From NCBI RefSeq assembly GCF_028737195.1, contig NZ_JAQZAJ010000003.1, positions 186,001 through 250,000 on the forward strand: a stretch of DNA of 64,000 nt, given 5' to 3'. Within the stretch, counting starts at the first letter, position 1. Each line of letters begins with the position of its first letter. The DNA is from Pseudovibrio exalbescens (GTDB lineage: Bacteria > Pseudomonadota > Alphaproteobacteria > Rhizobiales > Stappiaceae). Below, piece by piece: positions 1-64,000 of this stretch. The position numbers and the translations under genes were made by a program. The notes beneath the pieces were generated by a model. That model was not told the DNA's origin. It worked only from the letters and a program-made list of their open reading frames with translations, and searched no databases.

Positions 1-79
1 TGCACTTGCATGAGAAGCCTGAAGACTGGTCCACAGGTGCAATGATTGGGGAAAATGCCGCTTCCAAGAGGAGAACATC

Positions 80-1078
80 ATGCCGCACACCCGCTCGATC
101 ACCAAGGCTGGATTCCATCTGGCCGCTGTTGCTGCACTCGGCCTTATGGGGCTGACTTCGGCTTCCGCGCAAACCAAATGGGAAATGCCGACGCCGTATG
201 GAGACAGCAACTTCCACACGCAGAACATTGCGGCGTTTGCAGATGAGGTTGCCGCAAAGACCGATGGGTCTTTGACGATCCAGATCCATTCTGCCGGGTC
301 ATTGTTCAAACATCCGGAAATCAAGAATGCCGTGCGAAAGGGGCTGGCCCCGATCGGTGAGGTGCTGGTTTCGCGTCTCTCCAACGAAGATGCCGTGTTT
401 GGCGTGGATTCCGTCCCGTTCCTCGCGCCCTCCTATGATCAGGCGTGGGAGCTCTATCAGGCCTCCCGCTCTGCCATGGAAGAAAAGCTGGAAGAGCAGG
501 GGCTTCAGCTGCTGTTTTCCGTGCCGTGGCCCCCGCAAGGCATCTTTGCCAAAACCGAGATCAGTGAGGGTGCTGACCTCAAAGGCCTGAAGTTCCGTGC
601 CTACAATGCGGCGACCGAACGCATGGCGCAGCTGGCGGGTGCTGTACCAACTCAGGTGGAAGTGCCGGACATTCCAACCGCTTTCTCAACTGGCCGCGTT
701 GAGGCGATGATCACATCCCCATCAACGGGTGCCAACTCGAAGGCCTGGGACTTCCTGAGCCACTATCACGATACGCAGGCCTGGTTGCCGAAGAACATGG
801 TGATCGTAAGCCAGCGCGCGTTTGACCGTCTGAGCGAAGCAGAACAGGTTGCGGTGCTGGAAGCGGCTGCGGCAGCAGAACAGCGCGGCTGGGAAGCCTC
901 CAAGCAGGAAACAGCAGCCAAGACCGCAATCTTGCAGGATAACGGCATCACCGTTGTTGCGCCAAGTGAACAGCTCCTTAGTGATCTGGCCGTGATTGGA
1001 GAAACCATGACGGCTGAGTGGAAAGAGCAAGCCGGAGATGCCGGCGCGGCCATTCTGGACGCCTACAAAAATCAATAG
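80..1078 (+). CDS. TRAP transporter substrate-binding protein (DctP family)
   Basis: Periplasmic binding protein of a tripartite ATP-independent (TRAP) transporter, which captures an organic-acid-type ligand and delivers it to the membrane permease. The 332-residue protein starts with a Sec signal peptide (positive n-region, hydrophobic stretch AAVAALGLMGL, likely cleavage after ASA around residue 31). The mature part follows the DctP pattern, including a central segment GLKFRAYNAATERM that resembles the ligand-binding core. AGGAG at 68-72 lies seven bases before the ATG. It is followed by the two permease genes, so the set of three is complete. The ligand cannot be read from sequence. Confidence 0.93.
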   Translation: MPHTRSITKAGFHLAAVAALGLMGLTSASAQTKWEMPTPYGDSNFHTQNIAAFADEVAAKTDGSLTIQIHSAGSLFKHPEIKNAVRKGLAPIGEVLVSRLSNEDAVFGVDSVPFLAPSYDQAWELYQASRSAMEEKLEEQGLQLLFSVPWPPQGIFAKTEISEGADLKGLKFRAYNAATERMAQLAGAVPTQVEVPDIPTAFSTGRVEAMITSPSTGANSKAWDFLSHYHDTQAWLPKNMVIVSQRAFDRLSEAEQVAVLEAAAAAEQRGWEASKQETAAKTAILQDNGITVVAPSEQLLSDLAVIGETMTAEWKEQAGDAGAAILDAYKNQ

Positions 1079-1086
1079 GAAATGGC

Positions 1087-1116
1087 GCACCGAGCTTTTG
1101 GTTCGGTGCTTCCTTC
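1087..1116 (+). terminator. Stem-loop between binding protein and permease genes
   Basis: GCACCGA (1087-1093) pairs with TCGGTGC (1103-1109) around a 9-base loop and is followed by a pyrimidine run. In many binding-protein-dependent transporter operons such a hairpin protects or attenuates the message, giving more binding protein than permease. That role is inferred here. Confidence 0.5.
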
Positions 1117-1145
1117 TTCAGCATCTTGTCCGCTAGGGGGAACCG

Positions 1146-1703
1146 ATGCGAAAGGCATTAAACGCGCTTTATCAGGCGTCAACGATCCTTGCTGCCTGCT
1201 GTTTGGTGGGGATTGCAACACTTGTCGTTCTTCAGGTCGGCGGACGGCTGATTGATGGAGGACGGTCGCTCATCGGGCTTGAGCCTCTTGGGTTGCTGGT
1301 GCCCTCTCTGGCCGAAATCGCAGGCTTCATGTTGGTGGGCGCATCGTTTCTGGCGCTTGCGGGCACACTGCGCCGCGGCGACCACATTCGGGTGTCGATC
1401 TTGATTCAGGCGGTGCCAGCGAAAGTCGGGCGGTTTCTCGATGTGTGGGCACTGCTCGTTGGGTTTTGCCTTGCAACCTATTTTGCATGGCATGCAGGGC
1501 TGCTGGCCTATGACAGCTATGTCTATGACGAGGTGTCGTTCGGCATCATTCCCATTCCACTGGTTTATCCGCAAGCCGTGATGACATTTGGCATCGGCGT
1601 TCTTGCCATCGCGTTTCTGGATGATCTGGTGACCATGCTTTCCGGTGATGCGCCGAGCTTTGAGGCTGGCCATGCTGACGACATTGTAGAGGGGACGGAG
1701 TAA
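1146..1703 (+). CDS. TRAP transporter small permease subunit (DctQ family)
   Basis: Small membrane subunit that partners with the large DctM subunit in TRAP uptake. The 185-residue length and about four hydrophobic segments (roughly residues 12-32, 50-75, 95-120 and 137-160) match the DctQ family. The middle segment LAGTLRRGDHIRVSIL carries the typical RxGxHIRV-like signature between helices 2 and 3. A GGGGG tract precedes the ATG. Its stop TAA shares one base with the start of the next gene (TAATG), indicating coupled translation. Confidence 0.92.
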   Translation: MRKALNALYQASTILAACCLVGIATLVVLQVGGRLIDGGRSLIGLEPLGLLVPSLAEIAGFMLVGASFLALAGTLRRGDHIRVSILIQAVPAKVGRFLDVWALLVGFCLATYFAWHAGLLAYDSYVYDEVSFGIIPIPLVYPQAVMTFGIGVLAIAFLDDLVTMLSGDAPSFEAGHADDIVEGTE

Positions 1704-3007
1704 TGGATCTTTCGTTCGTCGCGCTCTTTCTTGGCCTTGGTATGCTGGCCGCCCTTGCAACCGGGGTTTGGGTTGCTGCCTCCCTGTTTGGCGTTGCTTT
1801 GGTCACCATGATGGTACTCGTTTCTGTACCGGCAGGCACCGTGATGGCGACCACCGTGTGGGGGGCTGCCAATTCATGGGATCTGACCGCGCTGCCCATG
1901 TTCATCTGGATGGGGGAGATCCTGTTCCGGTCGCGGTTGTCTGAGGACATGTTTGCCGGGCTGTCGCCGTGGATGCGCAATCTTCCGGGGCGGCTGTTGC
2001 ACGTCAACATTCTTGGGTGCGGTATCTTTGCCGCTGTATCTGGTTCTTCAGCTGCCACAACGGCGACCATCGGACGGATGTCTCTGCCGGAGCTGAGAGA
2101 GCGCGGCTATGATGAGCGCATTGCCATTGGGACGCTTGCCGGATCCGGAACGCTTGGCTTGCTGATCCCGCCCTCCATTATCCTGATCGTGTATGGGGCG
2201 GCGACGGAGCAGTCCATCGCCCGCCTGTTCATGGCCGGGGTGTTGCCTGGTGCCATGCTCTGCCTCTTGTTTATGGGATATGTGGCTTTCTGGGCCTTCA
2301 TGAACCGGGACAAGATGCCTGAAAAAGAGGAGCCGGTGCCGCTTGGCGCGCGCCTGATGGCAACGCGCCGCCTGCTTCCGGTGGTTGGGCTGATCGTCGG
2401 TGTGATCGGTTCCATTTATGCTGGCCTTGCTTCGCCGACCGAAGCTGCGGCAATCGGGGTGGTCTTGTCTCTGCTCCTGTCTTGGGCGTCTGGCACATTG
2501 AACCGGGAGAGCTTCACCAAAGCCTTGCTTGGAGCTACCCGCACTTCGTGCATGATTGCCTTCATTTTGGCGGGAGCGGCGTTCCTGACCGTGGCCATGG
2601 GTTACACCGGCATTCCTCGGGAGCTGGCGGGCTGGATCGGCGGCATGGAGCTGTCACCTTATGTGCTGCTGATTGCGCTCACTCTGTTCTTCGTTGTGCT
2701 TGGATGTTTTCTTGACGGGATTTCCGTTGTGGTTCTGACCACTTCCGTGATCCTGCCCATGGTTGAAAACGCCGGGTTGGACCTGATCTGGTTTGGCATC
2801 TACCTGGTGCTAGTGGTGGAAATGAGCCAGATTACACCGCCAGTGGGCTTTAATCTGTTCGTGCTTCAGGGCATGACGGGGCACAACATTTTCAAAGTTG
2901 CGCGGATGGCCCTGCCGTTCTTCATGCTGATGATTCTGGCAGTCTTCCTGATTGTTGCGTTTCCCGGGCTGGCACTTTGGCTGCCGGAAACCATGCTAAG
3001 CAACTGA
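1703..3007 (+). CDS. TRAP transporter large permease subunit (DctM family)
   Basis: Large membrane subunit that carries substrate using an ion gradient. The 434-residue protein is almost entirely hydrophobic with about a dozen predicted helices. It shows the DctM features GSGTLGLLIPPSI near residue 150 and QITPPVGFNLFVLQG near residue 375, the paired loop motifs seen across this family. It overlaps the small subunit gene by one base and completes a three-gene TRAP operon. No internal damage is visible. Confidence 0.95.
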   Translation: MDLSFVALFLGLGMLAALATGVWVAASLFGVALVTMMVLVSVPAGTVMATTVWGAANSWDLTALPMFIWMGEILFRSRLSEDMFAGLSPWMRNLPGRLLHVNILGCGIFAAVSGSSAATTATIGRMSLPELRERGYDERIAIGTLAGSGTLGLLIPPSIILIVYGAATEQSIARLFMAGVLPGAMLCLLFMGYVAFWAFMNRDKMPEKEEPVPLGARLMATRRLLPVVGLIVGVIGSIYAGLASPTEAAAIGVVLSLLLSWASGTLNRESFTKALLGATRTSCMIAFILAGAAFLTVAMGYTGIPRELAGWIGGMELSPYVLLIALTLFFVVLGCFLDGISVVVLTTSVILPMVENAGLDLIWFGIYLVLVVEMSQITPPVGFNLFVLQGMTGHNIFKVARMALPFFMLMILAVFLIVAFPGLALWLPETMLSN

Positions 3008-3024
3008 TGCAGAGGACCTGAACA

Positions 3025-3561
3025 ATGACCGACACGCCTCGGAACCCGCTGGATAAATCTGTCGGCCCAGTCGTGTCGGCTGCCCATCTGGCCTCTGGCG
3101 AGATGCCCGCTCTCTCCGAGATCGAGTTTGCCGTGACCATGATGGTGCATGCCTATCAGCGTTGGATGGTGCGTTGTATGGCGGCCGCTGGTGTCGAGGG
3201 AATGTCGGCTCTGGATGTATTAATTCTGCATAGTGTTAATCACCGGGGGCGTTCAAAGTCCATGGCCGATCTTTGCCTGGTGCTGAACATTGAAGACACG
3301 CACACTGTCGCGTACGCCCTGAAAAAGCTGCAAAAGGCCGGCCTCATTGCCACCGGAAAGCGCGGCAAGGAAAAGACGGCGACCATCACCGAAAAAGGTG
3401 AGGAGATTTGCCAGCATTATAAGGAGCTGCGTGAAGCGTTGCTCATCAAGCCGATGAAAGAGCTGGGGCTGGATGAGGCGGAGTTGTCGCGTCTGGCAGC
3501 GACCTTGCGCTCTGTTTCCGGGCACTATGATCAGGCGGCGCGCTCTGCAACCGCCATGTAG
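3025..3561 (+). CDS. MarR-like winged-helix transcription regulator
   Basis: Predicted DNA-binding regulator of 178 residues. The segment SALDVLILHSVNHRGRSKSM followed by ADLCLVLNIEDTHTVAYALK and KKLQKAGLIATGKRGKEKTA has the order recognition helix then beta wing expected of a MarR-type winged helix. It starts 17 bases after the TRAP permease on the same strand, so it probably belongs to the same transcript and may sense the imported compound. That link is inferred from position. A short disordered N-terminus of about 25 residues precedes the domain. It ends just before a convergent gene. Confidence 0.8.
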   Translation: MTDTPRNPLDKSVGPVVSAAHLASGEMPALSEIEFAVTMMVHAYQRWMVRCMAAAGVEGMSALDVLILHSVNHRGRSKSMADLCLVLNIEDTHTVAYALKKLQKAGLIATGKRGKEKTATITEKGEEICQHYKELREALLIKPMKELGLDEAELSRLAATLRSVSGHYDQAARSATAM

Positions 3562-3566
3562 GTTTT

Positions 3567-5675
3567 CTAGGAACTGACCGGATGCTCGTGGCTTGAGAAC
3601 GCGTTGTCCATGCGTCCCTCGCTGACGTTTTGAAGGCACTTGACGGCTGCGTATGGATTTTCCGGATCAATGACCCTGGGCTTGCCAAACAGGAACCCTT
3701 GAACCAGATCGCACCCGGCGGCCCGAAGGATCTTGCGCTGGGTGTCGTTCTCCACGCCCTCGGCGGTAATCAGCACATCAAGAGAGCGGCCCAAGCCAAT
3801 GATGGAGGCGACGATGGCGTCTGTGTGGGCATCCTGACCGAGGTTGGTAATGAAGCTGCGGTCGATCTTGATCTTGTTGAACGGAAACTTGGATAGATAG
3901 CTCAGGGATGAATAGCCGGTGCCAAAGTCATCCATGGCGATGGAAACGCCCATGTCGCTGATCCGTTTCAAGGATGCGACCACGTTTGAAGTGTCCTTCA
4001 TGAGAAGGCTTTCCGTGATTTCGATTTCCAAACGCCTTGGGGGCAGACCGGCATCGCGCAGTGCGCTCTCGATCTTGTTTTCAATTTCGCCCGTGCGGAA
4101 CTGGGAGGGAGAGAAGTTGACGGCCACCTTGAGGCTGGAATCGACCCAGCTGGCGGCGTCCTTGCACGCCTTGCGCAAGATGTATTCCCCCAACTCCTCG
4201 ATGAGGCCGGTTTCTTCTGCCAGCGGGATAAAGACATCTGGGGAGATCCAGCCCCGATCCTCATGTTGCCAGCGCAGCAGAGCCTCAAAGCCCTTCAGCT
4301 TCTTGTCGGAGAGGCTGACCTGCGCCTGATACTGAACCGAGAAGTTGTCGCAGGCCAGAGCCTTGCGCATCTCTGCTTCGAGCGCCTTACGGTACTGAAG
4401 CTCCTCATCCATGCTGGGGTGATACCAGGTATAGCCGTTACGCCCACCGGTCTTGGTGCGGTACAGGGCAAGGTCAGCACAATGAAGCAGCCGTGAACTG
4501 CGCCATGCCGCGTCGGAAGACTTGGCAATGCCCATGGAAAGCGAGATTTCCAAGTTCTTGCCGTCTACGTGGCAGGGTGCCTTCACGGCGGATACAAGGC
4601 GTTCAGTCAGCACTTCCACTTGCTTTTGGGAGGGGACTTCCTCGAGAAGGACTGCAAACTCATCGCCGGAAATACGGGCGACCAGATGATCATCAAACAC
4701 AAGGCGGAGGCGGTCTGCGATCACCTGAAGGAACAGGTCTCCGGCGGCGTGGCCGTGGGTGTCGTTGATCTCTTTGAACTTGTCCACGTCGACAGCTATC
4801 ACATAGACTTCGGCAAGCGTGACGTTGGACTTGCGCAGGGCCTTGGTCAGCTCTTCATTAAATACGGCGCGGTTTGGCAGGTGCGTCAGCGGATCGTTGT
4901 GGGCCAGAAAGCGAATGGTCTTGGTGGTTTGCCAGCGCTCTTTCAAAGAACGCCACAGGAAGGCGACGGCGGAAACGGCGAAAATCAGAACGATCAGGAA
5001 ACCGCAGGCAGTTGCCGCGGCTACGGCCCGCACCACGGTTCGGTGGGTCACGGTGGGCTCTGCTTTCAAGACAAAACTGTAAAGCACATCGTCGTTATGG
5101 CTGTAGGGCACAATCGCAGTGAACTCTGGTGTGCCGAACGTAAAAACCTCGAAGTTTCCAGCGAAGCTGATGAGGCCGGTGTCCTGCGCAGCGTGCCATG
5201 CCTGCTTGAGCGCGTCGTCTTTCAAAAGCTCAATGGCAGATTTCTGCGGCATTTGTGCCGGGAAGACCGACAGGACTTCGCCCTGATTGCTGACGCCGAG
5301 CAGCCAATGCACGGGGAACACCGAGGAAAGCTCGTCCGCCAGCAGCGGGGCCGTGGTGGCGTCCATTACGTGGTCATTGTTCAGCAAGCGCTCATGCCAG
5401 GACATTGTCTGGTCTTGGGTGCCCCGCAAACCGATTCCGGAAACCTCCTGTTGAGGTTGTATCATGACATTTCGGGGCAGGATCAGTTCTTCGTTCTCTT
5501 CGATCTTGGTAATCAGGCGGTCGACGTTTTCTTGCGCCTCGGACCGGAAGGAGAAGTAAAGTACCGTTTTGTTAACTATAAAAAAGGCCGCTGCGAGAAC
5601 TAGAAAGCCAATAAGAATGCAAAGAACATAATTGATGCGCTTGAATTGCGGCGACGCTTCCAAGAGAGACTCCAT
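3567..5675 (-). CDS. Membrane-anchored GGDEF-EAL cyclic-di-GMP protein
   Basis: Bifunctional-type c-di-GMP signalling protein of 702 residues. Two hydrophobic helices (about residues 16-38 and 215-240) flank a roughly 175-residue periplasmic sensor region with no recognised domain. A GGDEF domain follows, with DVDKFKEINDTHGH and a signature reading SGDEF near residues 337-341. An EAL domain then runs to the C-terminus, with FEALLRW, NFSPSQF, EITES, DDFGTGYSS, KIDRSF, AEGVEN and QGFLFGKP all present. The phosphodiesterase catalytic set looks intact. SGDEF instead of GGDEF leaves cyclase activity uncertain. It is a single gene convergent with the MarR-like gene. Confidence 0.93.
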   Translation of the reverse strand: MESLLEASPQFKRINYVLCILIGFLVLAAAFFIVNKTVLYFSFRSEAQENVDRLITKIEENEELILPRNVMIQPQQEVSGIGLRGTQDQTMSWHERLLNNDHVMDATTAPLLADELSSVFPVHWLLGVSNQGEVLSVFPAQMPQKSAIELLKDDALKQAWHAAQDTGLISFAGNFEVFTFGTPEFTAIVPYSHNDDVLYSFVLKAEPTVTHRTVVRAVAAATACGFLIVLIFAVSAVAFLWRSLKERWQTTKTIRFLAHNDPLTHLPNRAVFNEELTKALRKSNVTLAEVYVIAVDVDKFKEINDTHGHAAGDLFLQVIADRLRLVFDDHLVARISGDEFAVLLEEVPSQKQVEVLTERLVSAVKAPCHVDGKNLEISLSMGIAKSSDAAWRSSRLLHCADLALYRTKTGGRNGYTWYHPSMDEELQYRKALEAEMRKALACDNFSVQYQAQVSLSDKKLKGFEALLRWQHEDRGWISPDVFIPLAEETGLIEELGEYILRKACKDAASWVDSSLKVAVNFSPSQFRTGEIENKIESALRDAGLPPRRLEIEITESLLMKDTSNVVASLKRISDMGVSIAMDDFGTGYSSLSYLSKFPFNKIKIDRSFITNLGQDAHTDAIVASIIGLGRSLDVLITAEGVENDTQRKILRAAGCDLVQGFLFGKPRVIDPENPYAAVKCLQNVSEGRMDNAFSSHEHPVSS

Positions 5676-5921
5676 TTACGCGAGAGTCGAGGGTGGTTAA
5701 CCCAGCCCTTTTCTATAGGTCTTCCCTTATAATTTCCCAATTATGAATAAATGGTAGTAATTGACATTGTGTCTATTCACATTTTCTGAAAATGCTAGTG
5801 TGTTCAGTGCAAATGCTGGCGGGTGCCCGTGAAGGCTGTCTCCTGTAATTCTCAGGGGAAATGATGTCGAGGTGAGAGAGGGCGCCTCGAAACCGCAATT
5901 AAGATAGCTTAAGGTTCTTTT

Positions 5922-6614
5922 ATGGATATCTGGAGCCGCCTATCGGCCATTGTGGTCGCCCTGCAGGAAAGCAGTGCTCAACTTGCTGAGCGCTTGCAGC
6001 AACTCATCAAGAACACGGGTGAGGCGCGCAGGTCCGTTGCCTTTACTGCGGCCATGATTGCGCTTTCGGCCAAGATGGCCAAGGCTGACGGCGTGGTGAC
6101 CACGGATGAGATCCTCGCATTTTATGAACTCTTCGAAATTCCCGAAGGAGAAGAGCGGAACGTGGCCCGGCTGTTCTCGCTGGCGCAGCAGGACGTGGCT
6201 GGCTACGACCTTTATGCGGAAAAGCTGTATCAGCTGCTCGCCGATGATCCGCAAACCTGTGTGGATGTGCTGGACGGCCTGTTTTACATTGCCAAGGCTG
6301 ATGGTGTGATCCACGAGGCGGAACTGAGCTATCTGGAAAAAGTAGCTTCCATCTTCCGTTTGGAGCCGGTGAGTTTCAGCCGCATCAAGGCACGGCATAT
6401 GCGCGGTCACTATGACCCTTACATGGTGCTGGGTGTAGATCCGGAAATCAGCGACCTTGATCTGCAGAAGGTTTATCGGCAGGAAGTGCGTGAGACCCAT
6501 CCTGACCGGTTGATCGGGCGGGGCGTTCCAGAAGAATTTGTTCGTATCGCCAATGAGCGGCTTGCGGCCCTGAATGCGGCCTATGCGCAGGTACGAGCGG
6601 AAAGAGGCCTATGA
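5922..6614 (+). CDS. TerB/J-domain co-chaperone-like protein (DjlA type)
   Basis: 230-residue protein joining an N-terminal all-helical TerB-like domain (about residues 35-150, with the paired acidic motif AKADGVVTTDE and AKADGVIHEAE) to a C-terminal J domain (about 164-230). The HPD tripeptide needed to stimulate DnaK ATPase is present at residues 193-195 (ETHPDR). DjlA proteins use this architecture, usually with an N-terminal membrane helix. Here the first 30 residues are only mildly amphipathic, so membrane anchoring is unclear. Its stop codon overlaps the start of the amidase gene (ATGA), so the two are translationally coupled. Confidence 0.88.
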   Translation: MDIWSRLSAIVVALQESSAQLAERLQQLIKNTGEARRSVAFTAAMIALSAKMAKADGVVTTDEILAFYELFEIPEGEERNVARLFSLAQQDVAGYDLYAEKLYQLLADDPQTCVDVLDGLFYIAKADGVIHEAELSYLEKVASIFRLEPVSFSRIKARHMRGHYDPYMVLGVDPEISDLDLQKVYRQEVRETHPDRLIGRGVPEEFVRIANERLAALNAAYAQVRAERGL

Positions 6615-7366
6615 GCGTGAAACCTGAGTGCGGTGTGCCCGCACAGCTGAAACCTTCTCCCAATCACAATGAACGTGCAATGCCGGTGGACATGCTGGTG
6701 CTGCACTACACCGGGATGCCCGACCATGACGAGGCGCTGGCCCGGCTTTGTGATCCGCGTAGTGAGGTTTCCGCTCACTATGTGGTGATGGAAGACGGCA
6801 GCATCTATCAGTGTGTGCCAGAGGGCCGCCGGGCATGGCATGCCGGGAAGGCCTGGTGGAAGGGGGAGACTGACATCAACTCCTGCAGCATTGGCATCGA
6901 GATTGCCAATGTCGGCCATGATGGTGGTCTGCCGGAGTATCCGGAAGCGCAGATCGAGGCGGTCATTGCACTCTGCAAGGACATCCTGAGCCGTCACGAC
7001 ATTCCTCCGGCGCGGGTGCTGGGGCATTCAGATGTGGCGCCAGACCGAAAGATGGATCCGGGCGAGAAGTTCCCTTGGGAACGCCTTTACAATGAGGGCA
7101 TCGGGCATTTTGTAGCTGAGAAAATGCAGCCGCAGAGTTCCGGCTTCTTCCAGCGGGGGGATGAAGGTGCGCCCATTGAAGCGATCCAGGCTCTTCTCGG
7201 ACTTTATGGCTATCATATCCGCCAGTCCGGCGTGTTTGACCAAAAGACCTATCAGGCTGTGGTCGCGTTCCAGAGGCACTTCCGTCCGAGCAGTGTTGAT
7301 GGGGTTGCAGACCCGGAAACCATCGCGTTGCTGCATAGCCTCCTAAGGGGTTTGCCTAGTCTTTAA
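6611..7366 (+). CDS. N-acetylmuramoyl-L-alanine amidase (Amidase_2 family, AmiD/AmpD-like)
   Basis: Zinc amidase predicted to cleave the bond between muramic acid and the stem peptide in wall recycling or turnover. The 251-residue protein has LVLHYTG with the first zinc histidine near residue 32, a core ending SIGIEIAN, and VLGHSDVAPDRKMDPG carrying the second histidine and the last zinc-ligand aspartate. Its C-terminal 70 residues (IEAIQALLGLYGY onward) look like a peptidoglycan-binding type 1 repeat. No signal peptide is visible, which favours a cytoplasmic AmpD-like role or non-classical export. It overlaps the J-domain gene by 4 bases. Confidence 0.92.
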   Translation: MSVKPECGVPAQLKPSPNHNERAMPVDMLVLHYTGMPDHDEALARLCDPRSEVSAHYVVMEDGSIYQCVPEGRRAWHAGKAWWKGETDINSCSIGIEIANVGHDGGLPEYPEAQIEAVIALCKDILSRHDIPPARVLGHSDVAPDRKMDPGEKFPWERLYNEGIGHFVAEKMQPQSSGFFQRGDEGAPIEAIQALLGLYGYHIRQSGVFDQKTYQAVVAFQRHFRPSSVDGVADPETIALLHSLLRGLPSL

Positions 7367-7640
7367 TGCGGGGCGCTTACCCAGGGTTACGTGAGCGTTA
7401 TGTGAAATAGGCCCCTTGCCAAGGTTAATATGACGTAAGGTAAGGTGCTTATGGTTTCACAGTTTCAGCCAAATTGAGGCGGGGTTGCCGCCTCTTTGCC
7501 TCATATTCCACAAATGCGGGCTAATTTGTCACTTAAGTGACATAAAACTTGAAATAGTTTGTGAATTCCCGTGCCCGATTTTGGTCCCATCCGGCAATCA
7601 TAACCGCCCTCGCTCAAAACAACTTTGCCAGGACAGACAA

Positions 7641-8135
7641 ATGAAACTTATGAAACGCGCTCGGGCCGCGGTACTTCCTCTTTGTGCGATTGCAATTCTT
7701 GCGGGTAATCCTGTTGGTTATCTTGAAGGGGATTTTGCGGCCTCCGCCAAGTCTGAAGAAAAGAAGATTGAGACGCTGATCAAGGAAACTGCGAAGAAGC
7801 ATGGTGTGCCGCATGAGCTGGCCCGTGCTGTGGTTCAGGTCGAAAGCAGCTTCAATCCAAGCGCACGTGGTGCTGCTGGTGAAGTCGGTCTGATGCAGAT
7901 CAAACCTTCTACAGCACGCGGTCTGGGCTACCGCGGCTCCACGAAGGCGCTCTACAATCCAGAAACAAACCTGGAGTGGGGCATGAAGTATCTCGCAGGT
8001 GCGCACAAAAAGGCCGGGGGCGACCTTTGTGGCACGATCCTTCGATACAACGCTGGTCATTATGCGAAGCGCATGAACAAGACCAGCGCACGCTACTGCC
8101 AGAAGGTTCAGAACATTCTGGGTAAGGAGAGCTGA
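7641..8135 (+). CDS. Small lytic transglycosylase (SLT domain)
   Basis: Predicted lytic transglycosylase that cleaves peptidoglycan strands. The chosen ATG is preceded by AGGA seven bases upstream and yields a signal-peptide-like N-terminus (KRARAAVLPLCAIAILAG). An in-frame extension back to 7485 lacks this logic. The 164-residue product is a bare SLT domain: catalytic glutamate at about residue 68 in VQVESSFNP, then GEVGLMQIKPSTARGLG and a closing ILRYNAGHY. It stands alone, ending before a hairpin shared with a convergent gene. The short length suggests a minimal transglycosylase-like enzyme. Confidence 0.92.
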   Translation: MKLMKRARAAVLPLCAIAILAGNPVGYLEGDFAASAKSEEKKIETLIKETAKKHGVPHELARAVVQVESSFNPSARGAAGEVGLMQIKPSTARGLGYRGSTKALYNPETNLEWGMKYLAGAHKKAGGDLCGTILRYNAGHYAKRMNKTSARYCQKVQNILGKES

Positions 8136-8231
8136 TATCTGATTGCTGCTGTTGGTGGGCTGGGGCTTCAGAAAAGTTCAGTGAATTGCTGACCGCTTGA
8201 TGTGGTCAGTGTGCCTGCAAGGACAGAGAAC

Positions 8232-8271
8232 GGACGGTCAGTTCTCACTGTGCGCTGACCGTCCCTATCTT
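8232..8271. terminator. Probable terminator hairpin between convergent genes
   Basis: GGACGGTCAG (8232-8241) pairs perfectly with CTGACCGTCC (8255-8264), followed by CTATCTTT on the plus strand. It sits between two converging genes and could serve either strand. The U tract is weak. Confidence 0.55.
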
Positions 8272-8281
8272 TGACGTGGTG

Positions 8282-8992
8282 TTACACAAACTTCTGCCGC
8301 GCCTTCAGGGTTGAGGCAGTGACGGGAACACCCTCCTTCACGGTTCCATCAGTTACGGGAAGTCCAAGTGCGGTCGTGACAGGAATGATGCCTGCCCAGT
8401 TCGGCAGGGCGTAGTCTTCCGGTTCATCTATCGGCGGCCCTTGACGCATCTTTGCAGCGGCATGCTCGGTATCGAATGCCCACACTCCGGTTGCCTTGAG
8501 TTCCTTTGGGGTCAGGGGGCGGAGTTCATCCCACCGATCGGGTAGGATATGGTTGGTAATAGCTCGAAGGGCAGCAAGCTTTTCTTCGGTGTCTGTGACG
8601 GGATGGGCGGTTCCGTGCAACACAACACTGCGGTAGTTGAAGCTGTTGTGAAATGCGGAACGTGCGCACACGATGCCATCGACGTGGGTGACCGTCAGGC
8701 TGACTGGCGCGCCCTCATCAACGCCTTTGACAATTCGTGCTGCTTTGGCACCGTGAATAAACAGCCGACGATCCATTCTTCCAAAAGCCATGGGAATAAC
8801 CATGGGCCTCCCATCATCAATGAACCCAACATGAGCAACCAGCGCGGTATCAAGGATGCTTGCGATGGTTTCCCAGTCATAGTCAGCTCGCGTCGACACT
8901 CTTACCTTGGCGTAGGAGGGTCTGCGGTGCTTTTCAGTTTTGTGTGACGTACGCTCTTTGTGAAGAGGTGCGTCTATTTGCGTATTTGTCAT
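8282..8992 (-). CDS. Pyridoxamine 5'-phosphate oxidase-like FMN-binding protein
   Basis: 236-residue protein of the split-barrel flavin fold. An N-terminal region (VRVSTRADYDWETIASILD) leads into strands reading ALVAHVGFIDDGRPMVIPMA and RRLFIHGAKAAR, the pattern of the NimA/PPOX-like flavoprotein group. The C-terminal half with GVWAFDTEHAAAKMRQGPP is typical of the pyridoxamine 5'-phosphate oxidase-related family found next to MocR regulators. It is divergent from such a regulator across an operator-like palindrome and is the likely target. Substrate unknown. Confidence 0.88.
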   Translation of the reverse strand: MTNTQIDAPLHKERTSHKTEKHRRPSYAKVRVSTRADYDWETIASILDTALVAHVGFIDDGRPMVIPMAFGRMDRRLFIHGAKAARIVKGVDEGAPVSLTVTHVDGIVCARSAFHNSFNYRSVVLHGTAHPVTDTEEKLAALRAITNHILPDRWDELRPLTPKELKATGVWAFDTEHAAAKMRQGPPIDEPEDYALPNWAGIIPVTTALGLPVTDGTVKEGVPVTASTLKARQKFV

Positions 8993-9047
8993 CTGGTCCT
9001 CGGTTTTGAGCAGACTGTCGGCAACGAATAGGACCAGTATCGCTCGG

Positions 9048-9099
9048 GTAACTGGATCTAAAAAAGATCCAATTCTTTAAATAATTTAGATCCAGTTAC
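9048..9099. promoter_or_regulatory. Operator-like palindrome in the divergent flavoprotein/MocR promoter region
   Basis: GTAACTGGATCTAAA (9048-9062) and TTTAGATCCAGTTAC (9085-9099) are a perfect 15-bp inverted repeat. A third GATCCA half-site at 9066-9071 makes the inner palindrome TGGATC-N7-GATCCA (9053-9071). MocR-family regulators commonly bind repeated half-sites in the promoter they share with a divergent target. The sequence is seen, and the assignment to the adjacent regulator is inferred. Confidence 0.75.
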
Positions 9100-9191
9100 T
9101 CGGGCACCCCTGCTCGGACCTCTGTAAATGAAGGTCAGCCCGCCACTTTTTCCCGATATCTCTTGAAAACACGCCATGTGAATAATGAGGT

Positions 9192-10703
9192 GTGTTCGTC
9201 GGCGTGATGGCTCTGCTAAACCTGATAACTGGTTTGTTGTTTTTTCAAGTTTTGGGTGCCGGTTTGTTTCCGTTCGAAATTGAGTTGGAACGTGATGGTT
9301 CTGTTTCTCTGACCAGTCAGATCTATCGCGTGATCCGCGAAAACATTGCTCGTGGCATCATTGCGGAAGGAGAAAAGCTCCCCAGTTCCCGGCGATTGTC
9401 GGCGACCCTTGATGTTTCCCGAAACACCGTGAATACGGCCTATGAGCTGTTGCGTGCCGAAGGCATGATTGATGTGCGCACAGGTGCGGCGCCAGTTGTG
9501 AATGGTGTGCAGGCACTTGGACGTGGAGAGGGTGTGCCCATGGCCGCGCCCAGTCGGCATCTTTCAAAACGTGGGGCGGTGCTGGCTACAAACCATCGTT
9601 TCAAGTCTTTGTATGGCGAGCGCGGTTCAACCATGCAGCCGGGAGAGCCTTCGCGCACGCTGTTTCCTTCAGAACTTTGGGCGCGGTGTCTGCGCCGTGC
9701 AGCGCGGCGGGTTTCAGGGGGCGCACTGGGTTATGAGCATCTTGTTGGATTGCCCGAGTTGCAACGGGTATTGGCCCGGTATCTGTCACAGGAGCGTGGA
9801 GTGCGCGCCAAGCCGCACCAAATCCTGATCCTACCGACGGTGCAATCTGCCTTGATGCTGATGACGCAAGCCTTTACCGATCCGGGAGATCAGGCGCTGA
9901 TTGAGGAGCCGGGCTATCTGGGCGCGCGATCTGCGTTTCTGGGAGCGGGCCTGAAGCTGATGCCTTTCCAGCCCAACGATAGTCTTGATGAAGGGGCACT
10001 GGATGCCGCGCGGCTGATTTATGTCACCCCATCTCACCAGTATCCGCTTGGAACGCGCATGGATATGACCCGGCGACTGGAGCTGCTGGCGTTTGCGCGC
10101 AAGACCGGTGCGATCATTCTGGAAGATGATTACGACAGTGAGTTTTTGTTTGAAGGGCGTCCTCTGGCAGCCTTGCAGGGCTTGGGAGCTGATGGTGAGG
10201 TTGCCTACATGGGAACGGTGGCCAAGTCCATGCTGCCCGCGATCCGGCTGGCCTATCTTGTGGTGCCGGAGGTGCATGTGGAGGCCCTGAGCGTGTCACA
10301 ACGGGCGCTGGGCGCGCTTGCCAATGTCCATGTGCAGGCGGCTCTGGCGGATTTCATCGATGATGGCCACTACAGGGCGCATCTGAAGAAGATCCGGGTT
10401 CACTATCAGCGCAGTGGCGCGCTTCTCTCGCAGCAGATAGGGGCCCGGTTCGGGAATAAAGTAAGTGTTTCAACTCCGACCGGCGGCTTGCAGATGCCTC
10501 TGTTCTTCAATGAAGATGTGAATGATGTTGTGGTGGCATCCCATATGAATGCCAAGGGCTTTGGCGTGGTGCCGCTTTCCATTGCCTATCTGGGAACGCC
10601 GCAGGCTGGGCTCGTGATTGGCTTTTCTGAAGCCACGCCCGCGATGATCGATCGGTTCTGCGACGTGCTTCAGGAAGGTTTAAGTGTTGAGGCGGACAGA
10701 TAA
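9192..10703 (+). CDS. MocR/PdxR-type GntR regulator with aminotransferase domain
   Basis: Transcription regulator of up to 503 residues. The N-terminal GntR winged helix reads LTSQIYRVIRENIARGIIAE then LPSSRRLSATLDVSRNTVNT. The C-terminal half is a fold-type I aminotransferase domain with the PLP pocket: VTPSHQYPLGTRM, ILEDDYDSEF and a lysine in MGTVAKSMLPAIRLAY. Such proteins sense PLP-linked ligands and usually activate a divergent gene, here the flavoprotein. The start is uncertain: GTG at 9192, GTG at 9204 or ATG at 9207 are all possible, and the first 30 residues look unlike the family. Even a start near 9255 would preserve the domain. Confidence 0.92.
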   Translation: MFVGVMALLNLITGLLFFQVLGAGLFPFEIELERDGSVSLTSQIYRVIRENIARGIIAEGEKLPSSRRLSATLDVSRNTVNTAYELLRAEGMIDVRTGAAPVVNGVQALGRGEGVPMAAPSRHLSKRGAVLATNHRFKSLYGERGSTMQPGEPSRTLFPSELWARCLRRAARRVSGGALGYEHLVGLPELQRVLARYLSQERGVRAKPHQILILPTVQSALMLMTQAFTDPGDQALIEEPGYLGARSAFLGAGLKLMPFQPNDSLDEGALDAARLIYVTPSHQYPLGTRMDMTRRLELLAFARKTGAIILEDDYDSEFLFEGRPLAALQGLGADGEVAYMGTVAKSMLPAIRLAYLVVPEVHVEALSVSQRALGALANVHVQAALADFIDDGHYRAHLKKIRVHYQRSGALLSQQIGARFGNKVSVSTPTGGLQMPLFFNEDVNDVVVASHMNAKGFGVVPLSIAYLGTPQAGLVIGFSEATPAMIDRFCDVLQEGLSVEADR

Positions 10704-10717
10704 GGCGTTTCAAGGAC

Positions 10718-10746
10718 TTGACCTTTTGGGGTGAGCAGTCTAGTCC
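10718..10746 (+). promoter_or_regulatory. Candidate rnpB promoter
   Basis: TTGACC (10718-10723), a 17-base spacer and TAGTCC (10741-10746). The -10 box is poor, but the predicted start seven bases later falls exactly at 10753, the 5' base of the P1 helix of RNase P RNA. Confidence 0.45.
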
Positions 10747-10752
10747 CGGCGC

Positions 10753-11143
10753 ACCAGTCGGCCGGACGGCCGCTCCCGCAAGTGCCGAAAGGCCGCGGGG
10801 GAGGAAAGTCCGGGCTCCATGGAGAAACGGTGCCGGATAACGTCCGGCGAGGGCGACCTCAGGGAAAGTGCCACAGAAAGCAAACCGCCTTCACATGTGG
10901 GGGTAAGGGTGAAAGGGTGGGGTAAGAGCCCACCGCGCGTCTGGCAACAGAGGCGGCATGGTAAACCCCACCGGGAGCAAAACCGAATAGGGGCGGCGCG
11001 GAGGCCTTGGCTTCCAGTCTTTCTCCAGACCTGATCGCCCGGGTTGGTTGCTTGAGGCGTCCAGTAATGGGCGTCCCAGATGAATGGCCGTCACGTGCGG
11101 GCTTGCCCGTGCCATACAAAACCCGGCTTACAGGCCGACTGGT
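10753..11143 (+). ncRNA. rnpB: RNase P RNA (type A)
   Basis: Catalytic RNA of ribonuclease P, which matures tRNA 5' ends. The terminal P1 helix is perfect: ACCAGTCGGCC (10753-10763) pairs with GGCCGACTGGT (11133-11143). The conserved core GGGGGAGGAAAGTCCGGGCT lies near 10797, followed by AGGGAAAGTGCCACAGAAA near 10860. A conserved 3' block ACAAAACCCGGCTTACAGG lies near 11116. Length of about 390 nt fits a bacterial type A molecule. A short T tract follows. Open reading frames across this region are chance frames. Confidence 0.97.
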
Positions 11144-11238
11144 ATTCCTTTTTGCATCGCGCTGTTACTTCCTTGACATCTGCATGAACTAGCAAGCACG
11201 TAATTATACGCGTTTAAGCTGAGTCATAGGAGTGGGGA

Positions 11239-12060
11239 ATGGGTGGCTATCTTCCCATCGTCGGAGCGGCGATGAGTATTGCGGAATTTGATGAGCATCG
11301 GGAATGGATGCTGGAAAAGCAGCGCCCGCTGGAGCTGCAGGATTTCGTGCCCGGTGATGTGCTGAATGGCAACTGGGAGCATCTTGCGGATGAAGTGCTG
11401 GCCAAGCTTGAGGGCTTTGACGGTCCCTTAGGAATTCACGGGCCGTTCTGGAATCTCGACATTTCAGCCGCTGACCCGGACATTCGCAAGGTGGTGCAAA
11501 AGCGTCTCGACCAAGGGCTTGAAGTGTGCCGCAAGATCAAGGCCACTCACATGGTGGTGCATAGCCCCTACACGAACTGGGACCATCACAACCTGGATCA
11601 GTACGATCAAGGCCATGCTTTCAAGCTAGAGTGCATTCACGAGAACCTGCGCGCGGCTGTCGCCAAGGCCGAAGACATCGGATGCACCTTGATGATTGAA
11701 AACATCGAGGATGTGGATCCGAATGTGCGCGTTGATCTGGTCAAGTCTTTCAACAGTGACGCTGTTGCCGTGTCGCTGGATACGGGCCACGCCTACTATG
11801 CGCATGGTTCTACCGGTGCGCCGCCGGTTGACTACTACGTGAAGGCTGCGGGGGCGCTGCTCAAGCATGTTCACCTGCAAGATGCGGACGGGTATGCCGA
11901 CCGTCACTGGGCCATGGGCGAGGGCACGTTGAAGTGGGAGCCGCTGTTCCGAGCTTTCCAGAAATACACCAATCATCCGCGGTTGATCATCGAGTTGGCC
12001 AACAACAAGGAGCTGCCCAAAGCGGCGCAGTATCTGCTTGATCAGAGACTCGCTCAGTAG
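11239..12060 (+). CDS. Sugar-phosphate isomerase/epimerase-like TIM-barrel protein
   Basis: 273-residue protein of the xylose-isomerase-like TIM-barrel superfamily (AP_endonuc_2 fold). Metal-site elements visible include GIHGPFWNLD, HMVVHSPYTNWDHHN, LMIENIEDVDP with a ligand glutamate, VSLDTGHAYYAHG with aspartate and histidine, and KHVHLQDADG then WAMGEGTLKWE. These belong to sugar-phosphate isomerases, epimerases and related enzymes, but nothing fixes the substrate. GTGGGG just before the ATG may serve as ribosome site. The gene stands alone between rnpB and a strong terminator. Confidence 0.88.
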   Translation: MGGYLPIVGAAMSIAEFDEHREWMLEKQRPLELQDFVPGDVLNGNWEHLADEVLAKLEGFDGPLGIHGPFWNLDISAADPDIRKVVQKRLDQGLEVCRKIKATHMVVHSPYTNWDHHNLDQYDQGHAFKLECIHENLRAAVAKAEDIGCTLMIENIEDVDPNVRVDLVKSFNSDAVAVSLDTGHAYYAHGSTGAPPVDYYVKAAGALLKHVHLQDADGYADRHWAMGEGTLKWEPLFRAFQKYTNHPRLIIELANNKELPKAAQYLLDQRLAQ

Positions 12061-12106
12061 TCGTCTGGTCACGCATTCCCAAAGTTCCCCAAAAGGGGCA
12101 GGAAAA

Positions 12107-12134
12107 GGTCGCTGAAAGTTCAGCGGCCTTTTTT
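12107..12134 (+). terminator. Intrinsic terminator after the TIM-barrel gene
   Basis: GGTCGCTGAA (12107-12116) pairs with TTCAGCGGCC (12119-12128), with one T-G wobble. Six T follow at 12129-12134. It separates the TIM-barrel gene from the dcw operon promoter. Confidence 0.88.
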
Positions 12135-12243
12135 ATTGGGGACCCTCGGGAAAATGCCCCACACAGCTAAATGACAGTGTTTCCGGCAGGTCTTGGAAGG
12201 TGCTTTCTCATTCAATTTTAAGGATTTTTAAGGTTATTCCGCG

Positions 12244-12251
12244 TTAACCAT
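12244..12251 (+). promoter_or_regulatory. Possible CtrA half-site upstream of mraZ
   Basis: TTAACCAT at 12244-12251 matches the CtrA half-site of alphaproteobacteria. TTAA also occurs at 12218-12221 and 12228-12231 with a six-base gap, one short of the usual full-site spacing. CtrA controls division genes in this class. Binding here is only a possibility. Confidence 0.35.
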
Positions 12252-12311
12252 AGGAGTTGACCGTGGACCATTTTGTGCGGGTTTCGGTGGCGTGAGAACC
12301 CAGTTCGTGCG

Positions 12312-12351
12312 TTGACGTCCCGTGCTGTCCCATGCTATCCCAAAGTGTCCC
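12312..12351 (-). promoter_or_regulatory. MraZ boxes: four repeats at 10-bp period over a promoter
   Basis: On the minus strand GGGAC, GGGAT, GGGAC and GGGAC occur at 12351-12347, 12341-12337, 12331-12327 and 12321-12317, each separated by exactly five bases. This is the layout of the (T)GGGN-N5 direct repeats bound by MraZ. A further in-phase copy lies at 12377-12381. A plus-strand promoter-like pair, TTGACG (12312-12317) and TATCCC (12336-12341) with an 18-base spacer, is embedded in the array, consistent with MraZ regulating its own operon. Confidence 0.85.
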
Positions 12352-12485
12352 GGAAATGACCAGATTGTGGCTTCTGGTCCCGGACCGAGAAGGTGGCTCG
12401 GATGGCAGGTGGCTGATCCACGGTTTTTGAAGAGTTAAGCGGCAATTGATCGGGTGGAATTCCCGGTCCTGAGGCAAGGGGAAAA

Positions 12486-12956
12486 ATGTCAGGGTTCGTC
12501 TCGCACTTCACCAATCGGGTGGATGCCAAGGGTCGTGTATCGATCCCTGCACCCTTCCGTGCGGCCTTGGCGAAGGACGGCTTTGAAGGTCTTTATTGCT
12601 TCCCATCTCCGTTCCAGAGCGCTGTAGACGCGGGCGGAAACGGTCTGGTTGCCGAAATTCAGAAGAAACTTGAGGGCTTTTCCACCTTGTCGTTGGAATA
12701 TGATGCGCTGTCGACCGCGCTTTACGGTGCCAGTGAAACGTTGAAAGTGGACCGGGATGGCCGATTTGTGCTGTCCGACATGGTGCGCCATCACGCTGGC
12801 ATTGAGGATGAAGTGACCTTTGTGGGTCAGGGCTTCAAGTTCCAGATCTGGGAGCCCTCGAAATTCCGCAAGCATCGCGAAGAGGCAATGAAGCGGGCGC
12901 TGGCGGTATTGGCAGGCGGCGGTGGTTCCGCTGCCTCACTGGAAGGGGCGGTATGA
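12486..12956 (+). CDS. mraZ: Transcriptional regulator MraZ
   Basis: First gene of the dcw cluster, a DNA-binding regulator that represses the cluster's promoter in other bacteria. The 156-residue protein has two MraZ/SpoVT-AbrB repeats: the first around FTNRVDAKGRVSIPAPFRAA, the second around ETLKVDRDGRFVLSDMVRHH. AAGGGG precedes the ATG. Four MraZ boxes lie 135-170 bases upstream, and it overlaps rsmH by four bases. No oddities. Confidence 0.96.
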   Translation: MSGFVSHFTNRVDAKGRVSIPAPFRAALAKDGFEGLYCFPSPFQSAVDAGGNGLVAEIQKKLEGFSTLSLEYDALSTALYGASETLKVDRDGRFVLSDMVRHHAGIEDEVTFVGQGFKFQIWEPSKFRKHREEAMKRALAVLAGGGGSAASLEGAV

Positions 12957-13990
12957 TGGCGGGTCGCGACGAAAACGAAGAAGTCGCTGGCGGACTGACC
13001 CGTCACATCCCCGTCCTTCTGGATCGGGTCATGGAAGCCATGCAGCCGCAGCCGGGTGAAGTCATCATTGATGGCACCTTTGGCGCGGGCGGGTATTCCC
13101 GCCGTTTTCTTGAGGCGGGGGCGACTGTTATTGGCGTGGACCGGGACCCGGATGCCATTGCTGGTGCAGCGCCGTTGCAGCAGCTTTTTCCCGATACGTT
13201 GAAAATGGTTCATGGCCAGTTTGTTGACCTGGATGAACACGCGCACGGCCTTGGCTATGACAAGGTGGACGGCGTGGTGATGGACCTTGGTGTTTCTTCC
13301 ATGCAGCTGGACCAGGCCGAACGGGGGTTTTCCTTCCGTAATGACGGCCCGCTGGACATGCGTATGGAACAGGATGGCCCGAGCGCTGCAGACGTGGTGA
13401 ACACGCTGGAGCACAAGGACCTGACCCGGATTATCGGCCTTTTGGGCGAAGAAAAACGCGCGTCTTCCGTTTCTCATGCCATTTGTCGGGCGCGGGACGA
13501 GAAGCCATTCGAGACCACGCTTGAACTTGCCAAGGTGGTGGAGAAGGTGGTGGGCCGGAACCCGAAGAAGCCGGGCATTCATCCGGCGACGCGGACGTTT
13601 CAGGCTCTGCGCATTTATGTAAATGGCGAGCTGCATCAGGCAGCTGGCGCGCTTGCATCTGCGGAACGCATTCTCAAACCGGGCGGACGCCTGGTGGTGG
13701 TGACGTTCCATAGCCTTGAAGACCGCATTGTGAAGCGTTTTCTGCAGGACCGTACCAAGGTGCGTGGTGGTGGTTCCCGCCACATGCCGGAAATGGACGT
13801 TCCGCCAGCGACATTCGAATTCATCGTCAAGGGCAATCAAGACGCGAGCGCCGACGAGGTGGCGGCAAACCCTCGTGCGCGCTCAGCGCGCTTGCGGGCC
13901 GGTCGTCGATTGGATGCGCCGGCTCGCGAGCTTGATATTCATGAGGCCGGTGTGCCGCGCCTTGCTGCATTTAGAGGACTAGGGGGCTGA
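12953..13990 (+). CDS. rsmH: 16S rRNA (cytosine1402-N4)-methyltransferase RsmH
   Basis: Methylates N4 of C1402 in the ribosomal P site using SAM (older name MraW). The 345-residue protein shows HIPVLLDRVMEAM at its start, the SAM motif DGTFGAGGYSR, VMDLGVSSMQLDQAERGFSF, the PLDMRM block, and FHSLEDRIVKRF near the end. All are diagnostic for the family. The start overlaps the mraZ stop (ATGATG), so expression is coupled. Confidence 0.97.
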   Translation: MMAGRDENEEVAGGLTRHIPVLLDRVMEAMQPQPGEVIIDGTFGAGGYSRRFLEAGATVIGVDRDPDAIAGAAPLQQLFPDTLKMVHGQFVDLDEHAHGLGYDKVDGVVMDLGVSSMQLDQAERGFSFRNDGPLDMRMEQDGPSAADVVNTLEHKDLTRIIGLLGEEKRASSVSHAICRARDEKPFETTLELAKVVEKVVGRNPKKPGIHPATRTFQALRIYVNGELHQAAGALASAERILKPGGRLVVVTFHSLEDRIVKRFLQDRTKVRGGGSRHMPEMDVPPATFEFIVKGNQDASADEVAANPRARSARLRAGRRLDAPARELDIHEAGVPRLAAFRGLGG

Positions 13991-13994
13991 TACG

Positions 13995-14348
13995 ATGTTG
14001 AAGATCGTTAATCTGTTGTTTCTGATCCTCGTGGTTATCGGGGCAGCAGCTGTTTACGACATGAAAATGTCGACCGAACACCTGACGGAAAAGGTGGCAG
14101 AGCTGCAGCGACAGATCGAGAAGGAAAAAGAAGATATTCGCTGGTACAAGGCCCAATGGAGTGCCCTGAACCAGCCGTCTCGTCTTCAGGGCGTGGTAGA
14201 CCGCTACAACGCCTATCTGGAGCTGGAACCGCTGGGCGCGAGCCAGATTACCACCGTTGAGGCGCTGCCGGTCAAGCCGGTCCAGCTGCAGCCTGTTTCC
14301 GGCGATCCGATGGGTGGCTACGCCAGTCGCCTTCCTGCAGTACAGTAG
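13995..14348 (+). CDS. ftsL: Cell division protein FtsL
   Basis: Small bitopic divisome protein that joins FtsB and FtsQ and helps activate the FtsWI synthase. The 117-residue product has one N-terminal membrane helix (NLLFLILVVIGAAAVYDM) followed by a predicted coiled coil (HLTEKVAELQRQIEKEKEDI) and a hydrophilic tail. Sequence conservation is low in this family, so the call depends on this topology and on its position between rsmH and ftsI, five bases after rsmH. Confidence 0.9.
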   Translation: MLKIVNLLFLILVVIGAAAVYDMKMSTEHLTEKVAELQRQIEKEKEDIRWYKAQWSALNQPSRLQGVVDRYNAYLELEPLGASQITTVEALPVKPVQLQPVSGDPMGGYASRLPAVQ

Positions 14349-14355
14349 GGGGTGA

Positions 14356-16062
14356 ATGGTGGCCGGGCACTCCAACTCTTTCCTGAAAGCACCTGCCAAG
14401 CCGCGCACGGGGGGCGTTGCCTCGACCGTGCGTGAGCCTGCGCGTTCGCGCGTTTACATCGCAATGGTGGCCTTCTTCTGCGTTTTTGCTGCCATTGGCG
14501 GGCGTCTTGTAACGCTGGCCATGCAGCAAGCCGAGCAGGGGTCATCTTACATTGCGGCGGAAAAGCCGAGTGCGGCACGCCCGGACATACTGGACCGCAA
14601 CGGTGAAATTCTGGCAACGGACATCAAGAGCGCATCTCTTTACGCGGAACCGCGCAAGATCCCGGATCCCGATGAGGTGTTTGAAGGGCTGATCTCGGTT
14701 TTGCCAGAGCTGAACACGCCGCGCATTGCACAGCGGCTGCGCGGTGACGCTGCCTTCATCTGGCTCAAGCGCGAAATCACCAACGAACAACGTGACCGTA
14801 TTCATAGCCTCGGCCTTCCCGGTGTCGGTTTCCGTGAAGAGACGCTTCGCTTCTATCCGGGCGGCAACACCGTAAGCCACGTTCTGGGAACGGTGAACGT
14901 GGATGGCCGCGGCATATCCGGCATCGAGAAGTACATAGATCAGGCCTGGTTGAACGATCTGCGTGAACTGGGCTTTACCAGCGAAGAAGGGCTGGAGCCG
15001 GTTCGGCTGTCAATTGACCTGCGGGCGCAATATGCGGTGCGCGATGAGTTGAAGCGCGCCATGGAGCACCACAAGGCCAAGGCTGCCATCGGTATCGTGC
15101 TGCAGGCTGACACCGGTGAGGTGGTTGCCATGTCGTCTCTGCCGGACTTTGACCCCAATGATCGCAGTGAAGCCCTTCGTCCAGACCGGTTGAACCGGGC
15201 CACGGCAGGGGTGTTTGAGATGGGCTCCGTGTTCAAGGGCATCACGGTGGCAATGGCCCTGGAAAGCGGTAAAGTATCCATCGACGACAGCTTTGATGCA
15301 CGCAAGCCGATCCGCGCCGGTGGGCGAACCATCAACGACTTCCATGGCAAGCGCCGCATTCTGTCTGTGCCGGAAGTGTTCATCTATTCATCAAACATCG
15401 GCACAGCCAAGATGATGCTGGAGGCCGGCATTGATGAGCAGAAGCAGTTCCTCAAGAAATTGGGTCTGACCGAGCGTCCCGGTGGAGAGCTGCCGGAAAG
15501 AGCCATGCCTCTTATGCCGCCTCGCTGGAATGAACTGGCTGCCATGACAATCTCTTATGGTCACGGCATCTCGGTGACCCCGCTTCAGACTGCTGTGGCG
15601 ATGGCCACAATGGTGAACGGCGGCAAGCTGATTGAGCCGACCTTCCTGCCGCGGACGGAGGAAGAGGCAGCCAAGGTGGCACAACAGACCATCTCGCCGC
15701 AGACCAGTGATGCCGTGCGCTATCTGAACCGCCTCAACGTGTTGCAGGGCTCTGGTCGCCGCGCGGCGGTTCCCGGTTATGATGTAGGCGGCAAGACCGG
15801 CACGGCGCAAAAAGTAGTGAACGGCAAATATGTTGAAGGCCTCTACCTGAACTCGTTCTTGGCGGCGTTTCCGATGTCGGACCCGAAATATGTGGTTCTG
15901 ATGATGCTGGATGAGCCGCAGAAGGTTGATGGTCAGCCTTATGCAACCGCAGGCTGGAACATTGTGCCAACCACAGGCGCAGTGATCCGCCGTATCGCGC
16001 CGATGCTTGGGGTGAAGCCTAATTTCGCCGGAGATGATGAAACCATCCCGGTAAAATACTAG
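14356..16062 (+). CDS. ftsI: Septal peptidoglycan transpeptidase FtsI (PBP3)
   Basis: Class B penicillin-binding protein that cross-links septal peptidoglycan with FtsW. The 568-residue protein has a cytoplasmic N-terminus, one membrane helix (YIAMVAFFCVFAAIGGRLVT), a pedestal domain starting RPDILDRNGEILA, and a transpeptidase domain. Catalytic motifs are intact: SVFK with Ser291, SSN at 345-347 and KTGT at 480-483. The ATG follows a GGGGGTG ribosome site eight bases after ftsL. Confidence 0.97.
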   Translation: MVAGHSNSFLKAPAKPRTGGVASTVREPARSRVYIAMVAFFCVFAAIGGRLVTLAMQQAEQGSSYIAAEKPSAARPDILDRNGEILATDIKSASLYAEPRKIPDPDEVFEGLISVLPELNTPRIAQRLRGDAAFIWLKREITNEQRDRIHSLGLPGVGFREETLRFYPGGNTVSHVLGTVNVDGRGISGIEKYIDQAWLNDLRELGFTSEEGLEPVRLSIDLRAQYAVRDELKRAMEHHKAKAAIGIVLQADTGEVVAMSSLPDFDPNDRSEALRPDRLNRATAGVFEMGSVFKGITVAMALESGKVSIDDSFDARKPIRAGGRTINDFHGKRRILSVPEVFIYSSNIGTAKMMLEAGIDEQKQFLKKLGLTERPGGELPERAMPLMPPRWNELAAMTISYGHGISVTPLQTAVAMATMVNGGKLIEPTFLPRTEEEAAKVAQQTISPQTSDAVRYLNRLNVLQGSGRRAAVPGYDVGGKTGTAQKVVNGKYVEGLYLNSFLAAFPMSDPKYVVLMMLDEPQKVDGQPYATAGWNIVPTTGAVIRRIAPMLGVKPNFAGDDETIPVKY

Positions 16063-16147
16063 GATCTTTTGGAAAAACGCGTGGTCGGCAGCCTGTTAAA
16101 ACCGCCTACGCCATATTGACGACTCATAGTCCGGTGATATCGACGTC

Positions 16148-19100
16148 ATGTTGCTCGAAAACTTAACATATACAGCCGAATTGCCCGAAAATGCAGGCGC
16201 ACTTGACGTCCAAGGTCTCACTGCGGACAGCCGCGGAATTGGGCCGGGCTTCCTGTTTGCCGCCCTTTCCGGTGCCAAGACCGATGGTCTGTCATTTGCC
16301 GCGCAAGCTGCTGAAAAAGGCGCGATTGCGATCCTTGTCGATGCTGACCGGGTTGAGGAGGCGCGAAAGCTCGTGCCTGCTGAGGTTGCCGTGCTTGGCG
16401 CGCCTGACGCGCGGCACGAGCTGGCGCTTATGGCTGCGGCGTTTTCTGGTGCTCAGCCAGACACCATGGTTGCGGTGACGGGCACCAGCGGCAAGACATC
16501 CGTTTCCGAGTTCGTTCGTCAGATTTTTGCGTTCGCGGGCAACAAGTCTGCAAGCCTCGGTACGCTGGGCGTGGTTACCTCTGACGGACAGAGCTATGGC
16601 GGGTTGACCACACCGGACCCGGTTAAACTGCATGAGGGCCTTGCCCAGCTTGCCAAGGATGGCGTGACCCATGCGGCCATGGAGGCGTCCAGTCATGGTC
16701 TGGACCAGCACCGTCTTGATGGCGTGTGGTTGGTCTCTGCTGGTTTTACCAATCTGGGCCGCGACCACATGGATTACCACCCAACGGTGGAGGACTACCT
16801 GCACGCCAAGCTGCGGCTGTTCCGCGAAGTGCTGCCGGACGGCGCTGCCGTGGTGGTGGACCCTGAGGCGCCATTCGGTGACCGGGTTGTGGCCGTTGCA
16901 GAAGAACGCGGCCTGCCACTGTTTACCGTCGGTGCCAATGGTGAGGGCCTGAAGCTGGTTTCCGACAAGCCTGAGGGCTTCGGGCAGCTTCTGGAGCTGC
17001 AGTGCGACGGCGAGACCTATTCTGTCATGCTGCCGCTTGCCGGTGAGTTTCAGGTTTCCAACGCGCTGGTCGCTGCAGGTCTTGCCATAACGGCGGGGGT
17101 AGAGCCACGCGTTGCCATTGAGGCACTGGCGACCTTGAAGGGTGCGCCGGGCCGTATCGAGCATGTTGGCACGAAGGCCAATGGCGGTTTGGTTTTCGTA
17201 GACTATGCCCACAAGCCGGATGCGTTGGAGAACGTGCTGGCGGCGCTGCGCCCCTTCACCAAGGGCCGGTTGATCAGCGTGTTTGGATGCGGTGGCGATC
17301 GCGATAAAGGAAAGCGGCCTTTGATGGGCGAGATTTCCGGTCGTCTGGCGGACATCTCCATCGTTACCGATGACAACCCGCGGACCGAAGACCCGCAACA
17401 AATCCGAAACGAAATACTGGATGCCTGCCCAACCGCGCTCGAAATCGGTGATCGTGCTGAAGCCATCCGTCGCGGTATCGAGTTGTTGGGCGAGGGAGAC
17501 ATTCTCTGCGTGGCTGGCAAAGGCCATGAGACGGGCCAGATTGTTGGGGCTGATGTCCTGCCGTTTTCTGACCATGACGCCATTCGTGATGCACTTGCAG
17601 AACTGGACGCCGTTGAGGGTGACGTTGAAAGTGTGCCGGACGCGTTTGAAGAACTCGATCTGGCCGATCTGGTGAGCAAGTCGCTGGAAGACGATGCCTC
17701 GGAGAAGGATGAACCGTCCTCAGAGGTTTCTGGTGCTGAAGCTGAAATTGCTGCCGATGCTGCCTCTGAAGAACCAGCGTCAACGCCTGCTTCCGAGGAA
17801 GCAGATGAGTTGTTCGAGGCCGAGGCTGAAGAGGTAAGTCCCCCACAGCCCGCAGAAAGCGAAGAGCGAAGCGCTCCTGCGCCTGCCGAAGTTGCAGCAC
17901 CTGTAGAAGAAACGGCTCATGCGGAAAAGGTTGCTCTGGCACAGTCTGCACCTGAAGCGGAAACGCCAGTTGTTGAAACGCGTGCCGAGGAACAGCCGAA
18001 GATTGAAGAGGCTGTTGTGGTGGCGGCGGTTTCTGAAGCGGTGAAGGAAACAGTCGAGGCCGAGCCAGCAACTGCGGAAGAAGACGAAGAGCCTCTTGAT
18101 CCGAACGCGCCACTGTGGACCCGCGAAGACTTTGCGAATGCCATGAAAGGCGATGTGCGCGGCTCCCTGCCCGAAGCCATTAACGGCATTTCAATTGATA
18201 CCCGCAGCCTTGAAGCGGGAGATGCCTTCTTTGCGCTGAAGGGCCCGAATTTTGACGGCCACCAGTTTGTCAGCGCAGCGTTGGAAGCCGGTGCTGCTGT
18301 TGCTGTTGTTGAACGTGCGCAGCTTTCAGACCTGCCGGAAGATGGCCGGTATGTGGTGGTTGAGGATGTGCTTGAGGCCCTGCAAGACTTGGGTATCGCC
18401 GCACGTGCCCGCACCAGAGCGCGCATCATTGCGGTAACCGGGTCCGTTGGCAAGACCAGCACCAAGGAAGCGCTCAAGCTGGCGCTCTCCCGGTCTGGCC
18501 GGGCCCATGCTTCTGCGGCGTCCTACAACAACCATTGGGGTGTGCCGCTGACACTGGCGCGCATGCACGCAGCCACCGAATTCGGCGTATTCGAGATCGG
18601 TATGAACCACGCTGGTGAGATTACGCCGCTGGTGAAGATGGTCCGCCCACATGTGGTTATGATTACCACTGTTGAAGCCGTGCATCTTGAGTTCTTTGAG
18701 AGCGTTGAGGGCATTGCTCGCGCCAAGGCCGAGATTTTTGACGGCCTTGAACCCGGCGGTACGGCCATTCTGAACCGTGATAACCGCCAGTATGACCTGT
18801 TGCGCTACCTGGCCAGCATTGCGGGCGTGAAGAACATCGTGACCTTTGGCCAGCGCAAAGGCGCTCAGGCTGTTGCTGAGAAGGTTGTGCCACGTGCCGA
18901 CTGCACGACGCTGACAGCCAACATTCTTGGCAACTCCATCACCTACAAAGTGGGATCTCCGGGCGCTCATCACATCAACAACTCACTCGGTGTTCTGGCA
19001 GGGGTAGCTTGCCTTGGTGCCGATCTGGCGCTTGCGGGACTGGCGCTTGGCGAAATGCGGCCGCCGAAAGGTCGGGGCGAGCAGACCGTTCTCAACGTGG

Positions 19101-19522
19101 GCGGCAAGTTCGCCTACCTGATTGACGAGAGCTACAATGCCAACCCGGCCAGTATGAAAGCGGCGCTTGATTTGCTTGGCGGACTGCCGATCGAGGGACG
19201 GGGAAGGCGCATCGCTGTTGTGGGCGACATGCTTGAACTTGGCCCGGATTCTGAAAAGTTCCACGCACAGATTGCAGGCGAGGTCGAACGCGCTGGGGTT
19301 GATCTGGTTTATTGTGTGGGCAGCGAGATGAAGTCCCTTTGGGACACCTTGCCGACAGATAAACGAGTTGCTTATTCAAAAGATTCAAGAGGCATGGTGG
19401 ACCGGGTTCTCTCCGATATCTCGCCGTGCGACATCATCATGATCAAAGGCTCGCTGGGTACGCGTATGGGGCTGATCGTTGATGCTGTGAAATCACGATA
19501 TGCTGAGCCAGCGGAAGGCTGA
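16148..19522 (+). CDS. murE/murF: Fused MurE-MurF ligase (UDP-MurNAc-tripeptide and -pentapeptide synthetase)
   Basis: Single continuous frame of 1124 codons holding two consecutive cytoplasmic Mur ligases. The N-terminal part, about residues 1-487, is MurE: GTSGKTS at 112-118, LTTPDPV and, at 409-412, DNPR, the motif linked to meso-diaminopimelate as the added amino acid. The C-terminal part, about 655-1124, is MurF: ISIDTRSLEAGDAFFALKG, GSVGKTS at 765-771 and YNANPASMKAALD. Between them lies a roughly 165-residue linker very rich in Glu, Ala, Pro and Ser, with no domain visible. Normal lengths are about 490 and 460 residues, so both enzymes appear complete. No separate murF occurs here. Confidence 0.96.
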   Translation: MLLENLTYTAELPENAGALDVQGLTADSRGIGPGFLFAALSGAKTDGLSFAAQAAEKGAIAILVDADRVEEARKLVPAEVAVLGAPDARHELALMAAAFSGAQPDTMVAVTGTSGKTSVSEFVRQIFAFAGNKSASLGTLGVVTSDGQSYGGLTTPDPVKLHEGLAQLAKDGVTHAAMEASSHGLDQHRLDGVWLVSAGFTNLGRDHMDYHPTVEDYLHAKLRLFREVLPDGAAVVVDPEAPFGDRVVAVAEERGLPLFTVGANGEGLKLVSDKPEGFGQLLELQCDGETYSVMLPLAGEFQVSNALVAAGLAITAGVEPRVAIEALATLKGAPGRIEHVGTKANGGLVFVDYAHKPDALENVLAALRPFTKGRLISVFGCGGDRDKGKRPLMGEISGRLADISIVTDDNPRTEDPQQIRNEILDACPTALEIGDRAEAIRRGIELLGEGDILCVAGKGHETGQIVGADVLPFSDHDAIRDALAELDAVEGDVESVPDAFEELDLADLVSKSLEDDASEKDEPSSEVSGAEAEIAADAASEEPASTPASEEADELFEAEAEEVSPPQPAESEERSAPAPAEVAAPVEETAHAEKVALAQSAPEAETPVVETRAEEQPKIEEAVVVAAVSEAVKETVEAEPATAEEDEEPLDPNAPLWTREDFANAMKGDVRGSLPEAINGISIDTRSLEAGDAFFALKGPNFDGHQFVSAALEAGAAVAVVERAQLSDLPEDGRYVVVEDVLEALQDLGIAARARTRARIIAVTGSVGKTSTKEALKLALSRSGRAHASAASYNNHWGVPLTLARMHAATEFGVFEIGMNHAGEITPLVKMVRPHVVMITTVEAVHLEFFESVEGIARAKAEIFDGLEPGGTAILNRDNRQYDLLRYLASIAGVKNIVTFGQRKGAQAVAEKVVPRADCTTLTANILGNSITYKVGSPGAHHINNSLGVLAGVACLGADLALAGLALGEMRPPKGRGEQTVLNVGGKFAYLIDESYNANPASMKAALDLLGGLPIEGRGRRIAVVGDMLELGPDSEKFHAQIAGEVERAGVDLVYCVGSEMKSLWDTLPTDKRVAYSKDSRGMVDRVLSDISPCDIIMIKGSLGTRMGLIVDAVKSRYAEPAEG

Positions 19523-19531
19523 GGACAATAA

Positions 19532-20617
19532 ATGCTGTATTTTCTAGGGGAGCTGGCTGACCAGTTCTCCGCTTTCAACGTATTCCGGTATATCACCTTC
19601 AGAACGGGCGGCGCCATCATGACCGCCCTTCTGTTTGTCTTCCTGTTTGGCCCCAAGATCATTTCGGCGCTGCGTGTGCGTCAGGGCAAGGGCCAGCCAA
19701 TCCGCGAAGACGGGCCGCAAAGCCACCTTCTGACGAAGAAGGGAACACCAACCATGGGCGGCCTGATGATCATGTCTGGCATGATCGTGGCGACGCTGCT
19801 CTGGGCGAACCTGGCCAACCCTTACACCTGGATCGTGCTGGGTGTGACGGTGGGCTTTGGTCTGATCGGCTTTTACGACGACTATCAGAAAGTCAGCCAG
19901 TCTTCTCACAAGGGGTTCAGTGGCAAGGCGCGTCTTGGTCTTGAGTTCCTGATTGCAGGTCTTGCAGCCTTTGCCGTGACACTGCTGGATACGCAGCCGT
20001 TTTCGACCTCCATTGGCTTCCCATTCTTCAAGGAGCTGACCATCAATCTGGGGATCTTCTTCATTCCTTTTGCAGCCTTTGTGATTGTGGGCGCAGGGAA
20101 TGCCGTGAACCTGACAGATGGCCTTGATGGTCTGGCGATCGTGCCAGTGATGATCGCTGCCGCATCCTTTGCACTGATTGCCTATCTGACCGGTAACGCC
20201 GTGTTCTCAAACTACCTTCAGATCCACCATGTTGCCGGTACCGGTGAGCTTGCCGTGTTGTGTGGGGCTGTGATCGGAGCAGGGCTGGGGTTCTTGTGGT
20301 TCAACGCACCGCCTGCCGCGATCTTCATGGGGGATACCGGTTCTCTGGCTCTTGGCGGTATGCTGGGCGCTATTGCGGTTGCGGCAAAGCACGAGATCGT
20401 GCTGGCCATCATTGGCGGCTTGTTCGTTCTTGAAGCCGTCTCCGTCATCGTGCAGGTGGCCTCATTCAAGCTGACCGGCAAGCGTGTGTTCCGCATGGCG
20501 CCGATCCATCACCACTTTGAACACCTTGGTTGGACCGAGTCTCAGGTTGTAATCCGCTTCTGGATCATTGCCGTGGTTCTGGCCCTGATCGGGCTTGCAA
20601 CCCTCAAGCTGCGCTAA
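19532..20617 (+). CDS. mraY: Phospho-N-acetylmuramoyl-pentapeptide transferase MraY
   Basis: Integral membrane enzyme that moves phospho-MurNAc-pentapeptide to undecaprenyl phosphate, forming lipid I. The 361-residue protein has about ten hydrophobic helices and the family signatures [42 protein letters not shown] and the HHHFE loop ([14 protein letters not shown]). It lies nine bases after murEF, placing consecutive pathway steps together. Confidence 0.98.
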
Positions 20618-20628
20618 GGAGCTGGCTC

Positions 20629-22035
20629 ATGATCCCAATCACCACCCTTCGCGGACGACATGTTGCTCTTTTCGGTCTTGGCGGCTCTGGTATGACCACC
20701 GCCAAGGCGCTGATGGCGGGCGGTGTGCGCGTGGACGCATGGGATGACAACGAGAGCCGTGTTGAGGCCGCGCTGGACGATGGCATTGACTGTCTTGACC
20801 TTCGTGATGCGGATTTTGAACGGTATGCGGCGCTTGTTTTGGCGCCGGGCGTGCCGTTGACGCATCCTGAGCCGCATTGGACGGTCAAAATGGCAGAAGC
20901 CGCAGGCGTTGAAGTGATTGGGGACGTTGAGCTGTTCATGCGAGAACGCGAGGCCGTCTGTCCGGAAGCAGCCTTCGTTGCGATCACGGGAACCAACGGC
21001 AAGTCAACGACAACGGCGCTGACAGCGCACATCCTAAAACAGGGCGGAATGGACGTGCAAATGGGCGGCAACATCGGCCGTCCTATTCTGGATCTAGATC
21101 CGCTGACTGAAGACCGCGTTTATGTGATCGAGTGTTCCAGCTATCAGATCGATCTGGCACCAAGCCTTGCGCCAGATGTGGGTGTGATGCTGAACCTCTC
21201 GCCTGACCACCTTGACCGCCATGGATCGATCGAGAATTACGCCTCGATCAAGGAGCGGCTGGTCCGCGCCAGTCGTCTTGCTGTTGTGGGTGTTGATGAT
21301 GACACCAGCAGCGCGATGGCAGATCGGTTGGAGGCGGCTGAGGTGCAGGTAGAGCGTATCTCCTGCAAGGGCGCTATCTCCAAGGGCGATGGCATCTTTG
21401 CTGATGGCCCGCAGCTTTTTGAAAGCTTTGATGGGGAACAGACGGAGCTTCTAAGCATTCAAGGCCACATGAGCCTTCGGGGTGCTCACAACGCTCAGAA
21501 CACCGCTGCTGCTTCTGCTGTTGCTCTTGCTCTGGGGCTGTCACCTGAAGAACTGGCGGAAGGCATCGCTTCTTTCCCTGGCCTGGAGCACCGGCTACAG
21601 CCGGTGGCGACCGCAGGCCATGTTGTTTTTGTCAATGACAGCAAGGGGACGAACGCAGAAGCCACCGCTCATGCACTGGCCAGTTTTGACCGGATTTACT
21701 GGATAGCCGGGGGACGAGCGAAGACTGGCGGCATCACTTCGCTGGAAAGTTACTTTCCTCGGATTGCAAAAGCCTATTTGATCGGCGAAGCTAGTCAGGA
21801 CTTTGCACAGACACTTTCGGGCAAGGCCCAAGTGGAAGAATGCGGTGACCTTGAAACCGCCGTTGCTGCAGCAGCAAAGGATGCAGCGACCAGTGATGCT
21901 GATGAGTGTGTAGTTCTTCTCTCACCAGCCTGTGCGTCTTTTGATCAGTTCCCGAGTTTTGAAGTGCGTGGACAGCGTTTTGCTGAACTGGCCGCCGTTG
22001 CGGCTGCCAACCTGACCGAGCCGGGGGGACACTGA
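20629..22035 (+). CDS. murD: UDP-N-acetylmuramoylalanine-D-glutamate ligase MurD
   Basis: Cytoplasmic ligase that adds D-glutamate to UDP-MurNAc-L-Ala. The start at 20629 is chosen because AAGGAG (20616-20621) stands seven bases before it. The open frame runs 99 bases further upstream into mraY. The 468-residue product has a Rossmann-like N-terminus ([17 protein letters not shown]), the ATP loop [22 protein letters not shown] and, near residue 340, [11 protein letters not shown]. It overlaps ftsW by one base (TGATG). Confidence 0.97.
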
Positions 22036-23192
22036 TGGTATCAAGAACCGATCGAAGCCCGTTTGCTGAATGGCTTTGGACAATCGACCGTTACCTGCTC
22101 GCTGGCATCCTCATTCTGATGGGTGCAGGCGTTGTACTGTCTTTTGCTGCAAGCCCCCCAGTAGCTGAACGTATCGGTCTTGATCCATACCACTTCGTGA
22201 CCCGTCAGGCGATTTTCCTGGCTCCAAGCGTCATGCTGCTGCTCGCCGTATCAGCCCTGAACCAGCGCATGGTTCGCCGTGTGGCTCTTCTGGTGCTTGC
22301 AGGTTCGATTGTGCTGCTCATTGCAACGCTTTTCACCGGCACGGAAATCAAGGGCGCGCGGCGCTGGGTAAGCCTCTTTGGGTTCTCCATTCAGCCCGCC
22401 GAATTCGTAAAGCCGTCACTGGTGATCGTGATGGCGTTCCTGTTGTCGGAAGCACGAAAGCGGCCGGAAATTCCCGGTGGGCTGTTCTCCTTGATGCTTT
22501 ATGCCATCGTTGTCGCTCTGCTTGTCGCCCAACCTGACTTTGGCCAGACCATGCTGATTACCATGGTGCTGTTTGCGCTGTTCTTCCTCAACGGCCTGTC
22601 GTGGTTTGCGATCTTGCCGCTGGGTGCCGTTGGTGTGGGCGGCATGGTGGCCGGTTATGTGTACCTGCCTCACGTGCGCGGGCGCGTTGAGCGCTTCCTC
22701 AATCCCGATTCCGGCGACACGTTCCAGATCGACAGAGCCATTGACTCCTTCCTTGCGGGGGGCTGGTTCGGGCGCGGCGTGGGTGAGGGCACCGTGAAAC
22801 GCATTCTGCCTGATAGTCACACGGACTTCATCTTTGCTGTTGTGGCCGAGGAATATGGCGTGCTGCTTTGCCTGTTTCTTGTTTGCGTGTTTGCCTTTGT
22901 GGTGTTGCGCGGCCTTTCGGTTGCTTCCAAGGATCAAGATCCTTTTGGCCGCCTCGCAACATCGGGGCTTATCGTCCTGTTTGGTCTGCAAAGCTGTATC
23001 AACATGGCGGTTAACCTTAACCTGATGCCTGCAAAAGGCATGACCCTTCCATTTATTTCCTATGGCGGTTCCTCGCTTGTGGCGCTGGCACTGTCCATGG
23101 GTTTCGTTCTTGCTTTGACACGTCGCAGACTTCGCCCAACCCGGACGCCGGGTGTGACCGTGACGCGGGTTCCCGCTTCGTCGCTGGTCTAG
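22035..23192 (+). CDS. ftsW: Septal SEDS glycosyltransferase FtsW
   Basis: Polytopic glycosyltransferase that polymerises lipid II at the septum with FtsI. 385 residues with about ten membrane helices. Visible SEDS features are KGARRWVSLFGFSIQPAEFV, ending in a conserved glutamate, then VAQPDFGQT and MPAKGMTLPFISYGGSSL. The one-base overlap with murD and position before murG are standard for this cluster. Confidence 0.97.
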   Translation: MVSRTDRSPFAEWLWTIDRYLLAGILILMGAGVVLSFAASPPVAERIGLDPYHFVTRQAIFLAPSVMLLLAVSALNQRMVRRVALLVLAGSIVLLIATLFTGTEIKGARRWVSLFGFSIQPAEFVKPSLVIVMAFLLSEARKRPEIPGGLFSLMLYAIVVALLVAQPDFGQTMLITMVLFALFFLNGLSWFAILPLGAVGVGGMVAGYVYLPHVRGRVERFLNPDSGDTFQIDRAIDSFLAGGWFGRGVGEGTVKRILPDSHTDFIFAVVAEEYGVLLCLFLVCVFAFVVLRGLSVASKDQDPFGRLATSGLIVLFGLQSCINMAVNLNLMPAKGMTLPFISYGGSSLVALALSMGFVLALTRRRLRPTRTPGVTVTRVPASSLV

Positions 23193-23219
23193 GGCTTCAA
23201 GGGTCTGCTGGAGTACACT

Positions 23220-24344
23220 ATGAAACCAACGATCATGCTCACAGCCGGAGGCACAGGCGGGCATCTGTTTCCAGCGCAAGCGCTGGCAGGTGAGTTGACC
23301 CGTCGTGGCTATCGGGTTGAGCTGATGACCGATGAGCGGGCTGACAAGTACGGCAGTGCCTTTCCTGCAGATGAAGTTCATCTGATTGAAAGCGACACGC
23401 TGCGTGGCCGCAATCCAATCAAGCTGTTCAAGACCGCCCTGAAATTGGGGCTTGGTACCTTGCAGGCGCGCAAGATCATCAAACGGAAGAACCCGCTGGC
23501 CATGGTCGGCTTTGGTGGCTACCCAACGTTTCCGCCGATGTTTGCCGCCAGTTTGGCTGGGGTTCCGACCATCTTGCATGAGGCGAATGCGGTGATGGGG
23601 CGTGCCAACCGCCTGCTGGCCAAACGGGCCACCAAGGTTGCCACAAGTCTGCCGATGAAAGCCCTGCCACAGGAGTTGGCAGGCAAGGCTGTCATGACCG
23701 GCAACCCGCTGCGCGATAACGTGATCGCGGTCACGGGTGTGCCCTACATGGCACCGGAAGCTGGTGGTCCGTTCCACCTTCTTGTGTTTGGTGGCAGTCA
23801 GGGCGCTCGGTTTTTCTCCCAAGTCTTGCCAGAGGCGCTGAGGCTTTTGGGTCCTGATGAGCGCGCGCGTTTTGCCATTGTACAGCAATGCCGCGCTGAG
23901 GACTTGGCAAGCGTTGAAGAGGCTTATCGTTCCTTGGGCATTGCTGCCCAGCTTGAGACGTTCTTTCAGGATCTGCCGCAGCGCATGGCGGATGCACATC
24001 TGGTGGTTTCGCGCTCCGGTGCTAGCACGTTGTGTGAGCTGGCTGCGATTGGACGCCCGTCCATCCTTGTTCCTTATCCGGGTGCGCTGGATAACGATCA
24101 GGGTAACAACGCAAAGCTGCTGGAAGTCGCCGGTGCGGCGTGGCCAGTGCGCCAGTCTGAACTCAGCGCGGAGCGTCTTGCGCAGATGCTGCGTGATCTA
24201 ATGGCACATCCCGAGAAGCTGCAGGCAGCTGCCGAAGCTGCCAAGAGCGAAGGCCGTCCTGATGCGGTGCAGCGCCTTGCAGATCTCGTTGAACAGGTTT
24301 CCAGAGGGGCAGAAGCTCCCGTAGGTGAAGAGGTGACATCATGA
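23220..24344 (+). CDS. murG: Lipid II synthase MurG
   Basis: GT28 glycosyltransferase on the inner face of the membrane that adds GlcNAc to lipid I. The 374-residue protein begins with the G-loop [12 protein letters not shown], contains [15 protein letters not shown], and in its C-terminal donor domain [14 protein letters not shown] and [19 protein letters not shown]. The start follows a 27-base gap after ftsW, and the stop overlaps murC by four bases (ATGA). Confidence 0.98.
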
Positions 24345-25762
24345 AGATGCCCGTCGATATCGGTCCGGTCCACTTTGTAGGCATTGGCGGCATTGGGATG
24401 AGCGGCATTGCAGAAGTGCTCCATACGCTGGGCTACACCGTGCAGGGCTCAGACATGTCCGAAAATGCTAACGTGCAGCGCTTGCGCGAAAAGGGCATTG
24501 CAGTTCATGTGGGTCATTCCGCCGAGAACCTGGATGGGGCGGAAGTGCTGGTGATCTCGTCGGCGATCAAGAAAGACAACGTGGAACTGGTTGCAGCGCG
24601 TGAGCGCTCCCTGCCTGTTGTGCGCCGCGCGGAAATGCTGGCTGAGCTTATGCGTTTCAAGCAGGCGGTCGCCATTGGCGGCACGCACGGCAAGACGACG
24701 ACCACCTCCATGGTGGCTGCGCTGCTGGATGCCGGTGGTAAAGACCCGACCGTGATCAACGGCGGCATCATCAATGCCTATGGCACCAATGCGCGTATGG
24801 GCGAAGGTGACTGGATGGTGGTGGAAGCGGATGAGTCCGACGGCACCTTCATCAAGCTGCCTGCCGATATCGCGGTTGTGACCAACATTGATCCAGAGCA
24901 TCTGGACCACTATGGCGACTTTGACGGCGTCCGCGCTGCCTTCCGCCAGTTCGTGGAGAACGTACCCTTCTATGGCTTTGCAGTGATGTGTCTGGACCAT
25001 CCAGAAGTTCAGGCGCTGGTTGGCCAGATTGAAGACCGCAAGATCATCACCTACGGCACCACCCCTCAGGCAGACGTGCGGTTCAAGGATGTGCGTATGC
25101 AAGGCGGCAAGTCCATCTTCACTGTGGTGATTGATGACCGCCGTGGGGGCGAGCCGCAGGAGCTGGTCGATCTGGTGCTGCCAATGCCGGGCTTGCACAA
25201 CGTGTCCAACGCGACAGCCGCGATTGCGCTTGCCATGCAGCTTGGCATCACCGGCGATGAAGTGCGCACCGGCCTTGCTTCGTTTGGCGGGGTAAAGCGA
25301 CGCTTCACACACACCGGTTCCTGGAACGGCGTTGAGATCTTTGACGATTATGGTCATCACCCGGTCGAGATCAAGGCCGTGCTGCATGCAGCGCGCGAGT
25401 CGACTGACGGCAAGGTGGTCGCTGTTATGCAGCCGCACCGCTACTCCCGTCTTGAAAGTCTGTTCGATGACTTCTGCGCCTGCTTCAACGACGCCGATAC
25501 CGTGATCATTGCGCCGGTGTTTGCTGCAGGAGAACAGCCAATTGAAGGGTTCGATCAGGCAAGTTTGGTGTCTGGCCTTAAAGCGGGCGGGCATCGTTCC
25601 GTCTACGCATTGGAAGGGCCGGAGAAACTCGCCGAGGTGGTTGCTCAAGTCGCAGAGGACGGAGACTACGTGCTGTGTCTTGGTGCAGGCAACATCACTC
25701 AATGGGCTTACAAGCTACCGGAAGAACTGAAAGCACTCGGGACAGGTGAGGGGGACGCGTGA
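24341..25762 (+). CDS. murC: UDP-N-acetylmuramate-L-alanine ligase MurC
   Basis: First amino-acid-adding ligase of wall precursor synthesis. The 473-residue protein has the N-terminal UDP-binding segment [18 protein letters not shown], the ATP loop [23 protein letters not shown] and, in the C-terminal domain, [12 protein letters not shown] and MQPHRYSR. All the usual parts are present. It overlaps murG at the start and murB at the end. Confidence 0.98.
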
Positions 25763-26718
25763 TGGAAAGCGAAATTCTCTCCCGTATGGGTGATGCCGTG
25801 GAAGAGATCCGCGGCCGCATGGTGCCCAACCAGCCGCTCTCTGCGGTGACATGGTTTCGGGTTGGCGGGCCTGCGGAACTTCTGTTCCAGCCTGCCGATG
25901 AGCTGGACCTGTCCGTGTTCATGAAAGCGTTGCCGGACGATGTGCCGGTAACCGTCATTGGTCTTGGCTCCAACCTTCTGGTGCGGGATGGCGGCTTGAA
26001 GGGTGTTGTCATTCGCCTCCCGATGAAGAGCTTTGGCCAAGTGGAGTATCTTGGCAATCATCAGTTCAAGGTGGGTGCCAGTGTACCGGACAAGAAACTG
26101 GCGGAAGAAGCGGCCAAGACCGGCACCGGTGGGTTTGCGTTCTATACAGGTATTCCGGGCGGCGTGGGCGGAGCTCTGCGCATGAATGCAGGCGCGCATG
26201 GCGTTGAGACAAATGAACGAGTCGTTAACGTTAACGCAGTACAAAGAGATGGTGAGATCCTAACGCTGACCAACGAGGACATGGGGTATGCCTACCGTCA
26301 TTCCTCTGCAGCAACGGACCTGATCTTCACCAGTGCCGTCATGCAGGGCGTTGCGCAACCGGAAGCGGAAATCCGCAAGGAAATGGCGGATGTTGTCGAG
26401 CACCGTGAGAAGGCGCAGCCCATTCGTGAGAAGACTGGTGGTTCCACGTTCAAGAACCCGCCAAACCACAGCGCGTGGCGCGTGGTGGATGATGCAGGCT
26501 GCCGAGGCCTGCAGATTGGCGGCGCACAAATGTCGCAATTGCATTGCAACTTCATGTTGAATGTAGGCGAAGCCACTGCTCATGACCTTGAACTGCTTGG
26601 GGAAACAGTTCGGGCGAAAGCACTTGAGAAGACCGGTATTCGCCTTGAATGGGAAATCAAACGACTGGGGGATTTCATCGAGGGGCAGGAAATCGCGCCG
26701 TTTTTGGGCAACGACTAA
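25762..26718 (+). CDS. murB: UDP-N-acetylenolpyruvoylglucosamine reductase MurB
   Basis: FAD-dependent reductase that produces UDP-MurNAc. The product is about 318 residues and contains [52 protein letters not shown] with the catalytic serine, and a final glutamate-containing [11 protein letters not shown]. It starts at an ATG sharing one base with the murC stop. A GTG three bases earlier (25759) would give a four-base overlap and cannot be excluded. The GAGGGGG tract serves either. Confidence 0.96.
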
Positions 26719-26758
26719 CGGACAGGCGCAATAGACAAAGCAAGGACGCAAGAAACAG

Positions 26759-27682
26759 ATGTCGAAGCATGTTGCCGTATTGATGGGTGGATGGGCCTCA
26801 GAGCGCCCTGTTTCCTTGAACTCGGGCGCCGAGTGCGCGGATGCCCTGGAAGCTGCAGGATACAAGGTGAGCCGTGTGGACGTTCAGCGCGATATTGTTG
26901 AAGTCCTGAAGGCGCTGAAGCCGGACGTTGCCTTCAATGCATTGCACGGCCCCTTCGGTGAAGATGGCTGCATTCAGGGTGTTCTGGAGCTGCTTGAGAT
27001 CCCGTATACCCATTCTGGCGTCATGTCTTCTGCTCTTGCCATGAACAAGGTGAAGGCCAAGGCCGTGATGAAGGCTGCCGGCATTCCCGTTGCCGAGCAC
27101 AAGGTGATCCACCGCCGTGAAGCGGCAAAGGCGCATGCCTTGACCCCGCCTTATGTGATCAAGCCCATTAACGAGGGTTCTAGCTTCGGCGTTCTCATTG
27201 TTAAGGAAGATCAGGAGCACCCGCCGCAGGAGTTGACGCGTGATGACTGGCCATATCCGGATGTGATCATGGCCGAACGATTTGTTTCGGGACGGGAAAT
27301 CACCTGCGCGGTGATGGGAGATGTGGCTCTGGGCGTATTGGAAATTGTGCCAATGGGGCACACTTTTTATGATTATGATGCAAAATACGTCCCTGGTGGT
27401 TCACAACACATACTTCCCGCAAAAATTTTACCTCCTGTTTACCAAGAAATACAAAAACTGAGTTTGAAAGCGCATCAGGCGCTCGGGTGTCGAGGTGTAT
27501 CCAGAGCGGATTTCCGTCTGGACGATGGACCGGACGGAACCGGAGAGCTGGTGTGCCTGGAAGTTAACACTCAACCGGGCATGACGCCGACGTCGCTGGT
27601 TCCAGAAATCGCAGCCCATGCGGGCCATGATTTCAAAGAGTTGGTTAGTTGGATCGTGGAGGACGCAAGTTGCAGCAGATAA
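26759..27682 (+). CDS. ddl: D-alanine-D-alanine ligase
   Basis: ATP-grasp ligase making the D-Ala-D-Ala dipeptide used by MurF. The 307-residue protein shows [48 protein letters not shown] and [15 protein letters not shown], the last holding the magnesium ligands. A patch of roughly 110 bases (about 27361-27470) is visibly AT-rich, using ATA, TTA and CAA codons rare in flanking genes, though the encoded stretch fits the family. The 3' end overlaps ftsQ. Confidence 0.97.
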
Positions 27683-28584
27683 CTGCAAAAATTAATGCAT
27701 GGCGCAGGCCGTTTGCGAACGGGGGCTTCGGCTCGCCGCGTCGTGGCGTGTCGCGTCTGCACCAACGGCCCGCTTGGAGCGTCGTTGGGTTTTTTGCTGT
27801 TATGCCTCGCTGGGCGCCCACCGCATGCGCGATGGGTTTTCTGGCGGCCTCTGCCACCTACGGCATCGTTCTGGGGGGGCACGGTCAGTCAGTTGCTGAA
27901 AACGTTACTTCTGCAACTGGTTTTGCCATTGAAACCATTGAGATGGATGGTCTGCAGCGGGTGGCTGAATTCCAGATTCTGGAAGCGCTTGAGCTGCGGG
28001 AACATCCATCGCTGATGATGTTTGATGCGGATGGTGCCCGCGAGCGGATCGACGAGATCGCGTGGGTGGAAAATGCGAGTATTCAGAAGCTCTATCCGGG
28101 CACGCTGAAAGTCACCATTGAAGAGCAGGTGCCTTACGCCCTGTGGCAGCGTGGTGATGTGATTTCAGTGATTACCGAAGCGGGCGATGTGATCACCGAT
28201 GAAGTGGATGGCCGCTATGCCAACCTGTTGCGCGTTGTAAACCATGGGGCACAGCGCCGCGCCGGTGAGATCAAGAAGGAACTGGACCGGATCCCGGAAC
28301 TGCGCGCCCGGGTGCGTGCTGCGAGCCTCATCTCCGAGCGCCGCTGGGATCTGAACCTTGAAAATGGGATTGTTGTTCGTCTGCCGGAAGTTGGCATTGC
28401 CGAAGCACTTGACGATCTGGTTCGTCTTGATGCCGAAGGCGGCATTCTGAGCAGAGATATCGTAGCCGTAGACATGCGGCTGGAAGATAGGGTGGTAGTT
28501 CGCTTGTCCGATGAAGCAGCGTTGCGGCGTAAGACCGCGATCAAGGCGCGTCCGCGCCGCGGTGTAGGGGGAGCAGACACATGA
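27670..28584 (+). CDS. ftsQ: Cell division protein FtsQ
   Basis: Bitopic divisome protein that recruits FtsB and FtsL. The preferred start is TTG at 27670, seven bases after GGAGG (27658-27662), giving 304 residues. An in-frame TTG at 27649 lacks a ribosome site. The cytoplasmic N-terminus is Arg/Pro-rich, the membrane helix lies near residues 45-67 ([19 protein letters not shown]), and a POTRA domain follows ([20 protein letters not shown]) with the beta domain behind. The start overlaps ddl by 13 bases and the stop overlaps ftsA by four. Confidence 0.94.
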
Positions 28585-29903
28585 GCACCAGCAAAAAGGT
28601 GATCTATCTCCCTCGTAAACGGCCTTTGCCATCCCGGCGTGCGGCTGTTGTTTCTGTTTTGGATGTTGGGTCTTCCAAGATCTGCTGCCTGATTGCAAAG
28701 CTGACGCCGAACGAAGACGGCGAGCTGCTGCCGGGCCGCACCCACAGCATTGAGCTGCTGGGCTACGGGCATCAGCGTTCCCGTGGCATCAAGTCCGGCG
28801 TTGTTGTGGATCTGGATCAGGCCGAACAGGCCATTCGCAAGGCGGTGGATTCCGCAGAGCGCATGGCTGGGGTGATGGTTGAATCTCTGCTGGCAACCGT
28901 GACCTGCGGCCGCCTGCAGAGCGAGATCTTCTCGGCCAGTGTTCCGCTTTCCTCCGAGAGCGTGAGCGAGTCCGACATTCAGCGTGTTCTGACCGCAGGT
29001 TCAACGCATACAGCAACGGATGGCCGTGCAGTGATGCACGCCTTGCCGATTTCCTACGGCCTTGATGGCAACCGCGGCATCCGTGACCCGCGCGGCATGA
29101 TGGGCCGCAAGCTGGGTGTGGACATGCAGGTTGTCACGGCTGAAGTACCGCCGGTGCGAAACCTGGAGCTTTGCATTAACCGGGGCCACCTGCACGTGGA
29201 GAACTTGGTTGCGACGCCTTACGCGTCCGGCCTGTCGACCCTGGTGGGTGATGAAACTGAATTGGGTGTTGCTTGCATCGACATGGGCGGCGGCACCACA
29301 ACCATCTCCATCTTCGTGGATGGTCAAATGGTGCATCTGGATGCGATTGCGGTAGGCGGCAACCATGTGACCATGGATATTGCCCGCGCTCTGTCCACCC
29401 GGATGCAGGACGCAGAACGGATTAAGACGCTACACGGTTCTGCGCTGCCAAGTGCAGTGGATGACCGTGATTTCATCAGCGTGCCGCCAGTGGATCAGGA
29501 AGGGGACCTTCCAACACAGATTCCACGGGCCATGTTGACACGTGTGATCCGTCCACGCGTCGAAGAAATTCTTGAGCTTATTCAGGAGCGCCTTGTTGCG
29601 TCCGGCTTTGCTGGCCGCGTTGGCAAGCGCGTTGTCCTGACCGGCGGTGCCAGCCAGTTGACTGGCCTGTCTGAAACAGCTCGCCGAATTCTGGGTCGCA
29701 ATGTGCGGCTCGGTCGCCCGCTTGGCATCGCGAACATGCCAGACGTGGCTAAAGGTCCAGCGTTCAGCGCGGCATGCGGACTGCTTGTCTATCCGCAGGT
29801 TGCGCAGATCGAACAATTCGAACCGCGAGCGCAACGCGGTAAGTGGCTTGGTACGGGCAACTACTTCGCCCGTGTCGGGCAATGGATACGAGAAAGTTTT
29901 TGA
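28581..29903 (+). CDS. ftsA: Cell division actin-like protein FtsA
   Basis: Actin-like ATPase that anchors FtsZ to the membrane. The 440-residue protein has phosphate-1 motif VLDVGSSKICCLIAKL, phosphate-2 IDMGGGTTTISIF, the adenosine motif VVLTGGASQLTGL and, at the C-terminus, an amphipathic tail (NYFARVGQWIRESF) as membrane-targeting helix. The start overlaps ftsQ (ATGA). The next gene, ftsZ, follows after a 105-base gap rather than immediately. Confidence 0.97.
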   Translation: MSTSKKVIYLPRKRPLPSRRAAVVSVLDVGSSKICCLIAKLTPNEDGELLPGRTHSIELLGYGHQRSRGIKSGVVVDLDQAEQAIRKAVDSAERMAGVMVESLLATVTCGRLQSEIFSASVPLSSESVSESDIQRVLTAGSTHTATDGRAVMHALPISYGLDGNRGIRDPRGMMGRKLGVDMQVVTAEVPPVRNLELCINRGHLHVENLVATPYASGLSTLVGDETELGVACIDMGGGTTTISIFVDGQMVHLDAIAVGGNHVTMDIARALSTRMQDAERIKTLHGSALPSAVDDRDFISVPPVDQEGDLPTQIPRAMLTRVIRPRVEEILELIQERLVASGFAGRVGKRVVLTGGASQLTGLSETARRILGRNVRLGRPLGIANMPDVAKGPAFSAACGLLVYPQVAQIEQFEPRAQRGKWLGTGNYFARVGQWIRESF

Positions 29904-30008
29904 TCCCCTGAGGATCAGTCAACAGTTTCGCCTGATTGGCGGACGCACGAGAGGAAGAGCGATATGCCCGCGGGGCAGCGGACATATCTTTAGGGTCGCG
30001 AGGAACTT

Positions 30009-31745
30009 ATGACTATCAACCTGCAAATGCCTGATATTCAGGAATTGAAGCCACGGATTACAGTTTTCGGTGTTGGTGGTGGCGGCGGAAACGCTGTCAA
30101 CAACATGGTCACCAGCGGTCTTCAGGGCTGTGACTTTGTTGTTGCCAACACGGATGCTCAGGCCCTTGCACTGTGCAAGGCTGAACGTGTGATCCAGATG
30201 GGTGTTGCCGTAACCGAAGGTCTGGGCGCTGGTTCCCAGCCGGAAGTTGGCTGTGCCGCAGCAGAAGAAGTGATCGACGAAATCAACGATCATCTCTCCG
30301 GCTCTCACATGGTGTTCATCACTGCCGGTATGGGCGGTGGCACCGGTACTGGCGCTGCGCCAGTGATCGCGCGCGCTGCTCGCGAACAGGGCATCCTGAC
30401 CGTTGGTGTTGTGACCAAGCCGTTCCAGTTCGAAGGCGCGCGCCGTATGCGCATTGCCGACTCTGGTATTGAAGAGCTGCAGCGCAACGTTGATACGCTC
30501 ATCGTTATTCCGAACCAGAATCTCTTCCGCATTGCGAACGCACAGACTACCTTTGCTGATGCTTTTGCCATGGCCGACCAGGTTCTTTACTCCGGCGTGG
30601 CCAATGTCACCGACCTGATGGTGAAGGAAGGTCTCATCAACCTCGACTTTGCTGATGTTCGCTCCATCATGCGCGGCATGGGCAAGGCAATGATGGGTAC
30701 CGGTGAAGCTTCTGGCGACAACCGCGCCATTCAGGCTGCTGAAGCTGCGATTGCAAACCCGCTTCTGGATGAAACATCCATGAAGGGCGCACGCGGCCTG
30801 CTTATCTCCATCAACGGTGGCAACGATCTTACCCTGTTTGAAGTTGATGAAGCTGCAACCCGTATCCGCGAAGAAGTGGATCCAGACGCAAACATCATCC
30901 TCGGCGCTACCTTCGACGAGGAGCTGGAAGGCCGCATTCGCGTTTCTGTTGTTGCTACCGGCATCGACCAGGACGCGCGTGACGATGTTTCTCCTGCCGA
31001 AGTGCGCATGGCTGAGCTGACCGAGCGTCTTCAGTCCGTAAGCTCTTCAAACGAGAACTCCGCACCAAAGGCATACGCGGCACCTGTTGCTCCTGCACAG
31101 GCGGCAGCACCACGTCCTCAGCACGTTGAAAAGCCAGCACCAGTTGCTGCTTCCAGCGATCCTGAGGTCGAAATTGCACCTTACCAGCCGAGCGCTTACG
31201 ATCATTCTGCTGCAATCGAGCAGGTTGAAGAAGAAGCTCCGGCACCTGTTGTTGACACAACGCCAGCACCAGCACCTTACATTCCGCCAGCAGCTGAGCA
31301 GGTACAGCCAACTGCACGTATGCCACGTGTAGAAGACTTCCCGCCAATCGCTCAGCGTGAAATTCGCGCACGTGCTCCTCAGCAGCCTGCAGCACCACAG
31401 CAAGCAGCGCCTGCACCAGCCCCTGCAGCACCAGCGGCTCAGGATCATGCCGAGCAGCACATGCATGAAGATGAGGAGCGTCGCCCAATGGGCCTGCTTC
31501 GTCGTCTTGCTGGCGGTCTGGGCCGTCGTGAAGACGAAGGCTATCATGAGCCAGCTATGGAAGAAGGTCACGTACCTGCCGCGCCTCAGGAAGCGCCAAT
31601 GGCACCAGCACCTGCACGCGCACCAGCATCTCACGGTGCTGCTGGTCACCTCGATCAGGCCGGCCGTTCTGCCCCGCAGAATCGTCCGTCCGTAGACGAC
31701 GATCAGCTTGAAATCCCAGCATTTTTGCGCCGCCAGGCGAACTAA
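30009..31745 (+). CDS. ftsZ: Cell division tubulin homologue FtsZ
   Basis: GTPase that forms the division ring. The 578-residue protein has [17 protein letters not shown], the tubulin signature GGGTGTG near residue 109, NTDAQAL and a catalytic T7 loop reading [14 protein letters not shown]. After the core (about 1-320) comes a long linker to about residue 560, rich in Ala, Pro and Gln, then the conserved C-terminal peptide [13 protein letters not shown] that binds FtsA and other partners. Long linkers are usual in alphaproteobacteria. Codon use appears optimised for strong expression, with many GTT, GCT and GGT codons. Confidence 0.98.
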
Positions 31746-31768
31746 TGTGAACAACTCGCGCCTCTCGG

Positions 31769-31796
31769 CAGCAACTCAGATTTTTCTGGGTTGCTG
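31769..31796 (+). terminator. Stem-loop downstream of ftsZ
   Basis: CAGCAACTCAGA (31769-31780) pairs with TCTGGGTTGCTG (31785-31796), one T-G wobble, loop TTTT. No clear U tract follows at once, so it may stabilise or partly terminate the ftsZ message before lpxC. The rest of 31797-31990 is AT-rich with no recognised element. Confidence 0.5.
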
Positions 31797-31990
31797 CAGC
31801 GCGCTATCCTATTGTTTTATTAGTATAAATCACTAGTTTTTCAGAGCGTTACAAAGCGTAATAAAGCTTTATTTTATTCCTCCCTTAAATGTCGCTAATG
31901 TCCAGCTCAACCGGTGGGGCGGTTCGGAATTTTTTGGCTTGAGTCTCATAACAAACGACCAAGCCCAATCAGATAAGGCTGGAATTTGCG

Positions 31991-32953
31991 ATGACCATGC
32001 GTGTCGAAAAACAGACAACGCTCTCTGATAGCGTAACGCTGAACGGTATCGGCGTTCATTCAGGTGGACCTGCCTCAATCACTTTGCATCCTGCAGACGC
32101 TAATACTGGTATCTTGTTTCAGCGCACAACGCCGGAAGGTGATGTCGAGATTGCCGCATCGTGGCAGTCCGTTTCCGCCACCGCGCTGTGTACTGTTTTG
32201 GGCGATCCTGCCCATGGTGGTGTCTCTACCGTAGAACATTTGATGGCTGCATTCCGTGGTTTGGGCGTGGACAATGTGATCGTTGAGATCGACGGTCCTG
32301 AAATGCCAATCATGGACGGCAGTGCTGCTGCATTCGTTGAAGCGATTGATGCCACCGGGCTTGTCACGCTGAATGCGGGACGTCGTTATATCCGTATCAA
32401 AAAGCCTGTACGCGTCGTGCAGGGGGATCAGTGGTGTGAGCTGCGTCCTTATGACGGCCAGCGTTTCAACATCACCATCGACTTCGACAGCGCTTTGATC
32501 GGCGTTCAGAAACTGGATCTGGAGCTGACCCCTGAGGTTTTCCGCAAGGAAATCTCTCGTGCACGCACCTTCGGTTCTGTTCAGGACGTTGAGAAGCTCT
32601 GGAAGCTTGGCTTTGCCATGGGCTCTTCCCTTGAGAACTCAGTTGCCCTTGATGGTGATCGTGTTCTGAACCCGGAAGGTACCCGTTGGCCGGACGAGTT
32701 CGTGCGTCACAAGGCGCTGGATGCTGTGGGTGACCTCGCTCTTGCAGGTTTGCAGTTCATCGGTGAATACCGCTCCTACAAGGGTGGGCACCGCATGAAC
32801 CACAACATTCTCGTTGAGCTCTTCAAGAACCCGGATGCATTTGAAATCGTTGAGGGTGATGAAGTCGCAAGCCGTTCACGCGTAGCGGAAAAAGGCCACG
32901 CAGAACTGATCGGTGGGCTGCAGGCCGCAGCTTTTGGCCCTGAAGTTTCCTGA
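31991..32953 (+). CDS. lpxC: UDP-3-O-acyl-N-acetylglucosamine deacetylase LpxC
   Basis: Zinc deacetylase at the committed step of lipid A synthesis. The 320-residue protein has GIGVHSGGPASITLHPA, VSTVEHLMAAFRGLGVDN with a zinc histidine, EMPIMDGSAAAFVEAI, FRKEISRARTFG and, further on, HKALDAVGDLALAG and YKGGHRMNHN. All family motifs are intact. It is separated from ftsZ by 245 bases, so it may have its own promoter. Confidence 0.97.
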   Translation: MTMRVEKQTTLSDSVTLNGIGVHSGGPASITLHPADANTGILFQRTTPEGDVEIAASWQSVSATALCTVLGDPAHGGVSTVEHLMAAFRGLGVDNVIVEIDGPEMPIMDGSAAAFVEAIDATGLVTLNAGRRYIRIKKPVRVVQGDQWCELRPYDGQRFNITIDFDSALIGVQKLDLELTPEVFRKEISRARTFGSVQDVEKLWKLGFAMGSSLENSVALDGDRVLNPEGTRWPDEFVRHKALDAVGDLALAGLQFIGEYRSYKGGHRMNHNILVELFKNPDAFEIVEGDEVASRSRVAEKGHAELIGGLQAAAFGPEVS

Positions 32954-33109
32954 GAATCCTGTCATTATTCAAAGGTTATGCCCCACATCCGTCACAAATT
33001 AGCGGCAAATGGCACGCGTAGTGGTGACGAGGTCGGTACATTCAGTTAGAAGCGTCTGACGGGGTGGGGTGTGCCCGATTCCTGAAGTGACATAAGGAGC
33101 TTGGAAACA

Positions 33110-33976
33110 TTGCTGCATTGGGGTGATGCTCAGGGGAATAGTGCTCGCAAGGGCTTGGGCAAGACAGTTCGGTTTCTCTCACTGGCGATTGCGCTAGCAG
33201 TTGCTGGATGTGCCTCTCAGGAAAAAGTAGACGAATACGCATTCGGCGACACGCCTGCTGAACTCATGTTCAACCAGGGCCTTGCCCTGCGCGCTGAGGG
33301 CAAGCTTAAAGACGCTGAGAAGAAGTTCAGTGAACTGGATCGCGTCTATCCGTATTCAGAGTATGCACGCAAGGCGCTGATCAACATTGCTTATCTGAAC
33401 TTCACGATGAGCAAGTATCCAGAAGCCATTGCGGCCGCAGACCGTTTCGTAACCCTTTATCCTGGTAATGAAGATGCAGCCTATGCGCTCTTCCTGATCG
33501 GCGAATCCTATTATCGCCAGATCCCGGATGTGGGCCGTGATCAGCGTTCCACTCAGCGCGCCTTGAAGGCGTTTGATGAAGTGGTCCAGCGCTTCCCGGA
33601 TTCAGAATATGCCAATCAGGCACGCCAACGCATTCGCGTGGCACATGACCAGCTTGCTGGTAAGGAAATGGAAGTCGGCCGCTACTATCTGCAGCGCCGT
33701 CAGTACCTTGCCTCCATCAATCGCTTCAAGGTTGTCGTGCTGAACTACCAGACGACGCGCCACGTTGAAGAGGCGCTGTTCCGCCTGGTGGAAAGCTACT
33801 ATGCGCTTGGTGTTGTCAAAGAGGCGCAGACAGCTGCAGCCGTGCTTGGTCACAACTTCCCTGAGAGCCAGTGGTACCGTGATGCGTACTCTCTGCTGCA
33901 AAAGGGTGGGTACGAACCAAACGAGAACGAAAGCAGCTGGATTTCACGGGCGTTTGGGGATATCAAATTGCTTTGA
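33110..33976 (+). CDS. bamD: Outer membrane assembly lipoprotein BamD
   Basis: TPR lipoprotein of the BAM complex that inserts outer-membrane proteins. A lipoprotein signal is visible with lipobox VAGC, the cysteine about residue 34. Tetratricopeptide-like repeats follow (YSEYARKALINIAYLNFTMS, then a second and third unit), ending near YSLLQKGGYEP. No ATG fits: AAGGAG (33094-33099) stands ten bases before TTG 33110, whereas TTG 33101 is too close and TTG 33155 has poor spacing. The start therefore remains provisional. Confidence 0.92.
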   Translation: MLHWGDAQGNSARKGLGKTVRFLSLAIALAVAGCASQEKVDEYAFGDTPAELMFNQGLALRAEGKLKDAEKKFSELDRVYPYSEYARKALINIAYLNFTMSKYPEAIAAADRFVTLYPGNEDAAYALFLIGESYYRQIPDVGRDQRSTQRALKAFDEVVQRFPDSEYANQARQRIRVAHDQLAGKEMEVGRYYLQRRQYLASINRFKVVVLNYQTTRHVEEALFRLVESYYALGVVKEAQTAAAVLGHNFPESQWYRDAYSLLQKGGYEPNENESSWISRAFGDIKLL

Positions 33977-34008
33977 TCGCTCCGTTCTCAGCATGCTGAT
34001 AGGGCCTT

Positions 34009-35679
34009 ATGCTTTCGACGCTGTCTATTCGGGATATCGTTCTCATTGATAAGCTCGACCTGCAGTTCTCTGCAGGTATGAGCGTTCTTACCGGTGAGAC
34101 TGGTGCCGGTAAATCCATCCTGCTTGATTCCCTTTCTCTGGCCCTTGGTGGGCGCGGGGACGCTGGTCTTGTGCGCCACGGCCAGAAACAGGGACAGGTG
34201 ACAGCGGCATTTGATGTGCCCATGAACCATCCGGTACGCCGCCTTCTTCAAGAAAACGATCTGGAACACGATGCAGATATCATACTGCGCCGTGTTCAGT
34301 CACAGGACGGGCGCACTCGCGCCTTTGTCAATGACGCGCCTGTGAGCGCGGGCCTGATGCGCCAGATTGGGGCGCTCATGGTCGAAGTGCACGGCCAGCA
34401 TGACGACCGGGCCTTGGTCGATCCGGAAAGCCACCGCATGTTGCTTGACAGCTTTGGCGGGCTTGAGGACGCCACCGCAGCGGTGCGCGAGGCTTCACGT
34501 GATGTGCGCAAAGCTGAAAAGACGCTCAAGGATCATATCGCGCGCATCGAAGAAGCTCGTAAAGAAGCCGACTATCTGCGTGACAGCGTTGATGAACTGA
34601 GCGCCCTTGACCCACAAGAGGGGGAGGAGGAAGCGCTGGCTCTGCGTCGTCAGGACATGATGCAGGTGGAGAAGATTGCCGGCGACCTGCAGGAAGCCTT
34701 CGACACGCTAGATGGCCCTGCTTCTCCCATTCCTGAACTGGCCAGTCTGCTGCGCCGTCTGGAGCGCAAGGTAGATCAGGCCCCAGCCTATCTGACCAGC
34801 GTTGTCGAAGCGCTCGGGACCGCTTTGGACCATCTGGAAGATGGCCGCAGTGGTCTGGAGGGGGCGCTTCGGGATACAAACTTTGATCGCGGTGAGCTGG
34901 AACAGACCGAAGAGCGTCTGTTTGCACTGCGTGCTGCCTCCCGAAAGTACGCGCGCCCGGTTGATGATCTTGCTGCCCTGCGGGATCAGATGGCCGCGGA
35001 CCTTGCTGATCTGGATGCTGGTGAAGAGAAACTTCATGCGCTTGAAAAGGCAGTAGCCGAGGCGCGAGCCACCTATGATGCATTGGCGCGCAGTCTCTCT
35101 GAAAAGCGCAGCAATGCGGCCCGCGCACTGGAAGAAGCGGTGCATGCTGAACTGCCATCCTTGAAGCTGGAGCGCGCGCGTTTCATCATTCAACAGGACA
35201 CCGATCCTGAGAACCGAGGCAGCGAGGGTATCGATACCATCGAGTTTTGGGCGCAGACCAACCCTGGCACCCGACCGGGGCCCATGTTCAAGGTTGCGTC
35301 AGGTGGTGAGCTTTCTCGCTTCCTGCTGGCGCTCAAGGTATCGCTTGCGGACAAGGGATCAGCACCGACGCTGGTGTTCGATGAAATTGACACGGGTGTG
35401 GGTGGTGCGGTGGCAGAGGCCATTGGTGTGCGTTTGGCACGCCTTGCCGAGAACGTGCAGGTGCTTACCGTCACTCATGCGCCGCAGGTCGCCGCTCGCG
35501 CCGAAGGCCACTTCCTCATCGAAAAGGGCGAGGTGGATGAAGAGCGCGTTGCGACCCGCGTGACACGGATTGCCGAAAAAGACCGGCGCGAAGAAGTGGC
35601 GCGTATGTTGGCAGGTTCCACGATCACCGAGGAAGCCCGCATGGCGGCTGATCGACTGCTTCACGGAACGCTGGTGTAA
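34009..35679 (+). CDS. recN: DNA repair ATPase RecN
   Basis: SMC-like ATPase acting in double-strand break repair. The 556-residue protein starts with LSIRDIVLIDKLDLQF and Walker A GETGAGKS at 29-36. A central segment rich in Glu, Arg and Ala is predicted coiled coil. The C-terminal lobe carries the ABC signature VASGGELSRFLLALKV, Walker B TLVFDEIDTGVGG and VTHAPQVAARA. Its position after bamD is common in alphaproteobacteria. Confidence 0.97.
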   Translation: MLSTLSIRDIVLIDKLDLQFSAGMSVLTGETGAGKSILLDSLSLALGGRGDAGLVRHGQKQGQVTAAFDVPMNHPVRRLLQENDLEHDADIILRRVQSQDGRTRAFVNDAPVSAGLMRQIGALMVEVHGQHDDRALVDPESHRMLLDSFGGLEDATAAVREASRDVRKAEKTLKDHIARIEEARKEADYLRDSVDELSALDPQEGEEEALALRRQDMMQVEKIAGDLQEAFDTLDGPASPIPELASLLRRLERKVDQAPAYLTSVVEALGTALDHLEDGRSGLEGALRDTNFDRGELEQTEERLFALRAASRKYARPVDDLAALRDQMAADLADLDAGEEKLHALEKAVAEARATYDALARSLSEKRSNAARALEEAVHAELPSLKLERARFIIQQDTDPENRGSEGIDTIEFWAQTNPGTRPGPMFKVASGGELSRFLLALKVSLADKGSAPTLVFDEIDTGVGGAVAEAIGVRLARLAENVQVLTVTHAPQVAARAEGHFLIEKGEVDEERVATRVTRIAEKDRREEVARMLAGSTITEEARMAADRLLHGTLV

Positions 35680-35762
35680 GCGTTCCGCCTTGCTTTGTTG
35701 GCTTGAAAACAGAAGGCCTAGTCCCTGTCTGGTCCATTGCTTGACCCCGTGAATGGGGTGGG

Positions 35763-35790
35763 TGAAAATTAGCAAAGGCTAGCATTTTCA
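35763..35790 (+). other. Stem-loop between recN and the membrane protein gene
   Basis: TGAAAATTAGC (35763-35773) can pair with GCTAGCATTTTCA (35778-35790) with a two-base GC bulge around the loop AAAG. No clear U run follows. It may be a weak terminator or a leader structure. Confidence 0.35.
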
Positions 35791-35848
35791 ATAATTTAAC
35801 GCTGTTTTGGCACAGTAGGGGCATCGAGTATGTCACCGGAGTTGCCTG

Positions 35849-37066
35849 ATGAATGCGTTTCCTCGTCTGAAGGCTTATTTTCACATAGCCGTCGCCCTGA
35901 TTGTTATTGGCTATCCCATGTACCTGTGGGCTCTTTGGGACCCGATGGACTATGGCTTCAGTGCCATGCGTTTGGGGGGAGATTTCTTCGCCTTCTACGA
36001 GGCGGCTCTGCTATCGCTGCGGGGCTATGTGATGTTGGTGATGGATTTTCCTGAGTTCCGCCTCACCGCGCTTGAATATGCACCGGGCAGTCATCCGTTT
36101 TATGAGTGGGTAATGTCTCCCGGCCTGTTGCTGTTTCTCCTGCCGTTTGCGGTGGTTCCTTTCACGTTTTCCTACATACTGTTTTTTCTTGCCGGAATTG
36201 GAGCGTTGGTGACGGCTTGCAAAGAGCGCTACCGCTCGTTTGATACGCTAGATTTCGTTTGCCTAGCCCCGGCATCCCTGCTTTGCGTGCTTTACGGTCA
36301 GCCGGTCATTTTCGTGGCCGCGCTGTTGTGTGCCGGTCTGCGCCACCTGCCTTTGTCGCCGGTTTATGCCGGACTGCTGTTGGGTGTTACCGTCATCGAG
36401 CCATTTGTCTTTGGTTTTTCCCTGTTGGCGCTGGCTGCATCGCGCAACATGATGGCCTTGAGCGCCGCCATTTGCAGTGCTGCGGGCGTGGTGTTCTTGT
36501 CTACCGTGCTGTTTGGTGCCGAAAGCTGGAGCCTTTATTGGCAAACTGCGTTTTCAACCCAGTTCTCAGCGTTGTTGCAGGCGGATAATGCGGTCATTTC
36601 CATGGCTGTCTCGGTCACTGGATCGCTGATCGCCATGGCGCTCAACAAGGAGAGCGTGGTTCTGGTCCAATCGCTTGTTACCGTTCTGGCGGCATGTGTT
36701 GTGGTGTGGCTGTTCTGGCGTGAGCGCGACCGTGAGGCACGGGATCTGGTGTTTGTGATCTGCATCGTGCTTGCCAATCCCTTCACATATGTATGGGATT
36801 TGGCGCTGGTGACGCCGCTGCTTTATTTCTACGCCGTCCGGCATGAGGTTTTTGCACCCTCTGACTACGACAGTCCGGTATTCGAGCCGATCGCGCTCAC
36901 CGCACTTTATCTGCTGCCGTTTGCTGCCATCGCGCTCACATCTCATCTGGTGCCCATTGCACCGCTGGTGCTGGTAGTTGCCGTGTTTTTCGTGATCCCG
37001 CGCCTTGTGGCACCAGTGGAGGAGGCCGGGCAGCGTTCTGGGCACGATGCCGGACTGACAGCCTGA
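35849..37066 (+). CDS. Polytopic membrane protein resembling DUF2029/GT87 glycosyltransferases
   Basis: 405-residue protein with about ten hydrophobic helices. A first extracytoplasmic loop with GGDFFAFYEAALLSLRG and then ALEYAPGSHPFYEWV, followed by a helix (GLLLFLLPFAVVPF), fits the layout of polyprenol-phosphate-dependent glycosyltransferases of the DUF2029/GT87 family, in which an aspartate near the first loop is the expected catalytic base. Identity is weak, so a plain hypothetical call is the alternative. It sits alone between recN and ligA. The C-terminal 20 residues are hydrophilic. Confidence 0.65.
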   Translation: MNAFPRLKAYFHIAVALIVIGYPMYLWALWDPMDYGFSAMRLGGDFFAFYEAALLSLRGYVMLVMDFPEFRLTALEYAPGSHPFYEWVMSPGLLLFLLPFAVVPFTFSYILFFLAGIGALVTACKERYRSFDTLDFVCLAPASLLCVLYGQPVIFVAALLCAGLRHLPLSPVYAGLLLGVTVIEPFVFGFSLLALAASRNMMALSAAICSAAGVVFLSTVLFGAESWSLYWQTAFSTQFSALLQADNAVISMAVSVTGSLIAMALNKESVVLVQSLVTVLAACVVVWLFWRERDREARDLVFVICIVLANPFTYVWDLALVTPLLYFYAVRHEVFAPSDYDSPVFEPIALTALYLLPFAAIALTSHLVPIAPLVLVVAVFFVIPRLVAPVEEAGQRSGHDAGLTA

Positions 37067-37102
37067 AGGCCCTCAAAAGACTGGGATGGGTGCGGTGTTT
37101 AG

Positions 37103-39352
<2,250 letters not shown>

Positions 39353-39410
39353 GCTTTTTGCCGTGTGTTGAAGGGCTGACCCGCGATAAGTCACTGGATG
39401 CATGACAATG

Positions 39411-39443
39411 CTCTGGAGAGTCCACAGGCAGTGATCTCCAGAG
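39411..39443 (+). other. Stem-loop between ligA and uvrD
   Basis: CTCTGGAGA (39411-39419) and TCTCCAGAG (39435-39443) form a perfect 9-bp inverted repeat with a 15-base loop. There is no U tract. Role unknown: a factor-dependent stop or an operator are both possible. Confidence 0.4.
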
Positions 39444-39525
39444 ATGGATTATGTTGCTACAATGTTCTAGTTATCTGAGTTAGGAATCTTTTAACCCGCT
39501 ACTCGAACCTTTGCGAAAGAGACCC

Positions 39526-41961
39526 ATGTCAAATTCCTCCAACTGGCCGGTGCCCGATGACTCTGGTGATGTGACCCCGGCGGGATCTCATCAACCACGA
39601 GCTGGCGGCATTGCTGCGCGCGCCATGGCAGCGCGGCAACCGGCACAGGCGGCGACCTATCTGGAGGGGTTGAACTCTGAGCAGCGCCGCGCTGTTGAAA
39701 CCATGGATGGTCCGGTGCTGGTGCTGGCCGGTGCAGGCACGGGCAAGACCCGCGTTCTGACAACGCGTATTGCTCATATTCTGGCAACGGGGCGGGCAAC
39801 GCCTGCGCAGATACTGGCGGTGACGTTCACCAACAAGGCAGCGCGGGAGATGAAGGACCGCATTGGCCGCTATGTGGGTGACAACGTGGAAGGCATGGCC
39901 TGGCTTGGCACGTTCCACGCCATCTGCGTGAAGATCCTGCGTCGTCATGCAGAACTTGTGGGTCTGAAGTCGTCATTCTCGATTTTGGATACGGACGACC
40001 AGTTGCGGCTGATCAAGCAGATCATTCAGGCCGAAGGCTTGGACGACAAGCGTTGGACTGCCAAGACCTTCGCCGGCATGATGGACAGCTGGAAGAACCG
40101 CGGTCTCACACCGGCGCAGGTGCCCGTTGGCGAAGCGCAGAGCTTTGGCAATGGCAAGGGGCGTCACCTTTATGAGACCTATCAGGAACGTCTGTCGATC
40201 CTGAATGCTTGTGACTTTGGCGATCTGCTGCTCCACTGCATCACAATCTTCCGCGATCATCCGGATGTGCTGAAGAGCTTCCAGAACCGCTTCCGCTACA
40301 TGATGGTGGACGAGTATCAAGACACCAACATTGCGCAGTACCTGTGGCTCCGTTTGCTGGCGCAGGGCAATCACAACGTCTGCTGTGTGGGCGACGATGA
40401 CCAGTCCATTTATGGCTGGCGCGGCGCTGAAGTGGACAACATCCTGCGTTTCGAGCATGACTTTCCCGGTGCGGCGGTGATCCGGCTGGAGCGGAACTAT
40501 CGCTCCACCAGCCACATTCTGGCGGCGGCTTCCCATCTGATCGCGCATAACAAGGGGCGTTTGGGCAAGACCCTGTTCACCGATGCCATGGACCCTGAGG
40601 CGGAACTGGTCTCGGTTGCGTCAGCCTGGGATTCTCAGGAGGAAGCGCGCGCCATTGGCGACGAGATCGAGACGTTGCAGACCAAGGGGCATCTTCTCAA
40701 CGAGATGGCGATCCTTGTGCGTGCGTCCTTCCAGATGCGCGAATTTGAAGATCGTTTCATCACTCTGGGCCTCAACTACCGCGTCATTGGCGGTCCGCGC
40801 TTTTATGAGCGCATGGAAATCCGCGATGCGCTGGCCTACTTCCGCTGTGTGATGCAGCCAACCGACGATCTCGCGTTCGAGCGTATTGTGAACACGCCCA
40901 AGCGCGGTCTGGGTGAAGCGTCCCTGAAGCTGGTTCATGAGTATGCCCGTGCAGAACGCATTCCGCTGATGCAAGCCGCATCCGAACTGATCCATACGGA
41001 GGAGCTGCGTCCAAAGGCGCGCAAGTCCCTTGCGGATCTTCTGGCGCAGTTTGATGGCTGGCGGCTGCAGCTGGACAGCATGAGCCATACGGAGCTTGCG
41101 GAAGTTATTCTGGATGAGAGCGGTTACACGGCCATGTGGCGCGCCGACCGTTCTGCGGAAGCGCCGGGACGTCTGGACAACCTGAAAGAACTCATCCGCT
41201 CCATGGAAGAGTTTGAGAGCATGGCAGGCTTCCTAGAGCATATCTCTCTGGTCATGGACCGAGAGGGTGAGAACGAGGAAGATGCGGTGTCCATCATGAC
41301 GCTGCATTCCGCCAAAGGGCTTGAGTTCGACACCGTGTTCCTTCCGGGCTGGGAGGAGGGCGTGTTCCCCAACCAGCGGGCGCTTGACGAAACCGGGCAG
41401 GCGGGTCTTGAGGAAGAGCGGCGTCTGGCCTATGTGGGCGTCACGCGTGGGCGGCAGCGGGTCAAGATCTGGTTTGCTTCCAATCGCCGCATTCATGGCT
41501 CCTGGCAGTCTTCCATTCCGTCCCGGTTCCTTGATGAACTGCCCCACGACAATGTTGAGGTTGTTGAGCAAGGCTCGACCTATGGCGGCTACGGCGCAGG
41601 TGGTGCGGGCGGCGGTTATGGCGCAAGCCGGTTTGATAACCACGATCCTTTTAAGAACACCTACTCCACGCCGGGGTGGCAGCGGGCCAAGCAAGCGCGT
41701 GCAGCAGGCACAGGTCTTGGCCGCACGCATGGCGGCACACAAACCCGCAGACAACAGCGCGCAGGCCCAAAGACCATTGAAGGAGAGCTTGTCGCCAAGT
41801 CTGTCAGTGACGGGGCTTCCGAGTTCTCAATTGGCGAGCGCATCTTCCATCTGAAGTTCGGCTATGGCCACATTTCCGCGGTTGAAGGTAACAAACTGAC
41901 CGTCGATTTTGAGAAGGCAGGGCGCAAGAAGGTGCTGGACGGCTTTGTCGAGCGGACCTGA
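39526..41961 (+). CDS. uvrD: UvrD/PcrA-type superfamily 1 DNA helicase
   Basis: ATP-driven 3'-5' DNA helicase of repair and replication restart. Start at ATG 39526, preceded by GAAAGAGA. A TTG five codons earlier is less likely. The 811-residue protein has a variable N-terminus of about 45 residues, Q-motif ATYLEGLNSEQRRAVETMDG, Walker A GAGTGKT at 69-75, TFTNKAAREMKDR, motif II VDEYQDTN, GDDDQSIYGWRGA, MTLHSAKGLEFDTVFLPGWE and VTRGRQR. The C-terminal stretch includes a Gly/Tyr-rich patch and a Tudor-like tail (ERIFHLKFGYGHISAVEGN) as seen in PcrA-type enzymes. Confidence 0.96.
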   Translation: MSNSSNWPVPDDSGDVTPAGSHQPRAGGIAARAMAARQPAQAATYLEGLNSEQRRAVETMDGPVLVLAGAGTGKTRVLTTRIAHILATGRATPAQILAVTFTNKAAREMKDRIGRYVGDNVEGMAWLGTFHAICVKILRRHAELVGLKSSFSILDTDDQLRLIKQIIQAEGLDDKRWTAKTFAGMMDSWKNRGLTPAQVPVGEAQSFGNGKGRHLYETYQERLSILNACDFGDLLLHCITIFRDHPDVLKSFQNRFRYMMVDEYQDTNIAQYLWLRLLAQGNHNVCCVGDDDQSIYGWRGAEVDNILRFEHDFPGAAVIRLERNYRSTSHILAAASHLIAHNKGRLGKTLFTDAMDPEAELVSVASAWDSQEEARAIGDEIETLQTKGHLLNEMAILVRASFQMREFEDRFITLGLNYRVIGGPRFYERMEIRDALAYFRCVMQPTDDLAFERIVNTPKRGLGEASLKLVHEYARAERIPLMQAASELIHTEELRPKARKSLADLLAQFDGWRLQLDSMSHTELAEVILDESGYTAMWRADRSAEAPGRLDNLKELIRSMEEFESMAGFLEHISLVMDREGENEEDAVSIMTLHSAKGLEFDTVFLPGWEEGVFPNQRALDETGQAGLEEERRLAYVGVTRGRQRVKIWFASNRRIHGSWQSSIPSRFLDELPHDNVEVVEQGSTYGGYGAGGAGGGYGASRFDNHDPFKNTYSTPGWQRAKQARAAGTGLGRTHGGTQTRRQQRAGPKTIEGELVAKSVSDGASEFSIGERIFHLKFGYGHISAVEGNKLTVDFEKAGRKKVLDGFVERT

Positions 41962-42067
41962 GCGCTGATCTGCTGGCCAAAACGCATGAAGCTGTGTGAG
42001 CGGACTGGCCTTTCTGCGCTGGTCCGTTTATAGCCATTTCCAACAGAACAAGTGATAGGAACGAAGA

Positions 42068-42970
42068 ATGGCAACGATCCGTGTGCGCATTCCGCGCCCT
42101 GAGGCGGAGGCGAAGGCCCTTTCTGAGAAACTGGAATTTCTTTTTGAGGACGAGGGCTTTCCGGTCGCCGTTTTTGAAAGCTCCAGCGATGGCAGAACGT
42201 GGACAGCTGAGGTGCTGGTACTCGACAGCACAGTTGAAGACGCCACCGCCTTGACCAAGGCGCAGATCGTGCCGCTGCTGCCAGAAGGCAAACTGCCGGA
42301 AGACGCTGAAGTGGTGGAACTGCCAGAGATCAACTGGGTGGCAAAGTCACTTGAAGGCCTGAAGCCAGTACGGGCAGGGCGCTTCGTGGTGCACGGCTCT
42401 CATGACAAGGATGCGGTTTCCACACACGATATCGGGCTGGAGATTGAAGCGGCGCTGGCGTTTGGTACAGGCCATCATGGCACGACAGCTGGGTGTCTGT
42501 TGGAGCTTCAGCGCTTGTTGAAGCGTCGCCGCTACGAACGCATGCTGGATCTGGGAACAGGCACAGGCGTGTTGGCCATCGGCCTTGCAAAGCTTACCAA
42601 TCAGGAAGTGCTTGCCACTGATATCGATCCGATTGCCACCAAAACCGCTCTGGAAAATGCCAAGTTGAATGGCGTTGCACCTTTGGTGAAAGGCTTCACT
42701 GCGGCTGGCGTGGATGATCGCCGCTTTGCTGAGTACGGGCCTTTTGATCTGGCTGTTGCGAACATTCTCGCCAAGCCACTTGTTCAGATGTCGGCGAAGT
42801 TCGCTCGCAACATGGCTGATCAGTCGACCTTGGTGCTATCCGGCCTGCGCGTTGAAGATGGGCCGCGTATCATCTCTGCTTACAGCCAGCAGGGCTTCCG
42901 CCTTGACCGCCGCGGTGAAATCGACGGATGGCTCACGCTGACACTCGTGCGCGGCAACTGGGCTCCATAA
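42068..42970 (+). CDS. prmA: Ribosomal protein L11 methyltransferase PrmA
   Basis: SAM-dependent enzyme that trimethylates ribosomal protein L11. The 300-residue protein has an N-terminal substrate-recognition domain of about 90 residues and a class I methyltransferase domain: FGTGHHGTTAGCLL, LDLGTGTGVLAIGLAKL, TDIDPIATKTALENA and FDLAVANILAKPLVQM, where the NILA motif is typical of the family. It is a stand-alone gene between uvrD and a strong terminator. Confidence 0.93.
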   Translation: MATIRVRIPRPEAEAKALSEKLEFLFEDEGFPVAVFESSSDGRTWTAEVLVLDSTVEDATALTKAQIVPLLPEGKLPEDAEVVELPEINWVAKSLEGLKPVRAGRFVVHGSHDKDAVSTHDIGLEIEAALAFGTGHHGTTAGCLLELQRLLKRRRYERMLDLGTGTGVLAIGLAKLTNQEVLATDIDPIATKTALENAKLNGVAPLVKGFTAAGVDDRRFAEYGPFDLAVANILAKPLVQMSAKFARNMADQSTLVLSGLRVEDGPRIISAYSQQGFRLDRRGEIDGWLTLTLVRGNWAP

Positions 42971-43001
42971 AAAGGCGCGACCAGTTTTCCAAGTTGTTGA
43001 A

Positions 43002-43026
43002 GGCGGGCTTCAGGCTCGCCTTTTTT
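43002..43026 (+). terminator. Intrinsic terminator after prmA
   Basis: GGCGGGC (43002-43008) pairs with GCTCGCC (43014-43020) with one wobble. Six T follow (43021-43026). It faces the terminator of the minus-strand small-RNA cluster 40 bases away. Confidence 0.88.
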
Positions 43027-43065
43027 GTTATGCGCAAGTACCGTTTTCGGGAGAATTTAGACAAT

Positions 43066-43133
43066 AAAAAACCCCTGCTTCCTGGGAGGAAGAGTTCGGA
43101 TGGGAGGAGCCGAACCCATGGAAGCAGGGGTTT
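43066..43133 (-). terminator. Terminal hairpin and intrinsic terminator of the minus-strand RNA cluster
   Basis: Read on the minus strand, CCCCTGCTTCC and GGAAGCAGGGG (plus 43120-43130 and 43072-43082) form an 11-bp outer stem. It encloses a hairpin (CCGAAC and GTTCGG at plus 43094-43115) and ends in a run of six T (plus 43071-43066). The T run fixes the transcribed strand. Two copies of the TCCTCCCA motif lie within this element. Confidence 0.85.
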
Positions 43134-43273
43134 GATAAGCACCGGATGCGTTGGGAGGAGCGTCATCCGGTTATTTAATATCGAATGAGTGGGAGGAATC
43201 ATTCGATATTGGTGCCTGGCAAGTGGGAGGACTTGCTTCAGCGTCCGACGAACGTATGGGAGGAGTTACGTTC
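43083..43273 (-). ncRNA. Small-RNA cluster with TCCTCCCA anti-Shine-Dalgarno loops (CcsR/cuckoo-like)
   Basis: On the minus strand the octamer TCCTCCCA occurs six times, at plus 43257-43264, 43224-43231, 43190-43197, 43152-43159, 43101-43108 and 43083-43090. Five lie in hairpin loops. Their stems are GAACGTA with TACGTTC (43250-43273), GCAAG with CTTGC (43219-43236), a perfect 12-bp stem (43177-43210), ACCGGATG with CATCCGGT (43141-43171) and GTTCGG with CCGAAC (43094-43115). The sixth is beside the last stem. This is the pattern of alphaproteobacterial CcsR or 'cuckoo' RNAs: CCUCCUCCC-like loops, several copies in tandem, cotranscribed after a small ORF, terminator on the same strand. Processing into separate RNAs is inferred. 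Confidence 0.82.
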
Positions 43274-43362
43274 GACGGGAAGATCGTCGTGCCTTTCGGC
43301 AAATTTTCTTGTTTTGCTGAGGTTTCGCTCAGCTGCAGCGAAGATTCGCTGCCCTATCAGGC

Positions 43363-43542
43363 TTACTTGTCGCCAGCTGGCTGGTACTGGTTCTGAAGTG
43401 CGATGTACACTTCTGCCATTTCCTTGGCCTGCTGTTCGCGAGCTTTCATCATGCGTTCTACGAAACGACGGAAGAAAGATGGCTTGTCTTCACGATCATA
43501 GGCGCCCAACTCAAACTGTCCGGTGGTGACAAAAACTACCAT
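43363..43542 (-). CDS. Small basic protein upstream of the sRNA cluster (possible DUF1127-like)
   Basis: 59-residue ORF starting at ATG 43542-43540 with AAGGAG seven bases upstream, a strong ribosome site. It begins MVVFVTTGQFELGAYDRED and continues into a likely helix, FFRRFVERMMKAREQQAKEM. Known CcsR clusters follow a small gene for a DUF1127 protein. This ORF has a similar N-terminal and helical layout but lacks the usual C-terminal DDxxLxDIGI-type motif, so the family is uncertain. A longer in-frame extension to 43674 has no site. Function unknown; it may matter mainly as the cluster's carrier message. Confidence 0.7.
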   Translation of the reverse strand: MVVFVTTGQFELGAYDREDKPSFFRRFVERMMKAREQQAKEMAEVYIALQNQYQPAGDK

Positions 43543-43844
43543 TTGGGGCTCCTTAATATCTCTCTCGTACGTGCTTGCTGCGTTGCAGCGTTCGTTTCTT
43601 ACAGCCTCTATATGGCCTATGGACGCCTCCGGAAAAAGTGTTAGTTTCGCATGTCGGTTATGCATTTGGTGCATGTCAAGCTGAAATATGTCAGCTAGGT
43701 GTCACAGAAATGCATGAAATGTTGCATTGCAATAAGCGCATGGGAGATATGCGTAATACTAATGGCTTTGGGGTTTCTATCTATAGTGTCGACGGCCAAC
43801 AGAAATAAGTTGAAGGCACTTGGGGGCGGGGATAGCTTGGCGCA
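43543..43844. other. Intergenic region between divergent small ORF and pepP
   Basis: About 300 bases with no convincing gene. It must hold the promoters of both flanking units. Several ATGCA-type repeats occur around 43660-43730. One promoter candidate for the minus strand is listed separately. No other element was recognised. Confidence 0.6.
43651..43680 (-). promoter_or_regulatory. Candidate heat-shock-type promoter for the small ORF and sRNA cluster
   Basis: On the minus strand CTTGAC (plus 43680-43675), 17 bases, then CCGACAT (43657-43651). The alphaproteobacterial RpoH pattern is CTTG...CYTATNT. The -35 fits and the -10 matches five of seven. RpoH control is known for CcsR clusters in Rhodobacter. 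Here it is only suggestive. Confidence 0.35.
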
Positions 43845-45662
43845 ATGTTCCAGAATTTCGACACAGTCAATGACAAAACCCGCGGACCAGCGCGTCTTGC
43901 TGCTCTGCGTGGTGAGCTGGCCTCACAAGGCTTGGATGGGTTTCTGATTCCACGGGAGGATGCGCATCAGGGCGAGTATGTTCCTGCATCTGACTGCCGG
44001 CTGGAATGGTTGACCGGTTTTTCCGGTTCGGCCGGTGTAGCCGCGGTTGTGGGCGACAGTGCGGCAATCTTTGTCGACGGTCGTTACACCATTCAGGTGC
44101 GCGAGCAGGTGGATCTCGACGTCTTCAAGTACCGGCATCTGCATGAACAGCCGTTGGTGGAGTGGCTCTCAGGTGTGCTGAAGCCCGGCATGAAGCTGGG
44201 CTACGATCCCATGCTGCATACGGTGGCGCAGGTGCGCAAGCTCACCGATGCCTGCCATGAAGCGGGTGCGCATCTGGTTGCTGTTCAGGACAATCCGGTT
44301 GATGTGGTGTGGCAGGATCGGCCTGCAGCGCCTTTGGGCGCAGTCAATCTTCATCCGCTTGAATATGCCGGCGAGCCAGCAGCGGACAAGATTTCGCGAA
44401 TTGGCAAGCTGATTTCCGACAAGAAGGCCGAGGCTGCGGTTCTCACTCAGCCAGATTCCATCGCATGGCTCTTCAACATTCGCGGTTCAGATGTGGAGCA
44501 CACCCCGCTGCCGCTGTCTTTCGCGGTTGTGCCTGCTGAGGGCAAGCCGGAACTCTTCATCGATGGCCGCAAGCTCTCCAACCAAGTGCGCGATGCTCTC
44601 TCTGAGCTTACTGAGATTTCGGAGCCTTCTGCGTTGATTCCAGCACTGGAAGTGCTCGGCGCGGCAAGAAAATCCGTTTTGGTGGACTGCTCCTTGGCCG
44701 GGCAGGCGCTCTACGACGCCATTGTCAGCAAGGGTGGCAGTGTTGTTGAGGGGGGCGAACCTGTCCTGCTTCCGAAGGCCATCAAGAACCTTGCGGAAAT
44801 CGAGGGCGCACGCAATGCGCACATTCGCGATGGTGTTGCCTATGCCAAGTTCCTGAGCTGGTTTGAAAAGACCGCCCCGCTTGGTGAGCTGACGGAAGTG
44901 TCCGCGGCGCAGAAGCTGGAAGAATTCCGCCGTGAAACCGGGCTTTTGAAGGACATTTCCTTCGACACCATTTCCGGAGTGGGTGAGCACGGTGCGATTT
45001 GTCACTACCGGGTCAGCTATGACAGCAATCTGCCGATCAAGCTGAACTCCATCTATCTGATTGATTCCGGCGCTCAGTACGAAGACGGAACAACAGACAT
45101 CACCCGCACGCTCGCCGTTGGTGCGGTGACTGAAGAGCAGTGCCGCAACTTCACTCTTGTGCTGAAGTCTCACATTGCTTTGGCAACGGCAAGGTTCCCT
45201 GTTGGTACCTGCGGCGCTCAGCTTGATACGTTGGCGCGCATTGAGCTGTGGAAGGCGGGGCTGGATTTTGATCATGGCACCGGCCACGGCGTGGGCTCTT
45301 ATCTGGGCGTACACGAAGGCCCAGCACGGATCGCCAAGAATAACAATCAGGTGAAGCTGGAGCCAGGTATGATCCTCTCCAACGAGCCGGGTTACTACAA
45401 GGACGGCGAGTATGGCATCCGCATCGAAAATCTAGAGCTGGTTACACCGGCACAGGATATCGATGGCGGGGATCGACCCATGCTTGGCTTCCAGTCTCTG
45501 ACCCTTGCGCCGATTGATCTTCGGCTTGTTGATCAGTCCTTGCTGACCAAGGCCGAGCTTCAGTGGCTCAACGCCTACCACCAGCGCGTGTTCGACACGC
45601 TGAACCCGCTGTTGGATGCAGAAACCAGCGCTTGGCTGAAGGAAGCTACCCGTCAGATTTGA
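43845..45662 (+). CDS. Aminopeptidase P family Xaa-Pro peptidase (M24B)
   Basis: Two-metal peptidase that releases an N-terminal residue before proline. The 605-residue protein has two creatinase-like N-terminal domains (RLAALRGELASQGLDGFLIP and a repeat near 195) and a pita-bread catalytic domain. Metal ligands are visible: IDSGAQYEDGTTDITRTL (two aspartates), GTGHGVGSYLGVHEGP (histidine), ILSNEPGYYK and GIRIENLELV (two glutamates). Length suits the larger cytosolic aminopeptidase P type rather than the short bacterial PepP. Confidence 0.95.
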   Translation: MFQNFDTVNDKTRGPARLAALRGELASQGLDGFLIPREDAHQGEYVPASDCRLEWLTGFSGSAGVAAVVGDSAAIFVDGRYTIQVREQVDLDVFKYRHLHEQPLVEWLSGVLKPGMKLGYDPMLHTVAQVRKLTDACHEAGAHLVAVQDNPVDVVWQDRPAAPLGAVNLHPLEYAGEPAADKISRIGKLISDKKAEAAVLTQPDSIAWLFNIRGSDVEHTPLPLSFAVVPAEGKPELFIDGRKLSNQVRDALSELTEISEPSALIPALEVLGAARKSVLVDCSLAGQALYDAIVSKGGSVVEGGEPVLLPKAIKNLAEIEGARNAHIRDGVAYAKFLSWFEKTAPLGELTEVSAAQKLEEFRRETGLLKDISFDTISGVGEHGAICHYRVSYDSNLPIKLNSIYLIDSGAQYEDGTTDITRTLAVGAVTEEQCRNFTLVLKSHIALATARFPVGTCGAQLDTLARIELWKAGLDFDHGTGHGVGSYLGVHEGPARIAKNNNQVKLEPGMILSNEPGYYKDGEYGIRIENLELVTPAQDIDGGDRPMLGFQSLTLAPIDLRLVDQSLLTKAELQWLNAYHQRVFDTLNPLLDAETSAWLKEATRQI

Positions 45663-45745
45663 CGGGACAGAGCCTCCAAGATTTACGGTCTTTTTACGAG
45701 CACACTTTTCACTTAGCCTACCTATGATTGGTGGGAGGTGTGCTC

Positions 45746-46780
45746 GTGAAGGCCCTTGATCTATTCCGATATCCGCTGTGGCTGGCAGACCTTCTGGCTG
45801 GCGGAAAGTCTTTCAAAAACAATGGTATCATCGGCAGTGAGTGGCTCAATCAACGGGGGCTGCATGTCAAGCGCATGGCCTTTGCCGAGCGTATGGCGGA
45901 CCTGCGCCGAGCGCGACTCAACCGCTTTCTGGATGCAGAGGATCGGGAGTTTTTCGCCACAAACGGATACGTGCTGAAACACAATGCGCTGCCAACACTG
46001 ACCTTCAAGCGCCTTTTGGAAGAGCTGGAGACAACCACTTTCAGGGCTTGGGAGATGAAGCAGGGTGGTACGGTCACCCGCTTCACACCGCTTCCTCCCA
46101 AAGTGCTTGCGGGCCTTCCTGCTTTGAGTGACGCTGTGAACCTGCCTGCTTTTCAGGGTGGCTTACGCTACTGCGCCAGTGTTGACGGAGACCCCATCGT
46201 GTTCATGCACACGGTGTTGACCGATCCAGCGGACGACAAACGGGATCCCCAGACCTTCTTTCATTCCGACACATTCCAGCCCACGGCCAAGGCTTGGCTG
46301 TTCTTAAAGGACGTGGAGCCGGAGGACGGGCCGTTCAATTACGTGCCGGGATCGCATCGCCTTACACGGGCGCGGCGGGACTGGGAGTTTCGTCAGAGCC
46401 TAAGCGCTGCCAAACACAAGAATGGGCATCATGCGGCCGGATCTTTCCGCATCACTGAGGCCGACCTTGAGGAGATGGGGCTGCCTGCCCCCATAGCGAT
46501 GAACGTTCCGGCCAACACGCTGGTGGTTGCTGACACGCACGGGTTTCATGCCCGTGGCCGCAGTTCCCGTCCGGCGCTCAGGCTTGGGCTCTATGGCTCT
46601 TTGCGCAAGTCGGCCTTCATGCCCTTTAGCCCGCCGGACCCTTTGTTGCTTCCGGGCCTTCGCGGGCGTCAGGCGGAATTCTATGTCGCTCTGCAGAGCA
46701 TGAGCGCCAAGATGAAGGGCAAGAAGCCTGCCTTGATCGATGTGGGGGAACTCAAGGTCACGGCCCCCGCCGTTCGGTGA
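45746..46780 (+). CDS. Phytanoyl-CoA dioxygenase (PhyH) family protein
   Basis: Fe(II)/2-oxoglutarate-dependent oxygenase-like protein. The start is GTG 45746, seven bases after GGGAGG (45733-45738). Only TTG offers an upstream alternative. The 344-residue product has an HxD iron motif in FHSDTFQPTAKAWLFL at about residue 173, then VEPEDGPFNYVPGSHRLT, the typical loop of the family, a distal histidine in ADTHGFHARG and an arginine in RPALRLGLYGSLR. The N-terminal 100 residues are not characteristic. Substrate unknown. It is convergent with azlD. Confidence 0.87.
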   Translation: MKALDLFRYPLWLADLLAGGKSFKNNGIIGSEWLNQRGLHVKRMAFAERMADLRRARLNRFLDAEDREFFATNGYVLKHNALPTLTFKRLLEELETTTFRAWEMKQGGTVTRFTPLPPKVLAGLPALSDAVNLPAFQGGLRYCASVDGDPIVFMHTVLTDPADDKRDPQTFFHSDTFQPTAKAWLFLKDVEPEDGPFNYVPGSHRLTRARRDWEFRQSLSAAKHKNGHHAAGSFRITEADLEEMGLPAPIAMNVPANTLVVADTHGFHARGRSSRPALRLGLYGSLRKSAFMPFSPPDPLLLPGLRGRQAEFYVALQSMSAKMKGKKPALIDVGELKVTAPAVR

Positions 46781-46803
46781 GGGTGGGCGGCGCTTGGGGT
46801 GTG

Positions 46804-47118
46804 CTAGATAACTTGGCGGAGGAAGGCGACACAGATCACGCCAACGCAGATGGAAGGCAGAAGCGGCGCACGCATGGCCACGACAGCTGTAAGAGCAGCG
46901 GAGATGGTTTCGGCGGGCCCAGTCATGAACGCAACAGGTGCTATGATGGACATGAAGATGGCCGGAGGTACGGCTTTTAGCGCTTCTTCCATGCGTCCGC
47001 TCAAGGTGACATAGCGCAGAACGTAGACACCGGCGATGCGGGTTACGTAGGTCGACAGTCCCATCAGGAAGATGGTCCAGAGGGACATCACGTCGGTTGC
47101 AAACAGCTCCTCCATCAT
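46804..47118 (-). CDS. azlD: AzlD family small membrane subunit (branched-chain amino acid export)
   Basis: 104-residue protein with three to four helices (TIFLMGLSTYVTRIAGVYVL, PPAIFMSIIAPVAFM, and a C-terminal pair). It matches the AzlD half of the AzlCD exporter, where it partners the larger AzlC. Its start overlaps the azlC stop by four bases, and both are read on the minus strand. Confidence 0.9.
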   Translation of the reverse strand: MMEELFATDVMSLWTIFLMGLSTYVTRIAGVYVLRYVTLSGRMEEALKAVPPAIFMSIIAPVAFMTGPAETISAALTAVVAMRAPLLPSICVGVICVAFLRQVI

Positions 47119-47864
47119 GATAGGCCCTCTGGTGTCCTGCGATTTTCCACGTTGTCAGGCCGGGCCAGCAAGGCTGCGGTGGCCATTCCTGCCGCCGCGC
47201 CAGCCATGATGTACCATGCGCCGGGGATGGTGGCGTGTACCAGAGCCGCGGTGAGGCCGCTTGCGGCAAGAACCGCGCCGGTGTGGATGCCGTTCCAGAA
47301 GCTCATCACGAGACAGATGAACAGGGCTGTAAACGCAAAGTCGAGGCCGATAGAGGCCGGGTCGGTGAATGCGGAGCCCAAGAACGCGCCCACAAAACTG
47401 CTGAGCACCCACATGAGATAGAACGGCACCACCAGTCCCATGTAGAAGGAAAAGGTGAGACCGTGTTTGAGGGCGCGCTTTTCGGAAAGGGCCCAAACTT
47501 CGTCCGCGAGAAAGAAAAACGCCACGAAGCGCTGGGGGGCACTGAATTGGGCCGTGTTCGGAGTGAGTGACGTACTCATGAGCACATGGCGCAAGTTGAC
47601 GAGAAGAGTCGACAAAGCGATGGTCAGCCAAGGGAGCGGCTCTGCCCACATGTCCAGCGCCACAAACTGAGAGCCGCCAGCAAACACCAGTGCGCTTTGC
47701 AGCATGATCTCGAAAGGCGACAGGCCTTTCTGCGCTGCCAAGGTGCCAAACAGCACGCCAATGGGACCGGCCACCAGCAGCAGCGGGGCGATGGTCTTCA
47801 TACCTGCAAGGTAGTCGTCACGGGCTGGGCTTGACGGCTTGGCAATGGCGGTAGTGTCAGTCAT
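47115..47864 (-). CDS. azlC: AzlC family permease (branched-chain amino acid export)
   Basis: Large subunit of an AzlCD-type exporter. 249 residues with about six to seven helices. The N-terminal segment LLLVAGPIGVLFGTLAAQKG, QSALVFAGGSQFVALDMW and LVNLRHVLMSTSLTP carry the family features. The true substrate could be another small amino acid. No ligand evidence is visible. It is transcribed away from the clcA gene. Confidence 0.92.
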   Translation of the reverse strand: MTDTTAIAKPSSPARDDYLAGMKTIAPLLLVAGPIGVLFGTLAAQKGLSPFEIMLQSALVFAGGSQFVALDMWAEPLPWLTIALSTLLVNLRHVLMSTSLTPNTAQFSAPQRFVAFFFLADEVWALSEKRALKHGLTFSFYMGLVVPFYLMWVLSSFVGAFLGSAFTDPASIGLDFAFTALFICLVMSFWNGIHTGAVLAASGLTAALVHATIPGAWYIMAGAAAGMATAALLARPDNVENRRTPEGLS

Positions 47865-48347
47865 TGGAACTGGCTCGATTTATCTCTCTCGGCTATTCCC
47901 TTAACTGAAAGAACGGGTGGTTCAAAGGCGTGAACCTATTCTTTTTTCAGATGGTTTTATGATAAAATGTGATTGCTTCCGCATTGTTTCTGCAGAAACT
48001 ACTCGGCGTGAAATGATATTTCACTGATACCTTTACGTGACACACATTTGCCGCTGCTTTTTTGAAGCAAAGCAAACACTAAACAATCTGTGAATGCTTG
48101 CCGGTTGCTTGGCCTTGAGGCAGTGGACCAAGCACGTAAGTACGTAGATGTCCTGCAGTCAATGTACTGTAGGTAATAAAAATACCGATATTTCCCCTTG
48201 ATTTTCTTTGGTGATGGGTTCAGGACAACCTTGTCAAGCCAAGTTCGGAGCGCGTTCATTTGCCTTACGCTTTCATGCGTTCAAGGCCTGCCTTGCGTTG
48301 TCTGCTCCGCCCTAAAACCGAACAAGAAAAGCGGATTAAGGGACAAA
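47865..48347. other. Intergenic region between divergent azlC and clcA
   Basis: About 480 bases, AT-rich, holding promoters for both directions. A palindrome GTGAAAT-GAT-ATTTCAC at 48008-48024 could be an operator. AAGGGA before the clcA ATG is its ribosome site. No gene was found: the open frames here are chance frames, including one extending clcA upstream. Confidence 0.55.
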
Positions 48348-50162
48348 ATGTCTACAAGTCCAATAACAGAAGCTTCAGCACCAACCACAAGCAAAGCGCA
48401 GGAGCCGGAGGAGACGCGTGTCATCTCGCTTCCTGGTCTTTGCGTCTTTGCCGTGGCAATTGGTGTGGTTGCCGCAGCAGGAGCTGTGATCTTTCGCTTT
48501 CTCATCGCGGTTGTTCATAACTTCTTCTTCTACGGCAAGTTCTCATTTGCATTTGATGCCAACCATGTGGGCGAGCCCAGCCCTTGGGGCGCAGGCATCA
48601 TTCTGGCCCCTGTCATTGGTGGCCTGATCGTTGTTTATCTGGTGCGCACCTTTGCGCCGGAAGCCAAGGGGCACGGCGTCCCGGAGGTCATGTACGCGAT
48701 CTATCACAAGAGGGGTAACGTGCGTGGCATCGTGGCCGTTGTGAAGTCTCTGGCTTCTGCAATCTCCATTGGTAGTGGCGCGTCCGTGGGCCGCGAAGGC
48801 CCCATTATTCAGATTGGTGCTGCCTTCGGCTCCTCTCTGGCCCGTGCATTCAATCTGGTGCGCTGGCAAAAAATCACGTTGCTTGCAGCAGGTGCTGGCG
48901 CGGGGATTGCGGCTACTTTCAACACGCCGTTCGGCGGCGTGCTGTTTGCAGTTGAAATTCTCTTGCCGGAGTTCAGCAACCGGACCTTCCTGCCAGTGGT
49001 GGTGGCGACGGCAACCGCGACCTACGTCATGCACGTGGTGCTTGGCGTTGAAACCGCCTTTTTCGTGCCAACAGCAACCGACATTCAGCATGGCGCCATC
49101 GCCATTGAACAGCTCGCCGGTTTTGCGATCCTCGGTTTCCTCGCTGGTTTTGTCAGCTGGGCGTTTATTCGTGTTCTGGAAAAATGTGAGGACTGGTTCC
49201 CAAAGCTTCCAGGCAATGAGTACACGCAGAACATCATCGGCATGTTGCTGGTGGGCTCCATGTCCTACGCCTTTTTTGTCACAACCGGAGCTTATCACAC
49301 GGCCGGTGTGGGCTATGCGGCCATTCAGGATATCCTGAACGACAATCCGCAGACCTTCGTGCTCTTGGGGTGTCTGCTGGTTGGCAAACTGCTGGCAACA
49401 TCCATCAGCCTTGGGTCCGGTGCCTCGGGTGGTGTGTTTGCCCCCTCGCTGTTCTTGGGTGCGTGTACCGGTGGTCTGGTGGGGCTTGCCGGACAGCATC
49501 TGTTTCCGGGCTCCGAGTTCAGCATTGCCGAGTTCGGCCTTGTGGGCATGGGCGCGGTTGTTGGCGGTGCCACGGGCGGCGCCATGACTGCCATCATGAT
49601 GATTTTCGAGATGACCCGCGATTACAACGTGATGGTGCCACTGGTTCTGGCGGTTGCGCTTGCAGTCGGGGTGCGCCGTTGGCTGATTACGGCAAACATC
49701 TACACCATCAAGCTGCGTAACCGTGGACGCCCGATTCCCACAAACCGGTTCACGAACATGTACCTTGTCCAGCAGGCCCATGACCTGATGAGCCCGAACT
49801 TCCTGCTGTTGGACAGTTCGGTGAGGGTGTGTGATGCCATCGCCCTGATGGATGCGAAGGATGTTGATCACGTTGTGGTGGTCACAGGCAAGCGCATTGA
49901 CGGCTATCTGAAGTACGACGCGCTTCAGCACCGGGGCAGCGAGGCGGCCAATCTCGAGCTTTGCGATGTGGTCAGCCGGGACTATCTGGTTGCACCCGAA
50001 ACGTCCATCATGAACACGGTGATCTCACGCATGAACAAGCACAATCGCCGCTATGGCATTGTGGTGCAGAACACCAAGGGCATTCCTCGGCCAGAGGACG
50101 TTGTCGGTGTGATTGACCGGACGGAGATTGCAGAAGCGGTGATTGCAAACCACTACGCTTGA
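48348..50162 (+). CDS. clcA: ClC-type chloride channel or Cl-/H+ antiporter with CBS domains
   Basis: Membrane protein that moves chloride through two pores. ATG 48348 follows AAGGGA closely. The open frame 150 bases upstream is rejected because it would precede the membrane core with unlikely residues. The 604-residue product has the selectivity motifs GSGASVGREGP (gating glutamate about residue 150), GIAATFNTPFGGVLFAVE and GSGASGGVFAPSLFLGA, then two CBS domains at the C-terminus (about 475-604). An intact gating glutamate allows antiport, but the proton-side residue was not assigned. Confidence 0.95.
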   Translation: MSTSPITEASAPTTSKAQEPEETRVISLPGLCVFAVAIGVVAAAGAVIFRFLIAVVHNFFFYGKFSFAFDANHVGEPSPWGAGIILAPVIGGLIVVYLVRTFAPEAKGHGVPEVMYAIYHKRGNVRGIVAVVKSLASAISIGSGASVGREGPIIQIGAAFGSSLARAFNLVRWQKITLLAAGAGAGIAATFNTPFGGVLFAVEILLPEFSNRTFLPVVVATATATYVMHVVLGVETAFFVPTATDIQHGAIAIEQLAGFAILGFLAGFVSWAFIRVLEKCEDWFPKLPGNEYTQNIIGMLLVGSMSYAFFVTTGAYHTAGVGYAAIQDILNDNPQTFVLLGCLLVGKLLATSISLGSGASGGVFAPSLFLGACTGGLVGLAGQHLFPGSEFSIAEFGLVGMGAVVGGATGGAMTAIMMIFEMTRDYNVMVPLVLAVALAVGVRRWLITANIYTIKLRNRGRPIPTNRFTNMYLVQQAHDLMSPNFLLLDSSVRVCDAIALMDAKDVDHVVVVTGKRIDGYLKYDALQHRGSEAANLELCDVVSRDYLVAPETSIMNTVISRMNKHNRRYGIVVQNTKGIPRPEDVVGVIDRTEIAEAVIANHYA

Positions 50163-50192
50163 GCAGACCTCATCTCGGTTGCAAACTTCAGG

Positions 50193-50224
50193 GGCTGCGC
50201 TGGTATTCAGCGTGGCCTTTTTTT
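50193..50224 (+). terminator. Intrinsic terminator after clcA
   Basis: GGCTGCGCTG (50193-50202) pairs with CAGCGTGGCC (50208-50217), allowing two wobble pairs, followed by seven T (50218-50224). Confidence 0.88.
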
Positions 50225-50353
50225 GTTCGTTGATGCTCCTCATTTCCAAATTCTGCTGTTAAACAAGGAAGCTAAGCAATAATGCGCGGTGCGCGCTGTA
50301 AGGTCCTGCTGGGAGGTGGGCGGTTCGCACCTGAAGCTTCTTGGGAGGATATC

Positions 50354-51772
50354 ATGACACTGGCATCGCTGCAGGTCCCGGTTGAACGCAACACAGACGG
50401 CATTGAAGCCGTGCTGCCACAGCTCAAGGAGCAGTTTGGCACCCGCTATCAGTCGTCGCATTCCATGCGCGAACAGCATGGGCATACCACCACCTGGTTG
50501 CCAAACCAGTTGCCGGATGCAGTGATCTTTGCCCATTCCACGGAGGAAGTGTCGGCAATTGTGAAGCTGTGTGCCGCGCACCGGGTGCCGATCATTCCCT
50601 TTGGTACCGGGTCCTCTCTGGAGGGGCATGTGAATGCGCCCGGTGGTGGCATCAGCATTGACCTTTCGCAGATGAACCAGGTTGTGGCGGTGCATCAGGA
50701 GGATCTTGATTGCGTTGTTCAGGCAGGTGTCACGCGCAAGCAGCTTAATGAATTCATTCGCGATACAGGCCTGTTCTTCCCCATCGATCCGGGGGCAGAT
50801 GCCAGCCTCGGCGGCATGGCGGCAACCCGCGCCTCTGGCACCAACGCGGTGCGTTATGGCACCATGAAGGACATGGTGCTTGGTCTGACGGTGGTCATGC
50901 CAGATGGCACAATCGTCAAAACCGGCGGCCGCGCCAAGAAGTCCTCTGCCGGGTATGACCTGACCCGCTTGATGGTGGGTTCAGAAGGGACTTTGGGCAT
51001 CATCACGGAGCTGACATTGCGCCTGTTTGGTGTGCCGGAGGCTGTGTCTGCTGCGATTTGCCATTACCCAGATGTGGAATCGGCCTGCAACACGGTAATC
51101 AGCGCGATCCAATGCGGCATTCCAGTCGCCCGCATCGAGTTGCTCGACACGCTGCAAGTAAAGGCCGTCAATGGCTACTCCAAGCTCTCGTTGAAGGAAG
51201 CGCCAACACTGCTGGTGGAGTTTCACGGCTCTGAGGAGGGCGTGAAGGAGCAGGTCGAGCTTTTTGGTTCGATCTCCGAAGAGTTTGGTGGGGGAGATTT
51301 TGAATGGGCGACGCGCCCGGAAGACCGCAGCAAGCTGTGGGCCGCCCGCCACGATGCCTATTGGGCAGGCCTTTCCTTGCGCCCGGGGGCACGGGGTCTT
51401 TCAACGGATGTGTGTGTTCCCATTTCGAAGCTGGCCGAGTGCGTGACTGCCACACAAGAGGACATTGAGGCCTGCGGGTTTACCGCGCCAATCGTCGGCC
51501 ATGTGGGGGACGGGAACTTCCACGTTCTGGTACTGGCTGATGACCAAAACCCAGAGGAAATCGCCAATGTTGAAGCCTTCATTGAACGGTTGAACTACCG
51601 CGCCATCGACATGGGCGGCACCTGCACCGGAGAGCATGGTGTGGGACAAGGCAAGATGAAATACCTCGCTTATGAGCACGGTGCTGGCGTTGATGTGATG
51701 GGCAGCATCAAGCGCGCGCTTGATCCGCTCAACATCATGAACCCGGGGAAAATCGTGGCGATTGAGCCATAA
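50354..51772 (+). CDS. FAD-linked oxidase, D-lactate dehydrogenase/GlcD-like
   Basis: Flavoprotein predicted to oxidise a 2-hydroxy acid such as D-lactate or glycolate. The start is ATG 50354 with GGGAGGA at 50343-50349. A 24-codon upstream extension lacks support. The 472-residue protein has the PP-loop FAD fold (IIPFGTGSSLEGHVNAPGGG, GADASLGGMAATRASGTNAV, LMVGSEGTLGIITELTLRLF) and a C-terminal FAD-oxidase cap with GHVGDGNFHVLVL and TGEHGVGQGKMKYL. Length and cap resemble cytochrome-linked D-lactate dehydrogenase more than a GlcD subunit. It is a single gene. Confidence 0.9.
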   Translation: MTLASLQVPVERNTDGIEAVLPQLKEQFGTRYQSSHSMREQHGHTTTWLPNQLPDAVIFAHSTEEVSAIVKLCAAHRVPIIPFGTGSSLEGHVNAPGGGISIDLSQMNQVVAVHQEDLDCVVQAGVTRKQLNEFIRDTGLFFPIDPGADASLGGMAATRASGTNAVRYGTMKDMVLGLTVVMPDGTIVKTGGRAKKSSAGYDLTRLMVGSEGTLGIITELTLRLFGVPEAVSAAICHYPDVESACNTVISAIQCGIPVARIELLDTLQVKAVNGYSKLSLKEAPTLLVEFHGSEEGVKEQVELFGSISEEFGGGDFEWATRPEDRSKLWAARHDAYWAGLSLRPGARGLSTDVCVPISKLAECVTATQEDIEACGFTAPIVGHVGDGNFHVLVLADDQNPEEIANVEAFIERLNYRAIDMGGTCTGEHGVGQGKMKYLAYEHGAGVDVMGSIKRALDPLNIMNPGKIVAIEP

Positions 51773-51782
51773 CCTAAACGTG

Positions 51783-51819
51783 ATGGGGGAGAGGCGGCCA
51801 ATTTCGGAGCCTCCCCCAT
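51783..51819 (+). terminator. GC-rich stem-loop downstream of the flavoprotein gene
   Basis: ATGGGGGAG (51783-51791) pairs with CTCCCCCAT (51811-51819), extended by GGC and GCC. No U run follows, so it is a terminator only by position. Confidence 0.4.
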
Positions 51820-51935
51820 TGCCAAGCCCCGTTGCCGGATGCACCATACTGCTGTAATCCACTCGTAATGCTTAGGATTTGGGCGGTCATCGCAAATGCC
51901 CGCGCTGATGTGTTGCGAAGCTAAGGAGCTGTACG

Positions 51936-54900
51936 TTGAACTCGGCCTTTATCACGATCGGCACAGCCTTAATCATTGCGCTCGTTGCTGCTCTGGTCGC
52001 GCCCATGTTTATTGACTGGTCGGCCTATCGCACGACTTTCGAAAGATATGGCGAGACCATCTTGGGCCATAACGTAGCGGTTTTGGGTGACGCAGACGTG
52101 AGTTTGCTCCCAACGCCGTCCATTGCCTTCACCGACGTTCGGGTGGGTGAGGTGGAAGATCCGCTGCTGGTGATCTCCCGCTTCTCGGGCAAGATCGAGC
52201 TGCCCGCGCTGTTGCGCGGTGAGATCCGTGTCCTGGACATGAAGCTTGAGGAGCCAAATTTGCGCGTTGCTCTCGACGAGCAGGGCAAGCTGGATCTGCT
52301 CAACGCAACGCCGCATGATTCTGTCATGGAGTTCATGGAACCGAGTTCCGTTGTGTTTGACAGCATCGAGATCGTAAACGGCTCCATCAGCCTTGTTGAT
52401 GCCCGGTCCGGTGAAAGCTTCAGCGGTGTGAATGGCAACTTTCTTGCCAGCGCGCGCAGTCTGGAAGGTCCGTTCAAGCTGGACGGCGCAATCACGCTGG
52501 AAGGTGTGCCTTACACGGTCCGCATTGGAACCGGTCGCCGCGATGCAAGCAAGCACACCCGCGTAAAAGCCCAGATTTCCCCTGCGTCCTTTCCGGCACA
52601 GTTCACGCTTGATGGCGAGGTCTGGCAGGAAGACGGGCGTCCGTTTTATGCAGGTACCGCGCTTGCACGCTCCATCCTGCCTGAAGACAGCGAGCGGATG
52701 GAATGGCTGTTTGAGGGGGACTATCAGTTCGACCCCAGCGCCTTGATCATTCCCGCCTACACATTGCGGCTTGGCCCTGAGGATCGCCCGGTCACGGCAG
52801 AGGGCGCGGCACGGTTCGACTACGCTGGCGATGGTGCCTTGGATGCCAGCGCGCGGTTCAAACAAATCGACCTGGATCGCTTGTTCGGCGGCGGCCCGCA
52901 AGAGCCCGTTTCTGTGGCCAGCTTCCCGGCCCAACTGACCAGTTTTCTGGAAGACCTGCCTCTGGCGGCCACCAGCACCACATTGAAGGCCGAAATGCCG
53001 AGCGTGGTCATGGGCGGAAGCGTTCTCACCGATGTGCGGGCGGAGGTCTCTTCCGGCCCCACGGGATGGGGCGTGAAGCAGCTTTCCGCGCGTCTGCCGG
53101 GGCGTAGCTCGCTGAGGTCCTCCGGCTACCTGGAGCTGCGCACCGCGCGTGAATATCGTGGTCAGGTGGAAATTGACTCCCTGCAACCGCAAAAGCTTGC
53201 CAGTTGGTGGCATGGGACGCCAGAGGTTGCGACCGCGCGGGTAGAGCCATTTGACCTTCGCAGTGATGTTGCTGTGGGGCCGGGACTGTTTTCCATGACG
53301 GATCTGCGCCTTGATGTGGATGGCGCTCAGACGGTGGGCACAGTCTCCTACAAGTGGCCCTCGGGACAGCCTGCCGAGCTGGTCGTGGACATTGACAGTG
53401 ATCGACTGGATCTGGATCAGCTTGAGACGTTTGCGGCGGCGTTGAGCGGCGGGCAGGTGCGCAGTACCGGCCTGAACATGTCCCTGCGCCTTTATGCCGA
53501 TGAGTTTGTTTCCAAGGGCGTAAAAGCCAAAAGCATGATCCTGCGGGCAGGTCTTGAGGACGACACCTTGGCAATAGACGAGCTGAAAATTCGCGATTTT
53601 GCCGGAGCCTATGTGGATGCAAGCGGCCGGGTTGAGCGGGTTTCTACAACGCCTTCAGGCTCCATTGACGGCACCCTGCGGGCGACATCCCTAATCGGGG
53701 CTGTCTCTGCCCTTGAGCGCATTGCACCGGAAAACAGGTTCGTTCAGCAACTGAAAAAGGCGGCTCCCGCACTGGCTCCGGTTTCCCTGACCAGCAAGCT
53801 GGAAGCTTCGGCTGTTGACGGGCAAACGCAGATTTCTGCCAGCCTTTATGGTGATGTTGGCGTCAGCGAGTTTGACTTCAACGGCACCTTTGCGGGCCGA
53901 ATGGATGAAATCAACAGCGGTGATGTGAGGGCTGAGCTGTTTCTGGGCGGGGCGGATGGGGTCACCTTGTTACGCCAGCTGGGCATCGAGGCGCTTCCGC
54001 TTGATAACGTTCAGCAGGCCAGTGTTCAGCTGGCCATGGAAGGTGTGCCTCGCAGCAAGATGGACTTCGTGTTCACCGGTCAGTTGGGGGATGCTGAGCT
54101 CAAGAGCGAGGGAACCTTCAACGTGAAGCCAGATGGCTCACCACACTGGGAAGCCAGCAGCACGTTGCGTACCGCAGACATCAGCCCAACGGCCTTGGTT
54201 CTGGGCTATTTGCTGCCAAACCCGGACAGTGCCTTGCCTGTCGATGTGGAGGCCACCTTGTCCGGTGAGGGGCGCAAGTTTGAAATGACTTCGCTTTCCG
54301 GTGTTGTGGCTGATGCCAACTTTCAGGGAACCTTGAGCGGGGAGCTTTCGCAGAACTCCGGCCTCAAGGCCAGTGGCGCGTTGGCGGCGTCCTCCGTTGA
54401 TTTGCGGGGCCTGTCTGAGTTGGTTCTTGGGTCTGGCGCTTGGACGGCGGACCTTGAAAGCCGAGAGAGTGTTTGGCCATCCTCAGCGCTGGGCGCTTCT
54501 CTTCTGAGCGGCATTGATCTGACGCTGGACCTGCGCAGCGACCGCGCCCATTTCAGCGAGGAAATGGTAGTGGACGCGGCTTCAGGCCAGCTGCGTTTGC
54601 GTGATGATCTGCTCGCTATCGATCACGGCGTTGGCCGCTATGCGGGCGGCAGCCTGACTGGTGCCCTGCAGTTGACGCGAGTAGGGGATCAGGCCTCTCT
54701 TGAGGGGCGTTTCCGCCTTGATGATGCGGTGTTGGAAGAGCTGATCTGGGCCCGTGATGGCCGGGCGGTCGCGACCGGTACAGTGCAGGCCATTGCAGAG
54801 TTTGAAGGGCTGGGGCGCACGGTATCGGGTTTGGTTTCCGGTCTTGCGGGCGGGGGTACCTTTACCATCAAGTCCGGTGAGATCCGCGGTTTGAACCCGG

Positions 54901-55967
54901 ATGCCTTTGACCTTGTGATCGAGGCGGCGGATAGGGGCCTTGAGCTGGACGAGACCAAGGTTCGGGATGTGTTTGCAAGCCATCTGGATCTTGGCAGTAT
55001 TCAGTTCGATCAGATCGATGGCACGCTCGCATTGTCTTCAGGCCGATTGCGGGCGCGCAACATCAGCGTGGATACTGCCGCTGCGACCATGTTTGGCTCG
55101 GCGCAGATCGACTTGCAAAAGTGGCAGGCGGACGGGGATGTTTCCATCAAGGTAGCCGGTGACCAGTATGAGGTCAGTGGTGCTGATCCGCAGGTGGCAA
55201 TTGTGTTTGAAGGTGACGTTGCCTCTCCATCCCGTCGCATCGATGTGACGCCGTTCCTGTCCTATCTCAACATTCGCGCCATTGAGCAAAACGTGCTGCG
55301 GATCGAGAAGGAGCAGGAGGCGATTGCCGAGCAGGAGCGGATGCTGCGTGAGCTGAAGCGCCAGCAGGAAGAAGCCGAGGTCCGCAAGCGTCAGGAAGCC
55401 GAGCAGGCGGCGCAACGCGCGGCGGAGGAAGAGGCACGCCGCGCTGCTGAACGGGAAGCACGCCGCGCCGCGCAGGAACAGGCTGCTCGAGAGCGCGCCT
55501 ACCGGGAGCGGTTGGAGCGCCAACGGCAGGAACGTGAGCAGGCTGAGCGCGAGCAAAGGGAGCGGGAAGATCGTATTCGTCGCCTCCTTCAGGAAAACAG
55601 CGCGCCAGCGCCATCCTCACCCAGTGCGCAAGACCGCACAAATCAGCAGGGAGCGGACGCGGATTTTCTGAGCACCGTTCGCTCTGCCCTGTCACGAGGC
55701 CAGTCTGATGCGCAAGACGGCGGTGTGAACAGCAATCAGGGTCTGCCAGCGCTTGCGCCGCCGAAGTTTATTGGCGGTGTCAACGAAGCGGCGGTCCCCG
55801 GTTCTGGCGTAACTGAGGGGCAAATTCTCGTGGCTCCGGGCAGCGACTTCTCCGTAGACGGGGCGGGTACCACGTTTGATGCCAGTGTACCGCCGCCGCA
55901 GCCAAAGCGGGATAATCTCCCGCGTTTTCGTGAGCTGCCGGGCGGGCGTCTGATCGAGATCAACTAG
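51936..55967 (+). CDS. AsmA family protein with charged coiled-coil extension
   Basis: 1343-residue protein predicted to be anchored in the inner membrane by one N-terminal helix (TIGTALIIALVAALVAPMFI), with a long periplasmic body. AsmA-like repeats start at about residue 30 and AsmA_2-like sequence (GVGRYAGGSLTGALQL, VSGLVSGLAGGGTFTIKSGE) occupies about 890-1110. AsmA relatives act in outer-membrane biogenesis or lipid transfer. Residues about 1122-1218 are a near-uninterrupted Arg/Glu/Gln/Ala coiled coil, followed by a low-complexity Ser/Gln/Gly region and a Pro-rich end. The start is TTG with AAGGAG seven bases before. Its 3' end overlaps a convergent gene by eight bases. Confidence 0.9.
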   Translation: MNSAFITIGTALIIALVAALVAPMFIDWSAYRTTFERYGETILGHNVAVLGDADVSLLPTPSIAFTDVRVGEVEDPLLVISRFSGKIELPALLRGEIRVLDMKLEEPNLRVALDEQGKLDLLNATPHDSVMEFMEPSSVVFDSIEIVNGSISLVDARSGESFSGVNGNFLASARSLEGPFKLDGAITLEGVPYTVRIGTGRRDASKHTRVKAQISPASFPAQFTLDGEVWQEDGRPFYAGTALARSILPEDSERMEWLFEGDYQFDPSALIIPAYTLRLGPEDRPVTAEGAARFDYAGDGALDASARFKQIDLDRLFGGGPQEPVSVASFPAQLTSFLEDLPLAATSTTLKAEMPSVVMGGSVLTDVRAEVSSGPTGWGVKQLSARLPGRSSLRSSGYLELRTAREYRGQVEIDSLQPQKLASWWHGTPEVATARVEPFDLRSDVAVGPGLFSMTDLRLDVDGAQTVGTVSYKWPSGQPAELVVDIDSDRLDLDQLETFAAALSGGQVRSTGLNMSLRLYADEFVSKGVKAKSMILRAGLEDDTLAIDELKIRDFAGAYVDASGRVERVSTTPSGSIDGTLRATSLIGAVSALERIAPENRFVQQLKKAAPALAPVSLTSKLEASAVDGQTQISASLYGDVGVSEFDFNGTFAGRMDEINSGDVRAELFLGGADGVTLLRQLGIEALPLDNVQQASVQLAMEGVPRSKMDFVFTGQLGDAELKSEGTFNVKPDGSPHWEASSTLRTADISPTALVLGYLLPNPDSALPVDVEATLSGEGRKFEMTSLSGVVADANFQGTLSGELSQNSGLKASGALAASSVDLRGLSELVLGSGAWTADLESRESVWPSSALGASLLSGIDLTLDLRSDRAHFSEEMVVDAASGQLRLRDDLLAIDHGVGRYAGGSLTGALQLTRVGDQASLEGRFRLDDAVLEELIWARDGRAVATGTVQAIAEFEGLGRTVSGLVSGLAGGGTFTIKSGEIRGLNPDAFDLVIEAADRGLELDETKVRDVFASHLDLGSIQFDQIDGTLALSSGRLRARNISVDTAAATMFGSAQIDLQKWQADGDVSIKVAGDQYEVSGADPQVAIVFEGDVASPSRRIDVTPFLSYLNIRAIEQNVLRIEKEQEAIAEQERMLRELKRQQEEAEVRKRQEAEQAAQRAAEEEARRAAEREARRAAQEQAARERAYRERLERQRQEREQAEREQREREDRIRRLLQENSAPAPSSPSAQDRTNQQGADADFLSTVRSALSRGQSDAQDGGVNSNQGLPALAPPKFIGGVNEAAVPGSGVTEGQILVAPGSDFSVDGAGTTFDASVPPPQPKRDNLPRFRELPGGRLIEIN

Positions 55968-56184
55968 CGGTTTTCAGAGCTTTGTAGTGGCGCAGCACAG
56001 CCAGCCTGACACAGCTGGACAGCCCCGCGTCGGGATCGCGTGTGTCGTCGATTTCTGCCACAACGGCGGCGATCGATTTACCGCTGAGCGAGGCGAGTTC
56101 CTCAAGCCCTTCCCAGAAGTCTTCTTCAAGCGCAATGCTTGTGCGGTGCCCATGCAAGGTGATTGAGCGCTTGATCAAAGCCAA
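55960..56184 (-). CDS. Small ribbon-helix-helix protein
   Basis: 74-residue protein reading SITLHGHRTSIALEEDFWEG then LEELASLSGKSIAAVVAEID. This strand-helix-helix pattern matches the ribbon-helix-helix domain of alphaproteobacterial small proteins (RHH_4 type), which usually bind DNA as dimers. It is the third gene of a minus-strand set after sspB and DUF4169, and overlaps the 3' end of asmA. Target unknown. Confidence 0.82.
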   Translation of the reverse strand: MALIKRSITLHGHRTSIALEEDFWEGLEELASLSGKSIAAVVAEIDDTRDPDAGLSSCVRLAVLRHYKALKTAS

Positions 56185-56187
56185 GGC

Positions 56188-56394
56188 TCACTCCTGATCT
56201 TCGTGTTTGTGGGAGGTGGGCTCGCGTTCAGCACCTTCAACAGCCTTGCGAAGGCGCGTGGCTTCGAACTGTGTGGCAGTCTTCTCAGCCTTGCTGCGGC
56301 CAAAGAGCCGGCGATTTTCTTCTGCCTGCTTTTCCTTGGCCGCGCGTTTCTGGTGCTTGCGCGCTTGTCTCAGATTAACGATGTCTGCGCTCAT
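56188..56394 (-). CDS. DUF4169 small basic protein
   Basis: 68-residue hydrophilic protein starting MSADIVNLRQARKHQKRAAK, rich in Lys, Arg and Glu, predicted to be mostly helical. The N-terminus (IVNLRQARK) and length fit the DUF4169 family common in alphaproteobacteria. The function of the family is unknown. It lies three bases upstream of the RHH gene and 42 after sspB, so all three are probably cotranscribed. Confidence 0.8.
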   Translation of the reverse strand: MSADIVNLRQARKHQKRAAKEKQAEENRRLFGRSKAEKTATQFEATRLRKAVEGAEREPTSHKHEDQE

Positions 56395-56436
56395 GGTGCC
56401 TTACATCCCAAATCTTAGAGGAGCGCGCTGGCGCAA

Positions 56437-57045
56437 TCAGGTCTTCTTGCGAAACGCATCCAGCGATACGACGGTGTTTCCTGCTTCTGCAGGTTTGTCG
56501 TCCTTGTCCGCCTCTGAGTTCCCTACTTCCGCAGTGTCCTGATCCTGCTCGGCCTCTGGCTGAGTATACTTGCTGGAGTTTTCAAGGCGCTCAGCGCGCT
56601 CCAACTCGTTGTGCAGTTCTTCAACAGCGGCCAGATCTGCCTCGGCAATGCGGAATTCCTCAGGCAGTTCCTCAGCGGTCTTGCCGGGTTCGAACTCAAG
56701 CGCGAACTGGACAGACGGGTCAAAGAAGCCCTTGATTGCAGCGAACGGCACATACAGGCGCTCAGGCACGCCGCCAAATGACAGACCAACCTCGAACGCA
56801 TGTTCTGTTACCTGAAGGTCCCAGAACTGATGTTGAAGGACAATGGTCATTTCCTTCGGGTAGCGTTCTTTGAGCCGCGTGGAAATCTTCACGCCAGGTG
56901 CCGTGGTCTCAAAGGCGATGTAGAAATGGTGCTCGCCGGGCAAACCTGCGCGATTCACTTCTGTCAGGATCTTGCGCACCGCGCCCCGAAGTGCGTCCTG
57001 AATGATTATGTCGTAGCGGATCAAGTCTTCTGCCATGTGTGGCAC
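56437..57045 (-). CDS. sspB: ClpXP adaptor SspB (alphaproteobacterial type)
   Basis: Adaptor that brings ssrA-tagged proteins to ClpXP. It is notable that the tmRNA gene supplying those tags lies just upstream on the same strand. The 202-residue protein has a conserved core (DLIRYDIIIQDALRGAVRKI, HHFYIAFETTAPGVKIS, MTIVLQHQFWDLQV, VPFAAIKGFFDPSV), then an acidic, disordered linker and a C-terminal ClpX-binding peptide, VVSLDAFRKK. The start GTG at 57045 has AAAGGG five bases upstream. ATG 57036 is the alternative. Confidence 0.93.
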   Translation of the reverse strand: MPHMAEDLIRYDIIIQDALRGAVRKILTEVNRAGLPGEHHFYIAFETTAPGVKISTRLKERYPKEMTIVLQHQFWDLQVTEHAFEVGLSFGGVPERLYVPFAAIKGFFDPSVQFALEFEPGKTAEELPEEFRIAEADLAAVEELHNELERAERLENSSKYTQPEAEQDQDTAEVGNSEADKDDKPAEAGNTVVSLDAFRKKT

Positions 57046-57094
57046 CGCTTACCCTTTGCGTTCTTATTCGGCCCAACTATAACGTAGAGGCAAA

Positions 57095-57152
57095 GAAAAG
57101 GCCTGTGGTTTTTTCCGCCCCGCGCTCATTTGCGCTGGATGTAACACACAGG
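57095..57152 (-). terminator. Possible terminator of the ssrA precursor
   Basis: On the minus strand GCCTGTG and CACAGGC (plus 57146-57152 and 57101-57107) can pair over a large loop that contains a second small stem (GCGC with GCGC). CTTTTCTTT follows. Plausible 3' limit of the tmRNA precursor. Confidence 0.5.
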
Positions 57153-57154
57153 CT

Positions 57155-57470
57155 CCAAAAATCCCAGTGGAGGCTTCTGTTGCCAGGTGCCCCCGAACCC
57201 CGCCTAGAGAGCTAAACCCCCAGGACTTAGCGGACTACCGGTACTGCATTACGCAGCAACAGCGTTGTCCATAGCGTAGTTGTCGTTTGCAACTATCAAT
57301 ATGGCCCGATATCGGTGGTACCATGCCGAGCAAAAGCACAGCCTTTACGCCCTCGTCGATCCTATTTCGCCCCCGCCGAAACCCGCAGATCGTCTGCGGG
57401 TTTGGGTGGAGGCGCCGGGTACCGCCCCCGGGTCCGATAGGTTTATTGCGCTGACCATTTATTGCCGTAG
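57155..57470 (-). ncRNA. ssrA: Transfer-messenger RNA, circularly permuted two-piece type
   Basis: Rescues stalled ribosomes and tags their products. On the minus strand the acceptor piece comes first: T stem CCGGG with CCCGG, then 3' acceptor strand CGCCTCC (plus 57414-57408). A hairpin spacer follows, then the coding piece begins GGGGGCG (57374-57368) and AAATAGGATCGACGAGG. The two strands pair fully with a G3-U70 wobble, the alanine identity element. The tag frame (57290-57252) encodes ANDNYAMDNAVAA then TAA. The 3' end near 57165 carries CCTGGCAACAGAAGCC. End positions are approximate. This layout is the known alphaproteobacterial form. Confidence 0.95.
57375..57407 (-). other. Intervening hairpin removed in tmRNA maturation
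   Basis: AACCCGCAGA and TCTGCGGGTT form a perfect stem around CGA between acceptor and coding pieces of ssrA. In two-piece tmRNAs this spacer is excised. The exact cleavage points are not visible. Confidence 0.7.
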
Positions 57471-57483
57471 CCAGTAAACTGGC
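57470..57483. other. Palindrome at the 5' edge of ssrA
   Basis: GCCAGTAAACTGGC is a near-perfect hairpin at the probable 5' leader of the tmRNA precursor. It may mark the leader that is trimmed. The rest of 57484-57675 holds the divergent promoters of ssrA and thyA, with no clear match. Confidence 0.4.
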
Positions 57484-57675
57484 ATGCGGAATATAGGAGC
57501 TAAGTGGGCTAAATGGAAGGGGAACCCTCAAGGATATGTCAAGCTGTTGACAATCGATGGGAATCGGCGCGCCTTCCTTTATAGTCTGGCAAAAGACAAT
57601 TGGCGGGCCTGTGCGGTTTATAAAGCAGAGGCACAACCTGCCGACAAAAGGCCGCAGAAAGAAAGGGACGACCAC

Positions 57676-58470
57676 GTGCAGCAATATCTGGATCTGATGC
57701 AAAGAATTCTGGCGGAGGGCGTCGACAAGGGGGACCGTACGGGCACTGGCACGCGGTCCATCTTCGGTCACCAGATGCGGTTTGACCTTTCCGAAGGCTT
57801 TCCGGTGGTCACAACCAAGAAGCTGCACCTGAAGTCCATTATCCATGAGCTGCTCTGGTTCCTGGCCGGCGACACCAACATCAAGTACCTCAAGGAAAAC
57901 GGGGTGCGGATCTGGGATGAGTGGGCGGACGAAAACGGCGACCTTGGGCCGGTATATGGCTACCAGTGGCGCTCGTGGCCTGCGCCGGATGGGCGCTCCA
58001 TTGACCAGATCAGCAACCTTGTGGAGCAGATCAAGACCAACCCTGACAGCCGTCGCCATATTGTTTCAGCGTGGAACCCAGCGCTGGTGGACGACATGGC
58101 GCTGCCTCCGTGCCACGCCATGTTCCAGTTTTACGTGGCGGAGGGCAAGTTGTCCTGCCAGCTCTATCAGCGCTCTGCCGACGTGTTTCTGGGTGTGCCG
58201 TTCAACATCGCGTCCTATGCGCTCTTGACCATGATGATGGCGCAGGTCTGCGATCTGGAGCCGGGCGACTTTGTGCATTCGTTCGGGGATGCCCATCTTT
58301 ACTCCAATCATTTCGAGCAGGCCCAGCTGCAGCTTTCCCGCGAGCCGCGCCCCTTGCCGAAAATGATCATCAACCCGGAAGTGAAGGACTTGTTTGCCTT
58401 CAAGTACGAGGACTTCAAGCTTGAGGGCTATGACCCTCATCCGCATATCAAGGCAGCGGTTGCTGTTTGA
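57676..58470 (+). CDS. thyA: Thymidylate synthase ThyA
   Basis: Methylates dUMP to dTMP using methylene-tetrahydrofolate. GTG 57676 is preferred to the open frame's start 192 bases upstream: AAAGGG (57662-57667) stands eight bases before it, the product is 264 residues, and the catalytic cysteine ([12 protein letters not shown]) becomes residue 146, as in E. coli. [39 protein letters not shown] and [13 protein letters not shown] are all present. It is followed by kdsB, with folA three genes on. Confidence 0.97.
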
Positions 58471-58501
58471 TCCTTGATCGCTCGCAAAGGTAGATAGTTA
58501 C

Positions 58502-59326
58502 ATGAAAGCCCTCATTACCGTTCCGGCGCGTATTGGCTCCACCCGGTTTCCGAAAAAGCCGCTCCACCTGATCAATGGCAAGAGCCTTTTGGAGCGTGTT
58601 GTGCAGATTGCTGCTGTTGCTGCCAAGCAGACCGGCGCCCAGTATGTGGTTGCCGTTGACCATGAAGAGGTTGCACGGCACTGTGATGATATTGGCGCGC
58701 CTTGGGTGATGACGGATCCCGAATTGCCATCCGGTACAGACCGCGCTTTGGCTGCCGCGACCGCCCATGGAGGTGACTGGGACTTCGTTTTGAACCTTCA
58801 GGGCGATGCACCGTTCACCCCGCCAGAGCATGTGGCGCTTTTGATTGAAGCGGCCAAGGTCAAGGCAGAGGCGGAGCTTTTCACGCCCGTCATTCGTCTG
58901 GATTGGGAGGCGCTCGATCAGCTGCGCGAACACAAGAAGGACCACCCGTTCTCTGGTACCACCTGCCTCAGAAATGATGAGGGCCGGGCCTTTTGGTTCT
59001 CAAAGAACATCCTTCCCGCCATTCGGGGAGAGGAAAAGCTTCGTGCTGCAGATGGTTTTTCACCTGTGTTCCGCCATATCGGGCTTTATGGCTATCGCAT
59101 TGATGCGCTTAGAAAGTTCTGCGCAGCTCCCGTGGGCACCTATGAAAAGTTAGAGGGCCTTGAGCAGTTGCGGTTCTTGGAAAACGACATGCACGTTCAT
59201 GCCGCTGAAGTTGCTGTACCCAAGCTCTCCATGTCTGGTGTGGATACGCCAGCTGATGCGGAGCTTGCAGAAAAGCTGATCGCACAACACGGTGATCCCT
59301 ACGCCGAACTGGAGGCCCGTCTATGA
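58502..59326 (+). CDS. kdsB: 3-deoxy-manno-octulosonate cytidylyltransferase KdsB
   Basis: Activates KDO with CTP for LPS core synthesis. The 274-residue protein starts ALITVPARIGSTRFPKKPL (the nucleotide-binding loop) and has VVAVDHEEVARHC, LNLQGDAPFTPPEHV and FRHIGLYGYRIDALRKFC in the expected order. It is slightly longer than the E. coli enzyme (248). Its stop overlaps the next gene by four bases (ATGA). Confidence 0.92.
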   Translation: MKALITVPARIGSTRFPKKPLHLINGKSLLERVVQIAAVAAKQTGAQYVVAVDHEEVARHCDDIGAPWVMTDPELPSGTDRALAAATAHGGDWDFVLNLQGDAPFTPPEHVALLIEAAKVKAEAELFTPVIRLDWEALDQLREHKKDHPFSGTTCLRNDEGRAFWFSKNILPAIRGEEKLRAADGFSPVFRHIGLYGYRIDALRKFCAAPVGTYEKLEGLEQLRFLENDMHVHAAEVAVPKLSMSGVDTPADAELAEKLIAQHGDPYAELEARL

Positions 59327-59934
59327 CCCGTATTTATGTGACCCGTCATGGCAATACCTTTGACAAGGGCGATGTGATTACCCGCGTTGGGGGGCGTACA
59401 GATTTGCCCCTGAGTACCTCAGGCCTGGCGCAGGCCGAGGCGCTGCGCGATCATTTCGAGCAGGGTGGCATCAAGTTTGACCGGGCGTTTTGTTCTCCGC
59501 TGAAACGCACCAAGAAAACTGCCGAAATCGCGCTTGCGAGCCAGTCTGCTGAGGTGGAGCTGAAAGTGCTGCCGTTTCTGGTGGAGATTGACTACGGGCC
59601 AGATGAGAACAAGCCTGAAGAAGAGGTCGTTGCGCGCATCGGCGAAGCGGCCTTGAAGGCGTGGGAGGAGGAAGCGATCCCCCCGCAGGGCTGGCACGTT
59701 GAGCCCACGGCAGTCATCGGCCGCTGGGAAGAGTTTTTTGCCAACGCGAACAAGAAATACAAGGACGAAACCATTCTGCTGGTCACCAGCAATGGTATTG
59801 CCCGGTTTGCATTGAGCGCCGTTGATGGTGGTAAAGGAGATCACGCGCTCAAGCTGAAGACCGGTGCCTATGGCATTCTGGATGTGGCAGAAGACGGCAA
59901 GGTTACTGTTGTGTCGTGGAACGTGCGTCCATGA
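59323..59934 (+). CDS. Histidine phosphatase/phosphoglycerate-mutase-like protein
   Basis: 203-residue histidine-phosphatase superfamily member. RHGNT near residue 8 supplies the phospho-histidine, FCSPLKRTKKTAEIA is the second conserved block, and LVTSNGIARFALS near residue 148 holds a position where the family normally has histidine. Here it reads SN, so the usual second catalytic histidine (often GHG) is not seen, leaving activity uncertain. It overlaps kdsB and is followed by folA. Confidence 0.8.
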   Translation: MTRIYVTRHGNTFDKGDVITRVGGRTDLPLSTSGLAQAEALRDHFEQGGIKFDRAFCSPLKRTKKTAEIALASQSAEVELKVLPFLVEIDYGPDENKPEEEVVARIGEAALKAWEEEAIPPQGWHVEPTAVIGRWEEFFANANKKYKDETILLVTSNGIARFALSAVDGGKGDHALKLKTGAYGILDVAEDGKVTVVSWNVRP

Positions 59935-59997
59935 TGTGACCTCAAACCCGCAGCCAGGTAAGAGCCGCAACAACAATAACGAGGAGGAGGTGTGCTC

Positions 59998-60510
59998 ATG
60001 ACCGCAATTGCCATGATATCTGCTGTTGCCGAAAATGGTGTTATCGGCGCGGATAATGATATGCCTTGGTCGATTTCGACTGACCTGAAGTTCTTTCGCA
60101 AGACCACCATGGGAAAGCCCGTGATCATGGGCCGACGGACTTTGCTTTCCATTGGCAAGCCGCTTCCGGGCCGAACCAACATCGTCGTTACCCGCGACGA
60201 AGGTTTTGCTAATGAAGGCGTCACCATTGCCCGCTCCGTGGACGAAGCCATCGATCTCGGCCTTCAGGTGGCACGCGAAAAGAGCCTTGATGAAATCATG
60301 ATTATTGGGGGTGGCCAGATCTATCTGGCAGCTATGCCGCAAGCAACGCGTCTTTACATAACCCGCGTTCATGCCAAGCCGGAGGGGGATACCCACTTTC
60401 CAGAGATTGCCGAGGATATGTGGGCGCTTAAAGAGCGGACGCCGTTTGAACGCGGTGAAAAAGATACCGCAAGCACCTCTCTTGAAATCTACGAGCGCCG
60501 CGCGTCCTGA
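59998..60510 (+). CDS. folA: Dihydrofolate reductase
   Basis: Regenerates tetrahydrofolate consumed by ThyA. ATG 59998 follows a strong GAGGAGGAGG site at 59981-59990 with seven bases between. The 170-residue protein contains AVAENGVIGADNDMPWSIS, KPVIMGRRTLLSIGKPLPGR and IMIIGGGQIYLAAMPQATRL. Its location near thyA reflects shared folate use. Confidence 0.95.
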   Translation: MTAIAMISAVAENGVIGADNDMPWSISTDLKFFRKTTMGKPVIMGRRTLLSIGKPLPGRTNIVVTRDEGFANEGVTIARSVDEAIDLGLQVAREKSLDEIMIIGGGQIYLAAMPQATRLYITRVHAKPEGDTHFPEIAEDMWALKERTPFERGEKDTASTSLEIYERRAS

Positions 60511-60555
60511 CGCGGTGCCACTTCCTCCGTTTTTTCTCGCGAAACCGGGCTTCTC

Positions 60556-61038
60556 ATGTCTTCAAAATCAGAGTTTGCCGAAATTGATCTGAATTGGGCG
60601 CATTTTGACGCCTTGTCTGCAAGGGACGTTTACGACGCCCTCAAACTGCGGTGCCTTGTCTTCATCGTGGAGCAAGAGTGCCACTATCCAGATATCGATG
60701 GTGAGGACCTTGCTGCCGTCCACCTGTTGGCACGGCGCAAAAGCGACGGCAAGTTGGTTGCCTATCTTCGGGTCTTTGAACCAACCCAAGTTGCGTCCTA
60801 CTGGAAAATTGGCCGTGTTGTGGTCGATCCCTCGGCTCGGGGAAGTGGGCTTGCACGTCAGATCATGAGTTCTGCAATGGCTTACTGCAAAGATCACGGC
60901 GCAGGAAGCGAGATACACTTGCAGGCGCAAGTTTATCTGAGCGCTTTCTATGAGAGTTTTGGGTTTAAACCTGTGAGTTCTGAGTATCTCGAGGACGGTA
61001 TTCCACATATCGATATGAAAAAATCATCGCTTGGTTAA
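60556..61038 (+). CDS. GNAT acetyltransferase of the ElaA type
   Basis: 160-residue N-acetyltransferase-like protein. LRCLVFIVEQECHYPDIDGED is the ElaA-family signature. The acetyl-CoA loop lies in GRVVVDPSARGSGLARQIMS, and a C-terminal HLQAQVYLSAFYESFGFKPV completes the fold. Substrate unknown. It ends 443 bases before hflK. Confidence 0.88.
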   Translation: MSSKSEFAEIDLNWAHFDALSARDVYDALKLRCLVFIVEQECHYPDIDGEDLAAVHLLARRKSDGKLVAYLRVFEPTQVASYWKIGRVVVDPSARGSGLARQIMSSAMAYCKDHGAGSEIHLQAQVYLSAFYESFGFKPVSSEYLEDGIPHIDMKKSSLG

Positions 61039-61372
61039 TTAACACAAGGCTGGGCCGTGGTTAGACCGACGCGCTGATAAACGCGCTCTCGAAAGATCAT
61101 GAAAATACAACGGAACTTGGGGCCTTCGCACTTGTCTGGAGCTGCATTTGCACCTATCTGACAACATAAATGGAAGGCGCGATTGGGCACATCTTCCGAT
61201 TGCTACCTTCTTTCAAGCTTTTTTGAGGAAAATGAGCGCACGGACCTGCTGTTTTTGCTTTGGGGAGACACATGAAAGTGTCGCTATCACGCCCCAAAAT
61301 ACAATTACAACCATAGCGAATGGTGAGACTATCAAAAAGACTATAAGGTGGTCTTAGAGGCGTGTGGTTTCA
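61039..61372. other. Intergenic region upstream of the hflKC promoter
   Basis: About 330 bases with no supported gene. A chance open frame lies at 61148-61357 with no ribosome site and no recognisable domain. CTTGTC-N17-CCTATCT at 61130-61159 resembles an alphaproteobacterial heat-shock promoter, but it is more than 300 bases from hflK. Confidence 0.55.
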
Positions 61373-61401
61373 TTGAAAGGGCGGCGTAAGTCCCCTATAA
61401 A
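61373..61401 (+). promoter_or_regulatory. Promoter of hflK, readable as sigma-70 or heat-shock sigma
   Basis: TTGAAA (61373-61378), 17 bases, TATAAA (61396-61401) is a near-consensus housekeeping promoter. The same stretch reads TTGAAA-N13-CCCCTAT (61392-61398), close to the heat-shock (RpoH) form. The start would fall about 75 bases before the hflK ATG. Confidence 0.65.
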
Positions 61402-61481
61402 TCAATGAAAGTCATAGCAAGCGCAGCACATTAGGTTAATCGGCCGGATCTCCGGCTAAGTATGTACAAAAGGAACTCTAA

Positions 61482-62663
61482 ATGCCTTGGAGCAATCAAA
61501 CTGGCGGAGGCTGGAAGGGCGGCGGTAACAACGGCGGCCCATGGGGTAATTCCGGCGGCGGCGGTGGCGGCGGCGGCCCTTGGGGCGGCGGTCCACAGCG
61601 CGGCGGCGGCGGTGGGGGTGGAAATCCACCTGATTTCGAGGAAATCCTCAAGCGCGGCCAGGATCACCTGAAAAACGTCCTGCCAGGCAATGGCGGTGGC
61701 ATGGGCTTCAAGGGCATTTTGCTGGCCATCATTGCTGCGCTGGTTATCTGGTTGGCGACCGGCATTTACCGCGTAAACACTGGCGAAGTGGGTGTTGAGC
61801 TCGTTTTTGGTCAGGTGGTTGGTCAAACCGCGCCAGGCTTGAACTATAACTGGCCATATCCAGTTGGCGAAGTTTACAAGCCGGATGTTCTGCGCGTTCG
61901 CGAAACCACGGTGGGTATGGAAGAGCTGGTGCGCGGCACCACGATCTCCAACCGTGACGTCGCTGAGGAAAGCTTGATGCTGACTGGCGATGAAAACATC
62001 GTCGATGTCGACTTCAAGATCCAGTGGGTCATCCAGAATACGCCGACGGGTGTATCTGACTTCCTGTTCAACATTCAGGACCCAGAAGCTACCGTGAAAG
62101 CAGTTGCTGAATCTGCAATGCGTGAAGTTGTTGGTAGTTCCCGTATTGACTCGATCCTTACCGAAAACCGCGCCCCTATTCAGCAGGGCGTGCAGGACTT
62201 GATGCAAGCCACCCTAGACAACTACGGGGCTGGTATTCAGGTTCGTGACGTTCAGATGCAGAAGGTCGACCCTCCTGCGCAGGTAATTGAGGCTTTCCGT
62301 GACGTTCAGGCTGCGCGCGCCGATCAGGAGCGTATCCAGAACGAGGCGCAGGCCTACGCAAACCGCATTGTTCCAGAAGCACGTGGTGAAGCGGCTCGTA
62401 TTACTGAAGCTGCTCAAGCTTACCGTGATCAGACCATCGCTCAGGCAGAAGGTCAGGCACAGCGGTTTACCAAGGTTTACGAAGAGTACACCAAGGCACC
62501 AGACGTGACCCGTCAGCGTCTCTATCTGGAGACCATGGAAGAGGTCCTGAGCAAGAACCAGAAGATCATAATCGATGGTGAAGGTTCTTCAAGCGGTGTG
62601 TTGCCATACTTGCCGCTGGATCAGTTGAACCGTCGTACTGGCGCAACCGGAGGTAATAACTAA
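61482..62663 (+). CDS. hflK: Membrane protease regulator HflK
   Basis: SPFH/band-7 protein that with HflC encloses and restrains FtsH. ATG follows an AAGGAA site. The 393-residue product has a glycine- and tryptophan-rich N-terminal tail of about 50 residues (typical of HflK), one helix near residues 75-98 (FKGILLAIIAALVIWLATGI), then the SPFH domain (NTGEVGVELVFGQVVGQTAP) and a C-terminal coiled coil (RADQERIQNEAQAYANRIVP). It overlaps hflC by one base. Confidence 0.95.
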   Translation: MPWSNQTGGGWKGGGNNGGPWGNSGGGGGGGGPWGGGPQRGGGGGGGNPPDFEEILKRGQDHLKNVLPGNGGGMGFKGILLAIIAALVIWLATGIYRVNTGEVGVELVFGQVVGQTAPGLNYNWPYPVGEVYKPDVLRVRETTVGMEELVRGTTISNRDVAEESLMLTGDENIVDVDFKIQWVIQNTPTGVSDFLFNIQDPEATVKAVAESAMREVVGSSRIDSILTENRAPIQQGVQDLMQATLDNYGAGIQVRDVQMQKVDPPAQVIEAFRDVQAARADQERIQNEAQAYANRIVPEARGEAARITEAAQAYRDQTIAQAEGQAQRFTKVYEEYTKAPDVTRQRLYLETMEEVLSKNQKIIIDGEGSSSGVLPYLPLDQLNRRTGATGGNN

Positions 62664-63577
62664 TGAAAAGCGGTATTCTTGGTATCGTAATAGCCGTTGT
62701 CGCGCTGGTCCTCTATTGGTCCGTGTACATCGTGAATCCAGCCCAGCAGGCTCTGGTTCTGCAGTTTGGTGAGGTTCGCGGTCAGGCGACTGAACCAGGT
62801 CTCAAGTTCAAATGGCCATGGGAAAACGTTGTTTACATCGATAAGCGTATTCTTGACCTGAACATGCCGGTTCTTGAAGCGATTGCTTCTGACAAGAAGC
62901 GTCTTCTGGTCGATGCGTTTGCGCGCTATCGCATCAGTGATCCGATCAAGTTCTACCAGTCGGTGAATAACGTGGAAGAAGGTTCCCGTCGTCTGGCGAC
63001 ATTCCTTCAGTCTTCACTGCGTCAGGAACTCGCGAAAGCAAGCTTGAACCAGATCGTTCGCGATGAGCGTGCCGAACTGATGGAAAAGACCCGTCAGGAC
63101 GTGGACCTTCGCGCGGATAACATCGGTATCGATGTGGTGGATGTGAAGATCCGTCGCGCGGATCTGCCGGAAGCCAACTCTCAGGCAATCTTCCGCCGTA
63201 TGCAGACGGAACGTGAGCGTGAAGCGACCGAAATCCGTGCGCAGGGTGAAGAGCAGGCACGCCGTATTCGCTCCCGCGCGGATCGCGATGCGACCGTCAT
63301 CGTGGCGAACGCACAGCGTGATGCTGACATCGTGCGTGGTGATGGTGATGCGCGCCGGAACGAGATCTTTGCTCAAGCCTACAACAAGGATCGTGACTTC
63401 TTCGAGTTTTATCGTTCCATGCAGGCTTACAGATCCTCCATGAACGGTGGCAACACCTCCTTGGTGCTGTCTCCAGACTCAGAGTTCTTCCGGTTCTTCC
63501 AGAACTCTAGCGGTTCCGCATCGGCTCCGGCAACGTCCGCTGCAGCGACAGCCACAGGTACGGCTTCCGCACAATGA
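62663..63577 (+). CDS. hflC: Membrane protease regulator HflC
   Basis: Partner of HflK. The 304-residue protein begins with a membrane helix (GILGIVIAVVALVLYWSVYI), then the SPFH domain with NPAQQALVLQFGEVRG, YIDKRILDLNMP and LAKASLNQIVRDERAEL-like sequence, and a charged coiled coil (ATEIRAQGEEQARRIRSRAD). The C-terminus ends in an Ala/Thr/Ser tail. The start shares one base with the hflK stop and the stop overlaps the next gene by four. Confidence 0.95.
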   Translation: MKSGILGIVIAVVALVLYWSVYIVNPAQQALVLQFGEVRGQATEPGLKFKWPWENVVYIDKRILDLNMPVLEAIASDKKRLLVDAFARYRISDPIKFYQSVNNVEEGSRRLATFLQSSLRQELAKASLNQIVRDERAELMEKTRQDVDLRADNIGIDVVDVKIRRADLPEANSQAIFRRMQTEREREATEIRAQGEEQARRIRSRADRDATVIVANAQRDADIVRGDGDARRNEIFAQAYNKDRDFFEFYRSMQAYRSSMNGGNTSLVLSPDSEFFRFFQNSSGSASAPATSAAATATGTASAQ

Positions 63578-63765
63578 GTGATCTGATTGTGGCGTTGGGT
63601 CTGGTTCTGGTGATCGAAGGGATCGTCTATGCTCTGGCCCCAACCCACATGAAGGACATCTTCCTGAAGATGCAGGAAGTTCCTGAGCAAACACTGAGGA
63701 TTGGAGGGCTGGTTGCGATCGCTATCGGATTTGTTGTTGTCTGGTTTGTCCGTTCCGGCGGATAG
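63574..63765 (+). CDS. DUF2065 small membrane protein
   Basis: 63-residue protein with two hydrophobic helices (LIVALGLVLVIEGIVYALAP and IGGLVAIAIGFVVVWFV) joined by a short loop (THMKDIFLKMQEVPEQTLR). It fits the DUF2065 family regularly found between hflC and a degP-like gene. It overlaps hflC by four bases. Function of the family is unknown. Confidence 0.9.
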   Translation: MSDLIVALGLVLVIEGIVYALAPTHMKDIFLKMQEVPEQTLRIGGLVAIAIGFVVVWFVRSGG

Positions 63766-63827
63766 GGAGCAACTCAAGCCTTTGGGATTGGGCTGGCACT
63801 ACTGGAAATTTTCATAAAAGTGATCAC

Positions 63828-63860
63828 TTGCCCGCGCTTTGTTAACCAAGGCGCGGGCAA
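63828..63860 (+). other. Stem-loop before the last gene
   Basis: TTGCCCGCGC (63828-63837) and GCGCGGGCAA (63851-63860) pair perfectly, extended inward by TTTG and CAAG with a wobble, loop containing GTTAAC. No U run follows, so it may be a partial terminator or leader structure. Confidence 0.45.
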
Positions 63861-63917
63861 ATTGCATTTCAGAGCGTGTAAATTAGAATGCACTGGTGCA
63901 GTTTGAGGAGTAGGCCG

Positions 63918-64000
63918 ATGGCCCGTGTGTTTCGCCGGAGCAGTCCGGGACGATTTTTCAAAGCCCTAACCGTTGCAGCCGCACTGACCGTGGCCATGGT
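63918..64000 (+). CDS. N-terminus of a probable Do/DegP-family serine protease (cut by the window)
   Basis: ATG 63918 with GAGGAG (63905-63910) seven bases upstream. Only 27 complete codons are available: MARVFRRSSPGRFFKALTVA followed by AALTVAM, a positively charged start and hydrophobic stretch consistent with a signal peptide or signal anchor. The DegP/Do identity rests only on the hflK-hflC-DUF2065-degP order frequent in this class. Confidence 0.6.
   Translation, partial: MARVFRRSSPGRFFKALTVAAALTVAM

What the first reader, a model, noticed from the sequence alone, without database searches (positions are those of the whole stretch)
43066..43542. Minus-strand cluster with six TCCTCCCA anti-Shine-Dalgarno motifs after a small ORF
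Six identical TCCTCCCA octamers lie in a train of hairpins, five of them in loops, including one perfect 12-bp stem. The train ends in a terminator with a six-T run and follows a 59-codon ORF with its own AAGGAG. The octamer is complementary to the GGGAGGA-type ribosome site. This agrees with CcsR/cuckoo RNAs of alphaproteobacteria, where tandem copies with CCUCCUCCC loops follow a DUF1127 gene and are heat-shock or oxidative-stress induced. Six motif copies, varied stems around an invariant loop, and a carrier ORF without the usual DUF1127 C-terminal motif make this copy worth attention.
Basis: partly seen in the sequence, partly recalled or inferred. Interest (0 to 1): 0.75.

Follow-up and report, generated by a model that had tools for sequence, protein, structure and literature searches.

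The report
Anti-Shine-Dalgarno RNA array behind decaying gene
A Pseudovibrio bacterium carries a run of predicted RNA hairpins, each showing the same short sequence that could cover the ribosome start sites of many messages, and across the genus this run is kept while the small protein gene in front of it is decaying or gone.

Summary
Six TCCTCCCA octamers lie on the minus strand between prmA and pepP behind a 59-codon ORF, five in hairpin loops and the sixth in the terminator arm; chance is excluded. It is a cuckoo/NfeR1-type anti-Shine-Dalgarno (aSD) array, most likely an mRNA 3' end that silences transporter and catabolic mRNAs by covering their ribosome sites.

(2) The carrier ORF belongs to a small-protein family found at this site in 69 of 70 other-genus genomes; within Pseudovibrio it is intact in 4, decayed in 2 (this one included) and undetected in 10, while the array stays. 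(3) The promoter carries a LsrB/VtlR-type box shared with the genome's second, ar14-like array, so LsrB control is likelier than heat shock.

Formal membership is limited: Rfam ar14 is below its cut-off, no loop has the full CCUCCUCCC, and Pfam DUF1127 does not match the ORF. No expression or target data exist here. New variant of a known kind.

The parts
43649..43673 (-). LsrB/VtlR-type LysR box: TGCA-N6-GCAT exact, GCAT-N3-TG-N3-T with one mismatch (CG for TG)
   Evidence: published boxes in passages of PMC10746234, PMC7486931, PMC8844928
43609..43614 (-). -10-like CATATA, 59 nt after the box start (58 in the genome's second array); TSS inferred near 43602
   Evidence: no TSS data
43549..43554 (-). 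Shine-Dalgarno AAGGAG of the small ORF
43363..43542 (-). 59-codon ORF, DUF1127-like family with its C-terminal LDDxTLxxxGYxR motif lost
43245..43278 (-). hairpin 1, octamer 43257-43264 in loop
43214..43242 (-). hairpin 2, octamer 43224-43231 in loop (its ends close the loop)
43177..43210 (-). hairpin 3, perfect 12-bp stem, octamer 43190-43197 in loop
43141..43171 (-). hairpin 4, octamer 43152-43159 in loop
43066..43133 (-). terminator hairpin with inner hairpin 5 (octamer 43101-43108 in its loop), octamer 6 (43083-43090) in the 3' arm, six-T run

Best explanation
The locus is one transcription unit on the minus strand: a LsrB-activated promoter, a short leader, a small protein gene that is decaying, and a 3' array of five to six hairpin modules ending in an intrinsic terminator. 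The array works as a cuckoo/NfeR1-type trans-acting sRNA, either as the mRNA's own 3' end or after cleavage between modules. Each loop offers UCCUCCCA, which pairs over about 8 nt with UGGGAGGA ribosome sites and blocks translation start of many mRNAs, above all periplasmic binding proteins of transporters and catabolic enzymes. Shown here: sequence, predicted fold, conservation, promoter box, a LsrB orthologue in the genome, candidate targets. Inferred: transcription, processing, LsrB binding, silencing.
For: Fold and loop exposure. Across 16 Pseudovibrio genomes 77 of 80 [TC]CCTCCC copies are mostly unpaired (mean probability over 0.7) against 57 of 192 random positions, and 57 of 80 fold better than flank shuffles at z below -2 against 28 of 192 (related sequences, not independent). 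Array at the site in 16 of 16 Pseudovibrio genomes; 0 of 70 other-genus genomes have two or more copies there. Terminator stem paired in 98.1% of cells, both-side changes at 3 of 13 pairs. The two best matches in the 4.39-Mb genome to the promoter pattern (0 and 1 mismatch) are the promoters of the second array and of this one. The LysR gene beside trxB matches PDB 9hh1 at 399.5 bits, next best 124.2; 9HH1 is LsrB of A. tumefaciens, and lsrB is said to form an operon with trxB consistently in Rhizobiales (PMC11975290 passages). LsrB activates the aSD sRNA NfeR1 through TGCA-N6-GCAT, and NfeR1's three aSD motifs are needed to silence ntrB (PMC10746234 passages); its targets SMc03121 and SMb20442 encode periplasmic binding proteins (PMC8844928 passages). 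TGGGAGGA-N4-10-ATG: 35 places against 1 for the reversed pattern; of 23 ORFs of 90 aa or more behind them 7 are solute-binding proteins by Pfam, all 23 scanned; 12 target ORFs recur with the site in G011.
Against: No RNA data. The Rfam ar14 match is below its cut-off and CcsR1 (RF02791) is not listed for the locus up to E 10. The loops lack the leading CC of CCUCCUCCC. A strong Shine-Dalgarno marks well-expressed genes, so the target list is confounded: a control site CAAGGAGA gave 1 binding protein among 12 ORFs, all scanned, and 7 of 23 against 1 of 12 is not significant (Fisher p 0.22). This promoter has one mismatch to GCAT-N3-TG-N3-T, and the search pattern was drawn from these promoters. 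No AbcR RNA reached Rfam's cut-off in 5.7 kb around the LysR gene, unlike A. tumefaciens (PMC7486931).
Confidence: 0.75

Rival explanations
1. The array is a cis element: loops pair with the ORF's own AAGGAGCC site, or the hairpins merely protect the mRNA 3' end, so it tunes the small protein only.
For: Copy 5 (GGCUCCU) pairs with the ORF's ribosome site at -14.0 kcal/mol, better than copies 1-4 and 6 (-5.4 to -10.5).
Against: In 10 of 16 Pseudovibrio genomes no ORF is detected and the array remains. All six copies pair with a UGGGAGGA test leader at -15.8 to -16.9. Six copies are not needed for one site.
Confidence: 0.12
2. The array titrates ribosomes or similar factors in general, as a decoy that mimics the 16S rRNA tail rather than silencing chosen mRNAs.
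For: The loop contains CCUCC as the 16S anti-Shine-Dalgarno does (recalled); six copies per transcript would suit titration.
Against: The kept flank (A right after the core in 75 of 82 copies, T or C right before it in 80 of 82) goes beyond CCUCC; NfeR1 works by pairing with chosen mRNAs (PMC10746234 passages).
Confidence: 0.08
3. Transcription is under RpoH heat-shock/singlet-oxygen control, as for ccaF1-CcsR1-4 of Rhodobacter sphaeroides.
For: The R. [quoted passage not shown]
Against: A LsrB-type box precedes 16 of 16 array A and 14 of 14 array B units of the genus. No search for an RpoH promoter was made, so it is not excluded.
Confidence: 0.1

Closest known systems
NfeR1 / alpha-r14 (Rfam RF02344 ar14)
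   Same: Adjacent hairpins with aSD loops and unlike stems; LsrB box TGCA-N6-GCAT upstream (-72 to -60 in NfeR1); stress and nitrogen regulated sRNA (PMC10746234 passages).
   Different: Here five to six modules instead of three, UCCUCCCA without the full CCUCCUCCC, a small ORF in the same unit, and a score below the Rfam cut-off. The genome's second array (G000:C1:491042-491169) is closer to ar14 (56.6 bits, cut-off 58.8).
ccaF1-CcsR1-4 / CIN1 locus, cuckoo RNA
   Same: Small protein gene followed by tandem aSD RNAs and one terminator (PMC10253847 passages).
   Different: Small protein not matched by Pfam DUF1127 and lacking its C-terminal motif; promoter box of LsrB type; CcsR1 model (RF02791) not listed for the locus.
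SmelA075/SmelA099 families of Sinorhizobium meliloti
   Same: Three and four hairpins with aSD loops, several copies per genome, SmelA075 stress-induced and processed (PMC3927594 section 2.7).
   Different: More modules and a carrier ORF here.
VtlR/LsrB-activated small proteins of Brucella and Agrobacterium (BAB1_0914, Atu1667)
   Same: Small ORF under a VtlR/LsrB box; the Brucella ones are called DUF1127 (PMC7486931, PMC12595884, passages).
   Different: No aSD array behind those genes is mentioned in the passages seen; here the protein is decaying.

Membership tests
Cuckoo RNA / CIN1 locus (broad sense) | two or more adjacent hairpins, each with an aSD loop, unlike stems | tested here: met
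Cuckoo RNA / CIN1 locus (broad sense) | loop motif CCUCCUCCC | tested here: not met
   0 of 6 copies has the full 9-mer; the shared part is UCCUCCCA
Cuckoo RNA / CIN1 locus (broad sense) | small DUF1127 protein gene upstream in the same unit | tested here: inconclusive
   Pfam PF06568 does not match it or eight orthologues; a profile of the ORF family gives 12.5 bits to one of two Pfam-DUF1127 proteins of the genome (the other -0.1) and 30.7 bits to the 59-aa ORF
Rfam RF02344 ar14 | score at or above 58.8 bits | tested here: not met
   44.9 bits, E 7e-7
Rfam RF02791 CcsR1 | match to the model | tested here: not met
   not among the matches up to E 10 in 42950-43860
LsrB/VtlR regulon | box TGCA-N6-GCAT or GCAT-N3-TG-N3-T about 50-70 nt upstream of the TSS | tested here: met
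   first box exact, second with one mismatch; TSS inferred
LsrB/VtlR regulon | LsrB orthologue in the genome, beside trxB | tested here: met
LsrB/VtlR regulon | binding and loss of expression in an lsrB mutant | not testable with these tools
   needs EMSA and RNA
trans-acting aSD sRNA | silencing of mRNAs by pairing at the ribosome site | not testable with these tools
   only candidate sites found

The most novel reading that the evidence does not exclude
Pseudovibrio shows an sRNA gene being born from an mRNA 3' end. A LsrB-controlled small-protein gene, old in the family, gained anti-Shine-Dalgarno hairpins behind it in the stem of the genus; the protein then decayed at least three times, and in nine genomes the array came to start 87 nt after the LsrB-type box, next to the distance (88) seen in the stand-alone ar14-like array.
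Probability: 0.5. Interest if true: 0.6.

Novelty: new variant of a known kind. Interest (0 to 1): 0.45.

Why it matters
How independent sRNA genes arise is an open question, and mRNA 3' ends are a suspected source. Here one genus holds intact, decaying and protein-less versions of the same locus under the same type of promoter box, so the order of events, and whether selection keeps the RNA or the protein, can be tested directly. It also places two aSD arrays of one cell under the same predicted redox regulator, LsrB. A full-text search for Pseudovibrio with sRNA listed seven papers, none on sRNAs of this genus by title (listing only); most subscription papers are not held.

Tried and rejected
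Rejected: chance clustering. Rejected: plus-strand element (no T-run). Not borne out: a DUF1127 label from Pfam or NCBIfam. Rejected by eye only: recent copy of the second array; the modules look alike in loop and box alone. Plasmid collection: no blastn match. AbcR in the 5.7 kb around the LysR gene: none at Rfam cut-off. Target enrichment against a control Shine-Dalgarno: not significant (one search had used 13 control ORFs by a miscount, p 0.21). A whole-array structural alignment was not made because module number differs; only the terminator stem was counted, with 12 of the 17 sequences: two identical ones (G006, G002) and three that looked hard to align (G012, one G010 copy, G001) were left out beforehand, and the MAFFT alignment of the inner part was poor. 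In that count two measures did not exceed shuffles: pairs with a both-side change (99 of 500 shuffles as high) and further pair types (354 of 500). Whether the ORF sits elsewhere in the ten genomes without it was not tested beyond, whose query was the decayed ORF. Reinkensmeier and Giegerich 2015 and Grutzner et al. 2021 are not held; I saw nothing of them but their mention in PMC10253847.

Full report
What is there. The minus strand between prmA (42068-42970, +) and pepP (43845-45662, +) carries, in order, a LysR-type box, a -10-like CATATA, a 59-codon ORF with AAGGAG, and a hairpin array with six TCCTCCCA octamers ending in a terminator with six T (the two flanking gene names are mine from their translations). 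The octamer cluster is far from chance and the fold is far more stable than shuffles (z -9.8). Five octamers sit in loops; the sixth is half in the terminator arm.

Where it is. The window lies in a 4.39-Mb genome. The genus is therefore Pseudovibrio; the other near matches are mostly Roseibium/Labrenzia and Stappia.

Conservation of the array. PepP was found in 86 of 87 family genomes. In the stretch upstream of it, on the array strand, 16 of 16 Pseudovibrio genomes hold two to eight TCCTCCC; of 70 other-genus genomes none holds two or more, eight hold one; two of these 70 stretches (G023, G082) did not reach prmA. 80 copies of [TC]CCTCCC were folded: 77 are mostly unpaired against 57 of 192 random positions. 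Around the core CCTCCC the next base is A in 75 of 82 copies and the base before is T in 67 and C in 13, while the flanks that form the stems are mixed (the core is invariant because copies were chosen by it). The terminator stem changes on both sides at 3 of 13 pairs while 98.1% of cells stay paired; cells with such changes and the covariation score exceed all 500 shuffles, two other measures do not.

The carrier ORF. In the other genera 69 of 70 genomes have at this site a small ORF with the C-terminal motif seen as LDDATLxxxGYDRxEL (five read in full are 70-74 aa, G020 71). A profile from those 69 finds it in G013 (73.9 bits), G001 (59.8), G012 (57.0, and a second ORF at 19.0) and G011 (44.4), weakly in the window's genome (23.0) and in G005 (12.1); in the other ten Pseudovibrio genomes the best match is 4.9 bits (E 0.76), that is, none. 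The window's ORF keeps the first half and has lost the C-terminal motif. On a PrmA+PepP tree the intact forms are spread (G011 beside the window's genome, support 100; G012 beside ORF-less G010, 97; G001+G013 beside the main clade, 93), so the protein decayed at least three times. G005, with its remnant, lies inside the ORF-less clade (97 with G007), which means more losses or recombination. Pfam calls none of nine of these ORFs DUF1127 and NCBIfam none of four; the likeness to DUF1127 rests on the motif and on 12.5 bits to one of two DUF1127 proteins of the same genome.

The promoter. NfeR1 of S. meliloti is activated by LsrB through TGCA-N6-GCAT (PMC10746234, passages), and the LsrB/VtlR box of Agrobacterium and Brucella, also in AbcR1 at -61 to -49, is GCAT-N3-TG-N3-T (PMC7486931, PMC8844928, passages). 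The window's promoter has TGCACCAAATGCAT and GCATAACCGACAT: the first box exact, the second with one mismatch. A joint pattern scores 14-17 of 17 in 16 of 16 array A promoters and 15-17 in 14 of 14 array B promoters, above the best of 60 shuffles each (11-13); in 15 of the 70 other-genus promoters, chosen by hand, it scores 11-15, and two of the 15 (G020, G036) do not exceed their shuffles. The pattern was drawn from these promoters, so this is partly circular; in G005 the best match is at 112 and a second box lies at 174. GCAT-N3-TG-N3-T is exact in 9 of 16 A and 3 of 14 B promoters. In the whole genome the two best of nine matches are the two array promoters. Box to -10 is 59 nt here and 58 in array B. 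The LysR gene beside trxB is a clear LsrB orthologue.

The second array. G000:C1:491042-491169, after uvrA (named by eye from its translated end), has four copies, three of them CCTCCTCCCA, no ORF seen between box and array, and 56.6 bits to ar14, just under the cut-off of 58.8. Such an array with three to five copies was found in 14 of 16 Pseudovibrio genomes (not in G008 and G010 by the motif-pair search). Motif pairs occur in 84 of 87 family genomes, the reversed control in 4 of 87 (the list of places was capped). In nine Pseudovibrio genomes without the ORF the first motif of array A lies 87 nt after the box; in array B it is 88 in 12 of 12 with a matched box. In ORF-less G010 it is 133, and its array is doubled.

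Targets. TGGGAGGA-N4-10-ATG occurs at 35 places in the genome against 1 for the reversed pattern, and 35 against 1 in G011. Two of the 35 are the array itself read from the other strand and one site is listed twice. 34 were examined (L143 dropped out by position); 23 lead an ORF of 90 aa or more, of which 7 are solute-binding proteins, one an ABC ATPase and one an MFS carrier; most of the rest are enzymes such as aldehyde and acyl-CoA dehydrogenases, FAD oxidases and an acyl-CoA synthetase. They include 3 of the 15 DctP proteins of the genome (hypergeometric about 7e-5 with 3,900-4,300 genes assumed). Twelve recur in G011 with the site (29 of its 35 places compared), five of them binding proteins. 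Against a different ribosome site, 1 binding protein in 12 ORFs, the excess is not significant (Fisher p 0.22). This agrees with the known targets of NfeR1 and AbcR, but strong ribosome sites of well-expressed genes could give the same picture.

Verdict. It works like NfeR1 and CcsR: an aSD hairpin array, probably LsrB-driven. It belongs to the cuckoo kind in the broad sense; the strict tests (9-nt loop, Rfam ar14 and CcsR1, Pfam DUF1127) are not met. What is new is the genus-wide pattern: array kept, protein repeatedly decaying. Heat-shock control is unsupported, not excluded.

Noticed in passing
L016 1371-1402 (G000:C21:313670-313701): Two TCCTCCCA on the minus strand, i.e. two TGGGAGGA on the plus strand about 110-140 nt before a long plus-strand ORF (1509-); a like pair recurs in P. 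exalbescens (G011:C11:7710). Possible target or decoy of the arrays.
   Followed up: partly
G020:C5:60542-61218 (other genus of the family): Eight close pairs of CCTCCTCCCA motifs in 0.7 kb that look like four tandem copies of a three-motif aSD sRNA.
   Followed up: no
L073 (G010), array A: The array is doubled in tandem, eight motifs, no ORF detected.
   Followed up: partly
L039 (G012), about 930 nt upstream of pepP: A second small DUF1127-like ORF follows the array on the same strand (19.0 bits).
   Followed up: partly
window 10754-11146 + and 57166-57522 -: RNase P RNA and alphaproteobacterial tmRNA, both over the Rfam cut-off.
   Followed up: no
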